A stretch of 64,000 nucleotides of DNA from Luteimonas sp. YGD11-2 (lineage in GTDB: Bacteria > Pseudomonadota > Gammaproteobacteria > Xanthomonadales > Xanthomonadaceae), in the NCBI RefSeq assembly GCF_004118975.1, contig NZ_CP035376.1, positions 2,728,001-2,792,000 of the forward strand. Reading direction: 5' to 3'. Position numbers and translations under genes: made by a program. This document shows positions 1 to 64,000 of this stretch, in pieces; the stretch's first letter is position 1; each line of letters begins with the position of its first letter. Under the pieces are notes generated by a model, which was not told the DNA's origin, searched no databases, and saw only the letters and a program-made list of their open reading frames with translations.

Positions 1-908
1 ACCAGCAGCGCGTACAGGCCGATCACCAGGCACACGCCGAGGAAGCCGAGTTCCTCCGCGATCACCGCCAGGATGAAGTCGGTATGCGCCTCGGGCAGGT
101 AGTTGAGCTTCTGGATCGACGCGCCCAGGCCGACGCCGGTGAGTTCGCCGCGGCCCACCGCCATCAGCGCGTTGGCGAGCTGGTAGCCGGAATTGAACGG
201 ATCCGCGAACGGGTCCATGAACGAGGTGAGGCGGCGCATGCGGTACGGCTCGGCGATCGCCACGATCGCCAGCAGTGGCAGGCCGATGACCACCGGCGCC
301 GCCATCCGCGGCAGGTGCACGCCGCCCAGCACCAGCATCCCGGCGGTGATCGCCAGCATCAGCGCCAGCGAGCCGAAGTCGGGCTGGAACACCAGCAGCA
401 CCATGAGGCCGCAGGCCACGAAGATCGGCTTGAGCATCGCGCCCCAGGTCGCATTGACCTCGTCGCGGAAGCGCACCAGGTAGCTGGCCAGCCACACGAT
501 GTACATCAGCTTCACCGCTTCCACGACCTGGAAGTTGGAGACGCCGAGGTTGATCCAGCGCTGCGCGCCATTGACGCTGTGGCCCAGGCCCGGGATGAAC
601 ACCAGCAGCAGCAGGCCGAAGCAGCCCAGCAGCAGCAGGCGGTCGTACTTCTCGATGCTCTTGAGCTCGGTGCGCATCACCAGCGCGCACAGCACCGCGC
701 CCATGCCCAGGAACATCAGGTGGCGCACCAGGAAGTAGAACGGGCCGACCTCCAGCTCCTCGGCCACCGCGATCGAGCTGGAACCGACCATCACCACGCC
801 CAGCACCGCGAGCGCGATGGCGGCGCCGCACAGCCACGGGTCGAAGCGCCCCTGGATGGCGTCCAGGCGGGTGGCCTGGCGGCTGGCGGTGGTGTCGGCA
901 ACGGCCAT
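1..908 (-). CDS. ftsW: FtsW, septal peptidoglycan polymerase (partial, C-terminus beyond window)
   Basis: SEDS-family glycosyltransferase that polymerises lipid II at the division septum together with FtsI. Reading down from the ATG at 908, about 302 codons stay open to the window edge. They encode a multi-spanning inner-membrane protein with family motifs: a VMVGSSSIAVAE segment near residue 42, GAQRWINLG, QPDFGS and the EAHTDFILAVIAEELGF loop near the truncated end. The start overlaps the mraY stop by one base (TGATG), as expected for the murF-mraY-ftsW order. Typical FtsW proteins are 380-450 residues, so roughly 80-150 residues lie outside. The gene is cut only by the window border; nothing suggests damage. 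Confidence 0.96.
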   Translation of the reverse strand, partial: MAVADTTASRQATRLDAIQGRFDPWLCGAAIALAVLGVVMVGSSSIAVAEELEVGPFYFLVRHLMFLGMGAVLCALVMRTELKSIEKYDRLLLLGCFGLLLLVFIPGLGHSVNGAQRWINLGVSNFQVVEAVKLMYIVWLASYLVRFRDEVNATWGAMLKPIFVACGLMVLLVFQPDFGSLALMLAITAGMLVLGGVHLPRMAAPVVIGLPLLAIVAIAEPYRMRRLTSFMDPFADPFNSGYQLANALMAVGRGELTGVGLGASIQKLNYLPEAHTDFILAVIAEELGFLGVCLVIGLYALL

Positions 909-1993
909 CAGCGCACCTTCAACGTCGCGAGGCCGACCAGCACCAGGATCACCGAGATGATCCAGAAGCGCACGATGACGCGCGGCTCCGGCCAGCCCTT
1001 GAGCTCGAAGTGGTGGTGGATGGGCGCCATCCGGAACACGCGCTTGCCGGTGAGCTTGAACGACGCCACCTGGATCATCACCGAGAGCGTCTCGATGACG
1101 AAGATGCCGCCCATGATCACCAGCACCAGTTCCTGGCGAACGATCACCGCGATGGTGCCCAGCACCGCACCGAGCGCCAGCGCGCCGATATCACCCATGA
1201 ACACCATCGCCGGATAGGTGTTGAACCACAGGAAGCCGAGCCCTGCGCCGGCGATCGCCGCGCAGATGATCACCAGTTCGCCGGCACCCGGAATCTGCGG
1301 GATCTGCAGGTAGTTGGAGAACACCGCGTTGCCCGAGGCATAGGCGAACACGCCCAGCGCGCAGGCCACCAGCACCGTCGGCATGATCGCCAGGCCATCG
1401 AGGCCGTCGGTGAGGTTGACCGCGTTGGAGAAGCCGACGATCCAGAAATAGGCGATGGCGACGAAGGTGATCGACACCAGCGGCAACGCCACCGCCTTGA
1501 ACAGCGGGATATAGAACGTGGTCGCCGCGGCGACGTCGGCGGTCTGGTACAGGTAGATGCCGGCCGCCAGGCCAAACACCGACTGCAGCAGGTACTTCCA
1601 GCGCGACTTCAGCCCGTTCGGGTCGCGTCTGACGATCTTGATCCAGTCGTCGTACCAGCCGATGGCGCCAAAGGCGAGCATCACCAGCAGCACCACCCAC
1701 ACGTACTTGTTGCGCAGGTCGCCCCACAGCAGCACCGAGGCGAGCACGGTGAGCAGGATCAGCGCACCGCCCATGGTCGGGGTGCCGGCCTTGGAGAAAT
1801 GCGTCTGCGGGCCGTCGCTGCGGATCGGCTGGCCACCCTTGTACTGGGCCAGCCTGCGGATCACCGCCGGGCCCCACCACAGCGACAGCAGCAGCGCGGT
1901 CAGCGCGGCGAGGATGCCGCGGAAGGTCAGGTACGCGAACAGGCCGAAGAAATCCTCGAGCCCCTGCAGCCAGCGCGCCAGCTCAAGCAGCAT
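908..1993 (-). CDS. mraY: Phospho-N-acetylmuramoyl-pentapeptide transferase MraY
   Basis: Transfers phospho-MurNAc-pentapeptide from UDP to undecaprenyl phosphate, giving lipid I on the inner face of the cytoplasmic membrane. The 361-residue length equals the usual family length of about 360. Visible family motifs are [10 protein letters not shown] (the aspartate-rich catalytic loop), a GDIGALALG segment and the C-terminal [13 protein letters not shown] histidine loop, with about ten hydrophobic segments between them. The ATG at 1993 lies inside the 3' end of murF (11-bp overlap) and the stop overlaps the ftsW start, so it is probably translationally coupled on both sides. Confidence 0.98.
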
Positions 1994-3401
1994 CGGTGGT
2001 GTCCTCCGTCAGGTCCAGCAATGCGGACACGACCCGCTCCATCGCGCTCGAGCGCGATCCCTTGACCAGCACGCGCAGCGATGCGCCCTCGCCTGCCGCA
2101 GCCCGCGCCTGCACCTCGCGTCGCAACGCGTCGATCAGTGCGGGCTGGTCGTCGTGGTGGTGGGCGTCGGCGCCGAATGCCTGCGCCGCGGCGGCGCTCA
2201 GCCGGCCCACCGTGTACAGCCGTTCGATGCCCGCCTGGTGTGCGCGGCGGCCGATCTCGGCATGCAGCGCGGCGGCATCCGTGCCCAGCTCGCCCATGTC
2301 GCCCAGCACCAGCCAGCGCTGGCCCGCAGCGGCCGCCAGGGTGTCGATCGCGGCATCCATCGAACCGGGGTTGGCGTTGTAGCTGTCGTCGATCAGCAGG
2401 CCGCCGCCCGCCATGCGATGGCGCACCAGGCGGCCGGCCACCGGCTGCGCGGTGGACAGCGCGTTGGCGATGACGCCCGCGCTGGCGCCAAGCGCCCAGG
2501 CGATGGATGCCGCCGCCAGTGCATTGCGGATGCTGTGGCGGCCGGCCAGCGGCAGTTCCACCGCGGCTTCGGCATCGGGCAGCACCAGCACGAAGGTGCT
2601 GCCGGCATCGCTGGCGCGGATCGCGGTGGCGGCGATGTCGGCACCGTTGTCGATGCCGAAGCGCAGCAGGCGGCGGCCATGCGCGCGTTCGGCGAAGTAC
2701 GGCGCGAAGGCGTCGTCGGCATTGATGATGGCGGTGCCGTCGGCGGGCAGCGCCTCGTAGATCGCGGCCTTGGTCTCGGCGATGCCGAACAGGCTGCCCA
2801 TGCGCTCGAGATGCGCCGGCGCCACGTTGTTGACCAGCGCCACCTGCGGCCGCGCAACCGCCGTCAGCCAGGCGATGTCGCCGGGCTTGCCGGCGCCCAT
2901 CTCGTAGATCGCGTAGCGGCTGTCTTCCGGCGCCGACAGCACCGACAGCGGCAGCCCGATTTCGTTGTTGCGGTTGCCGGGGTTGGCGTAGGTCGGCCCC
3001 AGCCGCGACAGGATCGTGCGCGTGAGTTCCTTGACCCCCGTCTTCCCGTTGCTGCCGGTGATGCCGACCACGGTGCCGCTGCGCGCACGCTGCACGGCGC
3101 CGGCCCACATCGCCAGCGCGGTCTGGGTGTCATCGACCACGATCTGCGCGATGCCGGCATCGGACGGCCGCGACACCAGCGCGGCGCGCGCGCCACAGGC
3201 CGCAGCGGCGGCGACATGGTCGTTGCCGTCGAAGCGTTCGCCGCGCAGGGCGACGAACAGGGTGCTGGCGCCGGCACCGAACGCACGGGTATCGGTTTCG
3301 ACCGCATCGATCAGCGGGTCGCTGTCGGGCGCGGCATCGAGCCGGCCCTGCGCCCAACGGGCAATCTGCGACAGCGGCATCGGGGTGATCGCCAGGCTCA
3401 T
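1983..3401 (-). CDS. murF: UDP-N-acetylmuramoyl-tripeptide--D-alanyl-D-alanine ligase MurF
   Basis: Cytoplasmic Mur ligase that adds D-Ala-D-Ala to the UDP-MurNAc-tripeptide. It has 472 residues: an N-terminal domain beginning [17 protein letters not shown], a P-loop [10 protein letters not shown] near residue 110, an [16 protein letters not shown] central segment (here [11 protein letters not shown]) and a C-terminal ligase domain with [11 protein letters not shown]. The chosen ATG at 3401 overlaps the murE stop by 4 bp (ATGA). A much longer frame continues upstream to 4976, but it runs antiphase through murE and has no Mur homology before residue 1 of this call. The 3' end overlaps mraY by 11 bp. 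Confidence 0.97.
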
Positions 3402-4861
3402 GCGCACTGCTCCAGCACAGCGCGCGCGACCTGCGCGTCGTCGAAGGGATGGCGCACGCCGCTGATCTCCTGGTAGGGCTCGTGCCCCTTGCCGGCGACC
3501 AGCACGATGTCGCCCGGGCCGGACTGGCCGATCGCCTGCGCGATCGCGGCAGCGCGGTCGCGCTGCACGGTCACCGCGCTGCGCCCGGCAAAGCCGTCGA
3601 GGATCTCCGCGACGATGGCATCGCCGTCCTCGCCGCGCGGGTTGTCGTCGGTGACCACCACCGCATCGGCCAGGCGTTCGGCGATCGCCGCCATCTGCGC
3701 GCGCTTGCCGCGGTCGCGCTCGCCACCGCAGCCGAACACGCAGACCAGCCGACCGCGCACGTGGTCGCGCAGGCTGGCGAGCGCCTGCTCCAGCGCGTCG
3801 GGGGTATGCGCGTAATCGACCACCACGGTCGGTCGGCCGGCGCCGCCGAGCCGGGTCATGCGCCCGGGCACCGGCTGCAGCCGCGACAGGGTGTCGGCGA
3901 TGGTCGCAGCGTCCTCGCCGAGCGCATGCAGCACGCCGGCCACCGCCAGCAGGTTGTCGACATTGAAGCGCCCCAGCAGCGGTGAACGCACCGGATGCTC
4001 CGCCTCGCCGGTACACAGCCGGAAACCGATGCCGGCACCGTCGAGCGCCACCGACTCCGCGCGCAGCAACGCCGCAGGATGGCCGCGGGTGCTGATGCCG
4101 ATCGTGCGCCCGGCATGGCCGGACTCGAACAGCTGCAGGCCGTAAGGATCGTCGAGGTTGACCACCGCCGCTTCCAGCCCCGGCCAGCGCAGCAGGCGCG
4201 CCTTGGCGGCACCGTAGCTGGCCATGTCGCCGTGGTAGTCCAGATGATCGCGGGTGAGGTTGGTGAACACGCCGACGCGGAAATGCACGCCATCCACGCG
4301 CCCCTGGTCGAGCGCGTGCGAACTGACCTCCATCGCCACCGCCTGCGCGCCGTCGTCGCGCAGGCGCGCGAGCAGCGCATGCAGCTGCGAGACCTGCGGC
4401 GTGGTGAAGCCGGTCGGCTCCACCGCGCCATGCAGGCCGGCGCCGAGGGTGCCGATGCTGCCCGCCCGCAGGCCGCGCAGGGTCCACGCCTGTGCCAGCA
4501 GCTGCACCGTGGAGGTCTTGCCGTTGGTGCCGGTGACGCCGACGGTGACCATCGCCTTCGACGGCGAGCCATGGAAGCGGTCGGCCATTGCACCCAGGCG
4601 GCTGCGCAGCCCGGGCACCGCGATCGCGTCGGCCGGCACCTCGAGGTCTTCCGGCGCCGGGATTTCGTAGACGATCGCCGCGGCACCGGCATCCAGCGCG
4701 CGCGACGAGAAGCGCAGGCCGTGGGTGCCGAAGCCCGGGATGGCGATGAAGGCATCGCCCGGGCCGACCTCGCGGCTGTCCTGCACCAGCCCGGAGACGG
4801 CCAGCCCGGCCGGCACGCCGGCGACGTCGGGCAGCAGCTCGCGCAGCGCCATGCGGCTCAT
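3398..4861 (-). CDS. murE: UDP-N-acetylmuramoyl-L-alanyl-D-glutamate--2,6-diaminopimelate ligase MurE
   Basis: Mur ligase that adds the third stem residue. The product is 487 residues, normal for the family. The P-loop [14 protein letters not shown] lies near residue 110, and a C-terminal [11 protein letters not shown] segment carries the DNPR signature of meso-diaminopimelate-adding MurE, so the peptidoglycan is of the usual Gram-negative mDAP type (inference from the motif). The start overlaps the ftsI stop by 4 bp and the stop overlaps the murF start by 4 bp. Confidence 0.97.
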
Positions 4862-6702
4862 CGCGCGGCTCCCGCATTGGCCACCGCGGCGGCCACCGCC
4901 GGTGCGACCGGGCGCGCCGGTGCCTGGCGCGCGGCGGTCGCCCGGCGCTTGCGCTCGGCATCGGCCTGCGCCGCAAGCCAGGTGTCGATGTCGTCGGGCG
5001 GCACGTCCATCAGCCGCAACGTGCCTTCCATGGTCGCCTTGAACACCGGTGCGGAGATGTAACCGCCGCCATAGGTGGAACCACCGCGCGAGGTGTCGGG
5101 GTCGTCGATCACGATGACCATCGAGAAACGCGGGTTGTCGACCGGCACCAGGCCGGCGAAGAACGCGACGTAGCGGCGCGCATAGCCGCCGCCGCTGGCC
5201 TTGCGCGCGGTGCCGGTCTTGCCGGCCACGTGGTAGCCCAGGATCGCCGCGCGCGTGGCGGTGCCACCCGGCTCGGTCACGGTCTGCATCATCCGCATCA
5301 CTTCGGCGGCGATGCCCGGATCGAGCACCTGGGTCGGCTCGTTGTGCTGGCCCTTGACGAAGGTCGGCGCGATCAGCCTGCCGCCGTTGCCCAGCGCCGC
5401 GTAGGCGACCGCCAGCTGCAGCGGCGTCACCGACATGCTGTAGCCGTATGACATCGTCTGCTTCATGGTGCCGTCCCAGCTCGCCGGCTCGCGCAGGAAG
5501 CCCGCCGCCTCGCCGGGAAAGCCGCTGCCGGTGCTGCGGCCGTAACCGAAGCGCTGCAGGAACTGGTAGAAGCGTTCGTCGGGCAGCGTGTGCACGATCT
5601 TGGCCACGCCGACGTTGGAACTCTTGGTCAGCACGCCGGTGACGTCGAGCACGCCGTAGTTGCGGAAATCGCTGGTGCGGTAGCGCCCGTTCGGGATCCA
5701 GCCCGGGTTGGTGTCGATACGGGTATCGGGGCGGATGGTGCCGGCCTCGAGCCCCGCGGCCACGGTCAGCGGCTTGATCGTCGAGCCCGGCTCGATGAGG
5801 TCGGTCACCGCGCGGTTGCGGCGCGCCTCGCGGTCAGTGCTGCCCAGCACATGCGGGTTGTAGGCCGGCAGGTTGGCCATCGCCAGCACCTCGCCGGTGG
5901 CGACGTCGAGGATCACCGAGGAACCGGCACTGGCGCCGGAGCTGACGATCGCGTTGCGCAGTTCGCGGTGGGCGAGGTACTGGATGCGGCGGTCGATCGA
6001 CAGCGTCAGGTCCTTGCCCGGCTGCGCGGGGCGCACCAGGTCGACGTTCTCGACGATGCGGCCGCGGCGGTCGCGGATGACCTTCTGCGCACCCGGATGC
6101 CCGCGCAGCCATTCGTCGAACGCCAGCTCGATGCCTTCCTGGCCACGGTCGTCGATATTGGTGAAGCCGAGCACATGCGCCAGCGCCTCGCCCTGCGGGT
6201 AGAAGCGGCGGAACTCGCGCTGGCTGAACACGCCGGGGATATTGAGCGCGACGATCTTCTGCGCGCTGGCCGGGTGGATGCGGCGCTGCCCCGGCAGGTA
6301 CATGAACTCCTTGTCGGCGCGCTGCGCGACCGCGCGCGCAAGCTGGTCCGGGTCCTGGCCGATCGCTTCGGCCAGCTCGGTGATGCGCTCGGGGTGCTTC
6401 ACCAGTTCCTGCGGGTTCGCCCACAGCGACGCCACCGGCGTGGAGATCGCCAGCGGCTCGCCGTTGCGGTCGGTGATCATGCCGCGCGAGGTGGCGATCG
6501 GCAGTTCGCGCAGGAAACGCGAGTCCGCCTTCTGCTGGTAGAAGGCGTTGTCGATGAGCTGCAGGTCGATGGCACGGCCCACCAGCACCAGCGCCACCAG
6601 CCCGAGCCCGCCGCCCACCAGCAGCAGCCGCGCGCGCAGGTCGAACTGCGCGCGGGCACGCGGGCGCTTGGCATGGCCACCGGGGATGCGTCCGAACCTC
6701 AT
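4858..6702 (-). CDS. ftsI: Peptidoglycan D,D-transpeptidase FtsI (PBP3)
   Basis: Septal class B penicillin-binding protein, partner of FtsW in septal wall synthesis. The 614-residue product has a short basic cytoplasmic N-terminus, one membrane segment (about residues 25-45), a dimerisation/pedestal domain and a transpeptidase domain with all three active-site motifs: STIK (catalytic Ser307, Lys310), SSN (361-363) and KTGT (495-498). The start at 6702 was chosen because it overlaps the ftsL stop by 4 bp and puts the TM helix close to the N-terminus; the open frame continues further upstream, antiphase to ftsL and rsmH. It is mostly periplasmic and anchored in the inner membrane. Confidence 0.97.
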
Positions 6703-6965
6703 GGCCGGATCACCACGATGTCGGCGGTTTCCGGGAACTTCATCCCCAGCCGCTCGCGCGCCACCTGGTCGATACGGGTGCTTTCCGCCCAGGTCGCCTG
6801 CTCGAGTTGCAGCCGGCCGAATTCGATGTTGAGTTCGTCGCGGGCGTTCTCCAGCCGCGTGAGCTGGCTGAAGAGCTGCCGGTGCTGGTGGCGCGCATGC
6901 ACCACGCCGATCGCGGTGATGACGATGGCGACCAGCACGATGGCGACCAGGAAGCGGGTGATCAT
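6699..6965 (-). CDS. ftsL: Cell division protein FtsL
   Basis: Small bitopic divisome protein of 88 residues: one N-terminal membrane helix (about residues 4-23), then a periplasmic coiled-coil stretch rich in Q, L, R and E (about 28-70). In the FtsQLB complex it relays the activation signal to FtsWI. Identification rests on size, topology and the invariant place between rsmH and ftsI; sequence conservation in this family is low. The start overlaps the rsmH stop by 4 bp and the stop overlaps the ftsI start by 4 bp. Confidence 0.93.
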
Positions 6966-7927
6966 GCCGCCACCCCGTCGAGCTTCTGGGCCACCCGCAA
7001 CACCGCGCTGCGCGCGCGCGGGTTGGCCGCCACTTCGTCGGATTCGGCATGGATGGCGCCGCCGAGGTCGCGCAGGCGCGGCACGAACGGCGCGATCTCC
7101 GGCAGCCGGCGGTTGCTCGGCGGCGGCTTGGCGTGGCGTGCGATGAACTGCTTGACGATGCGGTCTTCCAGCGAATGGAAGCTGATCACCGCCAGCCGCC
7201 CGCCCGGGCGCAGCACCTCGAGGGCGGCATCGAGCCCGGCCTCGAGATCGGCCAGTTCCCGGTTGATGTGGATGCGGATGGCCTGGAAGCTGCGCGTGGC
7301 CGGGTGGATGCGGTTGCGCTCGCTGCCCGGCTTGCCGCGCGGCATCGCCGCGGCCACCAGTTCGGCCAGCTGCGCGGTGCGCACGATCCGCTCCTGCGCG
7401 CGCCGGGCGACGATCGCGCGGGCGATGCGGCGGCTGTGCCGTTCCTCGCCATAGGTCCACAGCACGTCGGCGATCGCGCGCTCGTCGGCGTGCGCCAGCC
7501 ACTCGGCCGCGCTCTCGCCGGAGCCCGGGTCCATGCGCATGTCGAGCGGGCCGTCCTTGCCGAACGAGAATCCGCGCTCGGCAACGTCGAGCTGCGGCGA
7601 GGACACGCCGAGGTCGAACAGGATGCCGTCGACGCCGGCACGCGCGAGGTCCCAGCCGCCGAGCGAGGCGAAGCTGGCCTGGCGCACGTGCACGCGCGCG
7701 TCCGCGCCGAACTCGCGTCCGGCCACGGCGATCGCGTCGGGATCCTTGTCCATCAGCAGCAGCCGGCCCTGTGCGCCCAGACGTTCCAGTACGCGTCGCG
7801 CATGGCCGCCACGACCGAACGTGCCGTCCAGATACACGCCGTCCTCCACCACCCGCAGGCCGTCGATGACCTGCGCGACCATGACTGGAAGGTGGCCGGA
7901 CGGGGTGTCCGTGCCACCGCCGTTCAT
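6962..7927 (-). CDS. rsmH: 16S rRNA (cytosine(1402)-N(4))-methyltransferase RsmH
   Basis: Methylates N4 of C1402 in the 16S rRNA P-site. The 321-residue product opens with [13 protein letters not shown], followed by a SAM-binding [13 protein letters not shown] motif near residue 35, [11 protein letters not shown] in the middle and an [14 protein letters not shown] segment close to the C-terminus, all RsmH hallmarks. The ATG at 7927 overlaps the mraZ stop by 4 bp. A longer frame continues upstream but there lies antiphase to mraZ. Confidence 0.97.
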
Positions 7928-8370
7928 AGCTTCAACTCGAGCAGTTGCCCGCTGAGATCCTCGTCGGTGATCACCTGGCGGATCTGCGCGTGGTGCGCCT
8001 GCTCGCTCCAGAGTTCGAACTTGTCGCCCATGCCCAGCAGCACGGCCTTCTTCTCGATGCCGACCGCCGCGCGGTGGCTGGACGGCACGCTGATGCGGGC
8101 ATTGCCGTCGAGTTCCACATGCGCCGCCGAACCGACCAGGCAGCGCTGCATGCGCCGGTGCGCCGACAGCGAGCCGGGCAGCTGGTTGACCGCGTCGCGC
8201 ACCCGCTCCCACTCCGCTTCCGGGTACAGGAACAGGCAGCCGGACTCGAACGGGTTGTAGGTCAGGACCAGGCGACCGGCGCACACGCGCGCGACAATGT
8301 CCCGATAGGCGGTGGGAATCGCCAGTCGGCCCTTGTCGTCGATGGTGATGGCGGTCTCGCCCTGGAACAC
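7924..8370 (-). CDS. mraZ: Transcriptional regulator MraZ
   Basis: AbrB-like DNA-binding protein that forms ring oligomers and represses its own dcw operon. It has 148 residues with two SpoVT/AbrB repeats; the first begins [19 protein letters not shown], and the second contains the [15 protein letters not shown] stretch near residue 80. The start codon is GTG (8370). It is the first gene of an eight-gene cluster and overlaps rsmH by 4 bp. A matching array of MraZ-type boxes lies 50-75 bp upstream (8421-8445), which supports autoregulation. Confidence 0.96.
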
Positions 8371-8420
8371 TTGGTCTCGGCCCGGATGCCCGTCTGCGGC
8401 GGGCTTCAGATTCCGCGGAA

Positions 8421-8445
8421 AACCACAAAAACCCCGGCTTCCCCA
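8421..8445 (-). promoter_or_regulatory. Candidate MraZ operator: three GGG boxes with 10-bp period
   Basis: Read on the minus strand, the stretch contains TGGGG, five bases, GGGGT, five bases, TGGTT: three related pentamers exactly 10 bp apart. MraZ of other proteobacteria binds TGGGN direct repeats separated by 5 nt, so the geometry fits; the third box is degenerate. It lies between the candidate -10 and the mraZ start, where bound MraZ could block transcription. Confidence 0.65.
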
Positions 8446-8454
8446 CGTGGCGCC

Positions 8455-8483
8455 ACCTTAGGGTCGGGTCAGGGGGTTGTCAA
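8455..8483 (-). promoter_or_regulatory. Candidate sigma-70 promoter of the dcw cluster
   Basis: On the minus strand a perfect TTGACA (8478-8483) is followed after 17 bp by TAAGGT (8455-8460), which keeps the first, second and sixth -10 positions. The initiation site would fall near 8448, about 80 bp upstream of the mraZ GTG and just upstream of the MraZ-box array. A second TTGACA-like hexamer a few bases further upstream has no partner at proper spacing. Confidence 0.6.
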
Positions 8484-8553
8484 CAATGCGTTTGTCAAAT
8501 TTTCGCTAGTCCGCTCAATGACTTGCGAAGAAGTTCACATACTTGTTCAAGCT

Positions 8554-8562
8554 TTATCCACA
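8554..8562 (+). promoter_or_regulatory. Perfect DnaA box (TTATCCACA)
   Basis: An exact match to the high-affinity DnaA 9-mer lies in a locally AT-rich stretch about 70 bp upstream of the dcw promoter. It is a single box with no cluster or unwinding element, so it is not an origin. A role in DnaA-dependent control or in titration of DnaA is possible but unproven. Confidence 0.4.
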
Positions 8563-8575
8563 AGCTGCTGTTTCG

Positions 8576-8590
8576 TCTCAAATTTTGAGA
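8576..8590. repeat. 15-bp AT-rich perfect palindrome
   Basis: TCTCAAA, one central T, TTTGAGA: a perfect inverted repeat in the AT-rich island upstream of mraZ, of the size of a dimeric repressor operator. The cognate regulator is unknown. Confidence 0.4.
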
Positions 8591-8775
8591 TAGCTCACAG
8601 AATTCAGGGTCGTGGAGGGCGTGTGAAGGGTGGCATGGGCGACGGATGGATTCGTGCTCCGTACCGACCTTCAGCTTGGGCACTGCGCGAGAGGGGGGAT
8701 TCGCGCCGGGACGCTGGCCCTGGCACCGGCGAGATCAATGACCAATGACTTCACCGACGAGCACACCATTCTTCT

Positions 8776-8862
8776 GGCTGCCGGCGAAGGTGCTCCGGAG
8801 GGGTGGATGAGGGCGTATTTCCGCGCCCCTCACCCCAACCCCTCGTCCGTCAACGGAGGGGT
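8776..8862 (+). repeat. Dispersed intergenic repeat, copy 1
   Basis: Contains GAAGGTGCTCCGGAGGGG, GGATGAGGGCG, then CTCACCCCAACCCCTC. It is about 75% like the copy at 8900-9005 and resembles the GC-rich palindromic intergenic repeats common in xanthomonads and pseudomonads. The area 8591-9120 shows no supportable gene; the overlapping open frames are repeat translations. Confidence 0.65.
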
Positions 8863-8899
8863 GATCGTGCGTGCCGGCGGCGCTTCGGCGACCCGGCTT

Positions 8900-9005
8900 T
8901 CCCTTCTCCCGCCTGCGGGAGAAGGTGCGCCGAAGGGGTGGATGAGGGCGCTATCGCGACTTCTCACTCACCCCAACCCCTCTCCCGTGAACGGGAAAGG
9001 GGCGA
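8900..9005 (+). repeat. Dispersed intergenic repeat, copy 2
   Basis: Starts with the palindrome CTTCTCCCGCCTGCGGGAG, then GAAGGTGCGCCGAAGGGG, GGATGAGGGCG, ACTCACCCCAACCCCTCTCC and GTGAACGGGAAAGGGGCG. The order of blocks matches copy 1, so the two are tandem members of one family about 125 bp apart. Confidence 0.65.
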
Positions 9006-9121
9006 TGGTGCCGTGCGGTGGAGCTTCGGGTGCGACGACGGTGTCGCCATGGGGCCCCTGAGTCAGGGGGCGGCTCGCGCCGCAGGCGCGAGTGGGGGTC
9101 GGGAGCACAAGCGGGGCCCGA

Positions 9122-9167
9122 GGTTCGCAAGGCGAACCCTTGGGTTTCCCGGGGGCAGCCCGGGAAA
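9122..9167 (-). terminator. Double hairpin directly downstream of rnpB
   Basis: Two perfect hairpins follow the 3' end of RNase P RNA: a 9-bp stem at 9145-9153/9159-9167 (TTTCCCGGG with a 5-nt loop) and a 7-bp stem at 9122-9128/9132-9138 (GGTTCGC with a 3-nt loop). There is no U tract, so it may serve as a processing boundary rather than a classical terminator. Confidence 0.45.
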
Positions 9168-9169
9168 GT

Positions 9170-9616
9170 GGCGGAGCCGGCCTGTAAGCCGGGTTCTGTC
9201 GTGGACAGTCATTCCTCTAGGCGCATCGTCACCGATACGCTCAAGCAACCTACCCGGACCCGACGCGGGCCGCGCCATGAGGTCCCTATTTGGTCTTGCT
9301 CCCGGTGGGGTTTGCCGTGCCGGTCTGTTGCCAGACTCGCGGTGCGCTCTTACCGCACCATTTCACCCTTGCCTGATCCCTGCCACCCCTTTGCCGTCTC
9401 CAGAAAACACTTGGCCGGCTTCGCCGGCAGCGCGCTGGAGATGTCCACCCGTTCGATCGGGTGGCGGCAAAGGGGTGACAGGGCCATCGGCGGTATCTTT
9501 CTGTTGCACTTTCCGTCGGCTCGCGCCGCCCAGGCGTTACCTGGCACCGTGCCCTGTGGAGCCCGGACTTTCCTCGGCATCGCAAGCGATGACGCGACTG
9601 TCCGGCCGACTCCGCC
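9170..9616 (-). ncRNA. rnpB: RNase P RNA (type A)
   Basis: Catalytic RNA of RNase P, which matures tRNA 5' ends. The minus strand carries the conserved core GAGGAAAGTCCGGGCTCCAC near its 5' end, AGGGCACGGTGCC after it, AGAGCGCACCGCG in the middle and GACAGAACCCGGCTTA near its 3' end. The ends were set by the P1 helix: 9604-9616 pairs with 9170-9182 over 13 positions including one G-U. At 447 nt it is longer than the usual 350-400 nt; the excess lies in a branched extension in the P12 position (9384-9477), described in the findings. Confidence 0.97.
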
Positions 9617-9623
9617 GGCGCGG

Positions 9624-9629
9624 ATTGTC
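9624..9629 (-). promoter_or_regulatory. Candidate -10 element of rnpB
   Basis: GACAAT on the minus strand, 7 bp upstream of the deduced RNA 5' end. Only 13 bp separate that end from the stop of the upstream hydrolase gene, so the rest of the promoter must lie within the hydrolase 3' coding region. The -35 is weak (CGGCAG at 17 bp). Confidence 0.4.
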
Positions 9630-10526
9630 TCACGTGCCGGCGGCGCCTGCCGTTCCCGCGACCGCTGCCACCCGCTCGACCAGTTCAGCCATCGCCGCCA
9701 GGAATTCGGGCGAATGGGTGGCGGTGTTGTGGCCCTTGCCCGGCACCACGACCAGGCGCTTGTCGGCGGCGGGCAGCGGCGTGGCGTCGTACAGCATCCG
9801 CGAGTACGCCGGTGCCGTGGTGGCGTCGTCGGCACCGACCAGGAACAGCACCGGCTCGTCGAGCGTGCGTGCCACCTCGAGGTTGCCAGCACCCTGCAGC
9901 GCGGGCGGCACCGCGATACGGCGCACCAGCAACCGGGTCCGCCAGCCCGCGCGCGCGCGCATGTCCGCCACCCAGTCCTCGGCGGTGGTCATCGAACTTT
10001 CCAGCACCAGCCCGTCGAGCCGGCGCTCGCGGGCGACATGGCCGGCGAGGAAGCTGCCCAGCGACTGCCCATGCACCAGCAGCGGGAGCGTCGAGAACGT
10101 CGGCTCGGTGCGCAGCCGATCATGGACGGCCAGCGCGTCCGCGCGCAGCGCGGCCAGCGTCGCATCGCCGGTACTGCCGCCGTACCCGCGATGATCGACC
10201 AGCACCAGGTTGACCGGCAGCCGGGCGTAACCGCGCAGGGTCTGTTGCGCATGCACGCCGATGCGGTAGCCGTTGCCGCCGAAGTACAGCACCGTCGCCC
10301 GCGCATCCGGCCGGGTCAGCCGCAGCGAGTACAGCGACGCCCCGTCGCCGGTATCGATCCGCACCTCGTCGAGTGCGTAGCCGGGGAACGCTTCGGCGAG
10401 CGTGGCGATATCCGTCGCCGGCGCAGGTTGCGGCCTGACCAGGTGAGATTCCTGCAGCTGGTAGGTACAGGCGGAAAGGACGGCTGCCGCAGCCAGCGGC
10501 CAGATGAAACGGAACGGGCGATCCAT
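9630..10526 (-). CDS. Alpha/beta-hydrolase lipoprotein
   Basis: Predicted serine hydrolase of 298 residues with a lipoprotein signal (LSAC, lipidated Cys20), so it is probably membrane-anchored in the cell envelope. An alpha/beta fold is indicated by YFGGNGYR (oxyanion region), HRGYGGSTG, the nucleophile elbow GQSLGS, a late aspartate in VGADDATT and the catalytic histidine in PGKGHN, the arrangement of the BEM46/YqiA-like hydrolases. The ATG at 10526 has an AGGAG 6 bp upstream; the frame is open further up but lacks a better start. The substrate cannot be deduced. Its 3' end probably contains the rnpB promoter. Confidence 0.85.
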   Translation of the reverse strand: MDRPFRFIWPLAAAAVLSACTYQLQESHLVRPQPAPATDIATLAEAFPGYALDEVRIDTGDGASLYSLRLTRPDARATVLYFGGNGYRIGVHAQQTLRGYARLPVNLVLVDHRGYGGSTGDATLAALRADALAVHDRLRTEPTFSTLPLLVHGQSLGSFLAGHVARERRLDGLVLESSMTTAEDWVADMRARAGWRTRLLVRRIAVPPALQGAGNLEVARTLDEPVLFLVGADDATTAPAYSRMLYDATPLPAADKRLVVVPGKGHNTATHSPEFLAAMAELVERVAAVAGTAGAAGT

Positions 10527-10560
10527 CGCAACTCCTGTCATGGGCGATCCGGGGGTGATC

Positions 10561-11409
10561 TCAATTGTCGGCGCCGCCACCGCCATACAGCGCCTTGCGC
10601 GGGGCGCCGGTGATCTCGGCGGCCAGGCGCGCCGCGGACGAAGGCGGCAGCTGCGCCGACAGCAGCGCGTAGACGCGCCGGCCCTCGGCCAGCTGGGCAT
10701 CAGCATCGTCGCCGGCACCCTGCACGACCACGACGAACTCGCCTTTCCGCTGGTTGGGGTCGGCGTCGACCTGCGCCTGGAGCTCCGCGAGGCTGCCGTC
10801 GAGCACGGTCTCGAACAGCTTGGTCAATTCGCGGGCCAGCGCCGCGGGGCGGTCGTCGCCGAATGCGCCGCGCATGTCGGCAAGGGTCTCGATGATGCGA
10901 TGCGAGGATTCGTAGAACACCAGCGTGCGCGGCTCGCCTGCCAGCCGCGCGAGCGCCTCGCGACGTGCCGTCGCCTTCGCCGGCAGGAAGCCCTCGAAGG
11001 TGAAGCGGTCGCTCGGCAGGCCGGCGACGCTGAGTGCCGCGACCACCGCGCTCGGGCCCGGCACCGGGCTGACGCGCACCCCGGCCTCGCGCGCGGCGCG
11101 CACCAGGCGGAATCCGGGATCACTCACCAGCGGCGTGCCCGCATCGCTGACCAGCGCCAGCGATTCACCGGCCAGGAGCCGCGCGACCACCCGGCCCGCC
11201 AGCGCCTCCTCGTTGTGCTCGTGCAGCGCCAGCGCCGGCGTATCGATGCCGAAATGCGCCAGCAGCGCGCGCGTGTGGCGGGTGTCCTCGGCACAGATCG
11301 CATCGACATCGCGCAGCACCTGCTGCGCGCGCGGCGACAGATCGGCGAGGTTGCCGATCGGGGTGGCGACGACGTGCAGCACGCCGCGGGCGTCGGGGGA
11401 AGCGGCCAA
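10561..11409 (-). CDS. rsmI: 16S rRNA (cytidine(1402)-2'-O)-methyltransferase RsmI
   Basis: SAM-dependent tetrapyrrole-methylase-fold enzyme that 2'-O-methylates C1402 of 16S rRNA, the same nucleotide RsmH (also in this window) modifies on N4. Motifs: LHVVATPIGNLADLSPRA at the N-terminus, CAEDTRHT, SDAGTPLVSDPG, PGPSAVVAALSVAGLP, FYESSHR and ARELTKLFE. The TTG at 11409 was preferred because GGAG lies 6 bp upstream; a GTG at 11421 is the alternative and would add four residues (286, like E. coli). It is divergent from the lpoA-like gene with only about 60 bp between, a conserved pairing in gammaproteobacteria. Confidence 0.94.
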   Translation of the reverse strand: MAASPDARGVLHVVATPIGNLADLSPRAQQVLRDVDAICAEDTRHTRALLAHFGIDTPALALHEHNEEALAGRVVARLLAGESLALVSDAGTPLVSDPGFRLVRAAREAGVRVSPVPGPSAVVAALSVAGLPSDRFTFEGFLPAKATARREALARLAGEPRTLVFYESSHRIIETLADMRGAFGDDRPAALARELTKLFETVLDGSLAELQAQVDADPNQRKGEFVVVVQGAGDDADAQLAEGRRVYALLSAQLPPSSAARLAAEITGAPRKALYGGGGADN

Positions 11410-11471
11410 TCGTGTCTCCACACTCGGGGTCGGTAGAATCCTAGCCGTTTCTCCCTTCCGGACCGGTTTCC

Positions 11472-12857
11472 ATGCGCAACCAGGCAAGTCGCCTTTCCCG
11501 CACGCTCCTGCTGATGGCCGCACTGCTGCTGGCCGGCTGCGCATCGGTGACGCTCGCGCCGACGGCACCACCACCGGCGCCGACCGACCCGAACCTGGTC
11601 GCCGCGAATGAACTGGCGCAGCGCTACCCCACCCTGCGCGGGCCGGAACGCGCGCAGGCCGCGCAGGCGATCGAGCAGCTGCTGTCCACGGTGCCCGACC
11701 AGGCACTGACCGATTTCGCCGCCGGCCTGCCGGAGGGCGACCCGATGTATGCGCATGCCGGCCGCGTGCTGCAGGCGCGCGGGCTGCCGCTGCCGCGCCC
11801 CTACGACCTGGCCGCGCTGTGGGCGGTGCACGCGGGCAACCGGCCACCGGCCGACCACGACGGCTACCGCCCGCCGATGCGGCTGGGCGTGCTGCTGCCG
11901 CTGTCGGGCAACCTCGCCACCGCGGCCGCGCCGGTGCGCGACGGGCTGCTGGCCGGGTATTACGGCGAGCGTCGCAACCGCCCGGAACTGGTGTTCTACG
12001 ACACCGCCGGCGGTGCCGGTGCGGCCTACGAGCGTGCGGTAACCGAAGGTGCCGACTACGTGCTCGGCCCGCTCGGCCAGGACGAGGTCGCCGCCCTGCT
12101 CGCCCGCCCCGATCGCCTGCAGGTGCCGGTGCTCGCGCTCAACCGCGCCGGCGAAGGCGCCCCGGCCGGCTCCTTCAGCTTTGCGCTGGCACCCGAGGAC
12201 GACGGCACCGCGGCCGCCGACTACCTGCTTGCGCGCAACGTGCGCCAGGTGCTGGTGCTCAACGGCGGTGACGACACTGCGCGCCGCAGCGTCGATGCTT
12301 TCCGCAAGCGTCTGGAAGCCGGTGGCGGCGCGGTCAGCGACATGCTGGTGGTCACCGGCGAAACCCCGGCCGACATGACCGAGGCGATGCGCACCGCGAT
12401 GCTGAAGGACAACGGCGCACAGGCGGTGTTCCTGGCCCTGCGCGTGGCGCAGGCGCGCGCGATCGCCCCGCAACTGGTTGCGGCGGGCTTCGCTACCCGT
12501 CCGCGCATCGGCACCTCGCAGCTGTATTCGAGCGGACGCTCCGAACAGGACTCCGTGCTCGACGGCATCGTGTTCCCGACCGAGCGCTGGGCAGCGGCCG
12601 GCGTGGCCGGCCTGCCGATGGCCTCGACGGTGGCATCGTCGCTGCCGACCGCGCGTGGCCCGGCCGCGCGGCTGTTCGCGTTTGGCTACGACGCCTGGCT
12701 GCTGACCGCTTTCATGGAGCGCCTGGTCACCGGCGACGAGGCGGAGCTGCGCGGCGCGACCGGGCTGCTGCGCATCGACGGTGAAGGCAATATCCTGCGC
12801 GCGCCGTCGTGGGCCACCTTTACCGGCGGCCACGTGGTGCCGGTCGCCGACCGCTGA
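11472..12857 (+). CDS. lpoA: LpoA/LppC-like penicillin-binding protein activator lipoprotein
   Basis: Outer-membrane lipoprotein (LAGC, Cys23) of the LppC/YraM family, activator of PBP1A in E. coli. The 461-residue protein has a short helical segment (about 45-110) and then a periplasmic-binding-protein-like domain from [20 protein letters not shown] onward. E. coli LpoA is about 680 residues with a long TPR-like N-domain; here that domain is reduced to roughly 80 residues. Position beside rsmI and yraN supports the identity. Whether this short form activates a PBP in the same way is not established by sequence. Confidence 0.85.
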
Positions 12858-12897
12858 TCCACTGACCGCGCGCAGGATGCGCGCCACCGGAGGCAGG

Positions 12898-13287
12898 ATG
12901 CCCAACCCGATTGACAGGCGCGCGGCGACCGCGAAACGACGCCGCGGCGACGCCGTCGAGCAGCTCGCCCGCGACCTGCTGCACGCGCACGGCCTGCAGG
13001 ATGTCGCGCGCAACGCCGGTTACCGCGTCGGCGAGCTCGACCTGGTGATGCGCGACGGCACCACGCTGGTGTTCGTCGAGGTGCGCTACCGCCACAATGC
13101 GGGTTATGGCGGCGGCGCGGAATCGATCGATGCGCGCAAGCGCCTGCGACTGGTACGCGCCGCGCAGGTGTTCCTGTCGCGACACCCGCGCTGGATGGCG
13201 GCCCCCTGCCGTTTCGACGTCGTCGAGGCCAGCGGCGAGCCGCCGCGGCTGCAGTGGATCCGCGACGCGTTCCGCGCCGACGACTGA
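12898..13287 (+). CDS. yraN: YraN family protein (UPF0102)
   Basis: Small protein of 129 residues with a restriction-endonuclease-like fold typical of UPF0102; function is not settled, though a role in DNA processing is assumed. Visible signature: [18 protein letters not shown], then [13 protein letters not shown] and VFVEVRYRH (the E-x-x-D ... E-x-R pattern resembling a nuclease core). The ATG at 12898 has GGAGGC 5-10 bp upstream; the frame opens earlier, inside the lpoA-like gene. It follows the lpoA-like stop by 40 bp and is probably cotranscribed. Confidence 0.9.
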
Positions 13288-13399
13288 CGCCCCGGCCCGC
13301 TTCGGGCGGCGCCTGCCCGCGCCAGCGACGCGGTTACCATCGGATGCTCACGCTGCGGGGGACGCGTCGCTGGACACATCCGATCCATCCACCACCCGG

Positions 13400-14680
13400 G
13401 TGCCGGTGCAGGCCGGCCTGCTGCGCGCGGTCGGGCGCTGGCAGATCGTCGGCCTATCGATCAACGACGTCGTCGGCAGTGGCATCTATCTGCTGCCGGC
13501 GATCGCGTTCGGCCTGCTCGGGCCCTTCAGCGTGTGGGCGGTGCTGCTGGCCGGGCTGACCGTCGCGCTGCTGGTGCTGTGCTACGCCAAGGCGGCGAGC
13601 TACTTCGAACAGCCCGGAGGCAGCTACCTCTATGCCCGCGAGGCGTTCGGCCCGTTCGTAGGCTTCCAGGTCGGCTGGACGATCTGGCTGACCCGCATCA
13701 GCGTTGCCGCGTCGCTGTCGAATGGCCTGGCCGATGCGGTGGCGCGGTTCTGGCCTGCGGCGGGCGATGGCAGCGGTCGCGTGGCGGTGATCGCCGGTTC
13801 GTTGCTGCTGCTGACGGCGATCAACATCGCCGGTGTGCGCTGGGCGGCGCGCGCGGCGATGGTGCTGGTGGTGGGCAAACTGCTGCCGCTGCTGCTGTTC
13901 GTGTTCATCGGCCTGTTCCATGTCGACTGGGGCCTGGCCGCGGGTGGGCCGCCGACGTCACTGTCCGGCGACGGTGCGGCCGAAGCCGCGCTGCTCCTCC
14001 TGTTCGCGTACGCCGGCTTCGAGAACCTGCCCGCCGCCGCCGGCGAGTACCGCAACCCGCAACGCAACGTGCCGTTCGCGCTGGTGACGATGATCGCGCT
14101 GGTGACGCTGCTGTATGCCGCGGTGCAGCTGGTGGCGCAAGGCACGCTGCCGGGCATCGCCGGCTCCACCACGCCGCTGGCCGACGCGGCGGCGGTGTTC
14201 GGCGGCGAGGGCCTGGCATTGCTGCTCACCATCGGCGCGGCGCTGTCGATCCTCGGCACCAACAACAACACCATGCTGCTCGGCCCGCGCTTCCTGCATG
14301 CGCTGGCCGCGGACGGCTACGGCCCGGCGGCGCTGTCGCGCGTACACCCGCGCTTCCGCACGCCGATGGCCGCGATCGTGGTGCAGTGCGTGCTCGCGCT
14401 GGCACTGGCGCTGTCGGGTTCGTTCGTGCAGCTGGCACTGCTGTCGATGGTCACGCGGTTGCTGGCCTACATCTCCACCGCCGCCAGCGTGCTGGTGCTG
14501 CGGCGCCGGCATGGCGATCCTCCCGGCACGCTGCGCCTGCCCGGCGGCGCGCTGATCCCGGTGGCGGCACTGCTGCTGGGCATCACCCTGCTGCTGGGCG
14601 CCAGCACCACCAACCTGCTGGCAGTGGGCGTGGCGATCCTCGTCGGCAGCGTCATCTACCGGTTTCCGCGCAAGGCGTAG
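13400..14680 (+). CDS. APC-family amino acid permease
   Basis: Amino acid-polyamine-organocation transporter, 426 residues with about twelve hydrophobic segments. The N-terminal INDVVGSGIYLLPAIAF matches the family consensus in TM1 (unwound helix that binds the substrate amine), and FAYAGFENLPAAAGEYRNP matches TM6 and the following loop. The start is uncertain: GTG at 13400 is the first acceptable codon before TM1; no ATG exists in frame after the yraN stop and the ribosome site is poor. Substrate is not predictable. Its 3' end is followed by the first palindromic repeat locus. Confidence 0.85.
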   Translation: MPVQAGLLRAVGRWQIVGLSINDVVGSGIYLLPAIAFGLLGPFSVWAVLLAGLTVALLVLCYAKAASYFEQPGGSYLYAREAFGPFVGFQVGWTIWLTRISVAASLSNGLADAVARFWPAAGDGSGRVAVIAGSLLLLTAINIAGVRWAARAAMVLVVGKLLPLLLFVFIGLFHVDWGLAAGGPPTSLSGDGAAEAALLLLFAYAGFENLPAAAGEYRNPQRNVPFALVTMIALVTLLYAAVQLVAQGTLPGIAGSTTPLADAAAVFGGEGLALLLTIGAALSILGTNNNTMLLGPRFLHALAADGYGPAALSRVHPRFRTPMAAIVVQCVLALALALSGSFVQLALLSMVTRLLAYISTAASVLVLRRRHGDPPGTLRLPGGALIPVAALLLGITLLLGASTTNLLAVGVAILVGSVIYRFPRKA

Positions 14681-14873
14681 ACGCGGCGGATGCGTCTGGA
14701 ATGCCCAGGCAACGCATTGACGCGGATTCGGTGTGCAGCCTGCGCGCCGTACATGGCGTCTTCGCGAGGCCAGTGCCCTGGGACAACCCGCGCCACGCAA
14801 GTCACCAGGCTGTGCTCGCGGACCCTGAGCCGGGTCTCCGGGCAATGGATGTCCGGGTAGCCCGCCACGGCCA

Positions 14874-14959
14874 CAGGGGGATGCCCAGCCGGATATCTCC
14901 GCGTCCTGCTACCACATCCGGCCGCCGGCCATCCATGGCCGGCTCTGGACATCCCCCTG
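14874..14959 (-). repeat. Cloverleaf palindrome, type A, locus 1
   Basis: 86-bp element bounded by CAGGGGGATG and CATCCCCCTG, with two internal hairpins: one around GCCGGCCATCCATGGCCGGC and one with 7-bp arms GCCGGAT/ATCCGGC enclosing a 21-nt loop. Its reverse complement aligns with type B at 15105-15221. A nearly identical copy lies at 50937-51022 (one substitution, A to C, in the loop). The surrounding intergenic stretch 14681-15488 contains no gene I can support. Confidence 0.85.
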
Positions 14960-15104
14960 CGTCCGCGGCGGGCACCGACCGGTCGTCGCATCGGCGCGAA
15001 AGATCCAAATCAAAAGCAGGAACGAGCGCGTCGTCGTTGCAGACGATTGCAGCGGGACCGCTCCTGCTTCCTGCTCTTCGTGCCGAAGCCCGCGATTGCC
15101 TGAG

Positions 15105-15221
15105 CCCGTCGCGTGCGCCGGGGGGTGTGCTCCCAGCCGGCCATGGATGGCCGGCGGCCGGCCGTGGTAGCTGGACGCGGACTCCGGCCGGGGGAGCACA
15201 CCCCCCGGTGCACGCGACGGG
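15105..15221 (+). repeat. Cloverleaf palindrome, type B, locus 1
   Basis: 117-bp element with 30-bp terminal arms (CCCGTCGCGTGCGCC outward, through GGGGGGTGTGCTCCC), one mismatch between arms. The inside holds the hairpin GCCGGCCATGGATGGCCGGC and a second hairpin GGCCGG/CCGGCC whose loop has GTGGTAGCTGGACGCGGA. A near-identical copy is at 51288-51404. It lies about 145 bp downstream of type A and in the opposite orientation to it. Confidence 0.85.
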
Positions 15222-15488
15222 CAGCGCGCACCACAACGAAGCAACACAAGGCGCACGAACACTCCCGATCTGCTTCAGTGCCGCATCTCTGGACGAGCCC
15301 GACAAAACGCCGGAACGATACTCTGCGCAGTCCTGCGAATTGGCCCACCGATGGGCTCGGCCGACGAGTTATCCATGAGCGTTCGGACGGCCCGGGTGCG
15401 AGCACCCTCCGCGCCATCAGGAACGGAGTCCGCCGGTCCGCCAGGCGGTTCGTCCTAGACTGCAATGCCAGCAGCACCGAGGACCACC

Positions 15489-16649
15489 GTGGACTTCGCC
15501 ACCCGGATCGACGCCCTCACCCACGATCAGCTGCGCGCGGCTGGCGGACTCAAGTGGAACGCGTTCCCCGACTGCATCGGTGCGTTCGTTGCCGAGATGG
15601 ATTTCGGGATCGCGCCAGCGATCGCCGATGCCCTGCACGCCGCGATCGCGGATGGCCGCACCGGCTACCTGTCGACCCCGCTGACCAACGCGCTCGCCGA
15701 AGCCTGTGCCGGGTGGCACGCGAGCGCCTATGGCTGGAACGTCGAGCCCGCACGCATCCACCCGCTGCCCGACGTGCTGACCGGGCTGGAGCTGGCGCTG
15801 CGGCATCTGTTGCCGCCGGGTGCGCCGGTGGTGCTGCCGACGCCCAGCTACATGCCGTTCCTGCCGCTGCTGCATTTGCTCGGGCACCCGGTGATCGAAG
15901 TGCCGATGCTGGACGTCGACGGCCACTGGCGCTTCGACGAGGACGCCCTGGATGCGGCCTTCGCGCATGGGGCGAAGCTGCTGCTCCTGTGCAACCCGCA
16001 CAACCCGATCGGCCGCGTGTACACGCGCGAGGAACTCGCGCGGCTGTCCGCCATCGTTGCCCGCCACGATGCACGCGTGTTCAGCGACGAGATCCACGCG
16101 CCGCTGGTGTTCGCACCGCACCGGCATCTGCCCTACGCCGCAGTGAACGCCGAAGCCGCGGCGCAGGCGATCACCGCCACGTCCGCTTCCAAGGGCTGGA
16201 ACCTGCCCGGCCTGAAGTGCGCGCAGCTGATCCTGACCAACGACGACGACCAGCGGCGCTGGCGTGCGATGGAGCCGCTGGCCGGACATGCCACCGCCAC
16301 CCTGGGCGTCATCGGCAATACCGTCGCCTACCGCGAGGCTGGCGACTGGCTGGCGGAAGTGCTCGCCTACCTCGCCGGCAATCGCGCACTGCTGATGCAG
16401 CGCGTGCGCGATGAGATGCCCGGCATCGGTTGTCGCGAACCCGAAGGCACCTATCTGGCATGGCTGGACTGCCGCACGCTGGGCCCGGGGCCGCATGCGC
16501 CGCGGTTCCGGGCGGCCGGCGTGGCGCTCACCGATGGGGCGGACTGCGGCCGCGGCGGCGAGGGGTTCGTGCGGATCAACTTCGCGATGCCGCGACCGTT
16601 GCTGGAGGAAGCGCTGACACGGATGGCAGGCGCGGTCGGCAGGACCTGA
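15489..16649 (+). CDS. PatB/MalY-type PLP-dependent C-S lyase / aminotransferase
   Basis: Fold-type I pyridoxal-phosphate enzyme of 386 residues, closest in layout to MalY/PatB cystathionine beta-lyases (about 390). Features in order: LKWNAFPD and AFVAEMDFGIAPAI (substrate-binding N-terminus typical of MalY), GRTGYLSTP, the NPHNPIGRVYT motif, the cofactor aspartate in FSDEIHAPL and the Schiff-base lysine in TSASKGWNLPGLKCA. The GTG start at 15489 was chosen since AGGA lies 6-9 bp upstream and homologues begin at this point (VDFATRID); an ATG at 15465 lacks a ribosome site. It probably cleaves cystathionine or cysteine conjugates. Confidence 0.85.
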   Translation: MDFATRIDALTHDQLRAAGGLKWNAFPDCIGAFVAEMDFGIAPAIADALHAAIADGRTGYLSTPLTNALAEACAGWHASAYGWNVEPARIHPLPDVLTGLELALRHLLPPGAPVVLPTPSYMPFLPLLHLLGHPVIEVPMLDVDGHWRFDEDALDAAFAHGAKLLLLCNPHNPIGRVYTREELARLSAIVARHDARVFSDEIHAPLVFAPHRHLPYAAVNAEAAAQAITATSASKGWNLPGLKCAQLILTNDDDQRRWRAMEPLAGHATATLGVIGNTVAYREAGDWLAEVLAYLAGNRALLMQRVRDEMPGIGCREPEGTYLAWLDCRTLGPGPHAPRFRAAGVALTDGADCGRGGEGFVRINFAMPRPLLEEALTRMAGAVGRT

Positions 16650-16781
16650 GCGCATATCCGGGCCGGCCATGGACGGCGGTCCGTTGCGCTGCCGAGGCAC
16701 GGCCGGCTTCGACTTCCCCACCGCACTGGCCTTGCTGGCGACGCGCGGCATCAGGTCGCCGACGCCACGTGGGGCACGCTG

Positions 16782-17738
16782 CTACCCCATGAAATGCTCG
16801 TAGCCGGCGCGCGTGCCGGTCCACGGGGTGCCGTCCGCGGTCCGGCATTGCAGGCCGCCGTCGGCCCGCATCCGGCCGATCGGGGTCACCGTGATCCCGG
16901 CGCCTTCCGCCGCAGCGCGCACGGCGTCATGCAGTGCGGGCGGTGCAGTGAAGCAGAGTTCGTAATCATCGCCGCCACCGGCCTGCAGGCTGCGACGCAG
17001 CGCCGCGTCGGCGCAGGCCGCATGCAACGCGGGCGATGCCGGCAGCGCGTCGACATCGACTTCCGCGCCGATGCGGCTGGCGGCGAGCACATGACCGAGG
17101 TCCGCCAACAGACCGTCGGAGACATCGATCGCCGACGTCGCCAGCCCCGCCAGCGCGAGCCCGAGCGCGACGCGTGGCGATGGCCGGTCCAGCCGCGCGC
17201 GCAACGCCGCCGGCACCGTCTCGCCGCGCGACCAGCCGCGCAGGGCCGCCGCCGCGTCACCGAGCGTGCCGCTCACCCAGAGCTCGTCGCCTGCGCGTGC
17301 GCCATCGCGCCGCAGCGCATGCCCGGGCGCGACATGGCCGATCGCGGTCACGCACAGCGACAGCGGCCCGCGGGTGGTGTCGCCACCCACCAGCGCGACC
17401 CCGTGCAGCGCCGCCAGTTCCAGCAGACCACCCAGCAGGGCGTCGGCACGCGCGCGGTCGGCGTCGGGCAGCGAGAGCGAAAGCGTGCACCAGGACGGCA
17501 CCGCGCCCATCGCCGCGAGGTCGGACAGGTTCACCGCCAGCGCCTTCCAGCCGATGTCGGCAGGCGCGGTGTCATCGGGAAAATGCACGCCAACGTTGAG
17601 CGTGTCGGTGCACACCGCCAACTGGCGGCCGGGTGGCGGCTGCAGCACCGCGGCATCGTCACCGATGCCGAGCACCACGTCGTCGCGGCTGCCGGCACGT
17701 GCGCGGATGCGCGCGATGAGGTCGAACTCGCCGCTCAT
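16782..17738 (-). CDS. thiL: Thiamine-monophosphate kinase ThiL
   Basis: Phosphorylates thiamine monophosphate to the diphosphate cofactor. 318 residues, PurM-like fold. Motifs: GEFDLIARI at the start, LGIGDDAAVLQPP (ATP/Mg site), ALAVNLSDLAAMGAVP, GGDTTRGPL and the late DVSDGLLADLGH. It is the last gene of the nrdR-rib-nusB-thiL run, 60 bp after nusB, the usual gammaproteobacterial order. Confidence 0.96.
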   Translation of the reverse strand: MSGEFDLIARIRARAGSRDDVVLGIGDDAAVLQPPPGRQLAVCTDTLNVGVHFPDDTAPADIGWKALAVNLSDLAAMGAVPSWCTLSLSLPDADRARADALLGGLLELAALHGVALVGGDTTRGPLSLCVTAIGHVAPGHALRRDGARAGDELWVSGTLGDAAAALRGWSRGETVPAALRARLDRPSPRVALGLALAGLATSAIDVSDGLLADLGHVLAASRIGAEVDVDALPASPALHAACADAALRRSLQAGGGDDYELCFTAPPALHDAVRAAAEGAGITVTPIGRMRADGGLQCRTADGTPWTGTRAGYEHFMG

Positions 17739-17798
17739 GCCGGCGCGATCGCCGTGGGAATGACGCGGAGGCGGGCGCTCATCGCATGGCCGGGCACG

Positions 17799-18257
17799 TC
17801 AGCCGCGCGGGGCCTGCACCTCGGTCGCGCGCCATGTGGCGGCGGCGCGGTCGAGCACGCCGTTGACGTAGGTATGGCCGTGTTCGGAGCCGAAGCGCTT
17901 GACGGTCTTCAGCGCCTCGTCGATGACCACCCGGTAGGGCACGTCGATGCGGTGCTGCAGCTCGTAGCCGGCAATGCGCAGCATCGCCCGCTCGATCTGG
18001 TCGACCTCCTCGATGCCGCGGTCGAGGAACGGCTGCAGCGCTTCGTCGAGCACGCGGCGGTGGGTGATCACGCCGCGCACCAGGTCCTCGAAATACTCGA
18101 GGTCGGCCACTTCATTGGCCTGTTCGTGGGCGAACTGCGCGATCACCGCGGTCGCCTCGCCGCCGCTCACCTGCCAGGCGTACACCGCCTGCAATGCACG
18201 CCGGCGCGCGCGCGTGCGCAGCACCGGGTCGATACCGGAACGCTGGGGGCGGGTCAT
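17799..18257 (-). CDS. nusB: Transcription antitermination factor NusB
   Basis: All-helical protein of 152 residues that binds boxA RNA with NusE (ribosomal protein S10) for rRNA antitermination. Typical segments: [16 protein letters not shown] at the N-terminus, an [14 protein letters not shown] stretch, [24 protein letters not shown] and the C-terminal VNGVLDRAA. The start overlaps the ribH stop by 4 bp. Confidence 0.97.
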
Positions 18258-18721
18258 GGCAGCTTCTCCATCAGGTCACTCATCTCGATCGCCACCAGCG
18301 CGCACTCCTCGCCCTTGTTGCCATGGCTGCCACCGGCGCGGCGCTCGGCATCGTCGGCATCGTCGACCGCCAGCACGCCATTGGTCACCGGCACGCCGAA
18401 CTCCAGCTGCAGCTGCATCAGGGCTTCCGCGCAGTAGTCGGCGACATGCTCGAAGTGGCGGGTATCGCCGCGGATCACGCAGCCCAGCGCCAGCAGCGCG
18501 ACGTGGCTGCGCATCGAGGCCACGCGCGCGGCGGCCACGGGAATCTCCCAGGCGCCGGGCACGCGGACCACGTCGATGGCGTCGTCGGGCACGCCGTTGT
18601 CGGCGAAGACCTTGCGCGCGCCGGCCACGAGCGCGTCGGTGATGCGCGGGTTCCAGCGGCTGGCGATGATGGCGAAACGCGCGCCCTGCGGCGAGTGCAG
18701 GTCGCCTTCGTAATGACTCAT
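18254..18721 (-). CDS. ribH: 6,7-dimethyl-8-ribityllumazine synthase RibH
   Basis: Penultimate step of riboflavin synthesis: condenses ribityl-aminopyrimidinedione with the 3,4-dihydroxy-2-butanone 4-phosphate made by RibB. 155 residues. Motifs: [17 protein letters not shown] (substrate site), [27 protein letters not shown] (catalytic histidine loop) and [24 protein letters not shown] lies upstream of the ATG. It follows ribBA by 27 bp and overlaps nusB by 4 bp. Confidence 0.97.
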
Positions 18722-18748
18722 GCGGGGGACTCCGGGGAAGGCGGCAGT

Positions 18749-19885
18749 TTAACCCGCGAGGGTCGCGGGACCGGTGGCGAGCATGGCCGGCTCGATGGTG
18801 TCCACCACCTCCAGCCCGAAGCCGGACAGCCCGACCTGCCGCCGCGGCGTGCCCAGCACGCGCAGGCGGCGCAGGCCGAGGTCGGCGAGGATCTGTGCAC
18901 CGGCACCGTTGCGACGCCACTGGCCGACATCCTTGCCCTTGCCCGCCGTCGTGGACTCCGGCTGCGAGCGCACGCGCGACAGCAGGGCATCGGAATCGCG
19001 CGGCGACGACAGCACCACCAGCACGCCCTCGCCGGCAGCGGCGATCGCACGCAGCGCATCGGTGGTGGACACGCCGAAGTCCTCGCGGCGCCAGCGCAGC
19101 AGGTCCGACAGCGGATTCTCCACGTGCACGCGCACCAGCGCCGGCCGCTCCGCCGAGGGCGTGCCGCGCACCAGCGCGAAATGCAGTTCGTGGGCGATGC
19201 GGTCGCGGTAGGTCACCAGCCGGAACGGACCGGCATCGGTCTCGACGTCGCGCTCGTCGACGCGCTCAACGGTGTGCTCGGTGGCCAGCCGGTAGGCGAT
19301 GAGGTCGGCGATCGAGCCGATCTTGAGGCCGTGCTCGCGTGCGAACACTTCCAGCTCCGGGCGCCGGGCCATGGTGCCGTCGGCATTGAGGATCTCCACC
19401 AGCACGCCGGCGGGCTCCAGCCCGGCGAGTTCGGCGAGATCGGCGGTGGCCTCGGTATGGCCGGCACGGGTCAGCACGCCGCCGGGCTGCGCGATCAGAG
19501 GGAAAATGTGGCCCGGGCGGCTGAGGTCGGTCGGCTTGGCATCCGGGCGCACCGCGGTGCGGATGGTGTGCGCACGATCCGCCGCCGAGATGCCGGTGGT
19601 CACGCCCTCGGCCGCCTCGATGCTGACGGTGAAGTTGGTCGCGAACTGCGCGGTGTTGGACTGGACCATCGGCTCCAGGCCCAGCTGGCGGCTGCGCGGC
19701 TGCGAGATCGACAGGCACACCAGGCCACGGCCGTGGGTGACCATGAAATTGATGTCGGAGGCCCTGACCAGTTCCGCGGCCATCACGAGGTCGCCCTCGT
19801 TCTCGCGGTCCTCGTCGTCGACGATGACGACCATGCGGCCAGCGCGGATTTCTTCGATCAGTTCGGGAATGGGGGCGAATGACAT
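18749..19885 (-). CDS. ribBA: 3,4-dihydroxy-2-butanone 4-phosphate synthase with degenerate GTP cyclohydrolase II-like domain
   Basis: 378 residues. The N-terminal RibB domain (about 1-200) is intact: MVVIVDDEDRENEGDLVMAAE holds the acidic Mg/substrate site (DDEDRENEGD), and SAADRAHTIRTA plus GHTEATADLAELAG complete it. The C-terminal part (about 205-378) lines up with GTP cyclohydrolase II by position but lacks the zinc site: no Cys-x(10)-Cys-x-Cys and no cysteine cluster at all. The second activity is therefore probably lost, and GTP ring opening must come from a separate ribA outside the window. It lies between ribE (9 bp) and ribH (27 bp). Confidence 0.93.
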   Translation of the reverse strand: MSFAPIPELIEEIRAGRMVVIVDDEDRENEGDLVMAAELVRASDINFMVTHGRGLVCLSISQPRSRQLGLEPMVQSNTAQFATNFTVSIEAAEGVTTGISAADRAHTIRTAVRPDAKPTDLSRPGHIFPLIAQPGGVLTRAGHTEATADLAELAGLEPAGVLVEILNADGTMARRPELEVFAREHGLKIGSIADLIAYRLATEHTVERVDERDVETDAGPFRLVTYRDRIAHELHFALVRGTPSAERPALVRVHVENPLSDLLRWRREDFGVSTTDALRAIAAAGEGVLVVLSSPRDSDALLSRVRSQPESTTAGKGKDVGQWRRNGAGAQILADLGLRRLRVLGTPRRQVGLSGFGLEVVDTIEPAMLATGPATLAG

Positions 19886-19894
19886 GGCGGTCCG

Positions 19895-20515
19895 TCAGGA
19901 AGCGGAAGGAAGCGCGGCGGGGCCGCGGTCGACGAGCAGCCGCTCGACATAGCGCGCGACCAGGTCGACCTCGAGGTTCACCGCATCGCCCACGCCGATG
20001 GCGACGAACGCGGTGTTGGCGACGGTGTGCGGCACCAGCGCCACCTCGAAACCTTGCGCATCCACCTCGTTGACGGTGAGGCTGACGCCGTCGACGCAGA
20101 TCGAACCCTTCTTCGCGATATAGCGCAGCAGCGCCGGCGGCGCCTCGAAGCGCCAGCGCTGCGCGCGCGCATCGTCGGTGATCGACGCCACCCGCCCGAG
20201 CCCGTCGACATGGCCGCTGACCAGATGCCCGCCGAGACGGTCGCTGGCGCGCAGCGCGCGTTCGAGGTTGACCGGGGCCTCGTCGGCCAGGCGGCCGAGT
20301 GTGGTCAGCGCCAGGGTCTCGGTGGAGACGTCGGCCTGGAAGCTCGCCGCGTCGAAAGCCACCACGGTCAGGCACACGCCGTTGACGGCGATGCTCTCCC
20401 CCAGCTGCGGGGTCTCGAACGGCAGGTTGCCGGTGGCGACGGTCAGGCGCAGGTCGCCGCCACGCGGCTCGCGTGCGGCAATCCGGCCGACCCCGGTGAT
20501 GATTCCAGTGAACAT
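19895..20515 (-). CDS. ribE: Riboflavin synthase alpha subunit
   Basis: Dismutates two lumazine molecules into riboflavin. 206 residues made of two lumazine-binding repeats: the first opens MFTGIITGVGRI and has ESIAVNGVCLTV; the second has GHLVSGHVDGLGR and GSICVDGVSLTVNEV. The ATG at 20515 is the only start compatible with the canonical MFTGI N-terminus; the frame continues upstream through the riboswitch. It is the first gene downstream of the FMN riboswitch (70 nt), which implies flavin-repressed expression of ribE-ribBA-ribH. Confidence 0.97.
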   Translation of the reverse strand: MFTGIITGVGRIAAREPRGGDLRLTVATGNLPFETPQLGESIAVNGVCLTVVAFDAASFQADVSTETLALTTLGRLADEAPVNLERALRASDRLGGHLVSGHVDGLGRVASITDDARAQRWRFEAPPALLRYIAKKGSICVDGVSLTVNEVDAQGFEVALVPHTVANTAFVAIGVGDAVNLEVDLVARYVERLLVDRGPAALPSAS

Positions 20516-20585
20516 GCTGCTGTCTTCCGCTCGGCGAAAGACGTCTGCGGACACGACGGACGCGCGGCTGCGCGCCGCGAAAACC

Positions 20586-20734
20586 CGTCTTCTTTCATCC
20601 GGACTGTGACCGTCGGCTCCGGCATTGGACCGGATCTGCTGACCTCCCGCGGCTGACGCCGAAGGAGCGCTCGCGGGCTCGTGCCATTGCTGGCACCTAC
20701 CGCCGGTGGGGAGTTGCACCCCGCCCTGAAGACG
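20586..20734 (-). promoter_or_regulatory. FMN riboswitch (RFN element)
   Basis: On the minus strand the aptamer shows the full RFN order: CGTCTTC, AGGGCGGGGTGCAACTCCCC, ACCGGCGGTAG, GAGCCCGCGAGC, GGTCAGCAGATCCGGT, AATGCCGGAGCCGACGGT, AGTCCGGATG and GAAGACG. The P1 helix pairs 20728-20734 with 20586-20592 (7 bp). It sits between ribD and ribE, so it governs the downstream four genes while ribD lies upstream of it. No clear U-tract terminator follows, so control of translation initiation is more likely (inference). Confidence 0.97.
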
Positions 20735-20839
20735 CCTGGTGGTGGGAATGCCGGCTGGCCGGCAGCCCGGGATTCTAGCACCGGGCCCCGGCGCGCCCCC
20801 GGGGCGGCGGCAGACGCACCGTCCCGCCGGCGGCGCCGT

Positions 20840-21949
20840 TCAGGCCGTGGCGGACACGCGTGGCCGCAGGATCAGCCGCAGGTCGGCGCCGACCTGGCGG
20901 GTCTCCAGCGTTTCCAGCCCGATGCGCTGCGCCATGGTGCGCAGGTCGAGCCCGTCGAACAGCGGGCGCGCATCCTCGCCCAGCAGCAGCGGCGCGACGT
21001 ACAGCACGATCTCGTCGACCAGCCCGGCCCTGAGCAGGCCGCCGGACAGCGAGGCGCCGGCCTCGACGTGGACCTCGTTGATCTGCAGGTCCGCGAGTGT
21101 TGCCATCACCGCATGCAGGTCGAGGCGACCATCGCGGGTGGGCACGGCGGCGCGGGCGATGTCGAGGTCGCGCGGCGGCCGCGCGTCCGGTGCATGCAGG
21201 TAGAGCGTGGGCGCATCGCCCTCGCGGATGCGGCCGCGGTGGGTGGTGGCGAGCCCGGCATCGAGCACCACCCGCAGCGGCGGCACGAACGGCGTGTCGT
21301 CATCGAAGCGCACGGTCAGCGCCGGGTCGTCGGCAAGCACGGTGCCGCTGGCGGTCAGGATCGCCCCGGCGCGGGCACGCCACTGGTGCACGTCGCGGCG
21401 CGACGCCTCGCCGCTGATCCATTTCGAATCGCCATCGGCAGCGGCGGTGCGGCCGTCCAGGCTCATCGCGAGCTTCACCCGCACCCACGGGCGGCCGCGC
21501 TCCACCCGCGACAGGAAGCCGCGGTTGAGCTGGCGCGCCTGCGCCTCCATCAGCCCGGACGCGACGTCCACGCCGGCTGCGCGCAGGCGCTCGAAGCCGC
21601 GGCCGTCGACCTGCGGAAACGGATCGCGCATCGCGGCGATGACCTTCGACACCCCGGCGGCCAGCAACGCGTCCACGCATGGCGGGGTGCTGCCGGTGTG
21701 CGCGCAGGGTTCGAGCGTGACGTAGGCGGTGGCGCCGCGGGCGCGGCCACCGGCCGCGGCCAGTGCGACCACCTCGGCATGCGGCCCGCCGCGCCGGGCA
21801 TGGAAGCCTTCGCCGACGACCTGGTCGGCGTGCGCGACCACGCAGCCGACCATCGGGTTGGGCTTCGTGGTGTACGCACCGCGTTCGGCCAGGCGCAGCG
21901 CGTGCGCCATCATCGCGTGGTCGATTGCGGTGAACGTGTTCGCGGTCAT
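20840..21949 (-). CDS. ribD: Bifunctional diaminohydroxyphosphoribosylaminopyrimidine deaminase / uracil reductase RibD
   Basis: Second and third steps of riboflavin synthesis. 369 residues. The deaminase domain (about 1-150) carries zinc ligands in GPHAEVVAL and LEPCAHTGSTPPCVDALL; the reductase domain (about 155-369) contains VRVKLAMSLDGRTA, the ISGEASRRDVHQWRA segment, and a late VEAGASLSGGLLRAGLVDE NADPH-binding region. GGAG lies 6 bp before the ATG. It is 46 bp downstream of the membrane-protein gene and 105 bp upstream of the FMN riboswitch. Confidence 0.96.
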   Translation of the reverse strand: MTANTFTAIDHAMMAHALRLAERGAYTTKPNPMVGCVVAHADQVVGEGFHARRGGPHAEVVALAAAGGRARGATAYVTLEPCAHTGSTPPCVDALLAAGVSKVIAAMRDPFPQVDGRGFERLRAAGVDVASGLMEAQARQLNRGFLSRVERGRPWVRVKLAMSLDGRTAAADGDSKWISGEASRRDVHQWRARAGAILTASGTVLADDPALTVRFDDDTPFVPPLRVVLDAGLATTHRGRIREGDAPTLYLHAPDARPPRDLDIARAAVPTRDGRLDLHAVMATLADLQINEVHVEAGASLSGGLLRAGLVDEIVLYVAPLLLGEDARPLFDGLDLRTMAQRIGLETLETRQVGADLRLILRPRVSATA

Positions 21950-21995
21950 CGTCGCTCCGGGAAAAGGATGGGCGGCGAAACGCGCCGCAGACGCC

Positions 21996-22346
21996 TCAGG
22001 CGATCGAGGCCGGCAGCGCCAGCACCAGCAGGAACACCGCGACGATGCTCACCGCATCGATCAGCAGCGAGCCGCCCCAGGCGATGCCCGCGGCCAGGCG
22101 GTCGCGCAGCGGATGCCGGCGCAGCAGCCACCAGATCCCGGCCACCAGCAGCGGCCATGCGAAGGCCAGCGGATACAGCCGTGCCCACGCCGCGGACAGT
22201 GCCGGCACGCCGGCATCGGCCTGCATGAACACCGGCACCAGCGTGCGATCCAGCAACCAGGGCAGCAACGCGCCGGGCAGTGACGCGACCAGCGCCTTCA
22301 CCAGTCCCGGCACCGCGCCATCCGTGACCGCCGCGCCACGCCTCAC
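21996..22346 (-). CDS. Small membrane protein, function unknown
   Basis: 116 residues with three or four hydrophobic segments (about 18-38, 50-70, 84-112), no recognised domain. It overlaps the nrdR stop by 4 bp (ATGA) and is followed by ribD, so it is coupled to the nrdR-rib transcript. No catalytic or binding motif can be seen; its place may simply reflect cotranscription. Confidence 0.7.
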
Positions 22347-22879
22347 CGCTTGCGGCCCTTGCCCTTGCCGCCCTTGTCGAAGGCGACCACGTCGCCGGCC
22401 AGCAGCGGCAGCTGCGCCTCGGCCGGCTGCTCGCGCTCGAGACGGTCGAGTTCCTCGCGGAAATCGGCGACATCCTGGAACGAGCGGTACACCGACGCAA
22501 AGCGCACGTAGCCCACATGGTCGAGCTTGCGCAGCTCGTCCATCACGAAGCCGCCGACCTGGATCGACGGCAACTCGCGCTCACCGCTCATGCGCACCGC
22601 GTGCACCACCGCGCGCACCGCGGCCTCGATGCGTTCCTCCGACACCGGCCGCTTCTGCAGTGCCCGGTCGAAGCCGATGCGCAGTTTCTTGGCGTCGAAC
22701 TGCTCGCGCCGGCCATCGGACTTGATGATCGCCGGCAGCTTGAGCTCGATCGTCTCCAGCGTGGAGCAGCGCTGGCCGCAGGCCTCGCACTCGCGACGGC
22801 GGCGGATCGTCGCGCCGTCCTCCGACACCCGCGAATCGATCACGCGGGTGTCGGTGTGCTGGCAGAACGGGCAATGCAT
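22343..22879 (-). CDS. nrdR: Transcriptional repressor NrdR
   Basis: Zinc-ribbon/ATP-cone repressor of ribonucleotide reductase genes. 178 residues: zinc ribbon [15 protein letters not shown] followed by [17 protein letters not shown] (two CxxC knuckles), then an ATP-cone with [20 protein letters not shown], and a conserved [14 protein letters not shown] near residue 135. The C-terminal 25 residues are a Lys/Gly-rich tail beyond the family core. It is 52 bp downstream of glyA, a common pairing. Confidence 0.97.
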
Positions 22880-22930
22880 CAGGCGGCCGCGCGCAGGGGC
22901 ACGGCGTCGGTCAGCACATCGGCTCCGCGC

Positions 22931-24199
22931 TCAGCCATAGACCGGGTACTTCCGGCACTGCTCCGTCACCAGCGCGCGCACGCGCTCGATCACCGCCTCG
23001 TCTTCCGGCGCGTCGAGCACGTCGCACATCCAGCCGGCCAGTTCCGCGCAATCGGCCTCGGTGTAGCCGCGGGTGGTGACCGCCGGCGTGCCGATGCGCA
23101 GCCCCGAGGTCACGAACGGCTTCTGCGGGTCGTTGGGCACCGCGTTCTTGTTGACGGTGATGTGGGCGCGGCCGAGTGCCTCCTCGGCGGCCTTGCCGGT
23201 CACGCCCTTGCCGATCATGTCGACCAGCATCAGGTGGTTCTCGGTGCCGCCCGACACGATGCGGTAGCCGCGCTCGATGATCACCTTCGCCATCGCCTGC
23301 GCGTTCTTCACCACCTGCTGCTGGTAGGCCTTGAACTCCGGCTCCAGCGCTTCCTTGAACGCGACGGCCTTGGCGGCGATCACGTGCATCAGCGGGCCGC
23401 CCTGGATGCCCGGGAACACGATCGACTGCAGCTTCTTGACGATCTCGTCGGCGCGCTCGCCCATCGCGTCACGGCTGGCGACGATGATGCCGCCGCGCGG
23501 CCCGCGCAGCGTCTTGTGCGTGGTGGACGTGCAGACGTGCGCGTGCGGCACCGGATTCGGATACACGCCGGCCGCCACCAGCCCGGCGACGTGGGCCATG
23601 TCGACGAAGAAATACGCACCGACCCTGTCGGCGATCGCGCGGAAACGCGCCCAGTCGATGACCTGCGAATACGCCGAGAAACCGGCGATCACCATCTTCG
23701 GCTGGTGCTCGACCGCGAGCCGCTCGACCTCGTCGTAGTCGATCAGGCCCTGTTCGTCGACGCCGTACTGCACGGCGTTGAACAGCTTGCCCGACACGTT
23801 GACCCTGGCGCCGTGGGTGAGATGGCCCCCGTGGGCAAGGCTCATGCCGAGGATGGTGTCACCCGGTTGCAGCAGCGCCAGGTATACGGCCTGGTTGGCC
23901 TGCGAGCCGGAATGCGGCTGCACGTTCGCATAGTCCGCACCGAACAGTTCCCTGGCGCGGTCGATCGCCAGCTGTTCGGCGACGTCGACGTATTCGCAGC
24001 CGCCGTAATAGCGCTTGCCGGGGTAGCCCTCGGCGTACTTGTTGGTCAGCTGGCTGCCCTGGGCCTCCATCACCCGCGGGCTTGCGTAGTTCTCGCTTGC
24101 GATCAGCTCGACGTGGTCTTCCTGGCGGCGCGCCTCGTCGGCAATCGCCCGGGCCAGCTCGGGATCGTAGGTTTCGATACGTGCATCGCGGGGGAACAT
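22931..24199 (-). CDS. glyA: Serine hydroxymethyltransferase GlyA
   Basis: PLP enzyme that interconverts serine and glycine and supplies methylene-THF. 422 residues with [55 protein letters not shown] and the PLP-lysine motif [17 protein letters not shown] is 5 bp from the ATG. It heads the minus-strand nrdR-rib-nusB-thiL run and is divergent from ettA, with about 235 bp between the two starts. Confidence 0.98.
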
Positions 24200-24435
24200 C
24201 GTGACTCCACAGGCAGCGGGGGCGTGCCGTCGATTGTAGCCCCGCGCGCCGGTATCGGCCCCCGCGACCAGGGTCGGCCATGTGCCCCGGAAACCCGCCG
24301 GGCGCGCCGCTCCAGCTGAACCGGCGACCCCGCCACCGGGAGCCGGCCCGCGGGCGGACGCTATAATGCCCCGTTCCCGAATTCCCTTCGCGGCGCAGCC
24401 CCCGGCTCGCGTCGCCGTCCGCGTACGGAGCCTGC

Positions 24436-26100
<1,665 letters not shown>

Positions 26101-26107
26101 CGGCCTG

Positions 26108-26133
26108 ACGCGCCCGCGTTCGCGCGGGCGCGT
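26108..26133 (+). terminator. Terminator-like hairpin after ettA
   Basis: Perfect 11-bp stem ACGCGCCCGCG / CGCGGGCGCGT with a TTCG tetraloop, starting 8 bp after the ettA stop. There is no T tract, so it may act as a Rho-independent terminator of the weak GC-only type or as an mRNA 3'-end stabiliser. Confidence 0.55.
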
Positions 26134-26304
26134 TGGCCAGGCCTTCAGCCCGACTGCTTCTGTCGGAGCGCTCGACGGCCGCATGGGGGGCCATCCCGGG
26201 CCACTGCGGTTGCGGTTGCGTGCGGAGGTCGGAGTTGCGCTGGAGATCCGCGGATTGCGGATTACGATGATCCGGTGTCTTCCGGCGACCACCCACGGAC
26301 GACA

Positions 26305-26331
26305 CTGGACTCCCGCCTTCGCGGGAGTGAC
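26305..26331 (+). repeat. 27-bp palindromic repeat, solo copy
   Basis: CTGGACTCCCGCCTTCGCGGG followed by AGTGAC. The same repeat, with TCC/GGA or CCC/GGG variants that keep pairing, bounds the GIY-YIG gene at 40454-40480 and 40813-40839. The flanks GACA before and GGCAAC after are also shared with the 40813 copy. The rest of 26134-26410 shows no gene. Confidence 0.8.
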
Positions 26332-26410
26332 GGCAACCGTGCATGTCCGGCCCGGCCCGCTGTCCGCATGAATCCGCGGCATAAACATCCTTTGCGAGAG
26401 GAAGCATCCA

Positions 26411-27223
26411 ATGGGTTTCATGCAGCAGCTCCGGCAACGCTGGGCCACGTCGGGTTCGCTGGTGTGTGTGGGGCTGGATCCCGAGCCCGCGAAGTTCCCC
26501 GCGAAGTTCAGCGGCGATCCCGATGCGGTGTTCGCGTTCTGCCGTGATATCGCCGATGCCACCGCGGAATTCGCCTGCGCGTTCAAGCCGCAGATCGCGC
26601 ATTTCGCCGCGCTCGGCGCCGAGGACGCGCTGCAACGGCTGATCGCCCATCTGCATGCCGCGCACCCCGGGGTGCCGGTGATCCTCGATGCCAAGCGCGG
26701 CGATATCGGCAGCACCGCGCAGCGCTATGCGGTCGAGGCGTTCCAGCGCTACGACGCCGATGCGGTGACCGTGAACCCGTACCTCGGCCGCGACTCGGTG
26801 CAGCCGTTCCTGGACCACGCCGAGCGTGGCGTGGTGATCCTGTGCCGCACCTCCAACCCCGGTGCCGGCGACCTGCAGGATCTCGACGTGGGTGGCCGCC
26901 CGCTGTACCAGCACGTGGCCGGAACCATCGCCCGTGACTGGAACGCGCACGGCAACTGCGCGCTGGTGGTGGGTGCCACCTGGCCTGCCCAGCTGGCCGA
27001 GGTGCGCGCGATCGTCGGCGACATGCCCCTGCTGGTGCCGGGTGTCGGCGCCCAGGGTGGCGACGCCGAAGCGGTGGTGCGCAATGCGAAGAGCGCCGAC
27101 GGCACCGGCCTGCTGGTGAGTTCGTCGCGCGCGATCCTGTACGCGTCGTCCGGCGACGATTACGCGGACGCCGCGGCCGACGCCGCACGCGCGTTGCGCG
27201 ACACCCTCGACGCCGCGCGCTGA
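26411..27223 (+). CDS. pyrF: Orotidine 5'-phosphate decarboxylase PyrF (subfamily 2)
   Basis: Last step of UMP synthesis. 270 residues, which fits the longer subfamily-2 enzymes (typical subfamily-1 enzymes are about 235). Motifs: [27 protein letters not shown], the catalytic [17 protein letters not shown] (Asp-Lys-x-x-Asp), [17 protein letters not shown] and [17 protein letters not shown] lies 8 bp before the ATG. The stop faces the gntK-type gene stop with 3 bp between. Confidence 0.97.
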
Positions 27224-27226
27224 GGA

Positions 27227-27790
27227 TCAGTCCCGGGCGGCGCCCGCGCTCCTGACGCCGGCGATGAACGCCCGCACGGCAGCGATGGCCTGTGGATGCA
27301 TCGGGCCGCACCCGGACGTGACGTCGATGGCCACGACATCCGCCTCGTCCATCGGGCGTTCCAGCGCCTCCAGCTGGCTGTGCAGCAGGCCGGGTGGCGC
27401 GAAGTGACCGCTGCGGGCCTGCAGGCGGGCGCGGATGACCGCCGGGTCGCCGACCAGATGCAGGAACAGCGTCGGGTAGCCCAGCTCGCGGAAGCGCTGG
27501 CGATGGGCGCGACGCAGCCCGGAAAAGGCCAGTACGCAGCTCTCGTCGCGCTGCCGGTGCCCGCGCAGGGTCGCGCACATCGCGGCGATCCACGGTTCGC
27601 GCATGGCATCGCTCAACGGTTCGCCGGCACGCATGCGCGCCACGTTCGTGGGCGGGTGGAAATCGTCGGCCTCGAGCAGCCGCAACCCGAATTCGACGGC
27701 AAGGCCTGCTGCCAGCGTCGACTTGCCGCAACCGCTCACGCCCATCGTGATGACGAGCACCGGCCTCGCGGCGGACGCGGTCGTGTTCAT
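27227..27790 (-). CDS. Gluconokinase, GntK/IdnK type
   Basis: P-loop kinase of 187 residues that phosphorylates D-gluconate to 6-phosphogluconate (family function). Walker [16 protein letters not shown], then [22 protein letters not shown] (the HP-x-x-N-x-x-KM-like gluconate site, here with R for K), a [13 protein letters not shown] segment and [17 protein letters not shown] lid. About 10-15 residues longer than E. coli GntK because of N- and C-terminal extensions. Its start overlaps the pncB stop by 4 bp, a partner without obvious metabolic link. Confidence 0.92.
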
Positions 27791-28968
27791 CGCTGGGGCA
27801 CGTCGAACACCTGCCGCAGGTAGGCGAGGTAGGCGGGGTCGTCGCACATGGTCTTGCCCGGCGAATCGCTGAGCTTGGCCACCGGCTGGCCGTTGCAGCG
27901 GACCATCTTGATCACGATCGACAGCGGCGTCGGGCCGAGGTCGTTGGTGAGGTTGGTGCCGACCCCGAACGACATCCGGCAGCGGCCATGGAAATGCGCG
28001 TACAGCTGCATCACGCGTTCGATGTCGAGGCCATCGCTGAACACCAGCGTGCGGGTGCGCGGGTCGATGCGATGCGCTTCCAGATGCGCGATCAGGCGCT
28101 CGCCCCAGTCCACCGGATCGCCGGAATCGTGGCGCATGCCGTCGAACAGCTTGCAGAAGTACAGGTCGAAATCGCGCAGGAAGGCATCCAGGCCGATGAC
28201 GTCGGTCAGTGCGATGCCGAGGTCGCCACGGTATTCCTTCGCCCAGGCATCGAACGCCGCGGCCTGCGAATCGCGCAGCCGCGGCCCGAGTGCCTGGAAG
28301 GCCTGCAGCCATTCGTGCGCCATCGTGCCCTGCGCCACCAGCCCGTGGCGACGGGCAAGGTCGACATTGCTGGTGCCGGCGAACTTCGCGCCAAGGCCAT
28401 CCACCAGGTGCGGGACCAGCGCCTCGTGCCAGGCACGCGAGTACCGCCGGCGGGTGCCGAAATCGGTGATGCGGCAGTCCTCGTAGCCGACCGCGTCGTT
28501 GATGCGTCCGATCTTGGCCTGCAGCCGGCGCATGCCCTCGGCCACGTCCGGTGCGCCGTGGCTGTCGCGGAAATACACCTCGTTGATGATCGCCAGCAGC
28601 GGCACCTCGAACAGGATGGTGTGCAGCCACGGCCCGCTGATCGTCAGTTCGATCTCGCCCGGCATGGTGGCCGAGGCCCGCAGGTCGACGTACTTGCGGT
28701 CGAAGCGGAACAGGGCGAGGAAGTCGACGAAGTCCGGCTTGATGAAGCGCAGGCCGCGCAGGTAGTCGAGCTCGTCGGGCTGCAGGCGCAGCGCGCACAA
28801 CGCATCGATCCCGGCCGAGATCGCATCGAGGTGGCGGGCGAGGTCCACGCCGGGGGTCCGGCAGCGGAAGCGGTACTCGGCCTGCGCGGCCGGGTACTGG
28901 TGCAGCACCGCCTGCATCATCGTGAACTTGTAGAGATCGGTGTCGAGCAGCGACTGGATGACGGGCAT
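27787..28968 (-). CDS. pncB: Nicotinate phosphoribosyltransferase PncB
   Basis: Salvages nicotinate to NaMN for NAD synthesis. 393 residues, usual length for the proteobacterial type. Opening [17 protein letters not shown] is the family signature; [11 protein letters not shown] near residue 155, [19 protein letters not shown], and [17 protein letters not shown] near residue 280 make up the PRPP and nicotinate pockets. It is followed by the gluconokinase gene with 4-bp overlap. Confidence 0.96.
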
Positions 28969-29028
28969 GTGCGGCCCCCGTGTGCGGGCTGACAGGCTAG
29001 GACATTTCCCGCGAACGGACGGCGACGC

Positions 29029-29883
29029 CTACCGGCGCAGCTGCCGCAGCACCGCCAGCGGGAAGCGCAGCCAGATCGCCGCCCACACCGCGCCGCGCTC
29101 CGGCAGGCTGCGTCGTGGCGCCTCGAAACGCCGGAAATAGCGCCACAGGCCGCGGTGCTTGTGCCATTCCACGAACACCGGCCGCGAGCGGCTGGACACC
29201 CCGCGCACATGCACGACCCGCACGTCATTGGCGACCCGCACCGCGGCCCCCGCCATGCGCGCGCGCCGGCACAGGTCGAGATCCTCGGCATGCAGGCGAT
29301 AGCCGCTGTCGAAGCCGCCGATACGGCGGAACAGCGCGCGCGGCATCAGCATCAGCGCACCGGAGATCGCATCGACGTCCTGCAACGCGGTGCCATCGTC
29401 GACCGGCACGTCCAGCTGTCGTGCCGCCGCCGAGCGCAGCATCGCGCCGAAGTCGGGATCGCGCCTGCGCGCGGCGCCATCGCGCACGCCGGCCTCGTCG
29501 ACCAGGTCGCCGCCCAGCAGCACCGGGCCGTCGTGCGCGGCGGCATGCGCGCGCAGCCGCGCCAGTGCATCGGCATCGGGCAGGCAGTCCGGATTGACGA
29601 AGGCCAGCCACGGCGCGTCGCTGGCCGCGGCGCCCTGGTTGCAGGCCACCGAGAACCCCGGGTTGTCCGGGTTGGCGATGAAACGCACGCGCGCATCGGC
29701 GCTGGCATGGCGCTGCACGAGGGCGACGGTCGCATCCTGCGAGTTGTTGTCGACGATGCGGATCTCGGTGACGCCATCGGCCGCGCGCAGGCGCGTCAGG
29801 CAGTCATCGATGGTCGAGGCGCTGTTGTAGCTGACCACCACCGCGGCGATGCCGTCGGTGGTGGTGGCACTGGCGTGCGTCAT
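29029..29883 (-). CDS. Glycosyltransferase family 2 protein (rhamnosyltransferase-like)
   Basis: 284 residues. GT-A fold with AAVVVSYNSASTID at the N-terminus, ANPDNPGFSVACNQG, a metal-site variant FVNPDCLPDADAL in place of DxD, then GALMLMPRALFRRIGGFDSGY and HAEDLDLCRRARMAG. These are hallmarks of the GT2 group that transfers deoxyhexoses to surface glycans. Start at 29883 overlaps the stop of the upstream GT-like gene by 4 bp. It ends with a hydrophobic/basic tail. Acceptor and sugar are unknown; a role in LPS or exopolysaccharide is an inference. Confidence 0.88.
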   Translation of the reverse strand: MTHASATTTDGIAAVVVSYNSASTIDDCLTRLRAADGVTEIRIVDNNSQDATVALVQRHASADARVRFIANPDNPGFSVACNQGAAASDAPWLAFVNPDCLPDADALARLRAHAAAHDGPVLLGGDLVDEAGVRDGAARRRDPDFGAMLRSAAARQLDVPVDDGTALQDVDAISGALMLMPRALFRRIGGFDSGYRLHAEDLDLCRRARMAGAAVRVANDVRVVHVRGVSSRSRPVFVEWHKHRGLWRYFRRFEAPRRSLPERGAVWAAIWLRFPLAVLRQLRR

Positions 29884-30797
29884 GCGGAATGGGTCCGTGG
29901 AGCGGAAGGCGGCGGCGTGGCAGGGGGGAGGGACGGTGGCGGGCCGCCGGGGGCGGCCGCTTCCTGCTGGAACAGTTCGCGCTGGGTCGGCGGGCCTTCC
30001 AGCGCGGCATACGCGGCCTGCAGCGCCTGCCGGCAGCCTGCCAGCGGGTCGCGCATCAGGAACGCCGCCAGGCGCGCATGCCAGTCCGGCCAGCGCGCGG
30101 CGAGCGCCGGCATGTCGCCATCCGCGGCACCGCCCTCGCCGCCGCGCGCGACGAATGCCGTCTCGCACAGCACATTGCGCCAGCCGAGCCCGGCGAGGCG
30201 CAGCGACAGGTCGATCAGCGCCGCATACCAGGAGGCGTAGCTCGACGCATCGAGACCACCGGCCCGGCGCCGTGCACTGCCGCGCAGCAGCACCGCGTGG
30301 CCGACCGCCGCGGGCAGTTCCGGATGCAGCGGCGGCAGCGTGAGACAGGCGTCACCCAGGCGCACGAGGTCGCGCGGCACCGCGCAGATCTCGCCGATCC
30401 GCGGCCAGGCCACGGTTTCGCCGGCGTTGCACCACGGCGTGGCGGTGGCGATGGCGGCGTCGCGGGCGAAACAGGCCACCAGCTGCGTCAGCCAGCCGGC
30501 TGCGGGAATGGCATCGGGCGCGAGCACGACGACGTCGGCATCGCCGCAGGCGGCCAGCACCTCGTCGAGGTGCGCGACCTCCCCGATGCTGCGCTGGCGG
30601 CGGCTGTAGTCGGCCTGCAGTCGGGTGCCGCCCAGCCAGCGCTCGACGATCGCCAGCCCGCGCGGGCCGGCGCAGGCGTCGTCGGCCAGCCACACGCGCG
30701 TACCCGCCGGCGTGCCGGCATCGAGCGCGGCCAGGCAGGCGTCGAGCGCGTCGTCGTCACTGCCCAGCGGCAGCACGATGATCGGCAAGGTGCTCAT
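29880..30797 (-). CDS. Degenerate GT2-like protein
   Basis: 305 residues. The first 200 resemble the GT-A core (IIVLPLGSDDDALDACL, EVLAACGDADVVVLAPDA, AAGWLTQL), but the DxD-type metal motif is replaced by LAPDA, as in poorly conserved GT2 relatives. A C-terminal 70-residue segment is Pro/Ala-rich. It starts 25 bp after the gspD stop and overlaps the following glycosyltransferase by 4 bp, so the two may form a small glycosylation unit read through from the secretion operon. Catalytic competence is doubtful. Confidence 0.7.
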   Translation of the reverse strand: MSTLPIIVLPLGSDDDALDACLAALDAGTPAGTRVWLADDACAGPRGLAIVERWLGGTRLQADYSRRQRSIGEVAHLDEVLAACGDADVVVLAPDAIPAAGWLTQLVACFARDAAIATATPWCNAGETVAWPRIGEICAVPRDLVRLGDACLTLPPLHPELPAAVGHAVLLRGSARRRAGGLDASSYASWYAALIDLSLRLAGLGWRNVLCETAFVARGGEGGAADGDMPALAARWPDWHARLAAFLMRDPLAGCRQALQAAYAALEGPPTQRELFQQEAAAPGGPPPSLPPATPPPSAPRTHSA

Positions 30798-30822
30798 CGG
30801 CGGGCCCCGTCCCGCGACATGC

Positions 30823-33114
30823 TCACTCGACCCGGTCGGCGGCCCGGCCGGCCTCGTCCGCCTGCTGCTGGCGCATCGGATCGAGCGCGCGGAAGCGGCG
30901 GCCGTACTCGTCGGTGAGGCGGCGCGCCTCGTTGGGATCGCGCACGATGGTCGGGGTCAGCAGGATGATCACCTCGCTGCGCTCGCTGGCGATGCGCTGC
31001 TGGCCGAACAGCCCGCCCACCACCGGGATGCGGCTCAGCCCCGGGAAGCCGGTGGAGCCGCGGGTGTTCTGGTCGCTGATCAGGCCGGCCAGCATCACCG
31101 TGTCGCCGGCCTGCACCGCGGCTTCGGTCTTCATGCGCCGGGTATTGATGCGCACGTTGCCGTACTGGTCGGGCTCGTCGCCGGGGGTGCTCACTTCCTG
31201 CACGATGTCGAGGAACACGGTGCCGTCGCGGGTCACCCGCGGGCGCACGGTGAGGATGATGCCGGTATCGATGTACTGCACCTGGCTGATGGCGTTGTCG
31301 CCGCCGCCGAACACCGGGTTGACGCTGACCGAGGCCACCGGGATGCGACTACCGACGTTGAGCGTGGCCTCGGCGTTGTTGCGCACGAACACCGATGGCG
31401 TCTGCAGCAGGCGCACGTCGGTGACCTGGTCGAGCGCCGACAGCACCGCCGCGGCATTGCGGCCGAGGAAGGTCCAGCCCAGCCCGGGGCCAACGCCGCC
31501 CTGGGTGGTGCCGCTGACATTGCCGGCCAGGCCACTCCAGGTCGTACGTCCCACCGCGCTGGGCAGGCCGGCGTCGGTCACGGCGCGCTCGAAGAACCAG
31601 TTCACGCCGTAGCGCAGGTCGCCGGTGAGCAGCACCTCGGCCACCTGCGCCTCGATATGCACCTGCATCGGCATCACGTCGAGCCGCTCCACCACCTCGC
31701 GGATCGACTTCCACGCCGAGGCCGTCGCACGTACCAGCAGGGTGTTGGTCTCGTCCACCGCGGACACACCGACCCGCGACCCCTCGACTTCCAGCATCAC
31801 GCTGGTATTGCCCTGGCTGGCCGGGTTGAGCGACATCTCGCCCTGGAAGCCTCCGCCGGTGCCGGCGCCGCCACCGAAACGGTCGTTGCCGCTACTCATC
31901 GACGTGTCGTCGCGGCGGCTGTCGTCCTGGCTGCCGATGCGCGTCTGCGTGGTGCCCGGCATCAGCGACGCACTGCCCCCGGTATCGCCCGAACCACCCG
32001 ACGATGCTCCGAACACCTGCGCCAGCCGCTCGGCCAGCTCCGCCGCCTTGATGTACTTGAGTTCGTAGGAGAACAGCCGCGACTCGCCGCCGGCGGTGTC
32101 GATGCGCTCCAGCCAGCGCTGGATCTCGTCGAGGTAGGCCGGCTGTGAGGTGATCACCATCACCGCGTTGGCCCCGTCCAGCGGCAGGAAGCGGAACATG
32201 CCGGCCACCGGCGAGCCGCTGTCCTCGCCGAACACCTTCTCGAGGTCACCGACCACCTGGGTGGCGCGGCCGGATTCCAGCGGGAACACGCCCACCGACA
32301 TCCCGGCCAGCCAGTCGACATCGAAGATCTCGATCGTGCGCAGGTAGTTCTCGAGCTCGGCGCGGGTGCCGGCCACGGTGATCACGTTGCGGCCGTTGTC
32401 GACGTTGACGATCGAATTCGGCCGCGCGTAGGGCTCGAGGATCTTCTCCATCTCGGTGGCGGAGATGTACTGCAGCTGCACCGTGCGCGCCTCGAAGCCG
32501 CGCGCGCCCGCCGCGCTGCCGGTGCGCGGGGCGACCGCGCCGGTGGCCATCGCGGTATCGGCAGGCACGATGTTGTAGCGGCCGTCGCTGTAGATCATCC
32601 GCGCGTTGTTCCAGCCCAGCACCATCTCCAGCAGGCTCAGCGCCTGCGAGGCGCCGACCGGACGCGGCGTGGCCAGCGTCACCGTGCCCTGCACTTCCGG
32701 GGCGATCACGTAGTTCTGGCCCAGCATGTCGCCGAGCACCGCCTTGACCACGGCGTGCACGGATTCGCCCTCGAAGTTGAAGGTGGCCTCTCCGCTGGTG
32801 GCGCTGAGGTTGGGCAGCGGCTGCGCGGCGGCGGCGCGGTTGATGGTCTGCTGGGTGCCGCGGCGCACCTGCGCGCGCGGGCCGGCTTCCGCCTCGTCGA
32901 GTGCTTCGCGCTCGACCTCGCCCGGCGCCACCATCGGCTGGGCATCGCGGCGGATCTCCGGCACCGCGATCGAGGCGCAGCCGGTGAGCAGGCCGAGCAG
33001 CAGTGCGAGCGCGAAGGGGCGCAGACGGAACATGCCGTAATGGAGCACGCGGTAATGGAGCAGGCGGTAATGGAGCAGGCCGTAACGGAGCAGGGCGGAT
33101 CGGGATCGCGTCAT
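30823..33114 (-). CDS. gspD: Type II secretion outer-membrane secretin GspD (XpsD)
   Basis: Multimeric outer-membrane channel of the type II secretion system. 763 residues from the ATG that overlaps the gspN stop by 4 bp. Signal region ends in LLTGC (Cys46), so it is a lipoprotein, as reported for Xanthomonas XpsD. N0-N3 domains occupy about residues 90-450 with a Ser/Gly/Asp-rich insert near 370-430; the secretin domain (about 520-735) shows VQYIDTGIILTVRPRV and MLAGLISDQN. The first 28 residues are encoded by a 4 x 15-bp tandem repeat; an internal ATG at 33033 (MFRLRPFALALLLGL) would give a conventional signal peptide and is a credible alternative start. Confidence 0.96.
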   Translation of the reverse strand: MTRSRSALLRYGLLHYRLLHYRVLHYGMFRLRPFALALLLGLLTGCASIAVPEIRRDAQPMVAPGEVEREALDEAEAGPRAQVRRGTQQTINRAAAAQPLPNLSATSGEATFNFEGESVHAVVKAVLGDMLGQNYVIAPEVQGTVTLATPRPVGASQALSLLEMVLGWNNARMIYSDGRYNIVPADTAMATGAVAPRTGSAAGARGFEARTVQLQYISATEMEKILEPYARPNSIVNVDNGRNVITVAGTRAELENYLRTIEIFDVDWLAGMSVGVFPLESGRATQVVGDLEKVFGEDSGSPVAGMFRFLPLDGANAVMVITSQPAYLDEIQRWLERIDTAGGESRLFSYELKYIKAAELAERLAQVFGASSGGSGDTGGSASLMPGTTQTRIGSQDDSRRDDTSMSSGNDRFGGGAGTGGGFQGEMSLNPASQGNTSVMLEVEGSRVGVSAVDETNTLLVRATASAWKSIREVVERLDVMPMQVHIEAQVAEVLLTGDLRYGVNWFFERAVTDAGLPSAVGRTTWSGLAGNVSGTTQGGVGPGLGWTFLGRNAAAVLSALDQVTDVRLLQTPSVFVRNNAEATLNVGSRIPVASVSVNPVFGGGDNAISQVQYIDTGIILTVRPRVTRDGTVFLDIVQEVSTPGDEPDQYGNVRINTRRMKTEAAVQAGDTVMLAGLISDQNTRGSTGFPGLSRIPVVGGLFGQQRIASERSEVIILLTPTIVRDPNEARRLTDEYGRRFRALDPMRQQQADEAGRAADRVE
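33035..33094 (-). repeat. 15-bp tandem repeat x4 at gspD 5' end
   Basis: Four consecutive 15-mers of the form C(C/G)GTAA(T/C)GGAGCA(C/G)G. On the coding strand they encode LLRYG, LLHYR, LLHYR, VLHYG. Units are multiples of three, so copy-number change would not shift the gspD frame. Confidence 0.9.
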
Positions 33115-33935
33115 TGCGGGGACTCTACGGGTTCTGCGGGCCGGGTGGCCCGTTCGGCCTGCAGGCGCGCGCGGCGCGCCTCGATGCGGCGGCGGATGGC
33201 TTCGGCCTGGCTGGCCGGGGTGGGGTCGGCGTCGCGCGGCGGGCTGTCGCCGGCCTCCACCGCGCCCGCCTGCGGAGGTTGCGCGGCCTGCGCGGGCTGT
33301 GCCGCGTCCCGGGCCTGCTGCGCCTGCTGTCGGGCCTGTGCGCGGGTGCGCGCGGGCGGCGGTACAGGCTGCACCGGCATCGCGGCCACGGCCGGTGGCG
33401 TGACGGCAGTCGAAGGCGTCGGCGGCTGCCCGCCCTGGCCGTCATAGACGCGCAGTTCCAGCACGCGCTCGCCATCGGGACCGGCGAACACCGCCGCACG
33501 CGGCGACACCGAGCGCAGCGCCCAGTTGCCGAATCCGCGCGGCGCATCGCCGACGCGCACGCGCAACGCATCACCGCCCTCGCGGGGCTGCACGATCGCC
33601 ATCTGCAGCGATGGGGTGATCAGCACGCTGGTCAGCACGACGTCGAAATCCGGTGCGCCGGTCTCCCCGGTGCCGCCATCCAGCACGAACGGGCGATGGC
33701 GACGGTCATCGGCGAACAGCGGCCGCTCGCCGATGGCCGCGTACTGCGGCAGCGGGCCGAGGCGCTCGGCCGCGGGCTCGCCGGCCTGCGGCAACGGCTG
33801 CAGCAGCGAGGCGTCATCGGCCAGTGCGCCGACGCGGCTGCCGAGCCCGCCGAGCGCCAGCAGCCACAGCAGCACCGCCCAAAGCGCAAGCGCCGCGAGC
33901 ACGCCGGTCGAGGTGCCCACGTGCTCAAGGCGCAT
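33111..33935 (-). CDS. gspN: Type II secretion protein XpsN (GspC-like)
   Basis: 274 residues: N-terminal membrane helix (about 12-32), a periplasmic homology-region-like domain (about 60-165, with ERPLFADDRRHRPF as in GspC proteins) and a long Pro/Ala/Gln-rich tail. In xanthomonads the protein encoded between M and D is called XpsN and takes the GspC role, linking the inner-membrane platform to the secretin. There is no separate gspC here. It overlaps gspM by 11 bp and gspD by 4 bp. Confidence 0.85.
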   Translation of the reverse strand: MRLEHVGTSTGVLAALALWAVLLWLLALGGLGSRVGALADDASLLQPLPQAGEPAAERLGPLPQYAAIGERPLFADDRRHRPFVLDGGTGETGAPDFDVVLTSVLITPSLQMAIVQPREGGDALRVRVGDAPRGFGNWALRSVSPRAAVFAGPDGERVLELRVYDGQGGQPPTPSTAVTPPAVAAMPVQPVPPPARTRAQARQQAQQARDAAQPAQAAQPPQAGAVEAGDSPPRDADPTPASQAEAIRRRIEARRARLQAERATRPAEPVESPQ

Positions 33936-34539
33936 CGGCGGCCTCCGCGGGCTGCAGGAAGCCGTACAGGTCGAAACTCACGTCGAGGCCGACGCCCTGG
34001 CCGGGCGCTTCCGCCGCAAGGAAATGCCGCTGCGACAGCACGTTGAGGTTGTCCACGAACAGCCGCGGCGCACCGCTTTCAAGCGCATGCAGCAGCGCGG
34101 CGAGCTCCGGTGCGCCACAGCGGATCCGTGCCTGCACCACCACCCGCGGGAAGCGGGCGTCCTGCCCCGGCAGCTGCATCGGCGAGCGGTTGACGATCGC
34201 GCAGCTGCGATTGCCCGGGCTGGCCTCGGCCACCGCCGATTCCAGCCGCTGCACCAGGAACGCAGTGGCCAGTTCCGGGCTGCGCTCGGGCAGGAACCCG
34301 GGCGTGCGCGCGTAGCGTTCGGCCAGCTCGATCGCGCGCGCCTCGACCTGCGGCGCCTGCTGCAGCACCGTGCGTGCGCGCAGCTCGCGCTGCTGCAGCG
34401 ATTCGATCCGCGCCCCGGCCTCGCGCATCGGCCGCGTCCACCACGGATGCACCAGCACCAGGTAGGCCAGCGCCAGCACCGCGACCAGCAGGCCCAGCGC
34501 CAGCCAGCGATCGCGCGGCCGCACCTCAGCCGCCCGCAT
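33925..34539 (-). CDS. gspM: Type II secretion protein GspM (XpsM)
   Basis: 204-residue inner-membrane platform protein: short cytoplasmic N-terminus, one TM helix (about 12-32), coiled-coil-like segment (42-70) and a ferredoxin-like periplasmic domain. Identity rests on size, topology and position between L and N; sequence is divergent. GGAGG lies 5 bp before the ATG, and the start overlaps gspL by 14 bp. It pairs with GspL. Confidence 0.88.
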   Translation of the reverse strand: MRAAEVRPRDRWLALGLLVAVLALAYLVLVHPWWTRPMREAGARIESLQQRELRARTVLQQAPQVEARAIELAERYARTPGFLPERSPELATAFLVQRLESAVAEASPGNRSCAIVNRSPMQLPGQDARFPRVVVQARIRCGAPELAALLHALESGAPRLFVDNLNVLSQRHFLAAEAPGQGVGLDVSFDLYGFLQPAEAADAP

Positions 34540-35695
34540 CGGGGCCTCCGCGTGCCGGCGGCGCGGCGGTCGTCGCCACGTCACTGACCGCCAGCGAGGC
34601 CGTCAGCGTGAAGCGGTCACGGCGGCTGCGCGGATCGGGCTGCAACGCGCCGGTCAGCGCCGGCGACCGCCACAGCGGCGAGCCTTCCAGCTGCCCGACC
34701 AGCGCGGAGGCCTCGCTGCTCAGGCCGATCAGCAGCAGGCGGTCGTTCTCGACCGCGAGCTTCTCCAGATAGGTGCTGTCGGGCAGCCGCTGGCTGAGCT
34801 CGTCGAGGATCTCGACCATCGTCGGGCGCGCCGCGCGTTGCGTCTCCAGGTACTGCATGCCTTCGATCAGACCGGTCAGGCGCTGGCGCTGGGCCGAGGC
34901 CGCACGCGCCTGCGCGATCACCGGGCGCGACGCGTCCTCGAATGCATCGGCCGCCGCGCGGCGGTTGTCCAGGACCTGCCACATCCCGGCCACCAGCGCG
35001 CACAGCGCGATCGCCGCCAGCAGCAGGTTCCAGCGCCGCCGCGGATCCGCGCGGTGCAGCCTGCGCCCGGCGGGCAGCAGGTCGATGCCCAGCGCCTGGC
35101 CGCTGCCGTCATCGAGGTCGACGCCCGCGAGGGTGTCGGCAACCGGGCCCAGCGCCGCAAGCGCGTCGTCGAGCGTGCGCCGCGGCACCACGATCAGCTC
35201 GGCATCCAGCTGGCCGTCGTCGCGCAGCGCGATCACTTGGGCATCGAACACCGCGGTCTGCGCGGAGAAGGGAGTCTGGCGGTCGATCTCGAACGAGACC
35301 ACGTCGCGCAGCCGCTCCGCCGCGGCAGCGGGCAGGCGCAGCGTGCGTCGCAGGCCACTGCCGGCCGGCAGCACCAGCCAGCGCGGCAGGTCCGCAAGCT
35401 GCGGTGCGAGCACGCGTGCCAGCACCGCGGCGGCATTGCTGTCGTCGTCCTGCCAGGGCAGCACGGCCAGCGCGCGCGCCTCACCGGCACGTTCCAGCGC
35501 GATCGCGAGATCGGCACCCTGCGGGTGCAGCAGCAGGCGCTGCGGCAGCAGGCCGAGCCGCTCGCGCAGGCGCAATGGCAGCCACGCCAGCAGTGCCGCG
35601 GTCCACCACCGCCACGCCGCAAGCAGGCGTGGGCCGATCCTTCCAGCGAACGCCGCGCGCGAGGTCGCGGGCGCGGGCGACATCACGCCCGCCAT
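34526..35695 (-). CDS. gspL: Type II secretion protein GspL (XpsL)
   Basis: 389 residues. The cytoplasmic actin-like half (about 1-230; VVSFEIDRQTPFSAQ resembles the PilM/GspL core) docks the GspE ATPase; a TM helix follows (about 240-260, LLLAAIALCALVAGMW), then a coiled-coil/periplasmic PilN-like part. The ATG at 35695 has GGAG 9 bp upstream; the ATG at 35683 is an alternative. About 100 bp separate it from the gspK stop, with only a possible 38-codon leader frame between (35799 down to 35683). Confidence 0.88.
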   Translation of the reverse strand: MAGVMSPAPATSRAAFAGRIGPRLLAAWRWWTAALLAWLPLRLRERLGLLPQRLLLHPQGADLAIALERAGEARALAVLPWQDDDSNAAAVLARVLAPQLADLPRWLVLPAGSGLRRTLRLPAAAAERLRDVVSFEIDRQTPFSAQTAVFDAQVIALRDDGQLDAELIVVPRRTLDDALAALGPVADTLAGVDLDDGSGQALGIDLLPAGRRLHRADPRRRWNLLLAAIALCALVAGMWQVLDNRRAAADAFEDASRPVIAQARAASAQRQRLTGLIEGMQYLETQRAARPTMVEILDELSQRLPDSTYLEKLAVENDRLLLIGLSSEASALVGQLEGSPLWRSPALTGALQPDPRSRRDRFTLTASLAVSDVATTAAPPARGGPDAGG

Positions 35696-35798
35696 CGGCT
35701 GGCACTCCGGCCATGGCCGACCGCAGCGTCGGCACGCACCGGCAACGGCGTATCCCCGTGCACGGCCACGCCGGCACCGGCACCGGCGACGGGGCGCA

Positions 35799-36686
35799 TC
35801 AGGGACTGGACTGCGGCTCGGATACGGACACTCCTTCGTTCCAGAACAGTGGCGTATAGGCGGTGCCCGGCGCCCCCCCGCCGACCCGCACCACCGCCCG
35901 CAGCACCGCCTCGCGACCATCGGCGAGGCGGGCATGGCTGTCGATACTATACGTGCCGGTTCCGGCGCCCAGCAGGTCCGGCGGCGGGGTGATTCCAGAC
36001 AGTTGCGTGCGTTGCTCCAGCACCGGCTGCGGGTCGAGACCCATGGCCTGCAGCACCAGCGCGCCGGCGAACCGCGGGTCCGGCGATGGCAGCCCGCTAT
36101 GGACCGTGACGTGCGGCGCGACCGCGACGTACAGCGCGGGGGTCATGCCCAGCACCTGCTGCAGTTCGCCGACGTCCTCGAACGGTGCGTCCTTGGCACC
36201 GTAGGGCAGGCCGGCCGCGGCGTACTGCGGATCCTCCGCGGCGCCGGAGGGCTGGCCGAGGTCATCGGTGTCGCGCCAGTCGGCGATGGCGCCTGCCAGC
36301 TGCTCCGCCATGTCCGCCTCGGCACCGGCCGCCTGCAGCAGCCCGGCAAGCAACGGAGGCTGGGCGACATTGAGGTCGACCTTGCCGGTCTCGTCGACGA
36401 TGCGCAGGGTCAGCGCGGCATCGTGGAAACGCCATGCGTAGTCGCGGCCGTCGGGCAGCCAGCGCCCTTCCGGCGTGGTGTCGATGACCCGCGCAACGGC
36501 GTACTCCAGCCCGGCACGCGCCGCTTCGCTGGCCACCACGCCGCGGTGGAGTACGCGGCCCTGCAGATGTTCGGTGCGTGCGGTCAGCGCGAATGCCCCG
36601 ACCAGTGCGGCCAGCAGCGCGATCAGCCACAGCACCAGCAGCAGCGCCGCGCCACGTGCATGTCGACCCGCGGATGCCCGCGTCAC
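35799..36686 (-). CDS. gspK: Minor pseudopilin GspK (XpsK)
   Basis: 295 residues, the large tip pseudopilin. The N-terminus [20 protein letters not shown] is a prepilin hydrophobic segment without Glu5, which is characteristic of GspK. The globular part contains [13 protein letters not shown], a GKVDLNVA segment and the alpha-domain with [25 protein letters not shown] sequence (here [20 protein letters not shown]). The GTG start at 36686 overlaps the gspJ stop by 4 bp (GTGA). Confidence 0.93.
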
Positions 36687-37618
36687 GGCACCAGGCCCGC
36701 GGGATCCTGCATGCGGCCACTGCCCTGTGGCAGCGCCACCAGCAGCGTCGGCCACGTTGCGCCGTTCCTGCCGGTGATCTCCACCCGCACCTGCAGCGGC
36801 AGCTCGTCGGCACCGCCCCAGCGCTCCAGCCACGCGGTCGGTTCGCCGTTGGCATCCAGGCCGCGATAGGCAAAGCGCACCGCCTCCAGTCCGTCCGCCA
36901 GTGGCTCCGGCGCGCGTGCGGGACGTTCCTCGAAGGTGCTGCCGCCGACCACGCTGGCAAACGAGACCACCAGGCGCAGCCCGTCGCGGCTGCGTTCGAC
37001 ACCGACATCGTGCAGGGCCGGCCCGCCGCGTCCGAGGTAGTCCGGAAGCTGCGAGACGAACCGCATGCGGTCGGCCTCGCCGACGAAGCGCAGCGGCGCG
37101 CCGGTCTGTTCGTCCTGGCCGAACGCCATCGGCAACGCCGCGGTCAGGCGTCCGCGCAGGAAGGTGCTGACCGCACGCATGCGCTCGCTGTCGCGCGCCA
37201 GCGTCTCGCCGCGTTCGACGGTGGCGGTGGCCGCGCGCAACGTGGCAAACCCCAGCGCGAGCCCGGCCGCCAGCAGCACGGTGGCCAGCAGGATCTCGAT
37301 CAGGGTGAAGCCCCGCTGAGCAGATATTGAAGCAACCGGCCTGCAGAAGCCGTCGGCACGGCTTGCGCACGGTGAACCACTGCGACAAAGCCCCTGCCGC
37401 TGGAACCGGAACGACGCACCGGGCCGGTGGAAGCCGTCGCCACGGCCGCGCAAGGACGAAAATGAAACCCCGGCGCTGTCGGGGCCGTCGCCACGGTCTG
37501 CGCACGGCAGGTCACCGCGTGAGCATGCCTGCCGCCTGGACCGGCACGACCCACCCGTTCCATTGAAGCCATCGCCACCGCCTGCACGACCCGGACCGCG
37601 GTACCGGGGCGGCCTCAT
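36683..37618 (-). CDS. gspJ: Minor pseudopilin GspJ (XpsJ), with a repeat-encoded leader extension
   Basis: Mature pseudopilin begins at [16 protein letters not shown] after the peptidase site QRG^F and is about 208 residues, normal for GspJ. No conventional start codon lies near that site: where gspG has ATG, gspJ has ATA. The first ATG in frame that follows the gspI gene is at 37618 and overlaps the gspI stop by 4 bp (ATGA). From there the frame is open for 103 residues before the cleavage site; this extension is hydrophilic, rich in G, R, D, C, and encoded by REP-like repeats. Alternatives are a TTG near 37453 or the ATA itself. Functionally it is part of the pseudopilus tip complex I-J-K. 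Confidence 0.85.
37349..37582 (-). repeat. REP-like hairpin array in the gspJ leader
   Basis: Four copies of a 14-15 bp hairpin motif, consensus GCCGT-GGCG-ACGGC on the minus strand, at 37349-37362, 37433-37446, 37484-37497 and 37568-37582 (the last degenerate). Starts are 84, 51 and 84 bp apart. Flanks are also shared (GTGCGCA before, GGCTTC after). All spacings are multiples of three. Confidence 0.8.
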
Positions 37619-38097
37619 GGCAGCGGCCCGGCAATGGCATCGGCCTGCACCAGCCGCAACGAATGCAGCTGCAGGCGTTCGCGCGGGCCACCCTCGCCCC
37701 ACAGCACGGTGAGCTGCAGCGACAGCAGCTGCGGCGCAAAGGGATCGACCACGGCCGGCGGTGGCAGGCTTGGTTCCACCCATGGCGAGACCTCGAGCGA
37801 CCAGCGGTAACGCCCATCGTCGAACACGCCGTCACGACGACCGGCCTCGAGCACCGTACCGACGCCGACATCGGCCAGCAGCGATTGCGCATGCAACGCC
37901 GCACGACCCGCATCGGCCGACCAGCGCACCTGCCGCGTACCGCCCGACAGCGTGCCGAGCAGCAGGGTCAGCGCCAGTGCCAGCACCGCGAACGCGACCA
38001 GCACCTCGAGCAGGGTGTAGCCGCGCATGTGCCGGGCCGGACCACGGTGGTGCCGGCAACCGGCAGGCGCGGAGGTCCCGCGATGCGCGGCCGTCAT
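37615..38097 (-). CDS. gspI: Minor pseudopilin GspI (XpsI)
   Basis: Minor pseudopilin that nucleates the tip complex. The prepilin motif is MRG^YTLLEVLVAFAVLALALTL, with Glu5 in place. The ATG at 38097 overlaps the gspH stop by 4 bp and would give a 26-residue leader and a 160-residue preprotein; a second ATG at 38028 directly before the RG site gives a 137-residue preprotein with no ribosome site. I list the coupled start, but the short form is equally plausible. The stop overlaps the coupled gspJ ATG by 4 bp. Confidence 0.9.
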   Translation of the reverse strand: MTAAHRGTSAPAGCRHHRGPARHMRGYTLLEVLVAFAVLALALTLLLGTLSGGTRQVRWSADAGRAALHAQSLLADVGVGTVLEAGRRDGVFDDGRYRWSLEVSPWVEPSLPPPAVVDPFAPQLLSLQLTVLWGEGGPRERLQLHSLRLVQADAIAGPLP

Positions 38098-38570
38098 GGC
38101 GTCACCCCACCGCGGTGCACGCGCACCTCGCCGGTCAGCCAGGCCACGTCGACATGCCAGCGCGCGTTGCCGGTCACCAGCGCGACGCGGCCACCGGTGG
38201 ATGCGCCGTCGGCGAAGAACACGATCGCGCCTTCGCCGTCGCGCGGCTGCACTTCGCGTGCGCCGGTGAACTCGACCGTGAGCTGCTCCGGCAAGCGGCC
38301 ATCACGATCGCCGGCGGCACGCCAGGTACGCTCCTGCGGCACCACCACGAATCGCTGCGGCTGGCCGGTGGCGATCGCCAGTGCACGGGTGTGGCGCAGG
38401 TTGCCGGCGACCTCGTTGACCGCCGAGCGCAGCCGCAGGCGTTCGAAGCCATTGCCGAACACGCCGACCGCCAGCACACCGGCGGCGGCGATCAACGCCA
38501 CCACCACCAGCACCTCGATCAGCGAGAACCCGCGCGAACGCGACGGCCACGCCCGGTGCGCCGCCGCCAT
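38094..38570 (-). CDS. gspH: Minor pseudopilin GspH (XpsH)
   Basis: 158 residues with leader of 14 ending SRG^FSLIEVLVVVALIAAAG. The globular part has the GspH/FimT pattern LRLRSAVNEVAGNLRHTRALAIATGQPQ in short form (helix leading into the beta domain). The ATG at 38570 lies 4 bp after the gspG stop with GAG 8 bp upstream. An upstream ATG inside gspG exists but would extend the leader to about 34 residues. Confidence 0.92.
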   Translation of the reverse strand: MAAAHRAWPSRSRGFSLIEVLVVVALIAAAGVLAVGVFGNGFERLRLRSAVNEVAGNLRHTRALAIATGQPQRFVVVPQERTWRAAGDRDGRLPEQLTVEFTGAREVQPRDGEGAIVFFADGASTGGRVALVTGNARWHVDVAWLTGEVRVHRGGVTP

Positions 38571-38574
38571 GGGA

Positions 38575-38973
38575 TCACTCGCTGCGGATGTCGGCGTTGA
38601 CGCTGTCGCCGCCCGGGCTGCGGTCGGCACCGTAGCTCACGATCTCGAACGGCCTGCCTTCGCCGGGCACGCGGAACTCGAACGGCGTGCCCCAGGGGTC
38701 GTTGAGTTCGGACGCGCGTGCGTACGGACCAAGCCAGCCGGCGGCGTCGCCGGGCTGGGTGACCAGGTCGCCGAGTGCATTCGGCAGGCGGCCGGTATCC
38801 ATGCGGTAGCTGTCGACCTTTTCCACCAGCGTCTGCACCTGCGCGCGCGCAAGGTTGACCCGCGCACGGTCGCCGCCGCCGAGGATGCGGGTGGCGGCGA
38901 ACGCCACGATGCCGCCGATCAGCACCACCACCAGGATGATCTCGATCAGGCTGAAACCGCGCTGCGCGGACAT
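38575..38973 (-). CDS. gspG: Major pseudopilin GspG (XpsG)
   Basis: 132 residues from the ATG at 38973: leader MSAQRG, then FSLIEIILVVVLIGGIVA with Glu5, a helix, and the calcium-binding C-terminal loop with DPWGTPFEFRVPGEG and DRSPGGDSVNADI, as in other GspG proteins. It forms the pseudopilus shaft. The frame stays open upstream to an ATG at 39153, four bases after the gspF stop; that version would carry a 60-residue extension encoded by the same repeat family as in gspJ. Confidence 0.95.
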   Translation of the reverse strand: MSAQRGFSLIEIILVVVLIGGIVAFAATRILGGGDRARVNLARAQVQTLVEKVDSYRMDTGRLPNALGDLVTQPGDAAGWLGPYARASELNDPWGTPFEFRVPGEGRPFEIVSYGADRSPGGDSVNADIRSE

Positions 38974-38994
38974 CGAAGCGCCCGGCCTGCCGAA

Positions 38995-39053
38995 GCCGTC
39001 ACGGCGCTGGGACTGGAGTGAAAGTCTGATGCTGCCGGAGCCGTCGCCACGGC
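38995..39053 (-). repeat. REP-like hairpin pair upstream of gspG
   Basis: GCCGTGACGGC (38995-39005) and a perfect GCCGTGGCGACGGC (39040-39053) on the minus strand, 45 bp apart, sharing flanks with the array in the gspJ leader (GGTTCGCC-TTGCGCA before, GGCTTC...GCTTC.AT.TC.GC.CAGCG after). They fill the only sizeable gap (184 bp) between gspF and the short form of gspG. Confidence 0.75.
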
Positions 39054-39157
39054 CTGCGCAAGGCGAACCACCACGCACACCCACCCGCGAAACTCCATTT
39101 GTTCCGGCAGGACCCACGCGCCCCGCCCTTCTGCAATAACGATATGAATTCATGCCA

Positions 39158-40375
39158 TCAGCCCATGACGTTGGTGAGATCGTAGATCGGGACCAGCACG
39201 GCGAGGATGACGACCATCACGATGAGCGCCAGTGCCATGGTGATCACCGGCACCAGCGCGGCCAGCATCCGGTCCAGCGCCTGCGCGGTTTCCTGTTCGA
39301 AGGTGTCGGCGGTCTTGAGCAGCATGGTATCCAGCGCGCCGGATTCCTCGCCGACCTGGATCATCTGCACCGCCAGCCGCGGGAAGCGCTTGCTGCGTGC
39401 GAGCGCGGTGGCAAGCCCCGTCCCGCCCTTCACCTCTTCCGCGGCTGCCGCGACGTCGGCGGCGAGTGCGCGATTGCCCAGCACGTTGCGGCCGATGCCC
39501 AGCGCACCCATCAACGGCACCCCGTTGCGCAACAGCGTGCCCAGCGTGCGCGTCAGCCGTGCGGTTTCCAGCCGCGCCACCAGCGGCCCGGCAACGCGCA
39601 CACCCAGCAGGCGCTCATCGAAGCGCAGGCGGAATGCCGGAAGGCGCAGGCGCCGGTCCAGCCACCACAGCGCCAGCGATGGCAGCACCAGCAGCACGAT
39701 CCACCAGTCGCGCACCGCCTCGCCGATGCCGAGCACGATGCGGGTGAACAACGGCAGCGTGGCATCGAGGCTTTCGTACATCGCCGCGAACTGCGGCACC
39801 ACGTAGCCGAGCAGGAACAGCAGCGAGCCGCCGACCATCACCAGCAGGATCGCCGGATAGATCAACGCGTTGACCACCCGTCCGCGCAACGCTCGGCTGC
39901 GTTCCAGATAGTCGGCCAGGCGCTGCAGCGTTTCGTGCAGGCTGCCACCGGCCTCGCCGGCGCGGATCATGTTCACGTACAGCCGCGAGAACGTGCCGTG
40001 CTGGCGCTCGAGCGCGGTCGACAGCGGGCTGCCACCGCGCACCGCATCACGCACGTCGACCAGCGTGCGCCGCGCCGCGGCATCCTCCGGCAGGTCGAGC
40101 AGGATGGTCAGCGCGCGATCCAGCGGCTGCCCGGCCGCAAGCAATGTCGCCAGCTGCTGGGTGAACTGCACCAGCCGCTGGCCACCGAAAGGCTTCGGTC
40201 TGAACAATGTCTTCCACGCACCGTCGCCACCGCCTTCGCTGGCCGGCCGCGCCTCGACCGGAAGATGCCCCTGCTCCTGCAGGCGCAGCGCGACCTCCTG
40301 CTCGCTGGCGGCCTCCATCTGGCCGTCGAGCAGTTCCCCGCGCGCGTTGAGCGCCTTGTAGCGGTAGAGGGTCAT
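39158..40375 (-). CDS. gspF: Type II secretion inner-membrane platform protein GspF (XpsF)
   Basis: 405 residues, normal length. N-terminal MTLYRYKALNARGELLDGQM is the family opening; two T2SSF repeats follow, each with a cytoplasmic four-helix domain and membrane helices near 170-190, 220-240 and 375-400. PLDRALTILLDLPED and GGSLHETLQRLADYLE are repeat signatures. It couples the GspE ATPase to pseudopilus assembly. In other xps operons it follows E directly; here a 525-bp insertion with a GIY-YIG gene separates them. Confidence 0.96.
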   Translation of the reverse strand: MTLYRYKALNARGELLDGQMEAASEQEVALRLQEQGHLPVEARPASEGGGDGAWKTLFRPKPFGGQRLVQFTQQLATLLAAGQPLDRALTILLDLPEDAAARRTLVDVRDAVRGGSPLSTALERQHGTFSRLYVNMIRAGEAGGSLHETLQRLADYLERSRALRGRVVNALIYPAILLVMVGGSLLFLLGYVVPQFAAMYESLDATLPLFTRIVLGIGEAVRDWWIVLLVLPSLALWWLDRRLRLPAFRLRFDERLLGVRVAGPLVARLETARLTRTLGTLLRNGVPLMGALGIGRNVLGNRALAADVAAAAEEVKGGTGLATALARSKRFPRLAVQMIQVGEESGALDTMLLKTADTFEQETAQALDRMLAALVPVITMALALIVMVVILAVLVPIYDLTNVMG

Positions 40376-40384
40376 TTGATCCGG

Positions 40385-40786
40385 CTAAGACTCTTGCCTG
40401 TCATCCCTGTGGTCCTGTCCTTGCTCGTCGTTCCCGTGCCCAGGCCCTTGCCCGTCATTCCCGCGAAGGCGGGAATCCAGCGTCTTCGGCACGGTATCCG
40501 AGATTGTCGGCCACAAGTCATTCCAGTACGGGTTCTGCGTTTCGATCAGGCGAACCTTCCAGTCCCTGTTCCACTTCTTCAGTTGCTTCTCGCGCCGGAT
40601 CGCGGCTTCCATAGTCTCCGCGACGTCGTACCAGAGCAATCGCGTGACGTCGTACTTGCGGGTGAATCCATCCACAACGTGCTCGCGGTGCTGCCAGATC
40701 CGCGCAACCAGGTCGCGGGTCACGCCGATGTACAGCGTGCCGTTGCGGCCACTACCCAGGATGTAGACCGCCGGAAGTCTGTCCAT
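40385..40786 (-). CDS. GIY-YIG nuclease family protein inside the secretion operon
   Basis: 133 residues. The core is a YhbQ-type single GIY-YIG domain (about 5-85): AVYILGSGRNGTLYIGVT supplies the split motif (VYI ... LYIG), followed by the conserved arginine in VARIWQHR, the YDVTRLLWYD segment and an EAAIRREKQLKKWNRDWK metal/DNA-binding helix with catalytic Glu. The last 45 residues run through an inverted repeat (TLDSRLRGNDG) and are low-complexity. It lies between gspE and gspF on the same strand, 10 bp from gspF, bounded by inverted 27-bp repeats. It has no known role in secretion. Confidence 0.88.
   Translation of the reverse strand: MDRLPAVYILGSGRNGTLYIGVTRDLVARIWQHREHVVDGFTRKYDVTRLLWYDVAETMEAAIRREKQLKKWNRDWKVRLIETQNPYWNDLWPTISDTVPKTLDSRLRGNDGQGPGHGNDEQGQDHRDDRQES
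40454..40480. repeat. 27-bp palindromic repeat, left boundary of the GIY-YIG segment
   Basis: GTCATTCCCGCGAAGGCGGG then AATCCAG. It is the inverted counterpart of 40813-40839 and overlaps the 3' coding part of the GIY-YIG gene. Confidence 0.88.
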
Positions 40787-40812
40787 GACCGTTGTCCGCG
40801 AAGAGAAAGACA

Positions 40813-40839
40813 CTGGATCCCCGCCTTCGCGGGGATGAC
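40813..40839. repeat. 27-bp palindromic repeat, right boundary of the GIY-YIG segment
   Basis: CTGGATCCCCGCCTTCGCGGG then GATGAC; inverted relative to 40454-40480 with two paired differences. It lies 27 bp upstream of the GIY-YIG start codon and 60 bp from the gspE stop. Confidence 0.88.
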
Positions 40840-40899
40840 GGCAACAGCGGGATCGCTTCATGGACGCCCCACTGCCACGGCAGCATCCATGCGTCCCCG

Positions 40900-42624
40900 T
40901 CACGCATCCTCGGTCACCCGCAGCACTTCCTCGATGGTGGTTTCGCCGGCCAGCGCCTTGCGGATGCCGTCCTCGTACATCGTCTGCATGCCGGCATCGC
41001 GGGCGATGCGCTCGAGTTCGCCCATGCCGGCGTGGCGCATCACCGCGCGGCGGAGTTCGTCGTTCATCACCAGGAACTCGACGATGGTGGTTCGGCCGAG
41101 GTAGCCGGTCGGCGCGATCGCCGAGGCGCGCGGACGGTACAGGCGGATCTCGCCCTCCGGCTGGAAGCGGCGCAGGTCGAACTTTTCGATCTCCTCCGGG
41201 CTCGCCGGGTAGCTCTCGGCATGCGTCGGCTCCAGCCGCCGCACCAGCCGCTGGGCGAGGATGCCGTTGACGGTGGAGGTCAGCAGGTAGTCCTCGACAC
41301 CCATGTCGAGCAGGCGGGTGATCCCGCCGGCGGCGTTGTTGGTGTGCAGCGTGCTCAGGACCAGATGCCCGGTCAGTGCCGACTGGATCGCGATGCGCGC
41401 GGTCTCCAGATCGCGCATCTCGCCGATCATGATGATGTCCGGGTCCTGCCGCACGATCGAACGCAGCGCATTGGCGAAGTCGAGGCCGATGGCCGGTTTC
41501 GCCTGGATCTGGTTGATGCCCTCGATCTGGTATTCGACCGGGTCCTCGACGGTGATGATCTTGACGTCGGCGGTGTTGAGTTTCGACAGCGCGGTGTACA
41601 GCGTGGTGGTCTTGCCCGAGCCGGTCGGGCCGGTGACCAGCAGGATGCCGTGCGGCTGCTCGAGCACCTGCTGGAACTGCGGCAGGAACTCGTCGGTGAA
41701 GCCGAGCCGGTGGAAGTCCAGCACCACGGTCTCGCGGTCGAGCAGGCGCATCACCACGCTTTCGCCGTGCGCGGTGGGCACGGTCGACACGCGCAGATCG
41801 AGTTCCTTGCCCTGCACGCGCAGCATGATGCGGCCGTCCTGCGGCAGCCGGCGCTCGGCGATATTGAGCCGCGCCATGATCTTGATGCGGCTGATCACCG
41901 CCGCGGTCAGGTTGACCGGCGGACTCTCGCCATCGATCAGCACGCCGTCGACGCGGTAGCGGACTTTCAGCCGGCTCTCGAACGGTTCGATGTGGATGTC
42001 GGAGGCACGCAGTTCGACGGCACGCTGGATCACCAGGTTCACCAGCCGGATCACCGGCGCGCCGGACGCGAGATCGCGCAGGTGTTCGACGTCGTCGACA
42101 TCGGCACCGCCGTCGCCATCGGCGGATTCGACGATCGTGCCCATCGCGCTGCGCCCCTGCCCGTGCCAGCGCTCGACGAGGTCGGCGATTTCCGAACGCA
42201 GCCCGACCACCGGGGCCAGCGCACTGCCGGTGGCCAGCGCCACCGCCTGGCGCGCGTAGTCGTCCCAGGGGTCGGCCATCAGCAGTTCGAGGCGGCCGTC
42301 GCGCTCGCCGAGCGGACAGAGGTGGAATTCCTTGAGGAAGCGCAGCGCCAGCGGCTGGCTGCCTTCCAGCGGCTCGGGCGGGGTATCCGGCAGTTCGCGT
42401 GCGGCAAGCAGCGGCAGTTCGAGCACCTCGGCGCAGGTCTCGGCATGGTCGCGCTCGGAGACCAGCCCGAGCCTTCCGAGCAGGCCCAGCAGGCTGCCAC
42501 CGGATTCGTCGTGCACGCGGCGCGCGCGGGCGAGGTCCGCTTCCTTGAGGCGACCGCGTGCGACCAGTGCGGCCACGATGCGGCCCTCGTTGTCGGGCGC
42601 GGCCGCCGTCCCGCCCGTGTCCAT
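40900..42624 (-). CDS. gspE: Type II secretion ATPase GspE (XpsE)
   Basis: Hexameric cytoplasmic ATPase that powers pseudopilus extension. 574 residues from ATG 42624 (a GTG at 42639 is possible). N1/N2 domains about 1-160 (GspL-binding), then the RecA-like core: ASDIHIEPFESRLKVRYRVDG, Walker A GPTGSGKTTTLY, Asp box ITVEDPVEYQ, GEMRDLETARIAIQSALTGH (Walker B region) and the STLHTN His box. The region that carries the four-cysteine zinc motif in many GspE proteins (after RLVRRLEPTH) has no cysteine here. It is the first gene of the operon. Confidence 0.96.
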   Translation of the reverse strand: MDTGGTAAAPDNEGRIVAALVARGRLKEADLARARRVHDESGGSLLGLLGRLGLVSERDHAETCAEVLELPLLAARELPDTPPEPLEGSQPLALRFLKEFHLCPLGERDGRLELLMADPWDDYARQAVALATGSALAPVVGLRSEIADLVERWHGQGRSAMGTIVESADGDGGADVDDVEHLRDLASGAPVIRLVNLVIQRAVELRASDIHIEPFESRLKVRYRVDGVLIDGESPPVNLTAAVISRIKIMARLNIAERRLPQDGRIMLRVQGKELDLRVSTVPTAHGESVVMRLLDRETVVLDFHRLGFTDEFLPQFQQVLEQPHGILLVTGPTGSGKTTTLYTALSKLNTADVKIITVEDPVEYQIEGINQIQAKPAIGLDFANALRSIVRQDPDIIMIGEMRDLETARIAIQSALTGHLVLSTLHTNNAAGGITRLLDMGVEDYLLTSTVNGILAQRLVRRLEPTHAESYPASPEEIEKFDLRRFQPEGEIRLYRPRASAIAPTGYLGRTTIVEFLVMNDELRRAVMRHAGMGELERIARDAGMQTMYEDGIRKALAGETTIEEVLRVTEDA

Positions 42625-42753
42625 GGATACCGCGTTCACCAGATCGCCGTCCCGTGCTGCAACCCGCCGGACTTTAGCAGGCCCGTCGCGCGCCACGCGG
42701 CGCCCCCACGACCTCCCCGGAGGGGACTTCTGCCGTGCGATATCCTTCACCGC

Positions 42754-42927
42754 ATGCCTGATTCCGCCCCGGATCCGCGCCCGCTGGCGCCGGAACCACC
42801 ACTGCCGAGCGACTGCTGCGAAAGCGGCTGCAGCGTCTGCGTGTACGACAGCTACGCCGAGGAGCTGGACGACTACCGGCGGCGGCTGGCGGCCTGGAAA
42901 CAGCGCAACCCCGACGCCGCGGACTGA
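42754..42927 (+). CDS. Oxidoreductase-like domain protein (OXLD1/PF09791 type)
   Basis: 57-residue protein: Pro-rich N-terminus (1-17), then DCCESGCSVCVYDSYAEELD, the cysteine-rich signature of the small oxidoreductase-like family, ending in a basic/charged helix. Function unknown; the four cysteines could bind metal or a cluster. It is divergent from gspE with about 130 bp between starts and has a fair codon pattern. Too short for most gene tracks, but the motif is distinctive. Confidence 0.8.
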   Translation: MPDSAPDPRPLAPEPPLPSDCCESGCSVCVYDSYAEELDDYRRRLAAWKQRNPDAAD

Positions 42928-43098
42928 GGACACATCGCCCCCCCTACGGGCGGGGCCGGGGGTGCGGGCGCACACGCGGAAGGTGCCGCGCTGGCCTGGT
43001 TCAGGGCATCGGCCGGCTGGCGATCCACCGCTGCGGGACAACGGGATGTTCCCGCCGATGGTCTAGCATGCGCGCTTTCCCCGCACCGCGAGGCCGCC

Positions 43099-44145
43099 AT
43101 GCGCACTCCCGCCTATGCCGCGCCGTCAGCCGACGAGCCGCTGGCCCCGTTCACCGTCGAGCGCCGCGAACCGCGCGCGCACGAGGTCCTGATCGACATC
43201 CTCTACTGCGGTGTCTGCCATTCCGACATCCACCAGGTCCGCGACGAATGGGGTGGATCGATCTTTCCGATGGTGCCGGGCCACGAGATCGTCGGCCGCG
43301 TCAGCCGTGCCGGCGAAGGCGCGACGAAGTTCGCGGTCGGTGACCTGGTGGGCGTGGGCTGTTTCGTCGATTCCTGCCGCAGCTGCGAGCCGTGCCGTGC
43401 CGGCGAGGAACAGTACTGCCGCGAAGGCATGACCGGCACCTACAACAGCCGCGAGCGCGACAGCGGCGAGCCGACCTACGGCGGCTATTCGACGCGGATC
43501 GTGGTCGACGAGAACTACGTGGTGCGGATTCCGGACGGCATCCCGCCCGAGCGTGCCGCGCCGCTGCTGTGCGCCGGCATCACCACCTATTCGCCGCTGC
43601 GCCACTTCGGCGTCAAGGCCGGCGACGAGGTCGCCGTGGTCGGCCTGGGCGGGCTCGGCCATATGGCGGTCAAGCTGGCGCGGGCGATGGGCGCACGGGT
43701 GACCGTGCTCAGCACCTCGGAATCCAAGCGCCAGGACGCGATGGCGCTGGGTGCGACGGGCTTCCTGTCCACCCGCGAGCGCAGCATGTTCCGCGAACAT
43801 GCCGGCACCTTCGACTTCATCATCGACACGGTGTCGGCGCAGCACGACTACAACGCGTATCTCAACCTGCTGAAGATCGACGGCACCATGGTGCTGCTGG
43901 GCATTCCCGACCCGACCCCCCTGAGCGCCTTCCCGCTGGTGGCCGGACGCCGCCGCCTGGCGGGTTCCATGATCGGCGGCATCCGCGAAACCCAGGAGAT
44001 GCTCGACTTCTGTGCCGAGCACGGCGTGGCCGCGGACGTGGAGATGATCGACATCGCCGACATCAACACCGCCTACGAGCGCATGCTCAAGGGCGACGTG
44101 CGCTACCGCTTCGTGATCGATACGGCCTCGCTCGCCGACGCCTGA
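43099..44145 (+). CDS. Zinc-dependent alcohol dehydrogenase, YahK/CAD type
   Basis: 348 residues, NADPH-dependent aldehyde reductase family. Catalytic zinc: Cys in LYCGVCHSDIHQV, His-Glu in VPGHEIVGRV, and the late Cys in LLCAGITTYSPL; structural zinc: CRSCEPCRAGEEQYC (four cysteines). Rossmann motif VVGLGGLGHMAVKLA followed by STSESKRQDA, where Ser at the end of beta2 suggests NADP preference. Likely reduces a wide range of aldehydes to alcohols. It stands alone, with its stop 21 bp from the convergent downstream gene. Confidence 0.94.
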   Translation: MRTPAYAAPSADEPLAPFTVERREPRAHEVLIDILYCGVCHSDIHQVRDEWGGSIFPMVPGHEIVGRVSRAGEGATKFAVGDLVGVGCFVDSCRSCEPCRAGEEQYCREGMTGTYNSRERDSGEPTYGGYSTRIVVDENYVVRIPDGIPPERAAPLLCAGITTYSPLRHFGVKAGDEVAVVGLGGLGHMAVKLARAMGARVTVLSTSESKRQDAMALGATGFLSTRERSMFREHAGTFDFIIDTVSAQHDYNAYLNLLKIDGTMVLLGIPDPTPLSAFPLVAGRRRLAGSMIGGIRETQEMLDFCAEHGVAADVEMIDIADINTAYERMLKGDVRYRFVIDTASLADA

Positions 44146-44166
44146 GCCCGCACCTGGCCAGGGCGC

Positions 44167-44580
44167 TCAGGCGCCCTGGGCCTTGCCGTTCTGCAGCGCG
44201 CGCTCGATGTCCTCCAGCGGCACGTTGGTGAGGTTCTTGCCGATCTCGGCCAGCATCCGCGCGGTGGTTTCCTTGTGCAGCAGCGGGCGCATCTGTCCCA
44301 GCGTCTGCGGATCCGCCATCAGCACCAGGTGGTCATACCTGTGCTTGAGCGCGCCGGCATTGAGGTTCTGCGCCAGCTGCTTGGCGAAGGTGGCCTCGTC
44401 GATGGCCTCGCCGCTGGATTCGGTGGGCATGCTGCCCGCCGGGCCGTCATCGTTCATGTTCATCAGCTCGAGCAGTTCCTCCTGCTTGAGCATCAGGTAC
44501 TGCTCGTCGCCGACGTTGCGGAACACACGCGCGCCGCCGCCATCTGCAACCACCACCAGGGTACGGGCCGGAATCTTCAT
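44167..44580 (-). CDS. Host attachment protein family (PF10116-like)
   Basis: 137 residues. The opening PARTLVVVADGGGARVFR and a central YDHLVLMADPQTLGQMRPLL are typical of the family named for an Agrobacterium attachment protein; its fold is related to eRF1/pelota domain 2-like proteins and its true function is unclear. The C-terminal LAEIGKNLTNVPLEDIERAL helix is also conserved. It is convergent with the alcohol dehydrogenase and separate from other genes. Confidence 0.83.
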   Translation of the reverse strand: MKIPARTLVVVADGGGARVFRNVGDEQYLMLKQEELLELMNMNDDGPAGSMPTESSGEAIDEATFAKQLAQNLNAGALKHRYDHLVLMADPQTLGQMRPLLHKETTARMLAEIGKNLTNVPLEDIERALQNGKAQGA

Positions 44581-44655
44581 GGAGCCTCCTGTGTCTCGGG
44601 ATGTTGGCGTCCACTCTAGGAAGCCTGCCGTGACGGACGCGGCGAGACGCCCGCC

Positions 44656-44994
44656 TCAGGCCTCGCCGGGTGCCGGGGCGCCGGCGGCCAGCGCCTGTTC
44701 CACTTCGCCACGTTCCTGCGGCCGCACCACGCGTGCCACTTCCTCGCCATCGCGCAGCACCACCAGCGTCGGCCACAGCTTGACCCGGTAGCTGCGCCCC
44801 AGCGGGCGGCCGCGCCCGTCCTCGATGCGGATATGGCGGACCGCGCCATTGCAGGCACGGACGGCCGCGTCGACCAGCGGCATGGCCATCTGGCAGTGGC
44901 CGCACCAGCCGGTGCCGAAATCCAGCACGGTCACCCCTGCAAGTGCATCGGCATCGGCGCGGGTGAGGGTTTCCGGCAGATAGTCATGGGTCAT
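44656..44994 (-). CDS. Thioredoxin-like protein
   Basis: 112 residues, thioredoxin fold: DFGTGWCGHCQMAMPLVD carries the redox CxxC (WCGHC, PDI-like centre), and KLWPTLVVLRDGEEV holds the cis-proline. No signal peptide, so it is cytoplasmic. CAGGAG lies 7-8 bp before the ATG at 44994. The CGHC centre is more oxidising than CGPC of classical thioredoxin (family knowledge), so it may not be a general reductant. Confidence 0.88.
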   Translation of the reverse strand: MTHDYLPETLTRADADALAGVTVLDFGTGWCGHCQMAMPLVDAAVRACNGAVRHIRIEDGRGRPLGRSYRVKLWPTLVVLRDGEEVARVVRPQERGEVEQALAAGAPAPGEA

Positions 44995-45212
44995 GGCAAC
45001 GCTCCTGGAGAACCGGGCTGCAGCCTGACCGACAGGACGTGCGCACACCGTGGTCGGGTGGCCGACCGGCGGTCTCCAGATGTCAATGCGGCGGCCGCTA
45101 CAGCATTGGGTTGCCTCTCAGTCCATCTGGCCGAGAATGTGCCCACTGTCGCAGTCAGGCGGCAGCCACTGTCGCTCCGGCGACGTGTTCGATGGTTGAC
45201 CGAGACGTCCGC

Positions 45213-45494
45213 ATGTCCCAGCTTTCCTCCGCCGACCCGGCATCCGCGCAACTCGCCGTCGACGCGGCGCTTGCCCGGCTCGAGGCCGAGATGCAGGACC
45301 TGCAGCATCGCCACCGCGACCTGTTCGCCTATGCCAACGCCTGGGCGGAGCGCCATGACGCGGTGCTGGCGATGACGCCGGCGCACCTGCGTGCCGACGT
45401 GGAAGCGCGCCTGCGCCGCATCGGCGTGCGCTGGGGGCTGGTGGACGGCGTACGTACCACCACCCAGTTCCCGGCGCTGAAGCTGCCGCGCTGA
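45213..45494 (+). CDS. Small conserved hypothetical protein
   Basis: 93 residues; N-terminal half helical and Ala/Glu-rich (LAVDAALARLEAEMQDLQHR), with a conserved-looking FAYANAWAERHDAVL stretch and a basic C-terminus. An upstream ATG at 45192 adds 7 residues. It is convergent with the FKBP gene (4 bp between stops). No function can be named. Confidence 0.65.
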   Translation: MSQLSSADPASAQLAVDAALARLEAEMQDLQHRHRDLFAYANAWAERHDAVLAMTPAHLRADVEARLRRIGVRWGLVDGVRTTTQFPALKLPR

Positions 45495-45498
45495 GGGA

Positions 45499-45945
45499 TC
45501 AGGGGCGCTCGACGCCCAGCAGCTCGACATCGAACACCAGCGACGCGCCCGGCGGGATCGCCCGGCCGGCACCGCGCTGGCCATAGCCGAGTCCGGCCGG
45601 AATGCGCAGCTCGCGCTGGCCGCCCACCCGCATTCCGGCCACGCCCTCGTCCCAGCCGCGGATCACCTGGCCGGCGCCGAGGGTGAATTCGAAGGGTTCG
45701 CCGCGCTCGCGCGAACTGTCGAAGGCCGCGCCGCGGCGGTCGACGGCATTCCCGTCGTACAGCCAGCCGCTGTAGTGCACGGTCACCGTGTCGCCGGCAC
45801 GTGCGGTCTCGCCGTCGCCGGGGCGCAGGTCGATGCGTTCAAGGCTCGCCACGTCGCCACCGGTGTAGGGCGGCGGACCGCCGCAGGCGGCCAGCACGGC
45901 CAGGCAGCCGGCGACGAGCGCGGCGCGGAACGGGAAGACGGTCAT
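45499..45945 (-). CDS. FKBP-type peptidyl-prolyl isomerase lipoprotein
   Basis: 148 residues: lipoprotein signal with LAACGG (Cys21), then an FKBP domain with [51 protein letters not shown] and [14 protein letters not shown]; the active-site Tyr, Phe and Trp positions are present. It catalyses proline isomerisation in the periplasm. A single domain without the dimerisation arm of FkpA. Confidence 0.94.
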
Positions 45946-45987
45946 GACGGGCTCCGGATGCGGCGCCAGAGCATGCCATGCCAGCAG

Positions 45988-47184
45988 TCATTCGCCCCCG
46001 AGCGCGCTGCCGGCGGCGTGCGCGCAGGCCCACGCCCACTGGAAGTTGTAGCCGCCCAGCCAGCCGGTGACATCGAGCACCTCGCCGATGAAATACAGCC
46101 CGGGCACGCGGCGCGATTCGAACGTGGCCGACGACACCTCGCGGGTATCCACGCCACCCAGCGTGACCTCCGCGGTGCGGTAGCCCTCCGTGCCACTGGC
46201 CACCAGCGGCCAGGCACGCAGCAGCGTGGCCACCTCGCGCAGCTGCGGTGCGCTGTACTGGCGCATCGGCCGGCTCGGCAGCCACACCTCGGCCAGGCGC
46301 TGGGCGAAGCGGCGCGGCAGCACCTCGGCCAGCAGCGTGCGCAGCTCGGCATCCGGGCGGTCCTGTCGCCAGCCCTGCAGCAATGCATCGATGTCGTGGT
46401 CGGGCAGCAGGTCGATGCGCAGCTCATCGCCGGGCTGCCAGTACGAGGAGATCTGCAGGATCGCCGGGCCACTGACGCCGCGATGGGTGACCAGCATGGC
46501 GTTGCGGAACGACTGGCCGTTGCAGTGGGCCTCGATGGGAAACGCCACCCCGGCCAGCCCGTCCATGCGTTCCTGGTGCTTGCCGCTGAGCGTCAGCGGC
46601 ACCAGGCCGGCGCGGGTAGGCAGCAGCGCATGGCCGAACTGTGCGGCCAGCCGGTAACCGAATCCGCTGGCACCCAGGCTCGGGATCGACAGCCCGCCGC
46701 TGGCCACCACCAGCCGCGCGGCGTGCACGCGCCCGAGCCGGCAGTCGAGTTCGAAGCGCCCGTCCTCGCCGACTGCCACGATGTCGATCGCCGCCTGCGT
46801 TTCCACCCGCACGCCCGCCTGCGCGCACTCGTCGAGCAGCATGCGCACGATGAGCTTCGACGACTCGTCGCAGAACAGCTGGCCGAGCTCCTTCTCGTGC
46901 CAGGCGATGCGGTGGCGCTCGACCAGTTCGAGGAAATGCCACGGCGTGTAGCGCGCCAGCGCCGACTTCACGAAGTGCGGGTTGGCCGACAGGTAGTTGC
47001 CTGGCCCGGTCCCGGTGTTGGTGAAATTGCAGCGGCCGCCGCCCGACATGAGGATCTTCTTGCCGACCCGGTTGGATCCCTCCAGCACCAGCACGCGCAG
47101 CCCGCGCGCGCCCGCGGTCATCGCGCACATCAGCCCGGCGGCGCCGCCACCGATCACCACGACATCGGCTTCGAGCCGGCTCAC
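45988..47184 (-). CDS. HI0933-family NAD(P)/FAD-dependent oxidoreductase
   Basis: 398-residue flavoprotein. Dinucleotide fold VVVIGGGAAGLMCAMTAG with ELG-type end (LEGS), then GGGRCNFTN, the family signature near residue 50, GALGYSIPS-like SGGLSIPSLGASGFGY, and the C-terminal LYFIGEVLDVTGWLGGYNFQ FAD loop. The family (BaiN/RdsA-like, YhiN) is poorly characterised; one member reduces bile-acid intermediates. Convergent neighbours give no pathway clue. Confidence 0.92.
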   Translation of the reverse strand: MSRLEADVVVIGGGAAGLMCAMTAGARGLRVLVLEGSNRVGKKILMSGGGRCNFTNTGTGPGNYLSANPHFVKSALARYTPWHFLELVERHRIAWHEKELGQLFCDESSKLIVRMLLDECAQAGVRVETQAAIDIVAVGEDGRFELDCRLGRVHAARLVVASGGLSIPSLGASGFGYRLAAQFGHALLPTRAGLVPLTLSGKHQERMDGLAGVAFPIEAHCNGQSFRNAMLVTHRGVSGPAILQISSYWQPGDELRIDLLPDHDIDALLQGWRQDRPDAELRTLLAEVLPRRFAQRLAEVWLPSRPMRQYSAPQLREVATLLRAWPLVASGTEGYRTAEVTLGGVDTREVSSATFESRRVPGLYFIGEVLDVTGWLGGYNFQWAWACAHAAGSALGGE

Positions 47185-47350
47185 GGGCGCCGGTGCGAAC
47201 GGAAGGAGTGCGGCATGGCTCGGCTCGGGGACTGCGGGCCGCGCATTCTAGGCCGTGGCGGCGCCGACCACGGGCGCGCTGGCGCTTCACGCGGGCTCGC
47301 CGCGGCGCTGTCGATACTGGATTCCACACGCCAACGTGAAAGGGATTGCC

Positions 47351-47923
47351 ATGTCCGCATGCATGAAGTCCGGTTCCGCCCTCGCCCTGCTGTTGCTGCT
47401 CACGGCCTGCCAGGACCGTGCCACCGACAGGGACACCGCGAACACCCAGGCACGTGGCGACACCGCCGCCGACACCACGATGCCCGGCGGCACCATGCCG
47501 GCGGAAGGGGCGTCGGCGGGCGCAGCGGGCGGCGCCGGTGATCGCCCACTGCTGTCGATCGCCGGCGACGGTACCGGGCCGGGCTACCTCACCGACGCCG
47601 CCGGACAGTCGCTGTACGTACTCGAAGGCAACACCGCCGGCGAGCGCTGCGATGCCGCGTGCGAGGAAGTCTGGCCGCCGGCCCTGACCGACAACGCCAC
47701 CACGCCGCGGACCGACCCGCGCATCGGCCCGGGCGGCGCCGGCGTGATCCCGCGCACCGACGGCAGCCACCACGTGACCTACAGCGGCGAGCCGCTCTAC
47801 CGCTACGCCGCCGATGCCGGCGCCGGCCGGACCACGGGCGATGGCGTGCAGGACCAGTGGGGCCTGTGGAAGCTCGTGCGGGTCGACGGTGCACCGCAGG
47901 GCACCAACACCGGCAACAACTGA
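47351..47923 (+). CDS. Lipoprotein of the COG4315 repeat family
   Basis: 190 residues: signal LLLLLTACQ (Cys20), a Thr/Ala/Gly-rich linker (about 22-60) and a domain with paired repeats of the PF03640 type, seen as GYLTDAAGQSLYVLEGN and VTYSGEPLYRYAADA, plus WPPALTD and DQWGLWKLVR. The family is common in bacterial envelopes; function unknown, with an electron-transfer or surface role suggested for some members. The stop is followed by an 11-bp hairpin. Confidence 0.87.
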   Translation: MSACMKSGSALALLLLLTACQDRATDRDTANTQARGDTAADTTMPGGTMPAEGASAGAAGGAGDRPLLSIAGDGTGPGYLTDAAGQSLYVLEGNTAGERCDAACEEVWPPALTDNATTPRTDPRIGPGGAGVIPRTDGSHHVTYSGEPLYRYAADAGAGRTTGDGVQDQWGLWKLVRVDGAPQGTNTGNN

Positions 47924-47933
47924 GTCGGCCTGT

Positions 47934-47960
47934 GGCGGTGCGCCTTCACGGCGCACCGCC
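47934..47960. terminator. Bidirectional terminator-like hairpin
   Basis: Perfect 11-bp stem GGCGGTGCGCC / GGCGCACCGCC with 5-nt loop TTCAC, between two convergent genes (stops at 47923 and 48021). No T tract on either side. Confidence 0.55.
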
Positions 47961-48020
47961 GCGCCGGACTCCTTCGCGCAGCCGGTAGGCGCCTGCCGCC
48001 GCTGGCGCAACGGCGCGGCC

Positions 48021-48665
48021 TCAATCGGCCAGCGAGTCCGCGCCGATCACATGCCGCCCCGGGTGCGGCGCAAGCGTGGCGTCGACCAGCGCCGCGGCGA
48101 TCCGCGTGGCCGGACTGATCCGCCAGCGACGTGGCAAGACCGGCCCGAGCACGCGCAGCACCACCGACGCTGCCGCCTCGCCGGTGCGGTGCTCCTCGCG
48201 CTCGCCGCCGATCAGGCCCGGGCGCACCAGCACCAGCGACTCGAACCCCAGCGCCTCGAGGTCGCGCTCGAGTTCCCCCTTGACCCGGCTGTAGAACACC
48301 CGCGATCGCTGGTCGGCACCGGCCGCCGAGTTCAGCGCGTACACGCGCGCACCCGCCGCCTGCGCATGGCGCGCCACCTGCAGCGGGTAAGCGTGGTCGA
48401 CGCGGCGGAACGCCTCGCGCGAACCCGCCTGGCGCAGCGTGGTGCCAAGCGTGCAGATCACCGCATCGACCTTCCACCAGTCGGCGGTCGCCGGCAGGGT
48501 ATCGAAATCGACCACCGGGTTGACGAGCTTCGGATGCGCGACCGCAAGCGGCCGCCGCGTCGGCGCCACCACCCGGGTGGCGCGCGGATCGGCGAGCAGC
48601 CGTGCAAGGACGTCGCGGCCGACCAGCCCGGTGGCACCCACATGCAGCACGCTGGTGATGTTCAT
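48021..48665 (-). CDS. NAD(P)-binding protein, atypical SDR (HTATIP2-like)
   Basis: 214 residues, Rossmann fold: SVLHVGATGLVGRDVLARL (GxxGxxG), VVAPTRRPL at the end of beta2, VDAVICTLGTTLRQAGSREAF in the middle, and NSAAGADQRSRVFYSRVKGELE with the YxxxK pair. This is the pattern of the HTATIP2/CC3 atypical short-chain dehydrogenases, which may be regulators or reductases. It follows the upstream Tat-SDR gene (31 bp) on the same strand. Confidence 0.88.
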   Translation of the reverse strand: MNITSVLHVGATGLVGRDVLARLLADPRATRVVAPTRRPLAVAHPKLVNPVVDFDTLPATADWWKVDAVICTLGTTLRQAGSREAFRRVDHAYPLQVARHAQAAGARVYALNSAAGADQRSRVFYSRVKGELERDLEALGFESLVLVRPGLIGGEREEHRTGEAAASVVLRVLGPVLPRRWRISPATRIAAALVDATLAPHPGRHVIGADSLAD

Positions 48666-48696
48666 CCCCGGATCGTCGCGTGTCGGGCGTGAGCGG

Positions 48697-49692
48697 TCAG
48701 TCGCGCAGTGCCCGCGGCCACGGCTGCAGAGATGGTTGCACCAGCGCTTCCGACACCTGCCATAGACGCGCGGCCATCGCGCGGTCGGTCTGCGCCGCGC
48801 CCTGTGGCGCCTCGCGGAAGTCGCTCAGGTAGGCACCGTTGATGCCGGCCATTGCCGGGTGCGCGGCGGCATAGCACGGCGTCGCCGCGCCCTGGGCAGG
48901 CGTGCGTGCGTTGTCGGCATACCCCAGACCGGTGGAGCGCAGGATGTTGGTGCGGGTATGGCCGGGCGTGACGCAGTTCGAGGTCGCGCCGGTGCCGGCC
49001 AGCCGTCGCGCAAGCTCGAACGAGAACAGCCCGTTGGCAAGCTTGGAATGCGAGTAGCCGCGCCGGTACCAGCCGGCGCCGGACAGGTCGTCGAACTGGA
49101 TGCCGCCCTCGGGTGCATCGCGGTGGTTGCCGCTGCCCACCACCACCACGCGGCCGCGTGCCGCCAGCATCGGCGCCAGCAGCCGGTTGACCAGCAGGAA
49201 GTGGCCGAGGTGGTTCACCGCGAACTGCTTCTCCAGCGCGCCGAGCTGCTCGTGGGTATCGAGCACGATGCCGGCATTGCAGACCAGCGCATCGATGCGT
49301 GGCGCCAGCGTCGTCACCTGCCGCGCGCACGCGACGATCGATTCCGGCTCGGTGAGTTCCAGCACGACCGGCGTCGCCCTGCCGCGTACGGAGCCGCAGG
49401 CCGCCCTGCCCCTGGCCTCGTCGCGTGCGGTACCGATCACGTGTGCGCCATTGGCGGCGAGCACGCGCATGGCCTCCAGCCCGATGCCCGAGTTGCAGCC
49501 GGTCACCACGATCGTCCGGCCTGCCAGATCGACGCCCTGCATCACCTCGTCGGCGGTGGCGCCCGCACGCGGGTGCGACCCCGGGGCGGCGCCACCCGCA
49601 CGTGCCGCGCCGCGCGCTTCGTCCGCCAGCCAGGGCACCAGCAGTGCGGGCAGTGCAGCGAGCAACGTACGCCGGTTTCGGGATATGGACAT
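48697..49692 (-). CDS. Tat-exported short-chain dehydrogenase
   Basis: 331 residues. The N-terminus SRNRRTLLAALPALLVPWL is a twin-arginine-like signal, unusual for an SDR. The enzyme domain shows TIVVTGCNSGIGLEA, the NAG motif in VCNAGIVL, HLGHFLLVNRL, and the active-site pair in RGYSHSKLANGLF (Tyr-x3-Lys). It resembles retinol-dehydrogenase/WWOX-type SDRs. If exported, NAD(P)H must be bound before transport, as Tat allows. It is divergent from another Tat-signal oxidoreductase gene, 149 bp away. Confidence 0.88.
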   Translation of the reverse strand: MSISRNRRTLLAALPALLVPWLADEARGAARAGGAAPGSHPRAGATADEVMQGVDLAGRTIVVTGCNSGIGLEAMRVLAANGAHVIGTARDEARGRAACGSVRGRATPVVLELTEPESIVACARQVTTLAPRIDALVCNAGIVLDTHEQLGALEKQFAVNHLGHFLLVNRLLAPMLAARGRVVVVGSGNHRDAPEGGIQFDDLSGAGWYRRGYSHSKLANGLFSFELARRLAGTGATSNCVTPGHTRTNILRSTGLGYADNARTPAQGAATPCYAAAHPAMAGINGAYLSDFREAPQGAAQTDRAMAARLWQVSEALVQPSLQPWPRALRD

Positions 49693-49841
49693 GCATGCGC
49701 TCGCAGGACGGGAACACGTGATGCTAGCGGACCCGGTGTACCGGGCTGACATCGGCCGGACGCCCCGCCGCGCTGCACCGCAACGTTGTCCGCGCGTCGG
49801 CGCGGTGGAAGAATCCGGGCACCTCCCGCAAGGATCCCGCC

Positions 49842-50804
49842 ATGACCACCTCCATCCGCGATCCGCAGCGCCGCCGCCTGCTGCAGGGGATCGCCCTGTC
49901 CACCGCCGCGCTGGCACTGCCCGCCTGGGCACGCGCCGCCACGGCGGCCGCAACGGATGCGCCGATCCTGCGTGCGATCCCCTCCAGCGGCGAGCGCATC
50001 CCGGTGGTCGGGCTGGGCACCAATGCCTACGGCGTGCAGACGGCCGAGGAGAAGGCGCCACTGCGCGAGGTGCTGCGGCGACTGGCGGAGGTCGGGAACA
50101 GCGTGATCGACACCGCACCGGCGTACCGCAATTCCGAAGCGGTCCTCGGCGAACTGATCGACGAGCTGGGCCTGCGCGACCGCTTCTTCCTGGCCACCAA
50201 GGTGACCGCGCCCGATGGCGATGTCGCCGCGGGAATCGCGCAGATGGAAGCCTCGCTGCGCAACCTGCGCACCGACACCATCGACCTGATGATGGTGCAC
50301 AACCTCAACGGTGCCGAAGCGATCATCCCCACGCTGCTGGAGTGGAAGCAGGCCGGGCGCCTGCGCCATATCGGCATCACCACCTCGAACGACGGACAGC
50401 ATGCCGAAGCCGCGGCGCTGATCCGCGCGCATCCGCTCGACGTGGTGCAGGTCAACTATTCACTGGGCAACCGGATCGCCGAGGACACCGTGTTCCCCGC
50501 GGCGCAGGAGCGTGGCACCGCGGTTCTGCTCAACGTGCCGCTGGGTGGCCGCCGCGGCAGCCTGTTCGGGCGGGTCAGGGACGTGCCGCTGCCGGAGTGG
50601 GCCACGGAGTTCGGCGCCACCAGCTGGGCGCAGCTGTTCCTGAAGTACAACCTCGGCCATCCCGCGGTCACCGCGGTGCTGCCCGGCACCACGCGACTGA
50701 AGAACCTTGAGGACAACCTCGCCGCCGGCCGCGGCGCGCTGCCGGACGCGTCCCAGCGCCGCCGCATCGAGGCGTTCTGGGACGCGCTGCCGGAGCAGTC
50801 CTGA
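49842..50804 (+). CDS. Tat-exported aldo/keto reductase
   Basis: 320 residues. Signal: PQRRRLLQGIALSTAALALP (RR-x-LL with hydrophobic core, AxA cleavage region). The (beta/alpha)8 reductase domain has the catalytic tetrad Asp90 and Tyr95 in VIDTAPAYRNSE, Lys120 in FLATKVTAP and His153 in LMMVHNLNG; the NADPH-binding end includes VLPGTTRLKNLEDNL. Similar Tat-linked aldo/keto reductases occur in xanthomonads; the substrate is unknown. A palindromic repeat locus begins about 130 bp after the stop. Confidence 0.9.
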   Translation: MTTSIRDPQRRRLLQGIALSTAALALPAWARAATAAATDAPILRAIPSSGERIPVVGLGTNAYGVQTAEEKAPLREVLRRLAEVGNSVIDTAPAYRNSEAVLGELIDELGLRDRFFLATKVTAPDGDVAAGIAQMEASLRNLRTDTIDLMMVHNLNGAEAIIPTLLEWKQAGRLRHIGITTSNDGQHAEAAALIRAHPLDVVQVNYSLGNRIAEDTVFPAAQERGTAVLLNVPLGGRRGSLFGRVRDVPLPEWATEFGATSWAQLFLKYNLGHPAVTAVLPGTTRLKNLEDNLAAGRGALPDASQRRRIEAFWDALPEQS

Positions 50805-50936
50805 TAGAGATGGTTCCTCCCCTGGGAGAGAGTTCCATCCAGGCGCAGAGCATCGAGCCCGGAAGCCCGTAAGACCGGAGTCAAGCCAGTGCCAGAGCAC
50901 GGGCCCGGGAGGGGCGCGGACAGCCCGCCGCGGCCA

Positions 50937-51022
50937 CAGGGGGATGCCCAGCCGGATATCTCCGCGTCCTGCTCCCACATCCGGCCGCCGGCCATCCATG
51001 GCCGGCTCTGGACATCCCCCTG
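50937..51022 (-). repeat. Cloverleaf palindrome, type A, locus 2
   Basis: 86 bp, same ends and hairpins as 14874-14959 with a single substitution; the flanks AGCCCGCC-CGGCCA before and CGTCC-CGGCG after are shared too. The intergenic stretch 50805-51591 shows no supportable gene. Confidence 0.85.
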
Positions 51023-51287
51023 CGTCCACGGCGAGCCCCGACCGTCGTCGCGTCCCGAAGGTCAACGGCGAAGAACGTAGGCCGTCGGGGCAGTCGCCGA
51101 CTTCCGGCTGCCGCTGTTGACCTCCATGCCGGAACTGCCGAACAAGCGTGGTCGTTGCAGGCGACGCCGTCAGCAACCGCCGCTTTTGGCTCCGTGCCCG
51201 GAATCGCCCCAACACACGGGAGTGGTCGTTGCGGGTCAGCCGCGCGCAATGCTCCTGCTCTGCGTACCGCAGCCGCCGATGCACGGA

Positions 51288-51404
51288 CCCGTCGCGTGCA
51301 CCGGGGGGTGTGCTCCCAGCCGGCCATGGATGGCCGGCGGCCGGCCGTGGTAGCTGGACGCGGACTCCGGCCGGGGGAGCACACCCCCCGGTGCGCGCGA
51401 CGGG
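51288..51404 (+). repeat. Cloverleaf palindrome, type B, locus 2
   Basis: 117 bp, same 30-bp arms and inner hairpins as 15105-15221, two base differences, both in the outer arms. It lies 265 bp downstream of type A and opposite to it in orientation, repeating the arrangement at locus 1. Confidence 0.85.
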
Positions 51405-51591
51405 CGGCGCGCCTCCAAATGAAGCACTCCATCAACGCGTCCCGCACTCCGGCTTTCGCGCGAACGGAGCCACTTCAGCCATACGACATGGCCCGGAGTT
51501 GGAAGAGCGGCGCTGCTCCGGAGACGGCCGATCAACCGGGTGCCTGCAGCCACACTTGGCCGGGAGCATGCCGAATGCCGAATGCGCGTTG

Positions 51592-53139
51592 TCACCGCAA
51601 CATGGATCGCAGCACCTGCCCCGCACGCCCCGTGCGTTCGCCCTGCTCGAACACCGGCACGCCGGCGAGGACGACGAGGTCGAAACCCTGCGCATGCGCG
51701 AATGGATCGATGTAGTCCGAACGCGCCTGCACGCGCGCCGGGTCGAACAGCACGAGATCGGCGACCGCGCCGACGCGCACGATGCCGCGGTCGGCCAGTC
51801 GCAGGATCGAGGCGGGCAACGCGGTGGCCTTGCGCACCGCTTCCTCGAGCGGGACCCCGCCGCTGGTGACGGTCCGTTCGATCCAGCGTGCGAAGGTGCC
51901 GGTGGCGCGCGGATGCCGCATGCCCGGCCCACCGTCGCTGGCGATCGCCACGTGCGGATCCTCCAGCAGCCGCACCTGCAGGCCCTCGTCCATCACGAAA
52001 TGCGCGGCGCTGCCACCGCGGGGCCCGATCTCCAGCAGGGCATCGGCGAACGCCAGGCCCATCGCGTCGGCCACCTGCGCCAGCGTGCGTCCCGCATGCG
52101 GACCGCTGCCGAACAGCAGTGCCTGCGGGCCGCCGCGGCGGGTCATGCGTTCGACCAGTGCGCCGCGCAGTTCGTCGCGCCGCGTGGCCAGCACCCGGGC
52201 GTAATCGTGCGGCGGCAACGCCCAGTCCGGAAACAGGATGCCGACGCCGGTGTAGCTGGCGACATAGGGATAGGCGTCGGCGGTGAGGTCCACGCCGCCG
52301 CGCCGATGCGCGTCGAGCGCCGCCAGCAGCCGCTCCGCGCGCGACTCCCCCTGCCCGTACACGACCTTCAGGTGCGACACGTGCGTGCGTGCCGGGCGGC
52401 TGGCCTCGATGTGCTCGCTCAGCGAGGCCTCCACGCGGTCGTCGTCCTCCGAACGCATGTGGCTCATCGCAACGCAATCGCGCGCGGCCACCGCGCTGGC
52501 GAGCGCCGACAGTTCCGCGGCGCCGGCGTACATACCGGGCACGTATTCCAGCCCTGTGGACATCCCGAAGGCACCCGCATCGAGGTCGGCGACGAGCAGT
52601 TCGCGCATCCGCGCGATGCTGGCGGCATCGGGGTCGCGCCTGTCATCGGCGATGCCGGCCTGCCGGCGCAGCGTGCCATGGCCGGCGAGCGCGGCCACGT
52701 TGATGTCCGGCCCCGCGCGCTCGACCGCATCGAACCATCCGCGCAACCCGCCGGCAGCGGCGCCGGCCGGGCTGCTGCCGTCCTGGCCCAGCACCACGGT
52801 GGTCACGCCCATGGCGAGGAAGCTGGCGTACGAGGCTTCCAGCGGATTCCCATGCACGTGCAGGTCGATGAAGCCCGGTGTGAGTACGCGGCCGCCGCCG
52901 TCCACCACCCGGGCGCCGCGCGGTGCACGCGCAGCTGCACGGCCGACCTGCGCGATGCGGCCGTCGCGTACCAGCACATCGGTGGCGCGCGCCGGTGCAC
53001 CCGTGCCATCGACCAGCCTTACATCGCGCAGCAGCAATGCCTGCGGCGTACCCGCACGCACCGACGGCAGCAGCGCGCAGGTCCCCACGGCGCCGAGCGC
53101 TGCAAGCAGTTGGCGACGTGACCAGCCGGATCCAGCCAT
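51592..53139 (-). CDS. D-aminoacylase (N-acyl-D-amino-acid deacylase), Tat-exported
   Basis: 515 residues. SGWSRRQLLAALGAVGTCALL is a clear twin-arginine signal. The amidohydrolase domain has DLHVHGNP (metal site, with HVH where many family members have HTHDD), GQDGSSPAG, a STGLEYVPGMYA segment, MSHMRSEDDDRVEA, THVSHLKV and ASDGGPGMRHPRATGTF (metal Asp), all typical of D-aminoacylases. It probably hydrolyses N-acyl-D-amino acids or peptides in the periplasm. AGGA lies 8 bp before the ATG at 53139. Confidence 0.9.
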   Translation of the reverse strand: MAGSGWSRRQLLAALGAVGTCALLPSVRAGTPQALLLRDVRLVDGTGAPARATDVLVRDGRIAQVGRAAARAPRGARVVDGGGRVLTPGFIDLHVHGNPLEASYASFLAMGVTTVVLGQDGSSPAGAAAGGLRGWFDAVERAGPDINVAALAGHGTLRRQAGIADDRRDPDAASIARMRELLVADLDAGAFGMSTGLEYVPGMYAGAAELSALASAVAARDCVAMSHMRSEDDDRVEASLSEHIEASRPARTHVSHLKVVYGQGESRAERLLAALDAHRRGGVDLTADAYPYVASYTGVGILFPDWALPPHDYARVLATRRDELRGALVERMTRRGGPQALLFGSGPHAGRTLAQVADAMGLAFADALLEIGPRGGSAAHFVMDEGLQVRLLEDPHVAIASDGGPGMRHPRATGTFARWIERTVTSGGVPLEEAVRKATALPASILRLADRGIVRVGAVADLVLFDPARVQARSDYIDPFAHAQGFDLVVLAGVPVFEQGERTGRAGQVLRSMLR

Positions 53140-53201
53140 GCGGTGCTTCCTGTCGAAGGGCTCCGCGCAGTATGTCGCCGGGGTGGCGGCGGCTCCAGCG
53201 T

Positions 53202-53453
53202 TCATTCCACCTGCCCGCGCACCCACTTCAGTGCACCGGGCGCCATGCCGTGGAACTTCGGTGCGTCCGCCAGCGGCGCCACCAGCAGGCGATGAGGCCG
53301 CCAGCGGTGCTTGACCGCGTGGTACAGCCGCGAGCGCGTGTCCCAGCTGCTCACCACGTACAGCCCCCGCGCCAGCTCGAACCCATGCGCAACCGTCTCG
53401 CCGTCCGGCGGCGGTGGGTCGAGGTGGACCAGGTACAGCGTCGGCGCTTCCAT
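53202..53453 (-). CDS. Hypothetical protein
   Basis: 83 residues from the ATG at 53453 (a longer frame reaches 53504). It shows a beta-rich opening TLYLVHLDPPPPDGE and an internal YVVSSWDTRSRLYHAVKHRW, suggesting a small alpha/beta fold; no family recognised. It lies between the D-aminoacylase and a divergent DUF6165 gene. Confidence 0.6.
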   Translation of the reverse strand: MEAPTLYLVHLDPPPPDGETVAHGFELARGLYVVSSWDTRSRLYHAVKHRWRPHRLLVAPLADAPKFHGMAPGALKWVRGQVE

Positions 53454-53555
53454 GCGCACGACCTTCGCGAAGCCCGATTCACGATCGGGTGAATCCGGTC
53501 GCACGGGTCGCGGGGGCTATCATGATGCGCTCCCAGTCCCGTCCCCGCCTTCGCG

Positions 53556-53945
53556 ATGCATACCCTCCTCACGCCCGTGTCCATCGGCGAACTCGTCGAC
53601 AAGATCACCATCCTCGAGCTCAAGGCCGAGCGCATCGACGACGAGGCCAAGCGCCGCAACGTGCGCGCCGAACTCGATGGGCTGGTGCCGCTGTGGGACG
53701 CGCAGCAATCGCGGCAGCCGGTGCTCGGCGAACTGAAGGCCCGGCTGCATGCGATCAACGCCCGCATGTGGGAGATCCAGGACGCGCTGCGCGAGTGCGA
53801 AGCCGCGCAGCGTTTCGACGACCGCTTCATCCAGCTTGCGCGCAGCGTCTACGCCACCAACGGCGAACGGGTGCAGGTCAAGAACGAGATCAACCGCGTC
53901 GCCGGCTCGGCCCTGGTCGAGGAAAAGCAGTACCAGGGCGAGTAG
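53556..53945 (+). CDS. DUF6165 family protein
   Basis: 129 residues, all helical. PVSIGELVDKITILELKAER at the N-terminus and VYATNGERVQVKNEIN near the C-terminus mark the family, which in other genomes lies next to glycan or LPS genes. Function unknown. It is convergent with the AmiD-like gene. Confidence 0.82.
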   Translation: MHTLLTPVSIGELVDKITILELKAERIDDEAKRRNVRAELDGLVPLWDAQQSRQPVLGELKARLHAINARMWEIQDALRECEAAQRFDDRFIQLARSVYATNGERVQVKNEINRVAGSALVEEKQYQGE

Positions 53946-53975
53946 GCCGCGAGCGGTCGCGCGACGTGCGGTGCC

Positions 53976-54803
53976 TCAGGGCAGTTGCCGATCCGCCACC
54001 CGCATGCCGCCGGGTGTCGACACCACATCCAGCAGCGCGGCGGTTTCCGCATCCGGCTCGCCGGCGATGTCGGCCGGGCGGTACTTCATCTGGAACGTGC
54101 TGATCACGTCGCGCGTCGGGGCGTCGAGCTCGCCACTGTTCGGTACCCGGTAACCCACCGCCGCCAGCCGCTGCTGGAACCAGTCGATGTCCGGCACCGG
54201 CTGCACGCGGGAATCGGCCAGCCGTTGCGCCAGCTGCCGCGGGTCAGGCCACGGCACGAGGCCGGCGTCGGCCAGCTGTTTCCAAGGGAACATCGGGCCC
54301 GGATCCTGCTTGCGTCCCGGCGCGATGTCGGCATGGCCGAGCACCCGCGACGGGGCGATGTCGTGGCGGGCGACGATGTCGCGCACCAGCGTGATCACCG
54401 CATCCACCTGCGCCTGGGGGAAGGGCGCGTAGACCCGGCCATCAGGCGTGTCCACCCAGCCCGGATTGACGATCTCGATGCCGATCGACGATGCATTGAG
54501 TGCGGTCGCACCGTTCCAGTAGCTCTCGCCCGCGTGCCGCGCCATCCGTTCTTCCGGTACCAGCCGGTAGATGCGCACCGGATCGTTGCGCACCAGGTAG
54601 TGCGCCGACACGCCGCGCTCGTGGCCGGTCAGGATGTCGAGTGATTCCTCGAAGTCGGCGACCGTGTAGTGCAGCACCAGGTGCTGTACGCGGCTGGCCT
54701 GCACCGCGGCCGGATGGCTGTCGTCGATGCGCAGCGTGCCGCCGGCGCAGGCGGCAAGCAGCAATGGCAGCACAAGGGCCGGAAGGATGTACTGCGTGCG
54801 CAT
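53976..54803 (-). CDS. amiD: N-acetylmuramoyl-L-alanine amidase, AmiD-like lipoprotein
   Basis: 275 residues, the same size as E. coli AmiD (276). Lipoprotein signal LLLAACAG (Cys19); Amidase_2 domain (about 40-190) with the zinc ligands in HLVLHYTVAD, LNASSIGIEIVN and GHADIAPGRKQDPG; C-terminal peptidoglycan-binding domain (about 205-270, WFQQRLAAVGYRVPNSGELD). It cleaves the MurNAc-L-Ala bond of anhydro-muropeptides and peptidoglycan in the periplasm and is anchored in the outer membrane. Confidence 0.94.
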   Translation of the reverse strand: MRTQYILPALVLPLLLAACAGGTLRIDDSHPAAVQASRVQHLVLHYTVADFEESLDILTGHERGVSAHYLVRNDPVRIYRLVPEERMARHAGESYWNGATALNASSIGIEIVNPGWVDTPDGRVYAPFPQAQVDAVITLVRDIVARHDIAPSRVLGHADIAPGRKQDPGPMFPWKQLADAGLVPWPDPRQLAQRLADSRVQPVPDIDWFQQRLAAVGYRVPNSGELDAPTRDVISTFQMKYRPADIAGEPDAETAALLDVVSTPGGMRVADRQLP

Positions 54804-54968
54804 GGCGACACCGGGGATGCGGCAGCGCAGGGTAGCCCACGTCCGCGGGCATGGCCCAGCGCCCAACTGTTGCATGACAGCAGCTCTTCCCGCGGGGCTC
54901 CTCCACACTGTCGCCCCGGCCGCAACCGCATCATCGCCGCGGCGTCGCCACTGCATCGAGGACCTGCC

Positions 54969-56960
54969 ATGACCCCATCCGACGAAACACCTGCCACCCG
55001 GGAGCGCTTCGCGCACGTGCTGTGGCCGGTGTTCCTGCCGTCGGCCGGTCTGGTGATCGCACTGGTGCTGCTCTCCTTCGTCATCCCCACGCGCATGGAG
55101 GCCGTGTTCCAGGGCGCGCAGGACTGGGTGGCCAACGATGCCGGCTGGTTCACCATCGCCGCGGTCGCGGGCTTCCTGGTGTTCGTGATCGCGCTTGGGA
55201 TCAGCGGCTTCGGCACGCTGCGGCTCGGCCCGGAACACAGCCGGCCGGACTACAGCTACCGCACCTGGTTCGCGATGCTGTTCGCCGCGGGGATGGGCAT
55301 CGGCCTCATGTTCTTCGGGGTGGCCGAGCCGATCATGCATTACGCCGATCCGCCGGTCGGCGACGAGCGCACCATCGCCGCGGCACGCAGTGCGATGCGC
55401 ATCACCTTCTTCCATTGGGGCATCCACGCGTGGGCGGTCTATGCGGTGGTCGCGCTGTCGCTGGCCTATTTCGCCTACCGCCATGGCCTGCCGCTGCGCA
55501 TCCGCTCGGCGCTGTACCCCATCATCGGCGAACGCATCCACGGGCCCATCGGCCACGCGGTCGACACCTTCGCCGTACTCGGCACGATGTGCGGCTTGGC
55601 GACCTCGCTCGGCTTCGGCGTCATCCAGATCAACTCCGGCCTGGCCTACCTGTTCGGGATGGAGGTCAACGTGGTGATGCAGGTCGTACTGATCGCGGTG
55701 ATCACGCTCATTGCGACGGTCTCGGTGATGACCGGACTCGACCGCGGCGTGCGCCGGCTGTCGGAACTCAACATGCTGATGGCGGTGACGCTGCTTGCAT
55801 TCGTGCTGCTGGCAGGGCCGACCGTGCACCTGCTGCAGGCGTACGTGCAGAACACCGGCATGTACATCTCCAACCTGTTCGCGATGACGTTCAACCTCTA
55901 TGCCTACGAGCCCACCAGCTGGATCGGCGGCTGGACCCTGTTCTACTGGGGCTGGTGGATCGCCTGGTCGCCGTTCGTGGGGATGTTCATCGCGCGCATC
56001 TCGCGCGGGCGAACGGTGCGCGAGTTCGTACTCGGCGTGCTGCTGGTGCCGCTGGGGTTCACCTTCCTGTGGATGACCATCTACGGCAACACCGCGCTGC
56101 ACCTGGTGATCGTCGAGGGCGTCACGGATCTGGCCAACGCGGTGCAGGCGGATACCTCGGTCGCCCTGTTCCGCTTCCTGGAGGAATTCCCGCTGGCGTC
56201 GCTGACGTCCGGCCTCGCGGTGCTGATCGTGGTGGTGTTCTTCGTGACATCGGCCGACTCGGGCTCACTGGTGATCGACATGCTGACCAGCCGCGGCGAG
56301 GAGCAGTCCCCGACGTGGCAGCGCGTGTTCTGGGCATTGCTGGTCGGGGCGGTGGCGATCGCGCTGCTGATCGCCGGCGGACTGGCGGCGTTGCAGTCCG
56401 CTGCGATCGCCAGCGCCCTGCCCTTCACCGTGGTGATGATTCTGATGTGCTGGGGCCTGCTGCGGGCGATGCAGTTGGAGATGGTGAAGCAGCGCAGCAC
56501 CCGCGACGCCCGGCTGCTGCCGGCGGGCCTGGGCGGCGAGAACTGGAAGGCGCGCCTGCAGGCGCTGGTGCGCCACCCCACCCTGGCCGAGGTGCGCGCC
56601 TTCATCGATTCACAGGTACGCCCGGCGATGGAGGAAGTCGCGCAGGAACTGCGCCGGCAGGGCCTCGATGCCCGCGTGGAAACCGGTGACGACGGCCGCG
56701 TCTGGGTGGAAGTCGGCCACGGCGAGGAGATGGATTTCTTCTACTCGGTGCGCCCGCAGGCCTACGAACCGCCGAGCTTCATACTGTCCGACCCGCGCCG
56801 CCAGCAACGCGACACCGACGATGTCGACTACCGCGCCGAGGTGCACCTGCGCGAGGGCGGACAGGGATATGACGTGATGGGCTGGCGCCGCGAGGCACTG
56901 ATCCACGACGTCCTCGACCAGTACCAGCGCCATCTGCACTTCCTGCAGCTGGTGCGGTAG
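54969..56960 (+). CDS. betT: BCCT-family choline/betaine transporter (BetT-like)
   Basis: 663 residues: twelve hydrophobic segments (about 15-500) with FAAGMGIGLMFFGVAEPIMHY and FFHWGIHAWAVYAVVALSL in the N-terminal half and the substrate Trp box FYWGWWIAWSPFVGMFIARIS in TM8. The cytoplasmic C-terminal domain of about 150 residues matches BetT of E. coli (677), an osmoregulated choline importer. GAGGA is 6 bp from the ATG. No betaine-synthesis genes lie nearby, so the substrate is not certain. Confidence 0.93.
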   Translation: MTPSDETPATRERFAHVLWPVFLPSAGLVIALVLLSFVIPTRMEAVFQGAQDWVANDAGWFTIAAVAGFLVFVIALGISGFGTLRLGPEHSRPDYSYRTWFAMLFAAGMGIGLMFFGVAEPIMHYADPPVGDERTIAAARSAMRITFFHWGIHAWAVYAVVALSLAYFAYRHGLPLRIRSALYPIIGERIHGPIGHAVDTFAVLGTMCGLATSLGFGVIQINSGLAYLFGMEVNVVMQVVLIAVITLIATVSVMTGLDRGVRRLSELNMLMAVTLLAFVLLAGPTVHLLQAYVQNTGMYISNLFAMTFNLYAYEPTSWIGGWTLFYWGWWIAWSPFVGMFIARISRGRTVREFVLGVLLVPLGFTFLWMTIYGNTALHLVIVEGVTDLANAVQADTSVALFRFLEEFPLASLTSGLAVLIVVVFFVTSADSGSLVIDMLTSRGEEQSPTWQRVFWALLVGAVAIALLIAGGLAALQSAAIASALPFTVVMILMCWGLLRAMQLEMVKQRSTRDARLLPAGLGGENWKARLQALVRHPTLAEVRAFIDSQVRPAMEEVAQELRRQGLDARVETGDDGRVWVEVGHGEEMDFFYSVRPQAYEPPSFILSDPRRQQRDTDDVDYRAEVHLREGGQGYDVMGWRREALIHDVLDQYQRHLHFLQLVR

Positions 56961-56980
56961 CGCGCGCGCCGAGCCATTGC

Positions 56981-57002
56981 CGCCCCGCTTGCGGACGGGG
57001 CG
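56981..57002. terminator. Terminator-like hairpin between convergent betT-like and immunity genes
   Basis: 7-bp stem CGCCCCG / CGGGGCG with an 8-nt loop in the 48-bp gap between the two stops. No T tract. Confidence 0.5.
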
Positions 57003-57008
57003 ACGGGT

Positions 57009-57302
57009 TCAGCCCTTGCCGAGCAGCAGGTCGTGGAGCCGCTGGAGCCAGGCGCGCCAGGTGGCGCCGTCCTCCGTGGGATCGTATTCGCAACCCATGT
57101 CGCGTGCGATGGCGCCCAGCGCGGCCTCGTCGTGGTCGTGTGACAACAGCCGTGCGATGTCTTCGGCCGCCGCCTCGACCTGCGCGGGCGACTCCGACTC
57201 ACGGTAGTAGTCGATCACCCCTTCCGGCTTGCCGTGTTCGGTCTGCCAGTCCTGGTGGAAGTACGCGGCAAGGAAGTTCTCGAGGTGCGGGTAATCGCTC
57301 AT
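57009..57302 (-). CDS. CdiI-type immunity protein
   Basis: 97 residues. The opening YPHLENFLAAYFHQDW is characteristic of the contact-dependent inhibition immunity family CdiI_2, and an acidic, all-helical body follows with DYYRESESPAQVEAAAEDIA. A strongly acidic composition is usual for a partner of a basic nuclease domain. It starts 11 bp after the stop of the RNase A-fold gene on the same strand, the normal toxin-then-immunity order. Function by family: binds and neutralises the adjacent toxin. Confidence 0.88.
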   Translation of the reverse strand: MSDYPHLENFLAAYFHQDWQTEHGKPEGVIDYYRESESPAQVEAAAEDIARLLSHDHDEAALGAIARDMGCEYDPTEDGATWRAWLQRLHDLLLGKG

Positions 57303-57313
57303 CGGCTCGGCGC

Positions 57314-58063
57314 TCAGGGCGGTGTCGGATAACCGGTGACGATTCTATAGCCGATGTCCAGACGGTCCGACCGCTCCAGCACCAGCCGCACCGAATGGAC
57401 ATCGGTAGCGTCGCTGTCGCCACGTTTCACCGAGATGCCGGTGCTCGCATCGAAGCGTGCATCCACCACCAGACGGTTGCCGCCCTGTCCATCGAGCCAG
57501 GCATCGATACGGTCCTGATGCTCGTCGAGGGTGGCCGACACGAAGTGCTCGGCGGCAGGCAGGTCGACGAAGCTGGAGGCGGCACTGATGTTCTCGCGGC
57601 GCACGCGGTCCACCAGCCACTGCTCGCTCTTGCCGACGTGGCGCTCGATCAGATGCCCACCGACATCCTCGTGCGCCTCGAGGCCACCGCCCGGTACCCG
57701 GCCGGTACCATCGGGCGCGTCGGGGCCTTCGGCGCCGAGGTGTTCGCCCAGTCGCTCGATAGTGCCCTCCAGCGTCTCGCGCGTGGCGGCGTCGAGCCCG
57801 CGCGTGGACATGCCTTCGAGCGCGGCCTGGATGCGACCAAGCAGCGGATCGAGCTGTTCACCGAACACCGGCGACTGCACGGCAAGCGCAATGGCGTCAT
57901 CGACCTGGCCGAGGAAGTCCGGCAGCGCGCCGCTGTCGGCAAGGTCGGCAAGATGGCGTTCGAGATCGAGACCCGACGCCGCGGCATCGAGTGCGGACAT
58001 CGGCTTCATGGCCTGGAAAGGGTGCAGCGGCGACTGCGCCAGCGGATTGATCGCGTCGAGCAT
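57314..58063 (-). CDS. Orphan toxin with CdiA-CT type RNase A-like domain
   Basis: 249 residues from an ATG with GGAG 7 bp upstream. Residues 1-125 form an acidic/helical region without a signal peptide or recognised domain. Residues 126-249 match the bacterial RNase A-like toxin domain: GGHLIERHVGKS, an internal SFVDLPAAEHFVS and terminal TGYPTPP. The four catalytic positions known for the Yersinia kristensenii CdiA toxin (His, Arg 11 residues later, Thr 101 later, Tyr two after) are all present: His142, Arg153, Thr243, Tyr245. It probably cleaves tRNA or other RNA. No CdiB, RHS, VgrG or PAAR lies nearby, so the delivery route is unknown. Confidence 0.85.
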   Translation of the reverse strand: MLDAINPLAQSPLHPFQAMKPMSALDAAASGLDLERHLADLADSGALPDFLGQVDDAIALAVQSPVFGEQLDPLLGRIQAALEGMSTRGLDAATRETLEGTIERLGEHLGAEGPDAPDGTGRVPGGGLEAHEDVGGHLIERHVGKSEQWLVDRVRRENISAASSFVDLPAAEHFVSATLDEHQDRIDAWLDGQGGNRLVVDARFDASTGISVKRGDSDATDVHSVRLVLERSDRLDIGYRIVTGYPTPP

Positions 58064-58230
58064 CGGAAGGCTCCGGATGGACGCGCAGCAGACTAGGCAT
58101 CCGCGCCCGATGCCGAAACTGGGGCGGACCCGAGGTGGATCCCGGCGCACCGAACGCGCATGCGCTCCTGTGTCCAGCTGCGTCGGCGTGGCCGTGGGGA
58201 ACGCGAACCGTCCCGCGCAGAACAGGACAT

Positions 58231-58248
58231 ATGTCAATGCGCTGTCAC
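58231..58248 (+). promoter_or_regulatory. Candidate Pho box
   Basis: Two heptamers ATGTCAA and CTGTCAC spaced by 4 bp give TGTCA repeats exactly 11 bp apart, the PhoB-binding geometry (CTGTCAT-N4-CTGTCAT). GATGAT lies 10 bp downstream as a possible -10. It stands in the 380-bp gap between the divergent toxin and TonB-receptor genes, about 195 bp before the receptor ATG. The rest of this gap shows no gene. Confidence 0.6.
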
Positions 58249-58442
58249 ACATCCCCATGATGATTGCCGCCGACGCATCCGAGAGGGAAGGGTGCGTCGG
58301 GGCACAGGGTGGCGAGGCACGCCGCCCGCTTGGCGACGTACGCAGTCCAGGACGGGTCGCGCTTCTCCGGAGCGCAGTAGTGCGAAGCGCGCGGTTGCAG
58401 CCCCTGCGTCGCTCCCGTCCTCCAGCAACCGAGATCAGCCCC

Positions 58443-61400
58443 ATGTCCGCACTGATGAAGACCGCGCTGTCGAGCGCGGTTATGGCCGTCCTTTGTGCAT
58501 CTCCCGAGGCCTTCGCGAACGAACGCGAGCCGGTACGCGTGCAGTCCGAAGCCGGCACCGCGGCCACGACCGGCACGATCCTCGGCCGCGTATTCGATCC
58601 CGCGACCGGCGAATACCTGCGCAATGCACGCGTGCGGATCGATGGCCGCCAGACGGCACTGTCGGGCGACCGTGGCGAGTTCCGCATCGCGGGCGTGCCG
58701 TCGGGCATCAGGCGCCTGACGGTGGAGTTCACCGGCTTCGGCACGGTCGAACAAGCGGTGGAAGTCCGCGCCGGCGAGACCAGCGAACCGGTCATCGAGA
58801 TGTTCAGCACCGCCACCGGCGGAAACCAAGCCGTTTCGCTGGACACGGTGCAGGTGGTCGGCGCGCGCGAAGGCGATGCGCGCGCGATCATGGAGCAGCG
58901 CGCCTCGATGAACATCACCAACACGCTGTCCGCCGACAGCTTCGGGGAGATCGCCGACGGCAACCCCGGGGAATTCCTCAAGTACATGCCGGGTGTGGAC
59001 TTCGATGTGGTCGCGGACGATGCACCTCGCAACATCTCGTTGCGCGGTCTGCCCGCCAAGTACACCGGCGTGACCCTGAATGGAATCAGCCTGCCGGGCA
59101 TCGATGCGAACTCGTCGAGCTCTCGCACCTTCAGCTTCGAGCAGTCCGCGCTTGCAGGCGTCGACTCCATCAACATCTACAAGACCACCAGCGCGGACAT
59201 GGACGCCAACGCCCCGGCCGGCACCATCGACATCCGCACCAGGCGCGCGTTCGATGCCAGGGGACGCCGCATCACCGTGGCGGTCGGCGGCAATACCCAC
59301 GCCGGCCTGTGGGACAGCAAGAACACCGGCTGGATGGAGGGCGGCTACGACAGGAAGTTCCTGCCCGCGACCACCATCAACTACGCCGACGTGTTCATGG
59401 ACAACCGCCTCGGCATCGCCGCCGGCATCAGCAGCGTGACCAACCTGGTCGAGCAGGCGCAGATCACCTCGGGGCGCAACTACGTGGCCACCCCAGCCAG
59501 CCCGTATCCGTATGCGGTGACTTCGATCGCCGGCGCCGGCTACGACCGCGAGTACAACCGCCGCGTCGCCCAGCTGGCGGTGGACTTCAAGGCGACCGAC
59601 GAACTGATCCTGTCGCTGGCTGCGAATGTCAGCCGCGGGGACATCGATCCGAGCACGATAACGCCGACGTTCTCGAATTCGCGCGCGTCCAGCGGCGACC
59701 CGTCGCTGGACTGGACCACGAACTATCCGGCGACTACCAACACCCTCAATACCAACTACACCTATACCTACAAGCTCGGTTACTCGCGCAACTTCGTGCC
59801 GAGCTTCGTGTGGCAGAACGAGCGGTTCAAGTTCGACGGCAACATGTTCTCCGCGCAGTCCGAAAGCCGCTACGACTCCGGCAAGAAGGGCCAGGTGTCG
59901 GACGTGCTGAACAACATCACCTCGACCGGCAACTACAGCGCGTCCCGCAGCGACTGGATGCACCAGGACTGGCAGATCCGGCAGATCAGCGGGCCGGACT
60001 GGTCGCTGCCCGACAGCTACAGCATCGGCTCGTATGCCGGCGCCCTGGGCAACTCGACGCGTCCGTCGATCCGGACCACCAGCGGCAGCCGCGCCGACCT
60101 CGATTACCGCGGCGGAAGCCTGAACTTCGAGTTCTACCAGGACATCGGCGACGTGGCGGTCACCTGGAAGACCGGTGCGAAGTCCACGCGCGGCGAGTAC
60201 GAGTTCGGCAACACCTCCGACGCCAACATCTGGACCTACAACGGTCCGTTGACGAACACCGAATTCCTGCGCGCGATCCAGAGTGCCAACGACTGGCACA
60301 GCGGCGAGTCGGGCATGAACGTCACGACGCTGGGCGGGGGCGACCTGTACGTGTACAGCCTCGCCAAGATCTACGACATGATGAAGGCCGACCCGGGCCA
60401 ATGGGTGCACAGCCTGACGCCGGCGCAGTGGTACAACGCCAACGTGGCCAACGCCAACGCCATGGACGAGCAGATCAACGCGCTCTACTTCATGGGCACG
60501 GCCGAGCTGACCGAAAAGCTGACGGTGCGGGGCGGCCTGCGCTGGGAGCAGACCAGGACCACCAGCCACGATTTCGACCCGCTGGGACCGGACCAGCTCG
60601 CCGCCGCGGGTTACGCCGTCAACCCCACGACCGGGCGCGCGACCACGGTCGAGGGCCTGGAGTACCAGTACTTCACCAATCCCCGCATGTCCCGGAAGGC
60701 AAGCTACGACGACCTCTTCCCCAGCGCGTCGTTCAAGTACAGCTTCAGCGACGGCTTCGACCTCCAGGCCGGATACAGCAGGACCATCCTGCGCCCCGAG
60801 GTGGGAGACCTGGCAGGCGTGTGGTCGGTCAACTACGGCGGTGACGACGGCAACGTGCTGAGCGCGCCGAACATCAACCTGTTGCCCGAGTACTCGGACA
60901 ATCTTTCGCTGCGGCTGGTGAAGTACTTCGAGCCGGTCGGACTGGTCGCCTTCGGCGTGTTCCACAACACGATCAAGGACCTGATCCGCGACGTCACCAT
61001 GACCCGCGAGGAGTTCGGCTACGACGGCGACGAACCGGTCGACCTGGTGTCCACCCGCGCCAACCTGCCCGATGACATCAGCGTCAACGGTTACGAGTTC
61101 GAGTTCAATCACGCCATGGACTATCTGCCCGGCGCGCTGGCCGGCCTGACCGTGCGGGGTTCCTATACGCATACCAACCCGTCGGTGGTCATGCCGCGCG
61201 TCGCCCAGCAAGTGGCCAACCTCGGCCTGGCGTGGCGCCATGGCCGCGGACGCCTGAACCTCAATACCGTGTGGAGCGACGAAAAAGATCGCGGCCTCAC
61301 CGGCAACATCACCAACGCCTTCGGCGTGGTCATGAACCAGAAGCAGCCATTCGACGACTACCTGGAAGTGAACATGTCCGGCGCCTTCACCATCATTCCG

Positions 61401-61580
61401 AGGACGCAGGGCAACTGGCTGGGCCTGGAAGCCTATTTCAGCGTCAACAACCTCTTCGACCAGAACCGTCACACCGTCTATTCCAACGGCGAAACGGGCC
61501 TGAGCGAGAAGGGTCACCACAGCCAGATCTACATCACCAGCGGCCGCAGGGGCTCGATCGGCCTGCGCGCCCGGTTCTGA
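58443..61580 (+). CDS. TonB-dependent outer-membrane receptor with N-terminal carboxypeptidase-regulatory-like domain
   Basis: 1045 residues: signal peptide (1-26, AFA cleavage), a small beta-sandwich domain (about 43-115, TGTILGRVFDPATGEYLRNA), plug (about 135-265, with NPGEFLKYMPGVDF and NISLRGLPAKYTGV) and a 22-strand barrel ending in aromatic RARF. This architecture belongs to the xanthomonad TBDTs that import oligosaccharides or other large ligands. It is followed by PhoD (70 bp) and an MBL-fold gene, so the ligand may be a phosphorylated compound (inference). A candidate Pho box lies upstream. Confidence 0.95.
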   Translation: MSALMKTALSSAVMAVLCASPEAFANEREPVRVQSEAGTAATTGTILGRVFDPATGEYLRNARVRIDGRQTALSGDRGEFRIAGVPSGIRRLTVEFTGFGTVEQAVEVRAGETSEPVIEMFSTATGGNQAVSLDTVQVVGAREGDARAIMEQRASMNITNTLSADSFGEIADGNPGEFLKYMPGVDFDVVADDAPRNISLRGLPAKYTGVTLNGISLPGIDANSSSSRTFSFEQSALAGVDSINIYKTTSADMDANAPAGTIDIRTRRAFDARGRRITVAVGGNTHAGLWDSKNTGWMEGGYDRKFLPATTINYADVFMDNRLGIAAGISSVTNLVEQAQITSGRNYVATPASPYPYAVTSIAGAGYDREYNRRVAQLAVDFKATDELILSLAANVSRGDIDPSTITPTFSNSRASSGDPSLDWTTNYPATTNTLNTNYTYTYKLGYSRNFVPSFVWQNERFKFDGNMFSAQSESRYDSGKKGQVSDVLNNITSTGNYSASRSDWMHQDWQIRQISGPDWSLPDSYSIGSYAGALGNSTRPSIRTTSGSRADLDYRGGSLNFEFYQDIGDVAVTWKTGAKSTRGEYEFGNTSDANIWTYNGPLTNTEFLRAIQSANDWHSGESGMNVTTLGGGDLYVYSLAKIYDMMKADPGQWVHSLTPAQWYNANVANANAMDEQINALYFMGTAELTEKLTVRGGLRWEQTRTTSHDFDPLGPDQLAAAGYAVNPTTGRATTVEGLEYQYFTNPRMSRKASYDDLFPSASFKYSFSDGFDLQAGYSRTILRPEVGDLAGVWSVNYGGDDGNVLSAPNINLLPEYSDNLSLRLVKYFEPVGLVAFGVFHNTIKDLIRDVTMTREEFGYDGDEPVDLVSTRANLPDDISVNGYEFEFNHAMDYLPGALAGLTVRGSYTHTNPSVVMPRVAQQVANLGLAWRHGRGRLNLNTVWSDEKDRGLTGNITNAFGVVMNQKQPFDDYLEVNMSGAFTIIPRTQGNWLGLEAYFSVNNLFDQNRHTVYSNGETGLSEKGHHSQIYITSGRRGSIGLRARF

Positions 61581-61650
61581 ACCTGCCGGCATCTCTCGGG
61601 TGCGCCGTCTCGGCGCGCCCGGCGACCGCCTGCCTGAGAAGTGAGCGCGC

Positions 61651-63246
61651 ATGATGAAAACCGTATCCCTCGATCGCCGGAAGTTCCTGTCGGGCGCAGG
61701 CGCGATGGCGCTGTTCGCCGGCCTCGGCCCCGTGGGCAGGTTGTGGGCCTCGCCCGCCTTCCACAGCGACCCGTTCGCCCTGGGCGTGGCCTCGGGCGAT
61801 CCCCTGCCCGGCGGCTTCGTGATCTGGACGCGGCTCGCGCCCGAGCCGCTGGCGGAAAACGCCGGGATGCCAATGGTCGCCGTCCCGGTGTTGTGGGAGG
61901 TGGCCGAGGACGACCGGTTCGAGAAGATCGTGCTCCGCGGCGATGCCATTGCGCGCCCCGAGCTTGGCCACAGCGTGCACGTCGAGGTGGATGGCCTGCG
62001 GCCGCAGCGGCCGTACTGGTACCGCTTCCGCGTCGGCAGCGAGGCCATGAGCCGGGCGGGCGTGGCACGTACCGCACCGGCGGCCGGCGCCGAGGTGGAC
62101 CGGCTGCGCATCGGCGTGGCGGGCTGCCAGCACTGGGAGGCCGGCTACTACACCGCCTACCACCACCTCAGCCGGGAGCCGGAACTGGACGCCGTATTCC
62201 ATTACGGCGACTACATCTACGAAGGCGCGGGCAAGCCCGGCAAGTCGGTGACCGATGCCGCGGGAAACCGCGTTCCCCGGCAGCACGTCGGTGATGAGAT
62301 CTACACGCTTCACGACTATCGCCGCCGCTACGCCCAGTACAAGACCGACCCGGACCTGCAGGCCGCGCATGCTGCAGCCGCCTTCCTGTGCACCTGGGAC
62401 GACCACGAGATCGACAACAACTGGACGGGCGTCTACGACCAGGACGGCGTGCCGCCGGAGGTGTTCGCGCTGCGCCGCCATGTCGCGATGCAGGCGTGGT
62501 ACGAGAACATGCCGGTGCGCCGCGCGCAGTTTCCCCGCACCGATGGCCTGACGATGCATCGCCGCCTCGACTACGGAAGCCTGCTGCGCGTGCATCTCCT
62601 GGATACCCGCCAGTACCGCACCAAGCAGCGCTGCGACCCCGCGCTCCTGGAGAAGAAACGGCCCTGCCGCGGGCAGGACGAAGTCGGCGAGGAGGTCATC
62701 GGCGAGGCGCAGGAGCGCTGGCTGGCACAGGGCCTGGACGGCGGATCACGGTGGCACCTGCTGGCGCAGCAGGTGATGATGATGCCGTACCGCTATCCGC
62801 AGAGCCGGCCGGCCGGGCCACTCAACACCGATTCGTGGAGCGGATACCCGCAGGCAAGGCAGCGGCTGATCGACATGATCGCGCAGCGCCGCCTGGGCAA
62901 TGTCGTGGTCGCCACGGGCGACGTCCACAAGCACCACGCCGGCGTGGTTCCCTCCGATCCGGACGACCTGCTCAGCACGCCCATCGCCACCGAGTACGTC
63001 ACCACCTCGATCGCCTCGGGCGGCGACGGGACCGACATACCGGACAGCTGGAAGGACACGCTGTCGGACAACCCCCACACCACGCTGGTCAACGACAGGC
63101 GGGGTTACCAGTTGTTCGAGATCGACGGCGACCGCTGGCGCACCGACGTGGTCGCGATCGACCGGGTATCCGTCGCCGGCGGGCAGAAGCACGTCGTCGC
63201 CCGGCTGGTGACCGAACATGGTCGGCCCGGAGTGGAACGGGCATGA
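61651..63246 (+). CDS. phoD: Alkaline phosphatase D (PhoD), Tat-exported
   Basis: 531 residues. Signal SLDRRKFLSGAGAMALFAG is a classic twin-arginine sequence. A short N-terminal Fn3-like domain (about 40-140) precedes the metallophosphoesterase: RIGVAGCQHWEAGYYTAY (Cys and Asp metal region), FHYGDYIYEG, TWDDHEIDNNWTG and VVATGDVHKHHAG. Family members are Fe/Ca phosphodiesterases-monoesterases that release phosphate outside the cytoplasm. It overlaps the next gene by 4 bp. Confidence 0.95.
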   Translation: MMKTVSLDRRKFLSGAGAMALFAGLGPVGRLWASPAFHSDPFALGVASGDPLPGGFVIWTRLAPEPLAENAGMPMVAVPVLWEVAEDDRFEKIVLRGDAIARPELGHSVHVEVDGLRPQRPYWYRFRVGSEAMSRAGVARTAPAAGAEVDRLRIGVAGCQHWEAGYYTAYHHLSREPELDAVFHYGDYIYEGAGKPGKSVTDAAGNRVPRQHVGDEIYTLHDYRRRYAQYKTDPDLQAAHAAAAFLCTWDDHEIDNNWTGVYDQDGVPPEVFALRRHVAMQAWYENMPVRRAQFPRTDGLTMHRRLDYGSLLRVHLLDTRQYRTKQRCDPALLEKKRPCRGQDEVGEEVIGEAQERWLAQGLDGGSRWHLLAQQVMMMPYRYPQSRPAGPLNTDSWSGYPQARQRLIDMIAQRRLGNVVVATGDVHKHHAGVVPSDPDDLLSTPIATEYVTTSIASGGDGTDIPDSWKDTLSDNPHTTLVNDRRGYQLFEIDGDRWRTDVVAIDRVSVAGGQKHVVARLVTEHGRPGVERA

Positions 63247-64000
63247 GACCCGCGGCGCGGACAGCGCGCCGCGCGTGGAGGCGGTGCCCGCTACCCGCGC
63301 TGCTGGCGTGCGCGCTGGCGCTGCACGCGTCAGCCTCGGCGCCGGCGACGGCGGAAGGGCCGGGCCAGGCCTCCGGGTGCCCGGTGGGCGAACCCTTGCC
63401 GGCGTGGTCCCACGGCGAGCTCGACATCCACCACGTCAACACCGGTCGCGGCGACGCGCTGTTCTTCGTGTTCCCGGACGGCACCACCCTGCTCAAGGAT
63501 GCCAGCGGGAAGACCGTGGAGCAGGCGCCGTTCTCGCTGCCGACCCGGCCCGACGACTCGCGTCCGCCGGGCGAATGGGTGGCCCGCTACGTCGGGCGGC
63601 TGTTGCCACCGGGCGCGGAGGGCATCGACTACGCGCTGGTCTCGCACTTCCACGGCGACCACATGGGCGCCATCGTTGCCGACTCGCCGCTGACGACGTC
63701 GGGCGGCGGCTACCGGCTCAGCGGGTTCACCCAGGTGGCCGAACTGCTGCCGATCGCGCGGTTCATCGATCGCGGCTGGCCGGACTACGACTACCCGGCG
63801 CCGATCCGCAACCCCACGGTGGACAACTACCGTCGCTTCCTCGACTGGCAGGTCCGTCATCGCGATCTGCAGGTGGAACGGTTCGAGCCGGGCCGCAATG
63901 ACCAGATCCGCCTCCTGCGCGATCCCGCAGCGTACCCGCAGTTCGAGCTTCGCAACCTGTACGCCAACGGCTCGGTCTGGACCGGCGTGGGTAGCGAAAC
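63243..64000 (+). CDS. Secreted metallo-beta-lactamase-fold hydrolase (partial, 3' end beyond window)
   Basis: The ATG overlaps the PhoD stop by 4 bp (ATGA). 252 codons are visible. Signal-peptide-like N-terminus (basic, then LPALLACALALHASASA), after which IHHVNTGRGDALFFVFPDGT and ALVSHFHGDHMGAIV give the MBL fold with the zinc motif HxHxDH, of the ComEC/Rec2-like secreted group. Substrate unknown; phosphodiesters are plausible because of coupling with PhoD. Truncated only by the window edge. Confidence 0.85.
   Translation, partial: MRPAARTARRAWRRCPLPALLACALALHASASAPATAEGPGQASGCPVGEPLPAWSHGELDIHHVNTGRGDALFFVFPDGTTLLKDASGKTVEQAPFSLPTRPDDSRPPGEWVARYVGRLLPPGAEGIDYALVSHFHGDHMGAIVADSPLTTSGGGYRLSGFTQVAELLPIARFIDRGWPDYDYPAPIRNPTVDNYRRFLDWQVRHRDLQVERFEPGRNDQIRLLRDPAAYPQFELRNLYANGSVWTGVGSE

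Follow-up and report, generated by a model that had tools for sequence, protein, structure and literature searches.

The toxin of the CdiA-CT/CdiI pair of Yersinia kristensenii (PDB 5e3e) forms the tip of a CdiA protein, and its active-site residues are H175, R186, T276 and Y278, as given in the active-site description of PMC9086364. The Luteimonas pair analysed here has the toxin domain, the four catalytic residues and the immunity family in common with that system, whereas its toxin is a 249-residue protein with a leader and half of a polymorphic-toxin stem. Ribocin (RbcN) of Pseudomonas aeruginosa is a free-standing bacterial RNase of the same fold; unlike the toxin studied here, it has a signal peptide, cleaves eukaryotic ribosomes and is distant in sequence, and the passages describing it report no stem (PMC13189344). 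Polymorphic toxin systems, as outlined by Zhang et al. 2012 (PMC3482391), share with this locus exchangeable C-terminal toxins on a common upstream part, immunity genes behind them and orphan immunity. Their export routes, as listed in Table 1 of that paper, do not appear to include a type III secretion system (T3SS), and its text records one toxin gene, from Shewanella, that lies within a T3SS operon. The stem found here is not in Pfam.

Bactericidal type IV secretion effectors of the Xanthomonadales form toxin–immunity pairs served by a machine other than a type VI secretion system (T6SS) in a related family (PMC6536674, PMC10933484); unlike those systems, the genome studied here has no TrbI/VirB10 match. 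The T3SS* of Myxococcus xanthus is a T3SS-type machine tied to attack on bacteria, with a cluster that has no secretin gene and effectors described as unknown in its account (PMC10433427), whereas the present analysis offers candidate effectors accompanied by immunity genes, and a secretin is encoded in at least the Sphingomonas lenta cluster. In type II toxin–antitoxin systems the toxin has no export or pre-toxin parts, whereas the Luteimonas toxin retains half of an effector stem. Among the papers listed in our literature search, which covered listings (some of them shortened) and the starts of abstracts and left preprints and most subscription papers outside its scope, none dealt with T3SS-delivered antibacterial effector–immunity pairs. 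Neither the toxin domain nor the immunity family is new; as far as our searches go, the shortened free-standing form, the stem that ties this RNase to other toxins and the link between stem toxins and a T3SS clade are.

The window, a stretch of 64,000 nucleotides from Luteimonas sp. YGD11-2, carries the pair near its end, with the following features:

57009..57302, minus strand: immunity gene of the CdiI_2 family, 97 aa (PF18593, E 2.6e-29; 5e3e_A, E 6.5e-4)
57314..58063, minus strand: toxin gene, 249 aa, comprising leader, half-stem, linker and RNase A domain
57320..57661, minus strand: RNase A-type toxin domain, residues 135-248 (PF18431, PDB 5e3e_B)
57329..57331, minus strand: Tyr245 codon, equivalent to Y278 of CdiA-CT Ykris
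57335..57337, minus strand: Thr243 codon, equivalent to T276 of CdiA-CT Ykris
57605..57607, minus strand: Arg153 codon, equivalent to R186 of CdiA-CT Ykris
57638..57640, minus strand: His142 codon, equivalent to H175 of CdiA-CT Ykris
57737..57994, minus strand: helical domain, residues 24-109, homologous to the second half of the polymorphic-toxin stem
58004..58063, minus strand: leader, residues 1-20, proposed export signal, with disorder predicted over residues 1-19

The only Pfam content of the toxin is RNAse_A_bac (PF18431), matched by residues 136-246 at 112.7 bits (cut-off 27, E 2e-32) with the model covered in full (positions 1-113 of 113). Its nearest solved structure by sequence in a PDB search is 5e3e_B, the Y. 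kristensenii CdiA-CT (E 1.6e-25). His142, Arg153, Thr243 and Tyr245 are invariant in 26 of 26 aligned homologues (the alignment takes 26 of the 199 found, 120 of which were listed), and they lie at the spacing of 11, 101 and 103 residues after His142 that an earlier note on this DNA had given when it proposed an RNase A toxin with a full catalytic set. With these residues in place the domain would be an active RNase. A Foldseek comparison of the toxin model with 5e3e returned E 1e-6, the RNase part being poorly predicted by AlphaFold (pLDDT about 38-77 by block; mean 62.8). The CdiI_2-type gene that the earlier note placed 11 bp downstream is borne out on the same strand, its product matching PF18593 at 102.2 bits (cut-off 26.7) and having 5e3e_A as its nearest PDB structure by sequence; it would inhibit the toxin. 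The absence of a signal peptide also holds on a simple Kyte–Doolittle test, because the best 12-residue mean in residues 1-40 is 0.80 and there is no strongly hydrophobic N-terminal stretch. The note went too far in calling the gene unlike known cases, since free-standing bacterial RNase A-fold proteins exist, among them NCBIfam family NF041883 (RNase_A_lipo) and Ribocin (as presented in PMC13189344).

Toxin and immunity gene are strictly coupled across the genus. The RNase toxin with its immunity gene is present in 26 of 52 Luteimonas genomes, and CdiI_2 in 27, namely exactly those 26 and genome G038; the other 25 have neither gene. The two genes are co-directional and 5-75 bp apart in 25 loci, window included, as called with a simple codon-model gene caller; at the twenty-sixth (L041) the caller missed the toxin, and adjacency to the immunity gene was taken from search coordinates. 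Taken together, the sequence evidence establishes a real RNase toxin–immunity pair. A second CdiI_2 match, weak, partial and away from the toxin, was seen at G025:C42:134075-134236 (29.1 bits, cut-off 26.7). PF18431 was found in 3 of 369 sampled genomes of the class, one of them the genome of the window, and the best named full-length match to the toxin is an L. yindakuii protein at 92% identity.

Both genes are under purifying selection. In comparisons with the two closest orthologues, the toxin gene has dN/dS values of 0.087 and 0.095 (N-terminal half 0.127 and 0.137, RNase half 0.051 and 0.031), and the immunity gene has 0.069 and 0.077. We compared 27 loci, the window and 26 others, with gene calls from the simple codon model; 23 of them, G038 included, share a common setting in which one or both of a DUF4136-like gene and an inorganic pyrophosphatase gene lie close by. 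A second site is common to the window, G033 and G051, and a third is occupied in G001. The pyrophosphatase neighbour was identified by Pfam; the names of other neighbours, such as the DUF4136-like gene, are presumptive.

These observations bear on whether the gene is a decaying orphan tip, displaced from a larger toxin and now functionless. Such an origin would account for a toxin domain of the kind found at a CdiA tip, and other phyla do have large proteins with the stem near their C-terminal end. Intact catalytic residues in every aligned relative, dN/dS of about 0.09 and a single site in 23 of 27 loci make decay extremely improbable. Displacement from a cdi locus, one of three options raised in the earlier note, finds no support: the protein has no CdiA-like long part or two-partner secretion domain in its 249 residues, and the gene is conserved and mostly syntenic in half of the genus, where it has an upstream part of its own. 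Carriage as mobile-element cargo was also considered and rejected: no phage record matched the toxin at E 1e-5, and the 11 plasmid records that matched were all below 60% identity, none covering more than 80% of the query; among the 10 of these 11 that were listed, the alignment was restricted to the RNase part.

The N-terminal part of the toxin divides into a leader and a helical domain. AlphaFold leaves residues 1-19 disordered (pLDDT below 50) and folds residues 24-109 into helices (pLDDT mostly 80-92). Searches returned no convincing PDB fold for this domain: Foldseek rows other than 5e3e were at E above 0.5, and the VIA-align rows were ordinary helical bundles. Neither Pfam nor NCBIfam matched a trafficking domain outside the RNase domain. 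To that extent the earlier description of the N-terminal domain as unknown stands, but relatives identify it. Residues 25-113 align with the middle of protein P0134 at 44% identity (E 4e-17), and the domain matches a profile of the stem (E 1.6e-8), which itself has no match in Pfam. The full stem has a conserved hydrophobic first half, with EPTPFAD invariant in 14 of 14 rows; the window toxin is without that hydrophobic half and keeps the second. Judged by homology, then, the N-terminal domain corresponds to the latter half of a polymorphic-toxin stem, which in other proteins stands in front of different nuclease toxins.

In a search among proteins of 137-436 aa, the half-stem was fused to RNase in 49 of 49 cases, which ties this form to the RNase within that size range. 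The half-stem is not in every carrier, because the toxins of G003 (L026) and G022 (L027), with start codons of our choosing, consist of a short leader and the RNase domain and have no helical half-stem. That arrangement is the form expected of an N-terminal export signal. The fraction of S, T, P, N and Q in residues 2-21 is 0.345 in 111 related toxins (those of 230-265 aa among 118 RNase toxins) against 0.261 in 263 neighbouring genes, a comparison whose p-value is not independent because the rows are related. A start of the form M(x)D(x)1-2R recurs in part of the Luteimonas RNase toxins and in stem toxins of Luteimonas, Sphingomonas and Erythrobacter. It was counted in 30 of 118 RNase toxins, in 12 of 43 stem proteins from a set partly chosen as T3SS-bearing taxa, in 0 of 32 other stem proteins and in 2 of 312 control genes. 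This motif is a lead only: it was chosen after the sequences had been seen, start codons are uncertain and the window protein does not match it. Among the N-terminal domains of about 100 residues found in stem toxins, the sphingomonad–Erythrobacter and Comamonadaceae groups are weakly similar, and those of the Luteimonas group show no similarity to the other stem groups worth claiming.

A check proposed in the earlier note, for the same N-terminal domain fused to other toxins in relatives, had a positive outcome. Directly downstream of the RNase pair in G010, G025 and G046 lies a gene for a 414-415-aa protein that matches the window N-domain in its middle and terminates in a DNA/RNA non-specific endonuclease, PF13930 (assigned by a Pfam run for G010 and G046 and from a search listing for G025). 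It is followed by a 111-aa gene that is YezG-like (PF04634) in G010 and belongs to the same homology group in G025 and G046. In G038 the stem is joined to a WHH/colicin-DNase domain and followed by a SUKH-family gene. More widely, a stem search in which the best 7,993 candidates were scored found at least 41 proteins, query included. The 25 with a C-terminal Pfam listed end in PF13930 (12), WHH/colicin-DNase (7), PF15538 (3), PF18431 (2) or PF18451 (1). A scan of genome contigs yielded 52 stem loci. An open reading frame lies closely downstream of the stem toxin in 12 of 12 loci looked at; of eight such genes compared with Pfam, those of L107, L115 and L086 exceed the cut-off of the YezG-like or SUKH family, those of L092, L098 and L100 fall just below, and those of L101 and L111 have no match. 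A shared upstream part on different toxins is a trait of polymorphic toxins, as is immunity kept after toxin loss, which one genome displays. In G038 (88% complete) CdiI_2 is intact, and the RNase toxin is reduced to a 19-residue C-terminal remnant (noted at L028:2654-2904; best tblastn E 9e-7) in the 290-base gap between the CdiI_2 and pyrophosphatase genes; the WHH toxin with the same stem stands on the other side of CdiI_2. This is one of the 27 genomes carrying CdiI_2. An immunity gene kept without its toxin fits protection against neighbours, although one case proves little.

The pair could instead be an intracellular toxin–antitoxin system that acts in its producer and is never exported, another of the options in the earlier note. 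A small two-gene unit with no signal peptide, strict coupling, purifying selection on both genes and no adjoining secretion cluster in Luteimonas would all suit it. Against this are the homology of the N-domain to a stem preceding many effector-type toxins, the tandem arrays with other toxin–immunity pairs, the orphan immunity gene of G038 and the absence of any match of either gene to a PADLOC model, and we regard a purely intracellular role as quite unlikely. The PADLOC result also led us to set aside a role in anti-phage defence. The remaining option, a cargo effector of another system, is the best supported of the three, the N-domain being a shortened stem that is fused to other toxins in relatives.

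The leading candidate for that system is a T3SS. In seven genomes (five Erythrobacter, Ottowia and one other Comamonadaceae) a stem toxin shares a 9-kb flank with SctV and further genes of the export apparatus, and in Ottowia it is located between genes of the T3SS cluster. The SctV model was searched in the 46 genomes of stem loci, and a tree was made of 52 SctV/FlhA rows (duplicate rows L204 and L205 left out; one Vulcaniibacterium gene present twice). One SctV clade (22 rows, 100/100) comprises Luteimonas, Vulcaniibacterium and 17 of the 20 non-Luteimonas proteobacterial stem genomes, and may be wider because the tree contains no reference T3SS families; of the other three stem genomes, one falls among flagellar-type rows and two were left out of the tree. 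Among 149 genomes of the Sphingomonas lenta family, such an SctV occurs in five and the stem in two, both of them among the five, an overlap with a chance probability of about 0.0009, or 0.027 without the genome on which the sample was centred. A T3SS in a marine Sphingomonas was noted in 2009, in a table in which three Erythrobacter strains are entered without one (PMC2702493).

The genome of the window (G000) has such a machine:

G000:C1:3089810-3108138 (L171, L172): non-flagellar T3SS cluster, about 0.3 Mb from the pair

Scores above the NCBIfam cut-off were obtained for SctJ (by a margin of just 0.25 bits), SctV, SctR, SctU, SctQ and SctD, and above the Pfam cut-off for a YscO-like protein; SctN exceeds the cut-off of the general FliI/YscN model only, and SctI and SctL match below cut-off. 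SctS, SctT and a FliO-like gene are presumptively named after similar Erythrobacter and Ottowia genes. The cluster includes conserved genes of 106, 104 and 228 aa that have no Pfam match. It holds no secretin gene, and none of the four secretins of the genome exceeds the SctC cut-off; three score best as GspD (one scored as a fragment) and one as PilQ. By Pfam, the Sphingomonas lenta cluster encodes a secretin of 659 aa; two other clusters contain similar frames, one of 594 and one of 637 aa. Since no secretin of G000 passes the SctC cut-off, Luteimonas may borrow a secretin, its machine may resemble the Myxococcus T3SS*, or the T3SS may not be the exporter. A GspD secretin of type II secretion is encoded inside the window (30823-33114, minus strand; 540.6 bits, cut-off 351.35).

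We also compared the secretion machines of the 52 Luteimonas genomes. All 26 toxin genomes and 20 of the 26 others have a T3SS-type SctV, told apart from the flagellar type by score in the FlhA-family search, with G038 counted as toxin-free and two partial matches (G011 and G038) found on checking to be of T3SS type (p 0.023, kinship ignored; one T3SS carrier fewer would give p 0.10). Among T3SS, T6SS, TrbI/VirB10 and flagellar type, the T3SS is the sole machine in every carrier. Type IV export was discarded as an explanation, TrbI/VirB10 being absent from G000 and present in 15 of 26 genomes both with and without the toxin (p 1). So was flagellar export: flagellar-type FlhA occurs in 15 of 26 toxin genomes against 17 of 26 others, and 11 of the 26 toxin genomes have none.

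The T6SS is a serious rival. Its sheath gene (VipB) occurs in 14 of the 26 toxin genomes, G000 being one of them, and in 1 of the 26 others (p 1e-4, kinship ignored), a tighter correlation than that of the T3SS. The stem, moreover, is not T3SS-specific. Large proteins of Bacteroidia, Verrucomicrobia and other groups have it near their end, and elsewhere (in some Planctomycetes and a Rhodobacteraceae genome) stem toxins stand near genes that look VgrG- or PAAR-like, names that are presumptive. Loci of the latter kind are L093, L099, L116 and L125; in L119, L130, L132, L134 and L135 the stem is near the C-terminus of proteins of about 1,290-2,980 aa, with different ends after it. Delivery of the toxin by a T6SS nevertheless seems unlikely: 12 of the 26 toxin genomes keep the pair although they have no T6SS gene (and 11 of these 12 are at least 99% complete), the seven stem loci above have T3SS neighbours, and Pfam finds no T6SS domain in the protein. 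Many T6SS cargo effectors do, however, lack any Pfam T6SS domain.

Injectisome T3SSs are regarded as eukaryote-directed machines, and T3SS effectors are classically directed at eukaryotes. Protists or other eukaryotes might accordingly be the target of the toxin, the immunity protein only shielding the producer from its own RNase. The structurally similar Ribocin cuts eukaryotic ribosomes, but it is not close in sequence, with 15% identity to CdiA-CT Ykris in the comparison given in PMC13189344. Immunity proteins can act mainly against self-intoxication (PMC10933484). The exchange of several toxin–immunity pairs on a single stem and the survival of an immunity gene whose toxin is gone fit bacterial conflict better, and a eukaryotic target appears very unlikely.

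We favour, tentatively, an antibacterial T3SS effector with its immunity protein. In that reading the locus would be a polymorphic-toxin cassette of Luteimonas, made up of a short unstructured leader, the second half of a stem, an RNase A-fold toxin and a CdiI-type immunity gene. The leader, rather than a signal peptide, would probably direct export of the toxin through the non-flagellar T3SS about 0.3 Mb away, and the toxin would degrade RNA in neighbouring bacteria that have no immunity protein; in producers and their kin the immunity protein would block the active site. The T3SS assignment is weakened by the distance of the Luteimonas pair from that cluster, none of the 27 loci adjoining a T3SS as far as the fetched flanks extend, and by the presence of a T3SS in 20 of the 26 genomes without the RNase toxin. 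The lack of a secretin above the SctC cut-off in G000, the tighter T6SS correlation, the wider use of the stem and the loss of its first half weaken it further. It is possible, though more doubtful, that this T3SS clade as a whole would serve to inject competing bacteria with exchangeable nuclease toxins of the stem type, whose immunity genes accompany them, and that the Luteimonas RNase pair is a streamlined member with little beyond an N-terminal leader and the toxin.

Whichever machine carries the toxin, the comparison gives the origin of a free-standing RNase A toxin and adds a description of a pre-toxin stem which is common to many toxins and has no Pfam entry. Stem relatives inside T3SS clusters hint at the use of such a machine by bacterium against bacterium. 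With toxin–immunity pairs in or beside one T3SS clade of environmental bacteria, the idea of a T3SS that attacks bacteria by means of defined effectors could be put directly to the test, and such pairs could offer a model for the effectors of the Myxococcus T3SS*.
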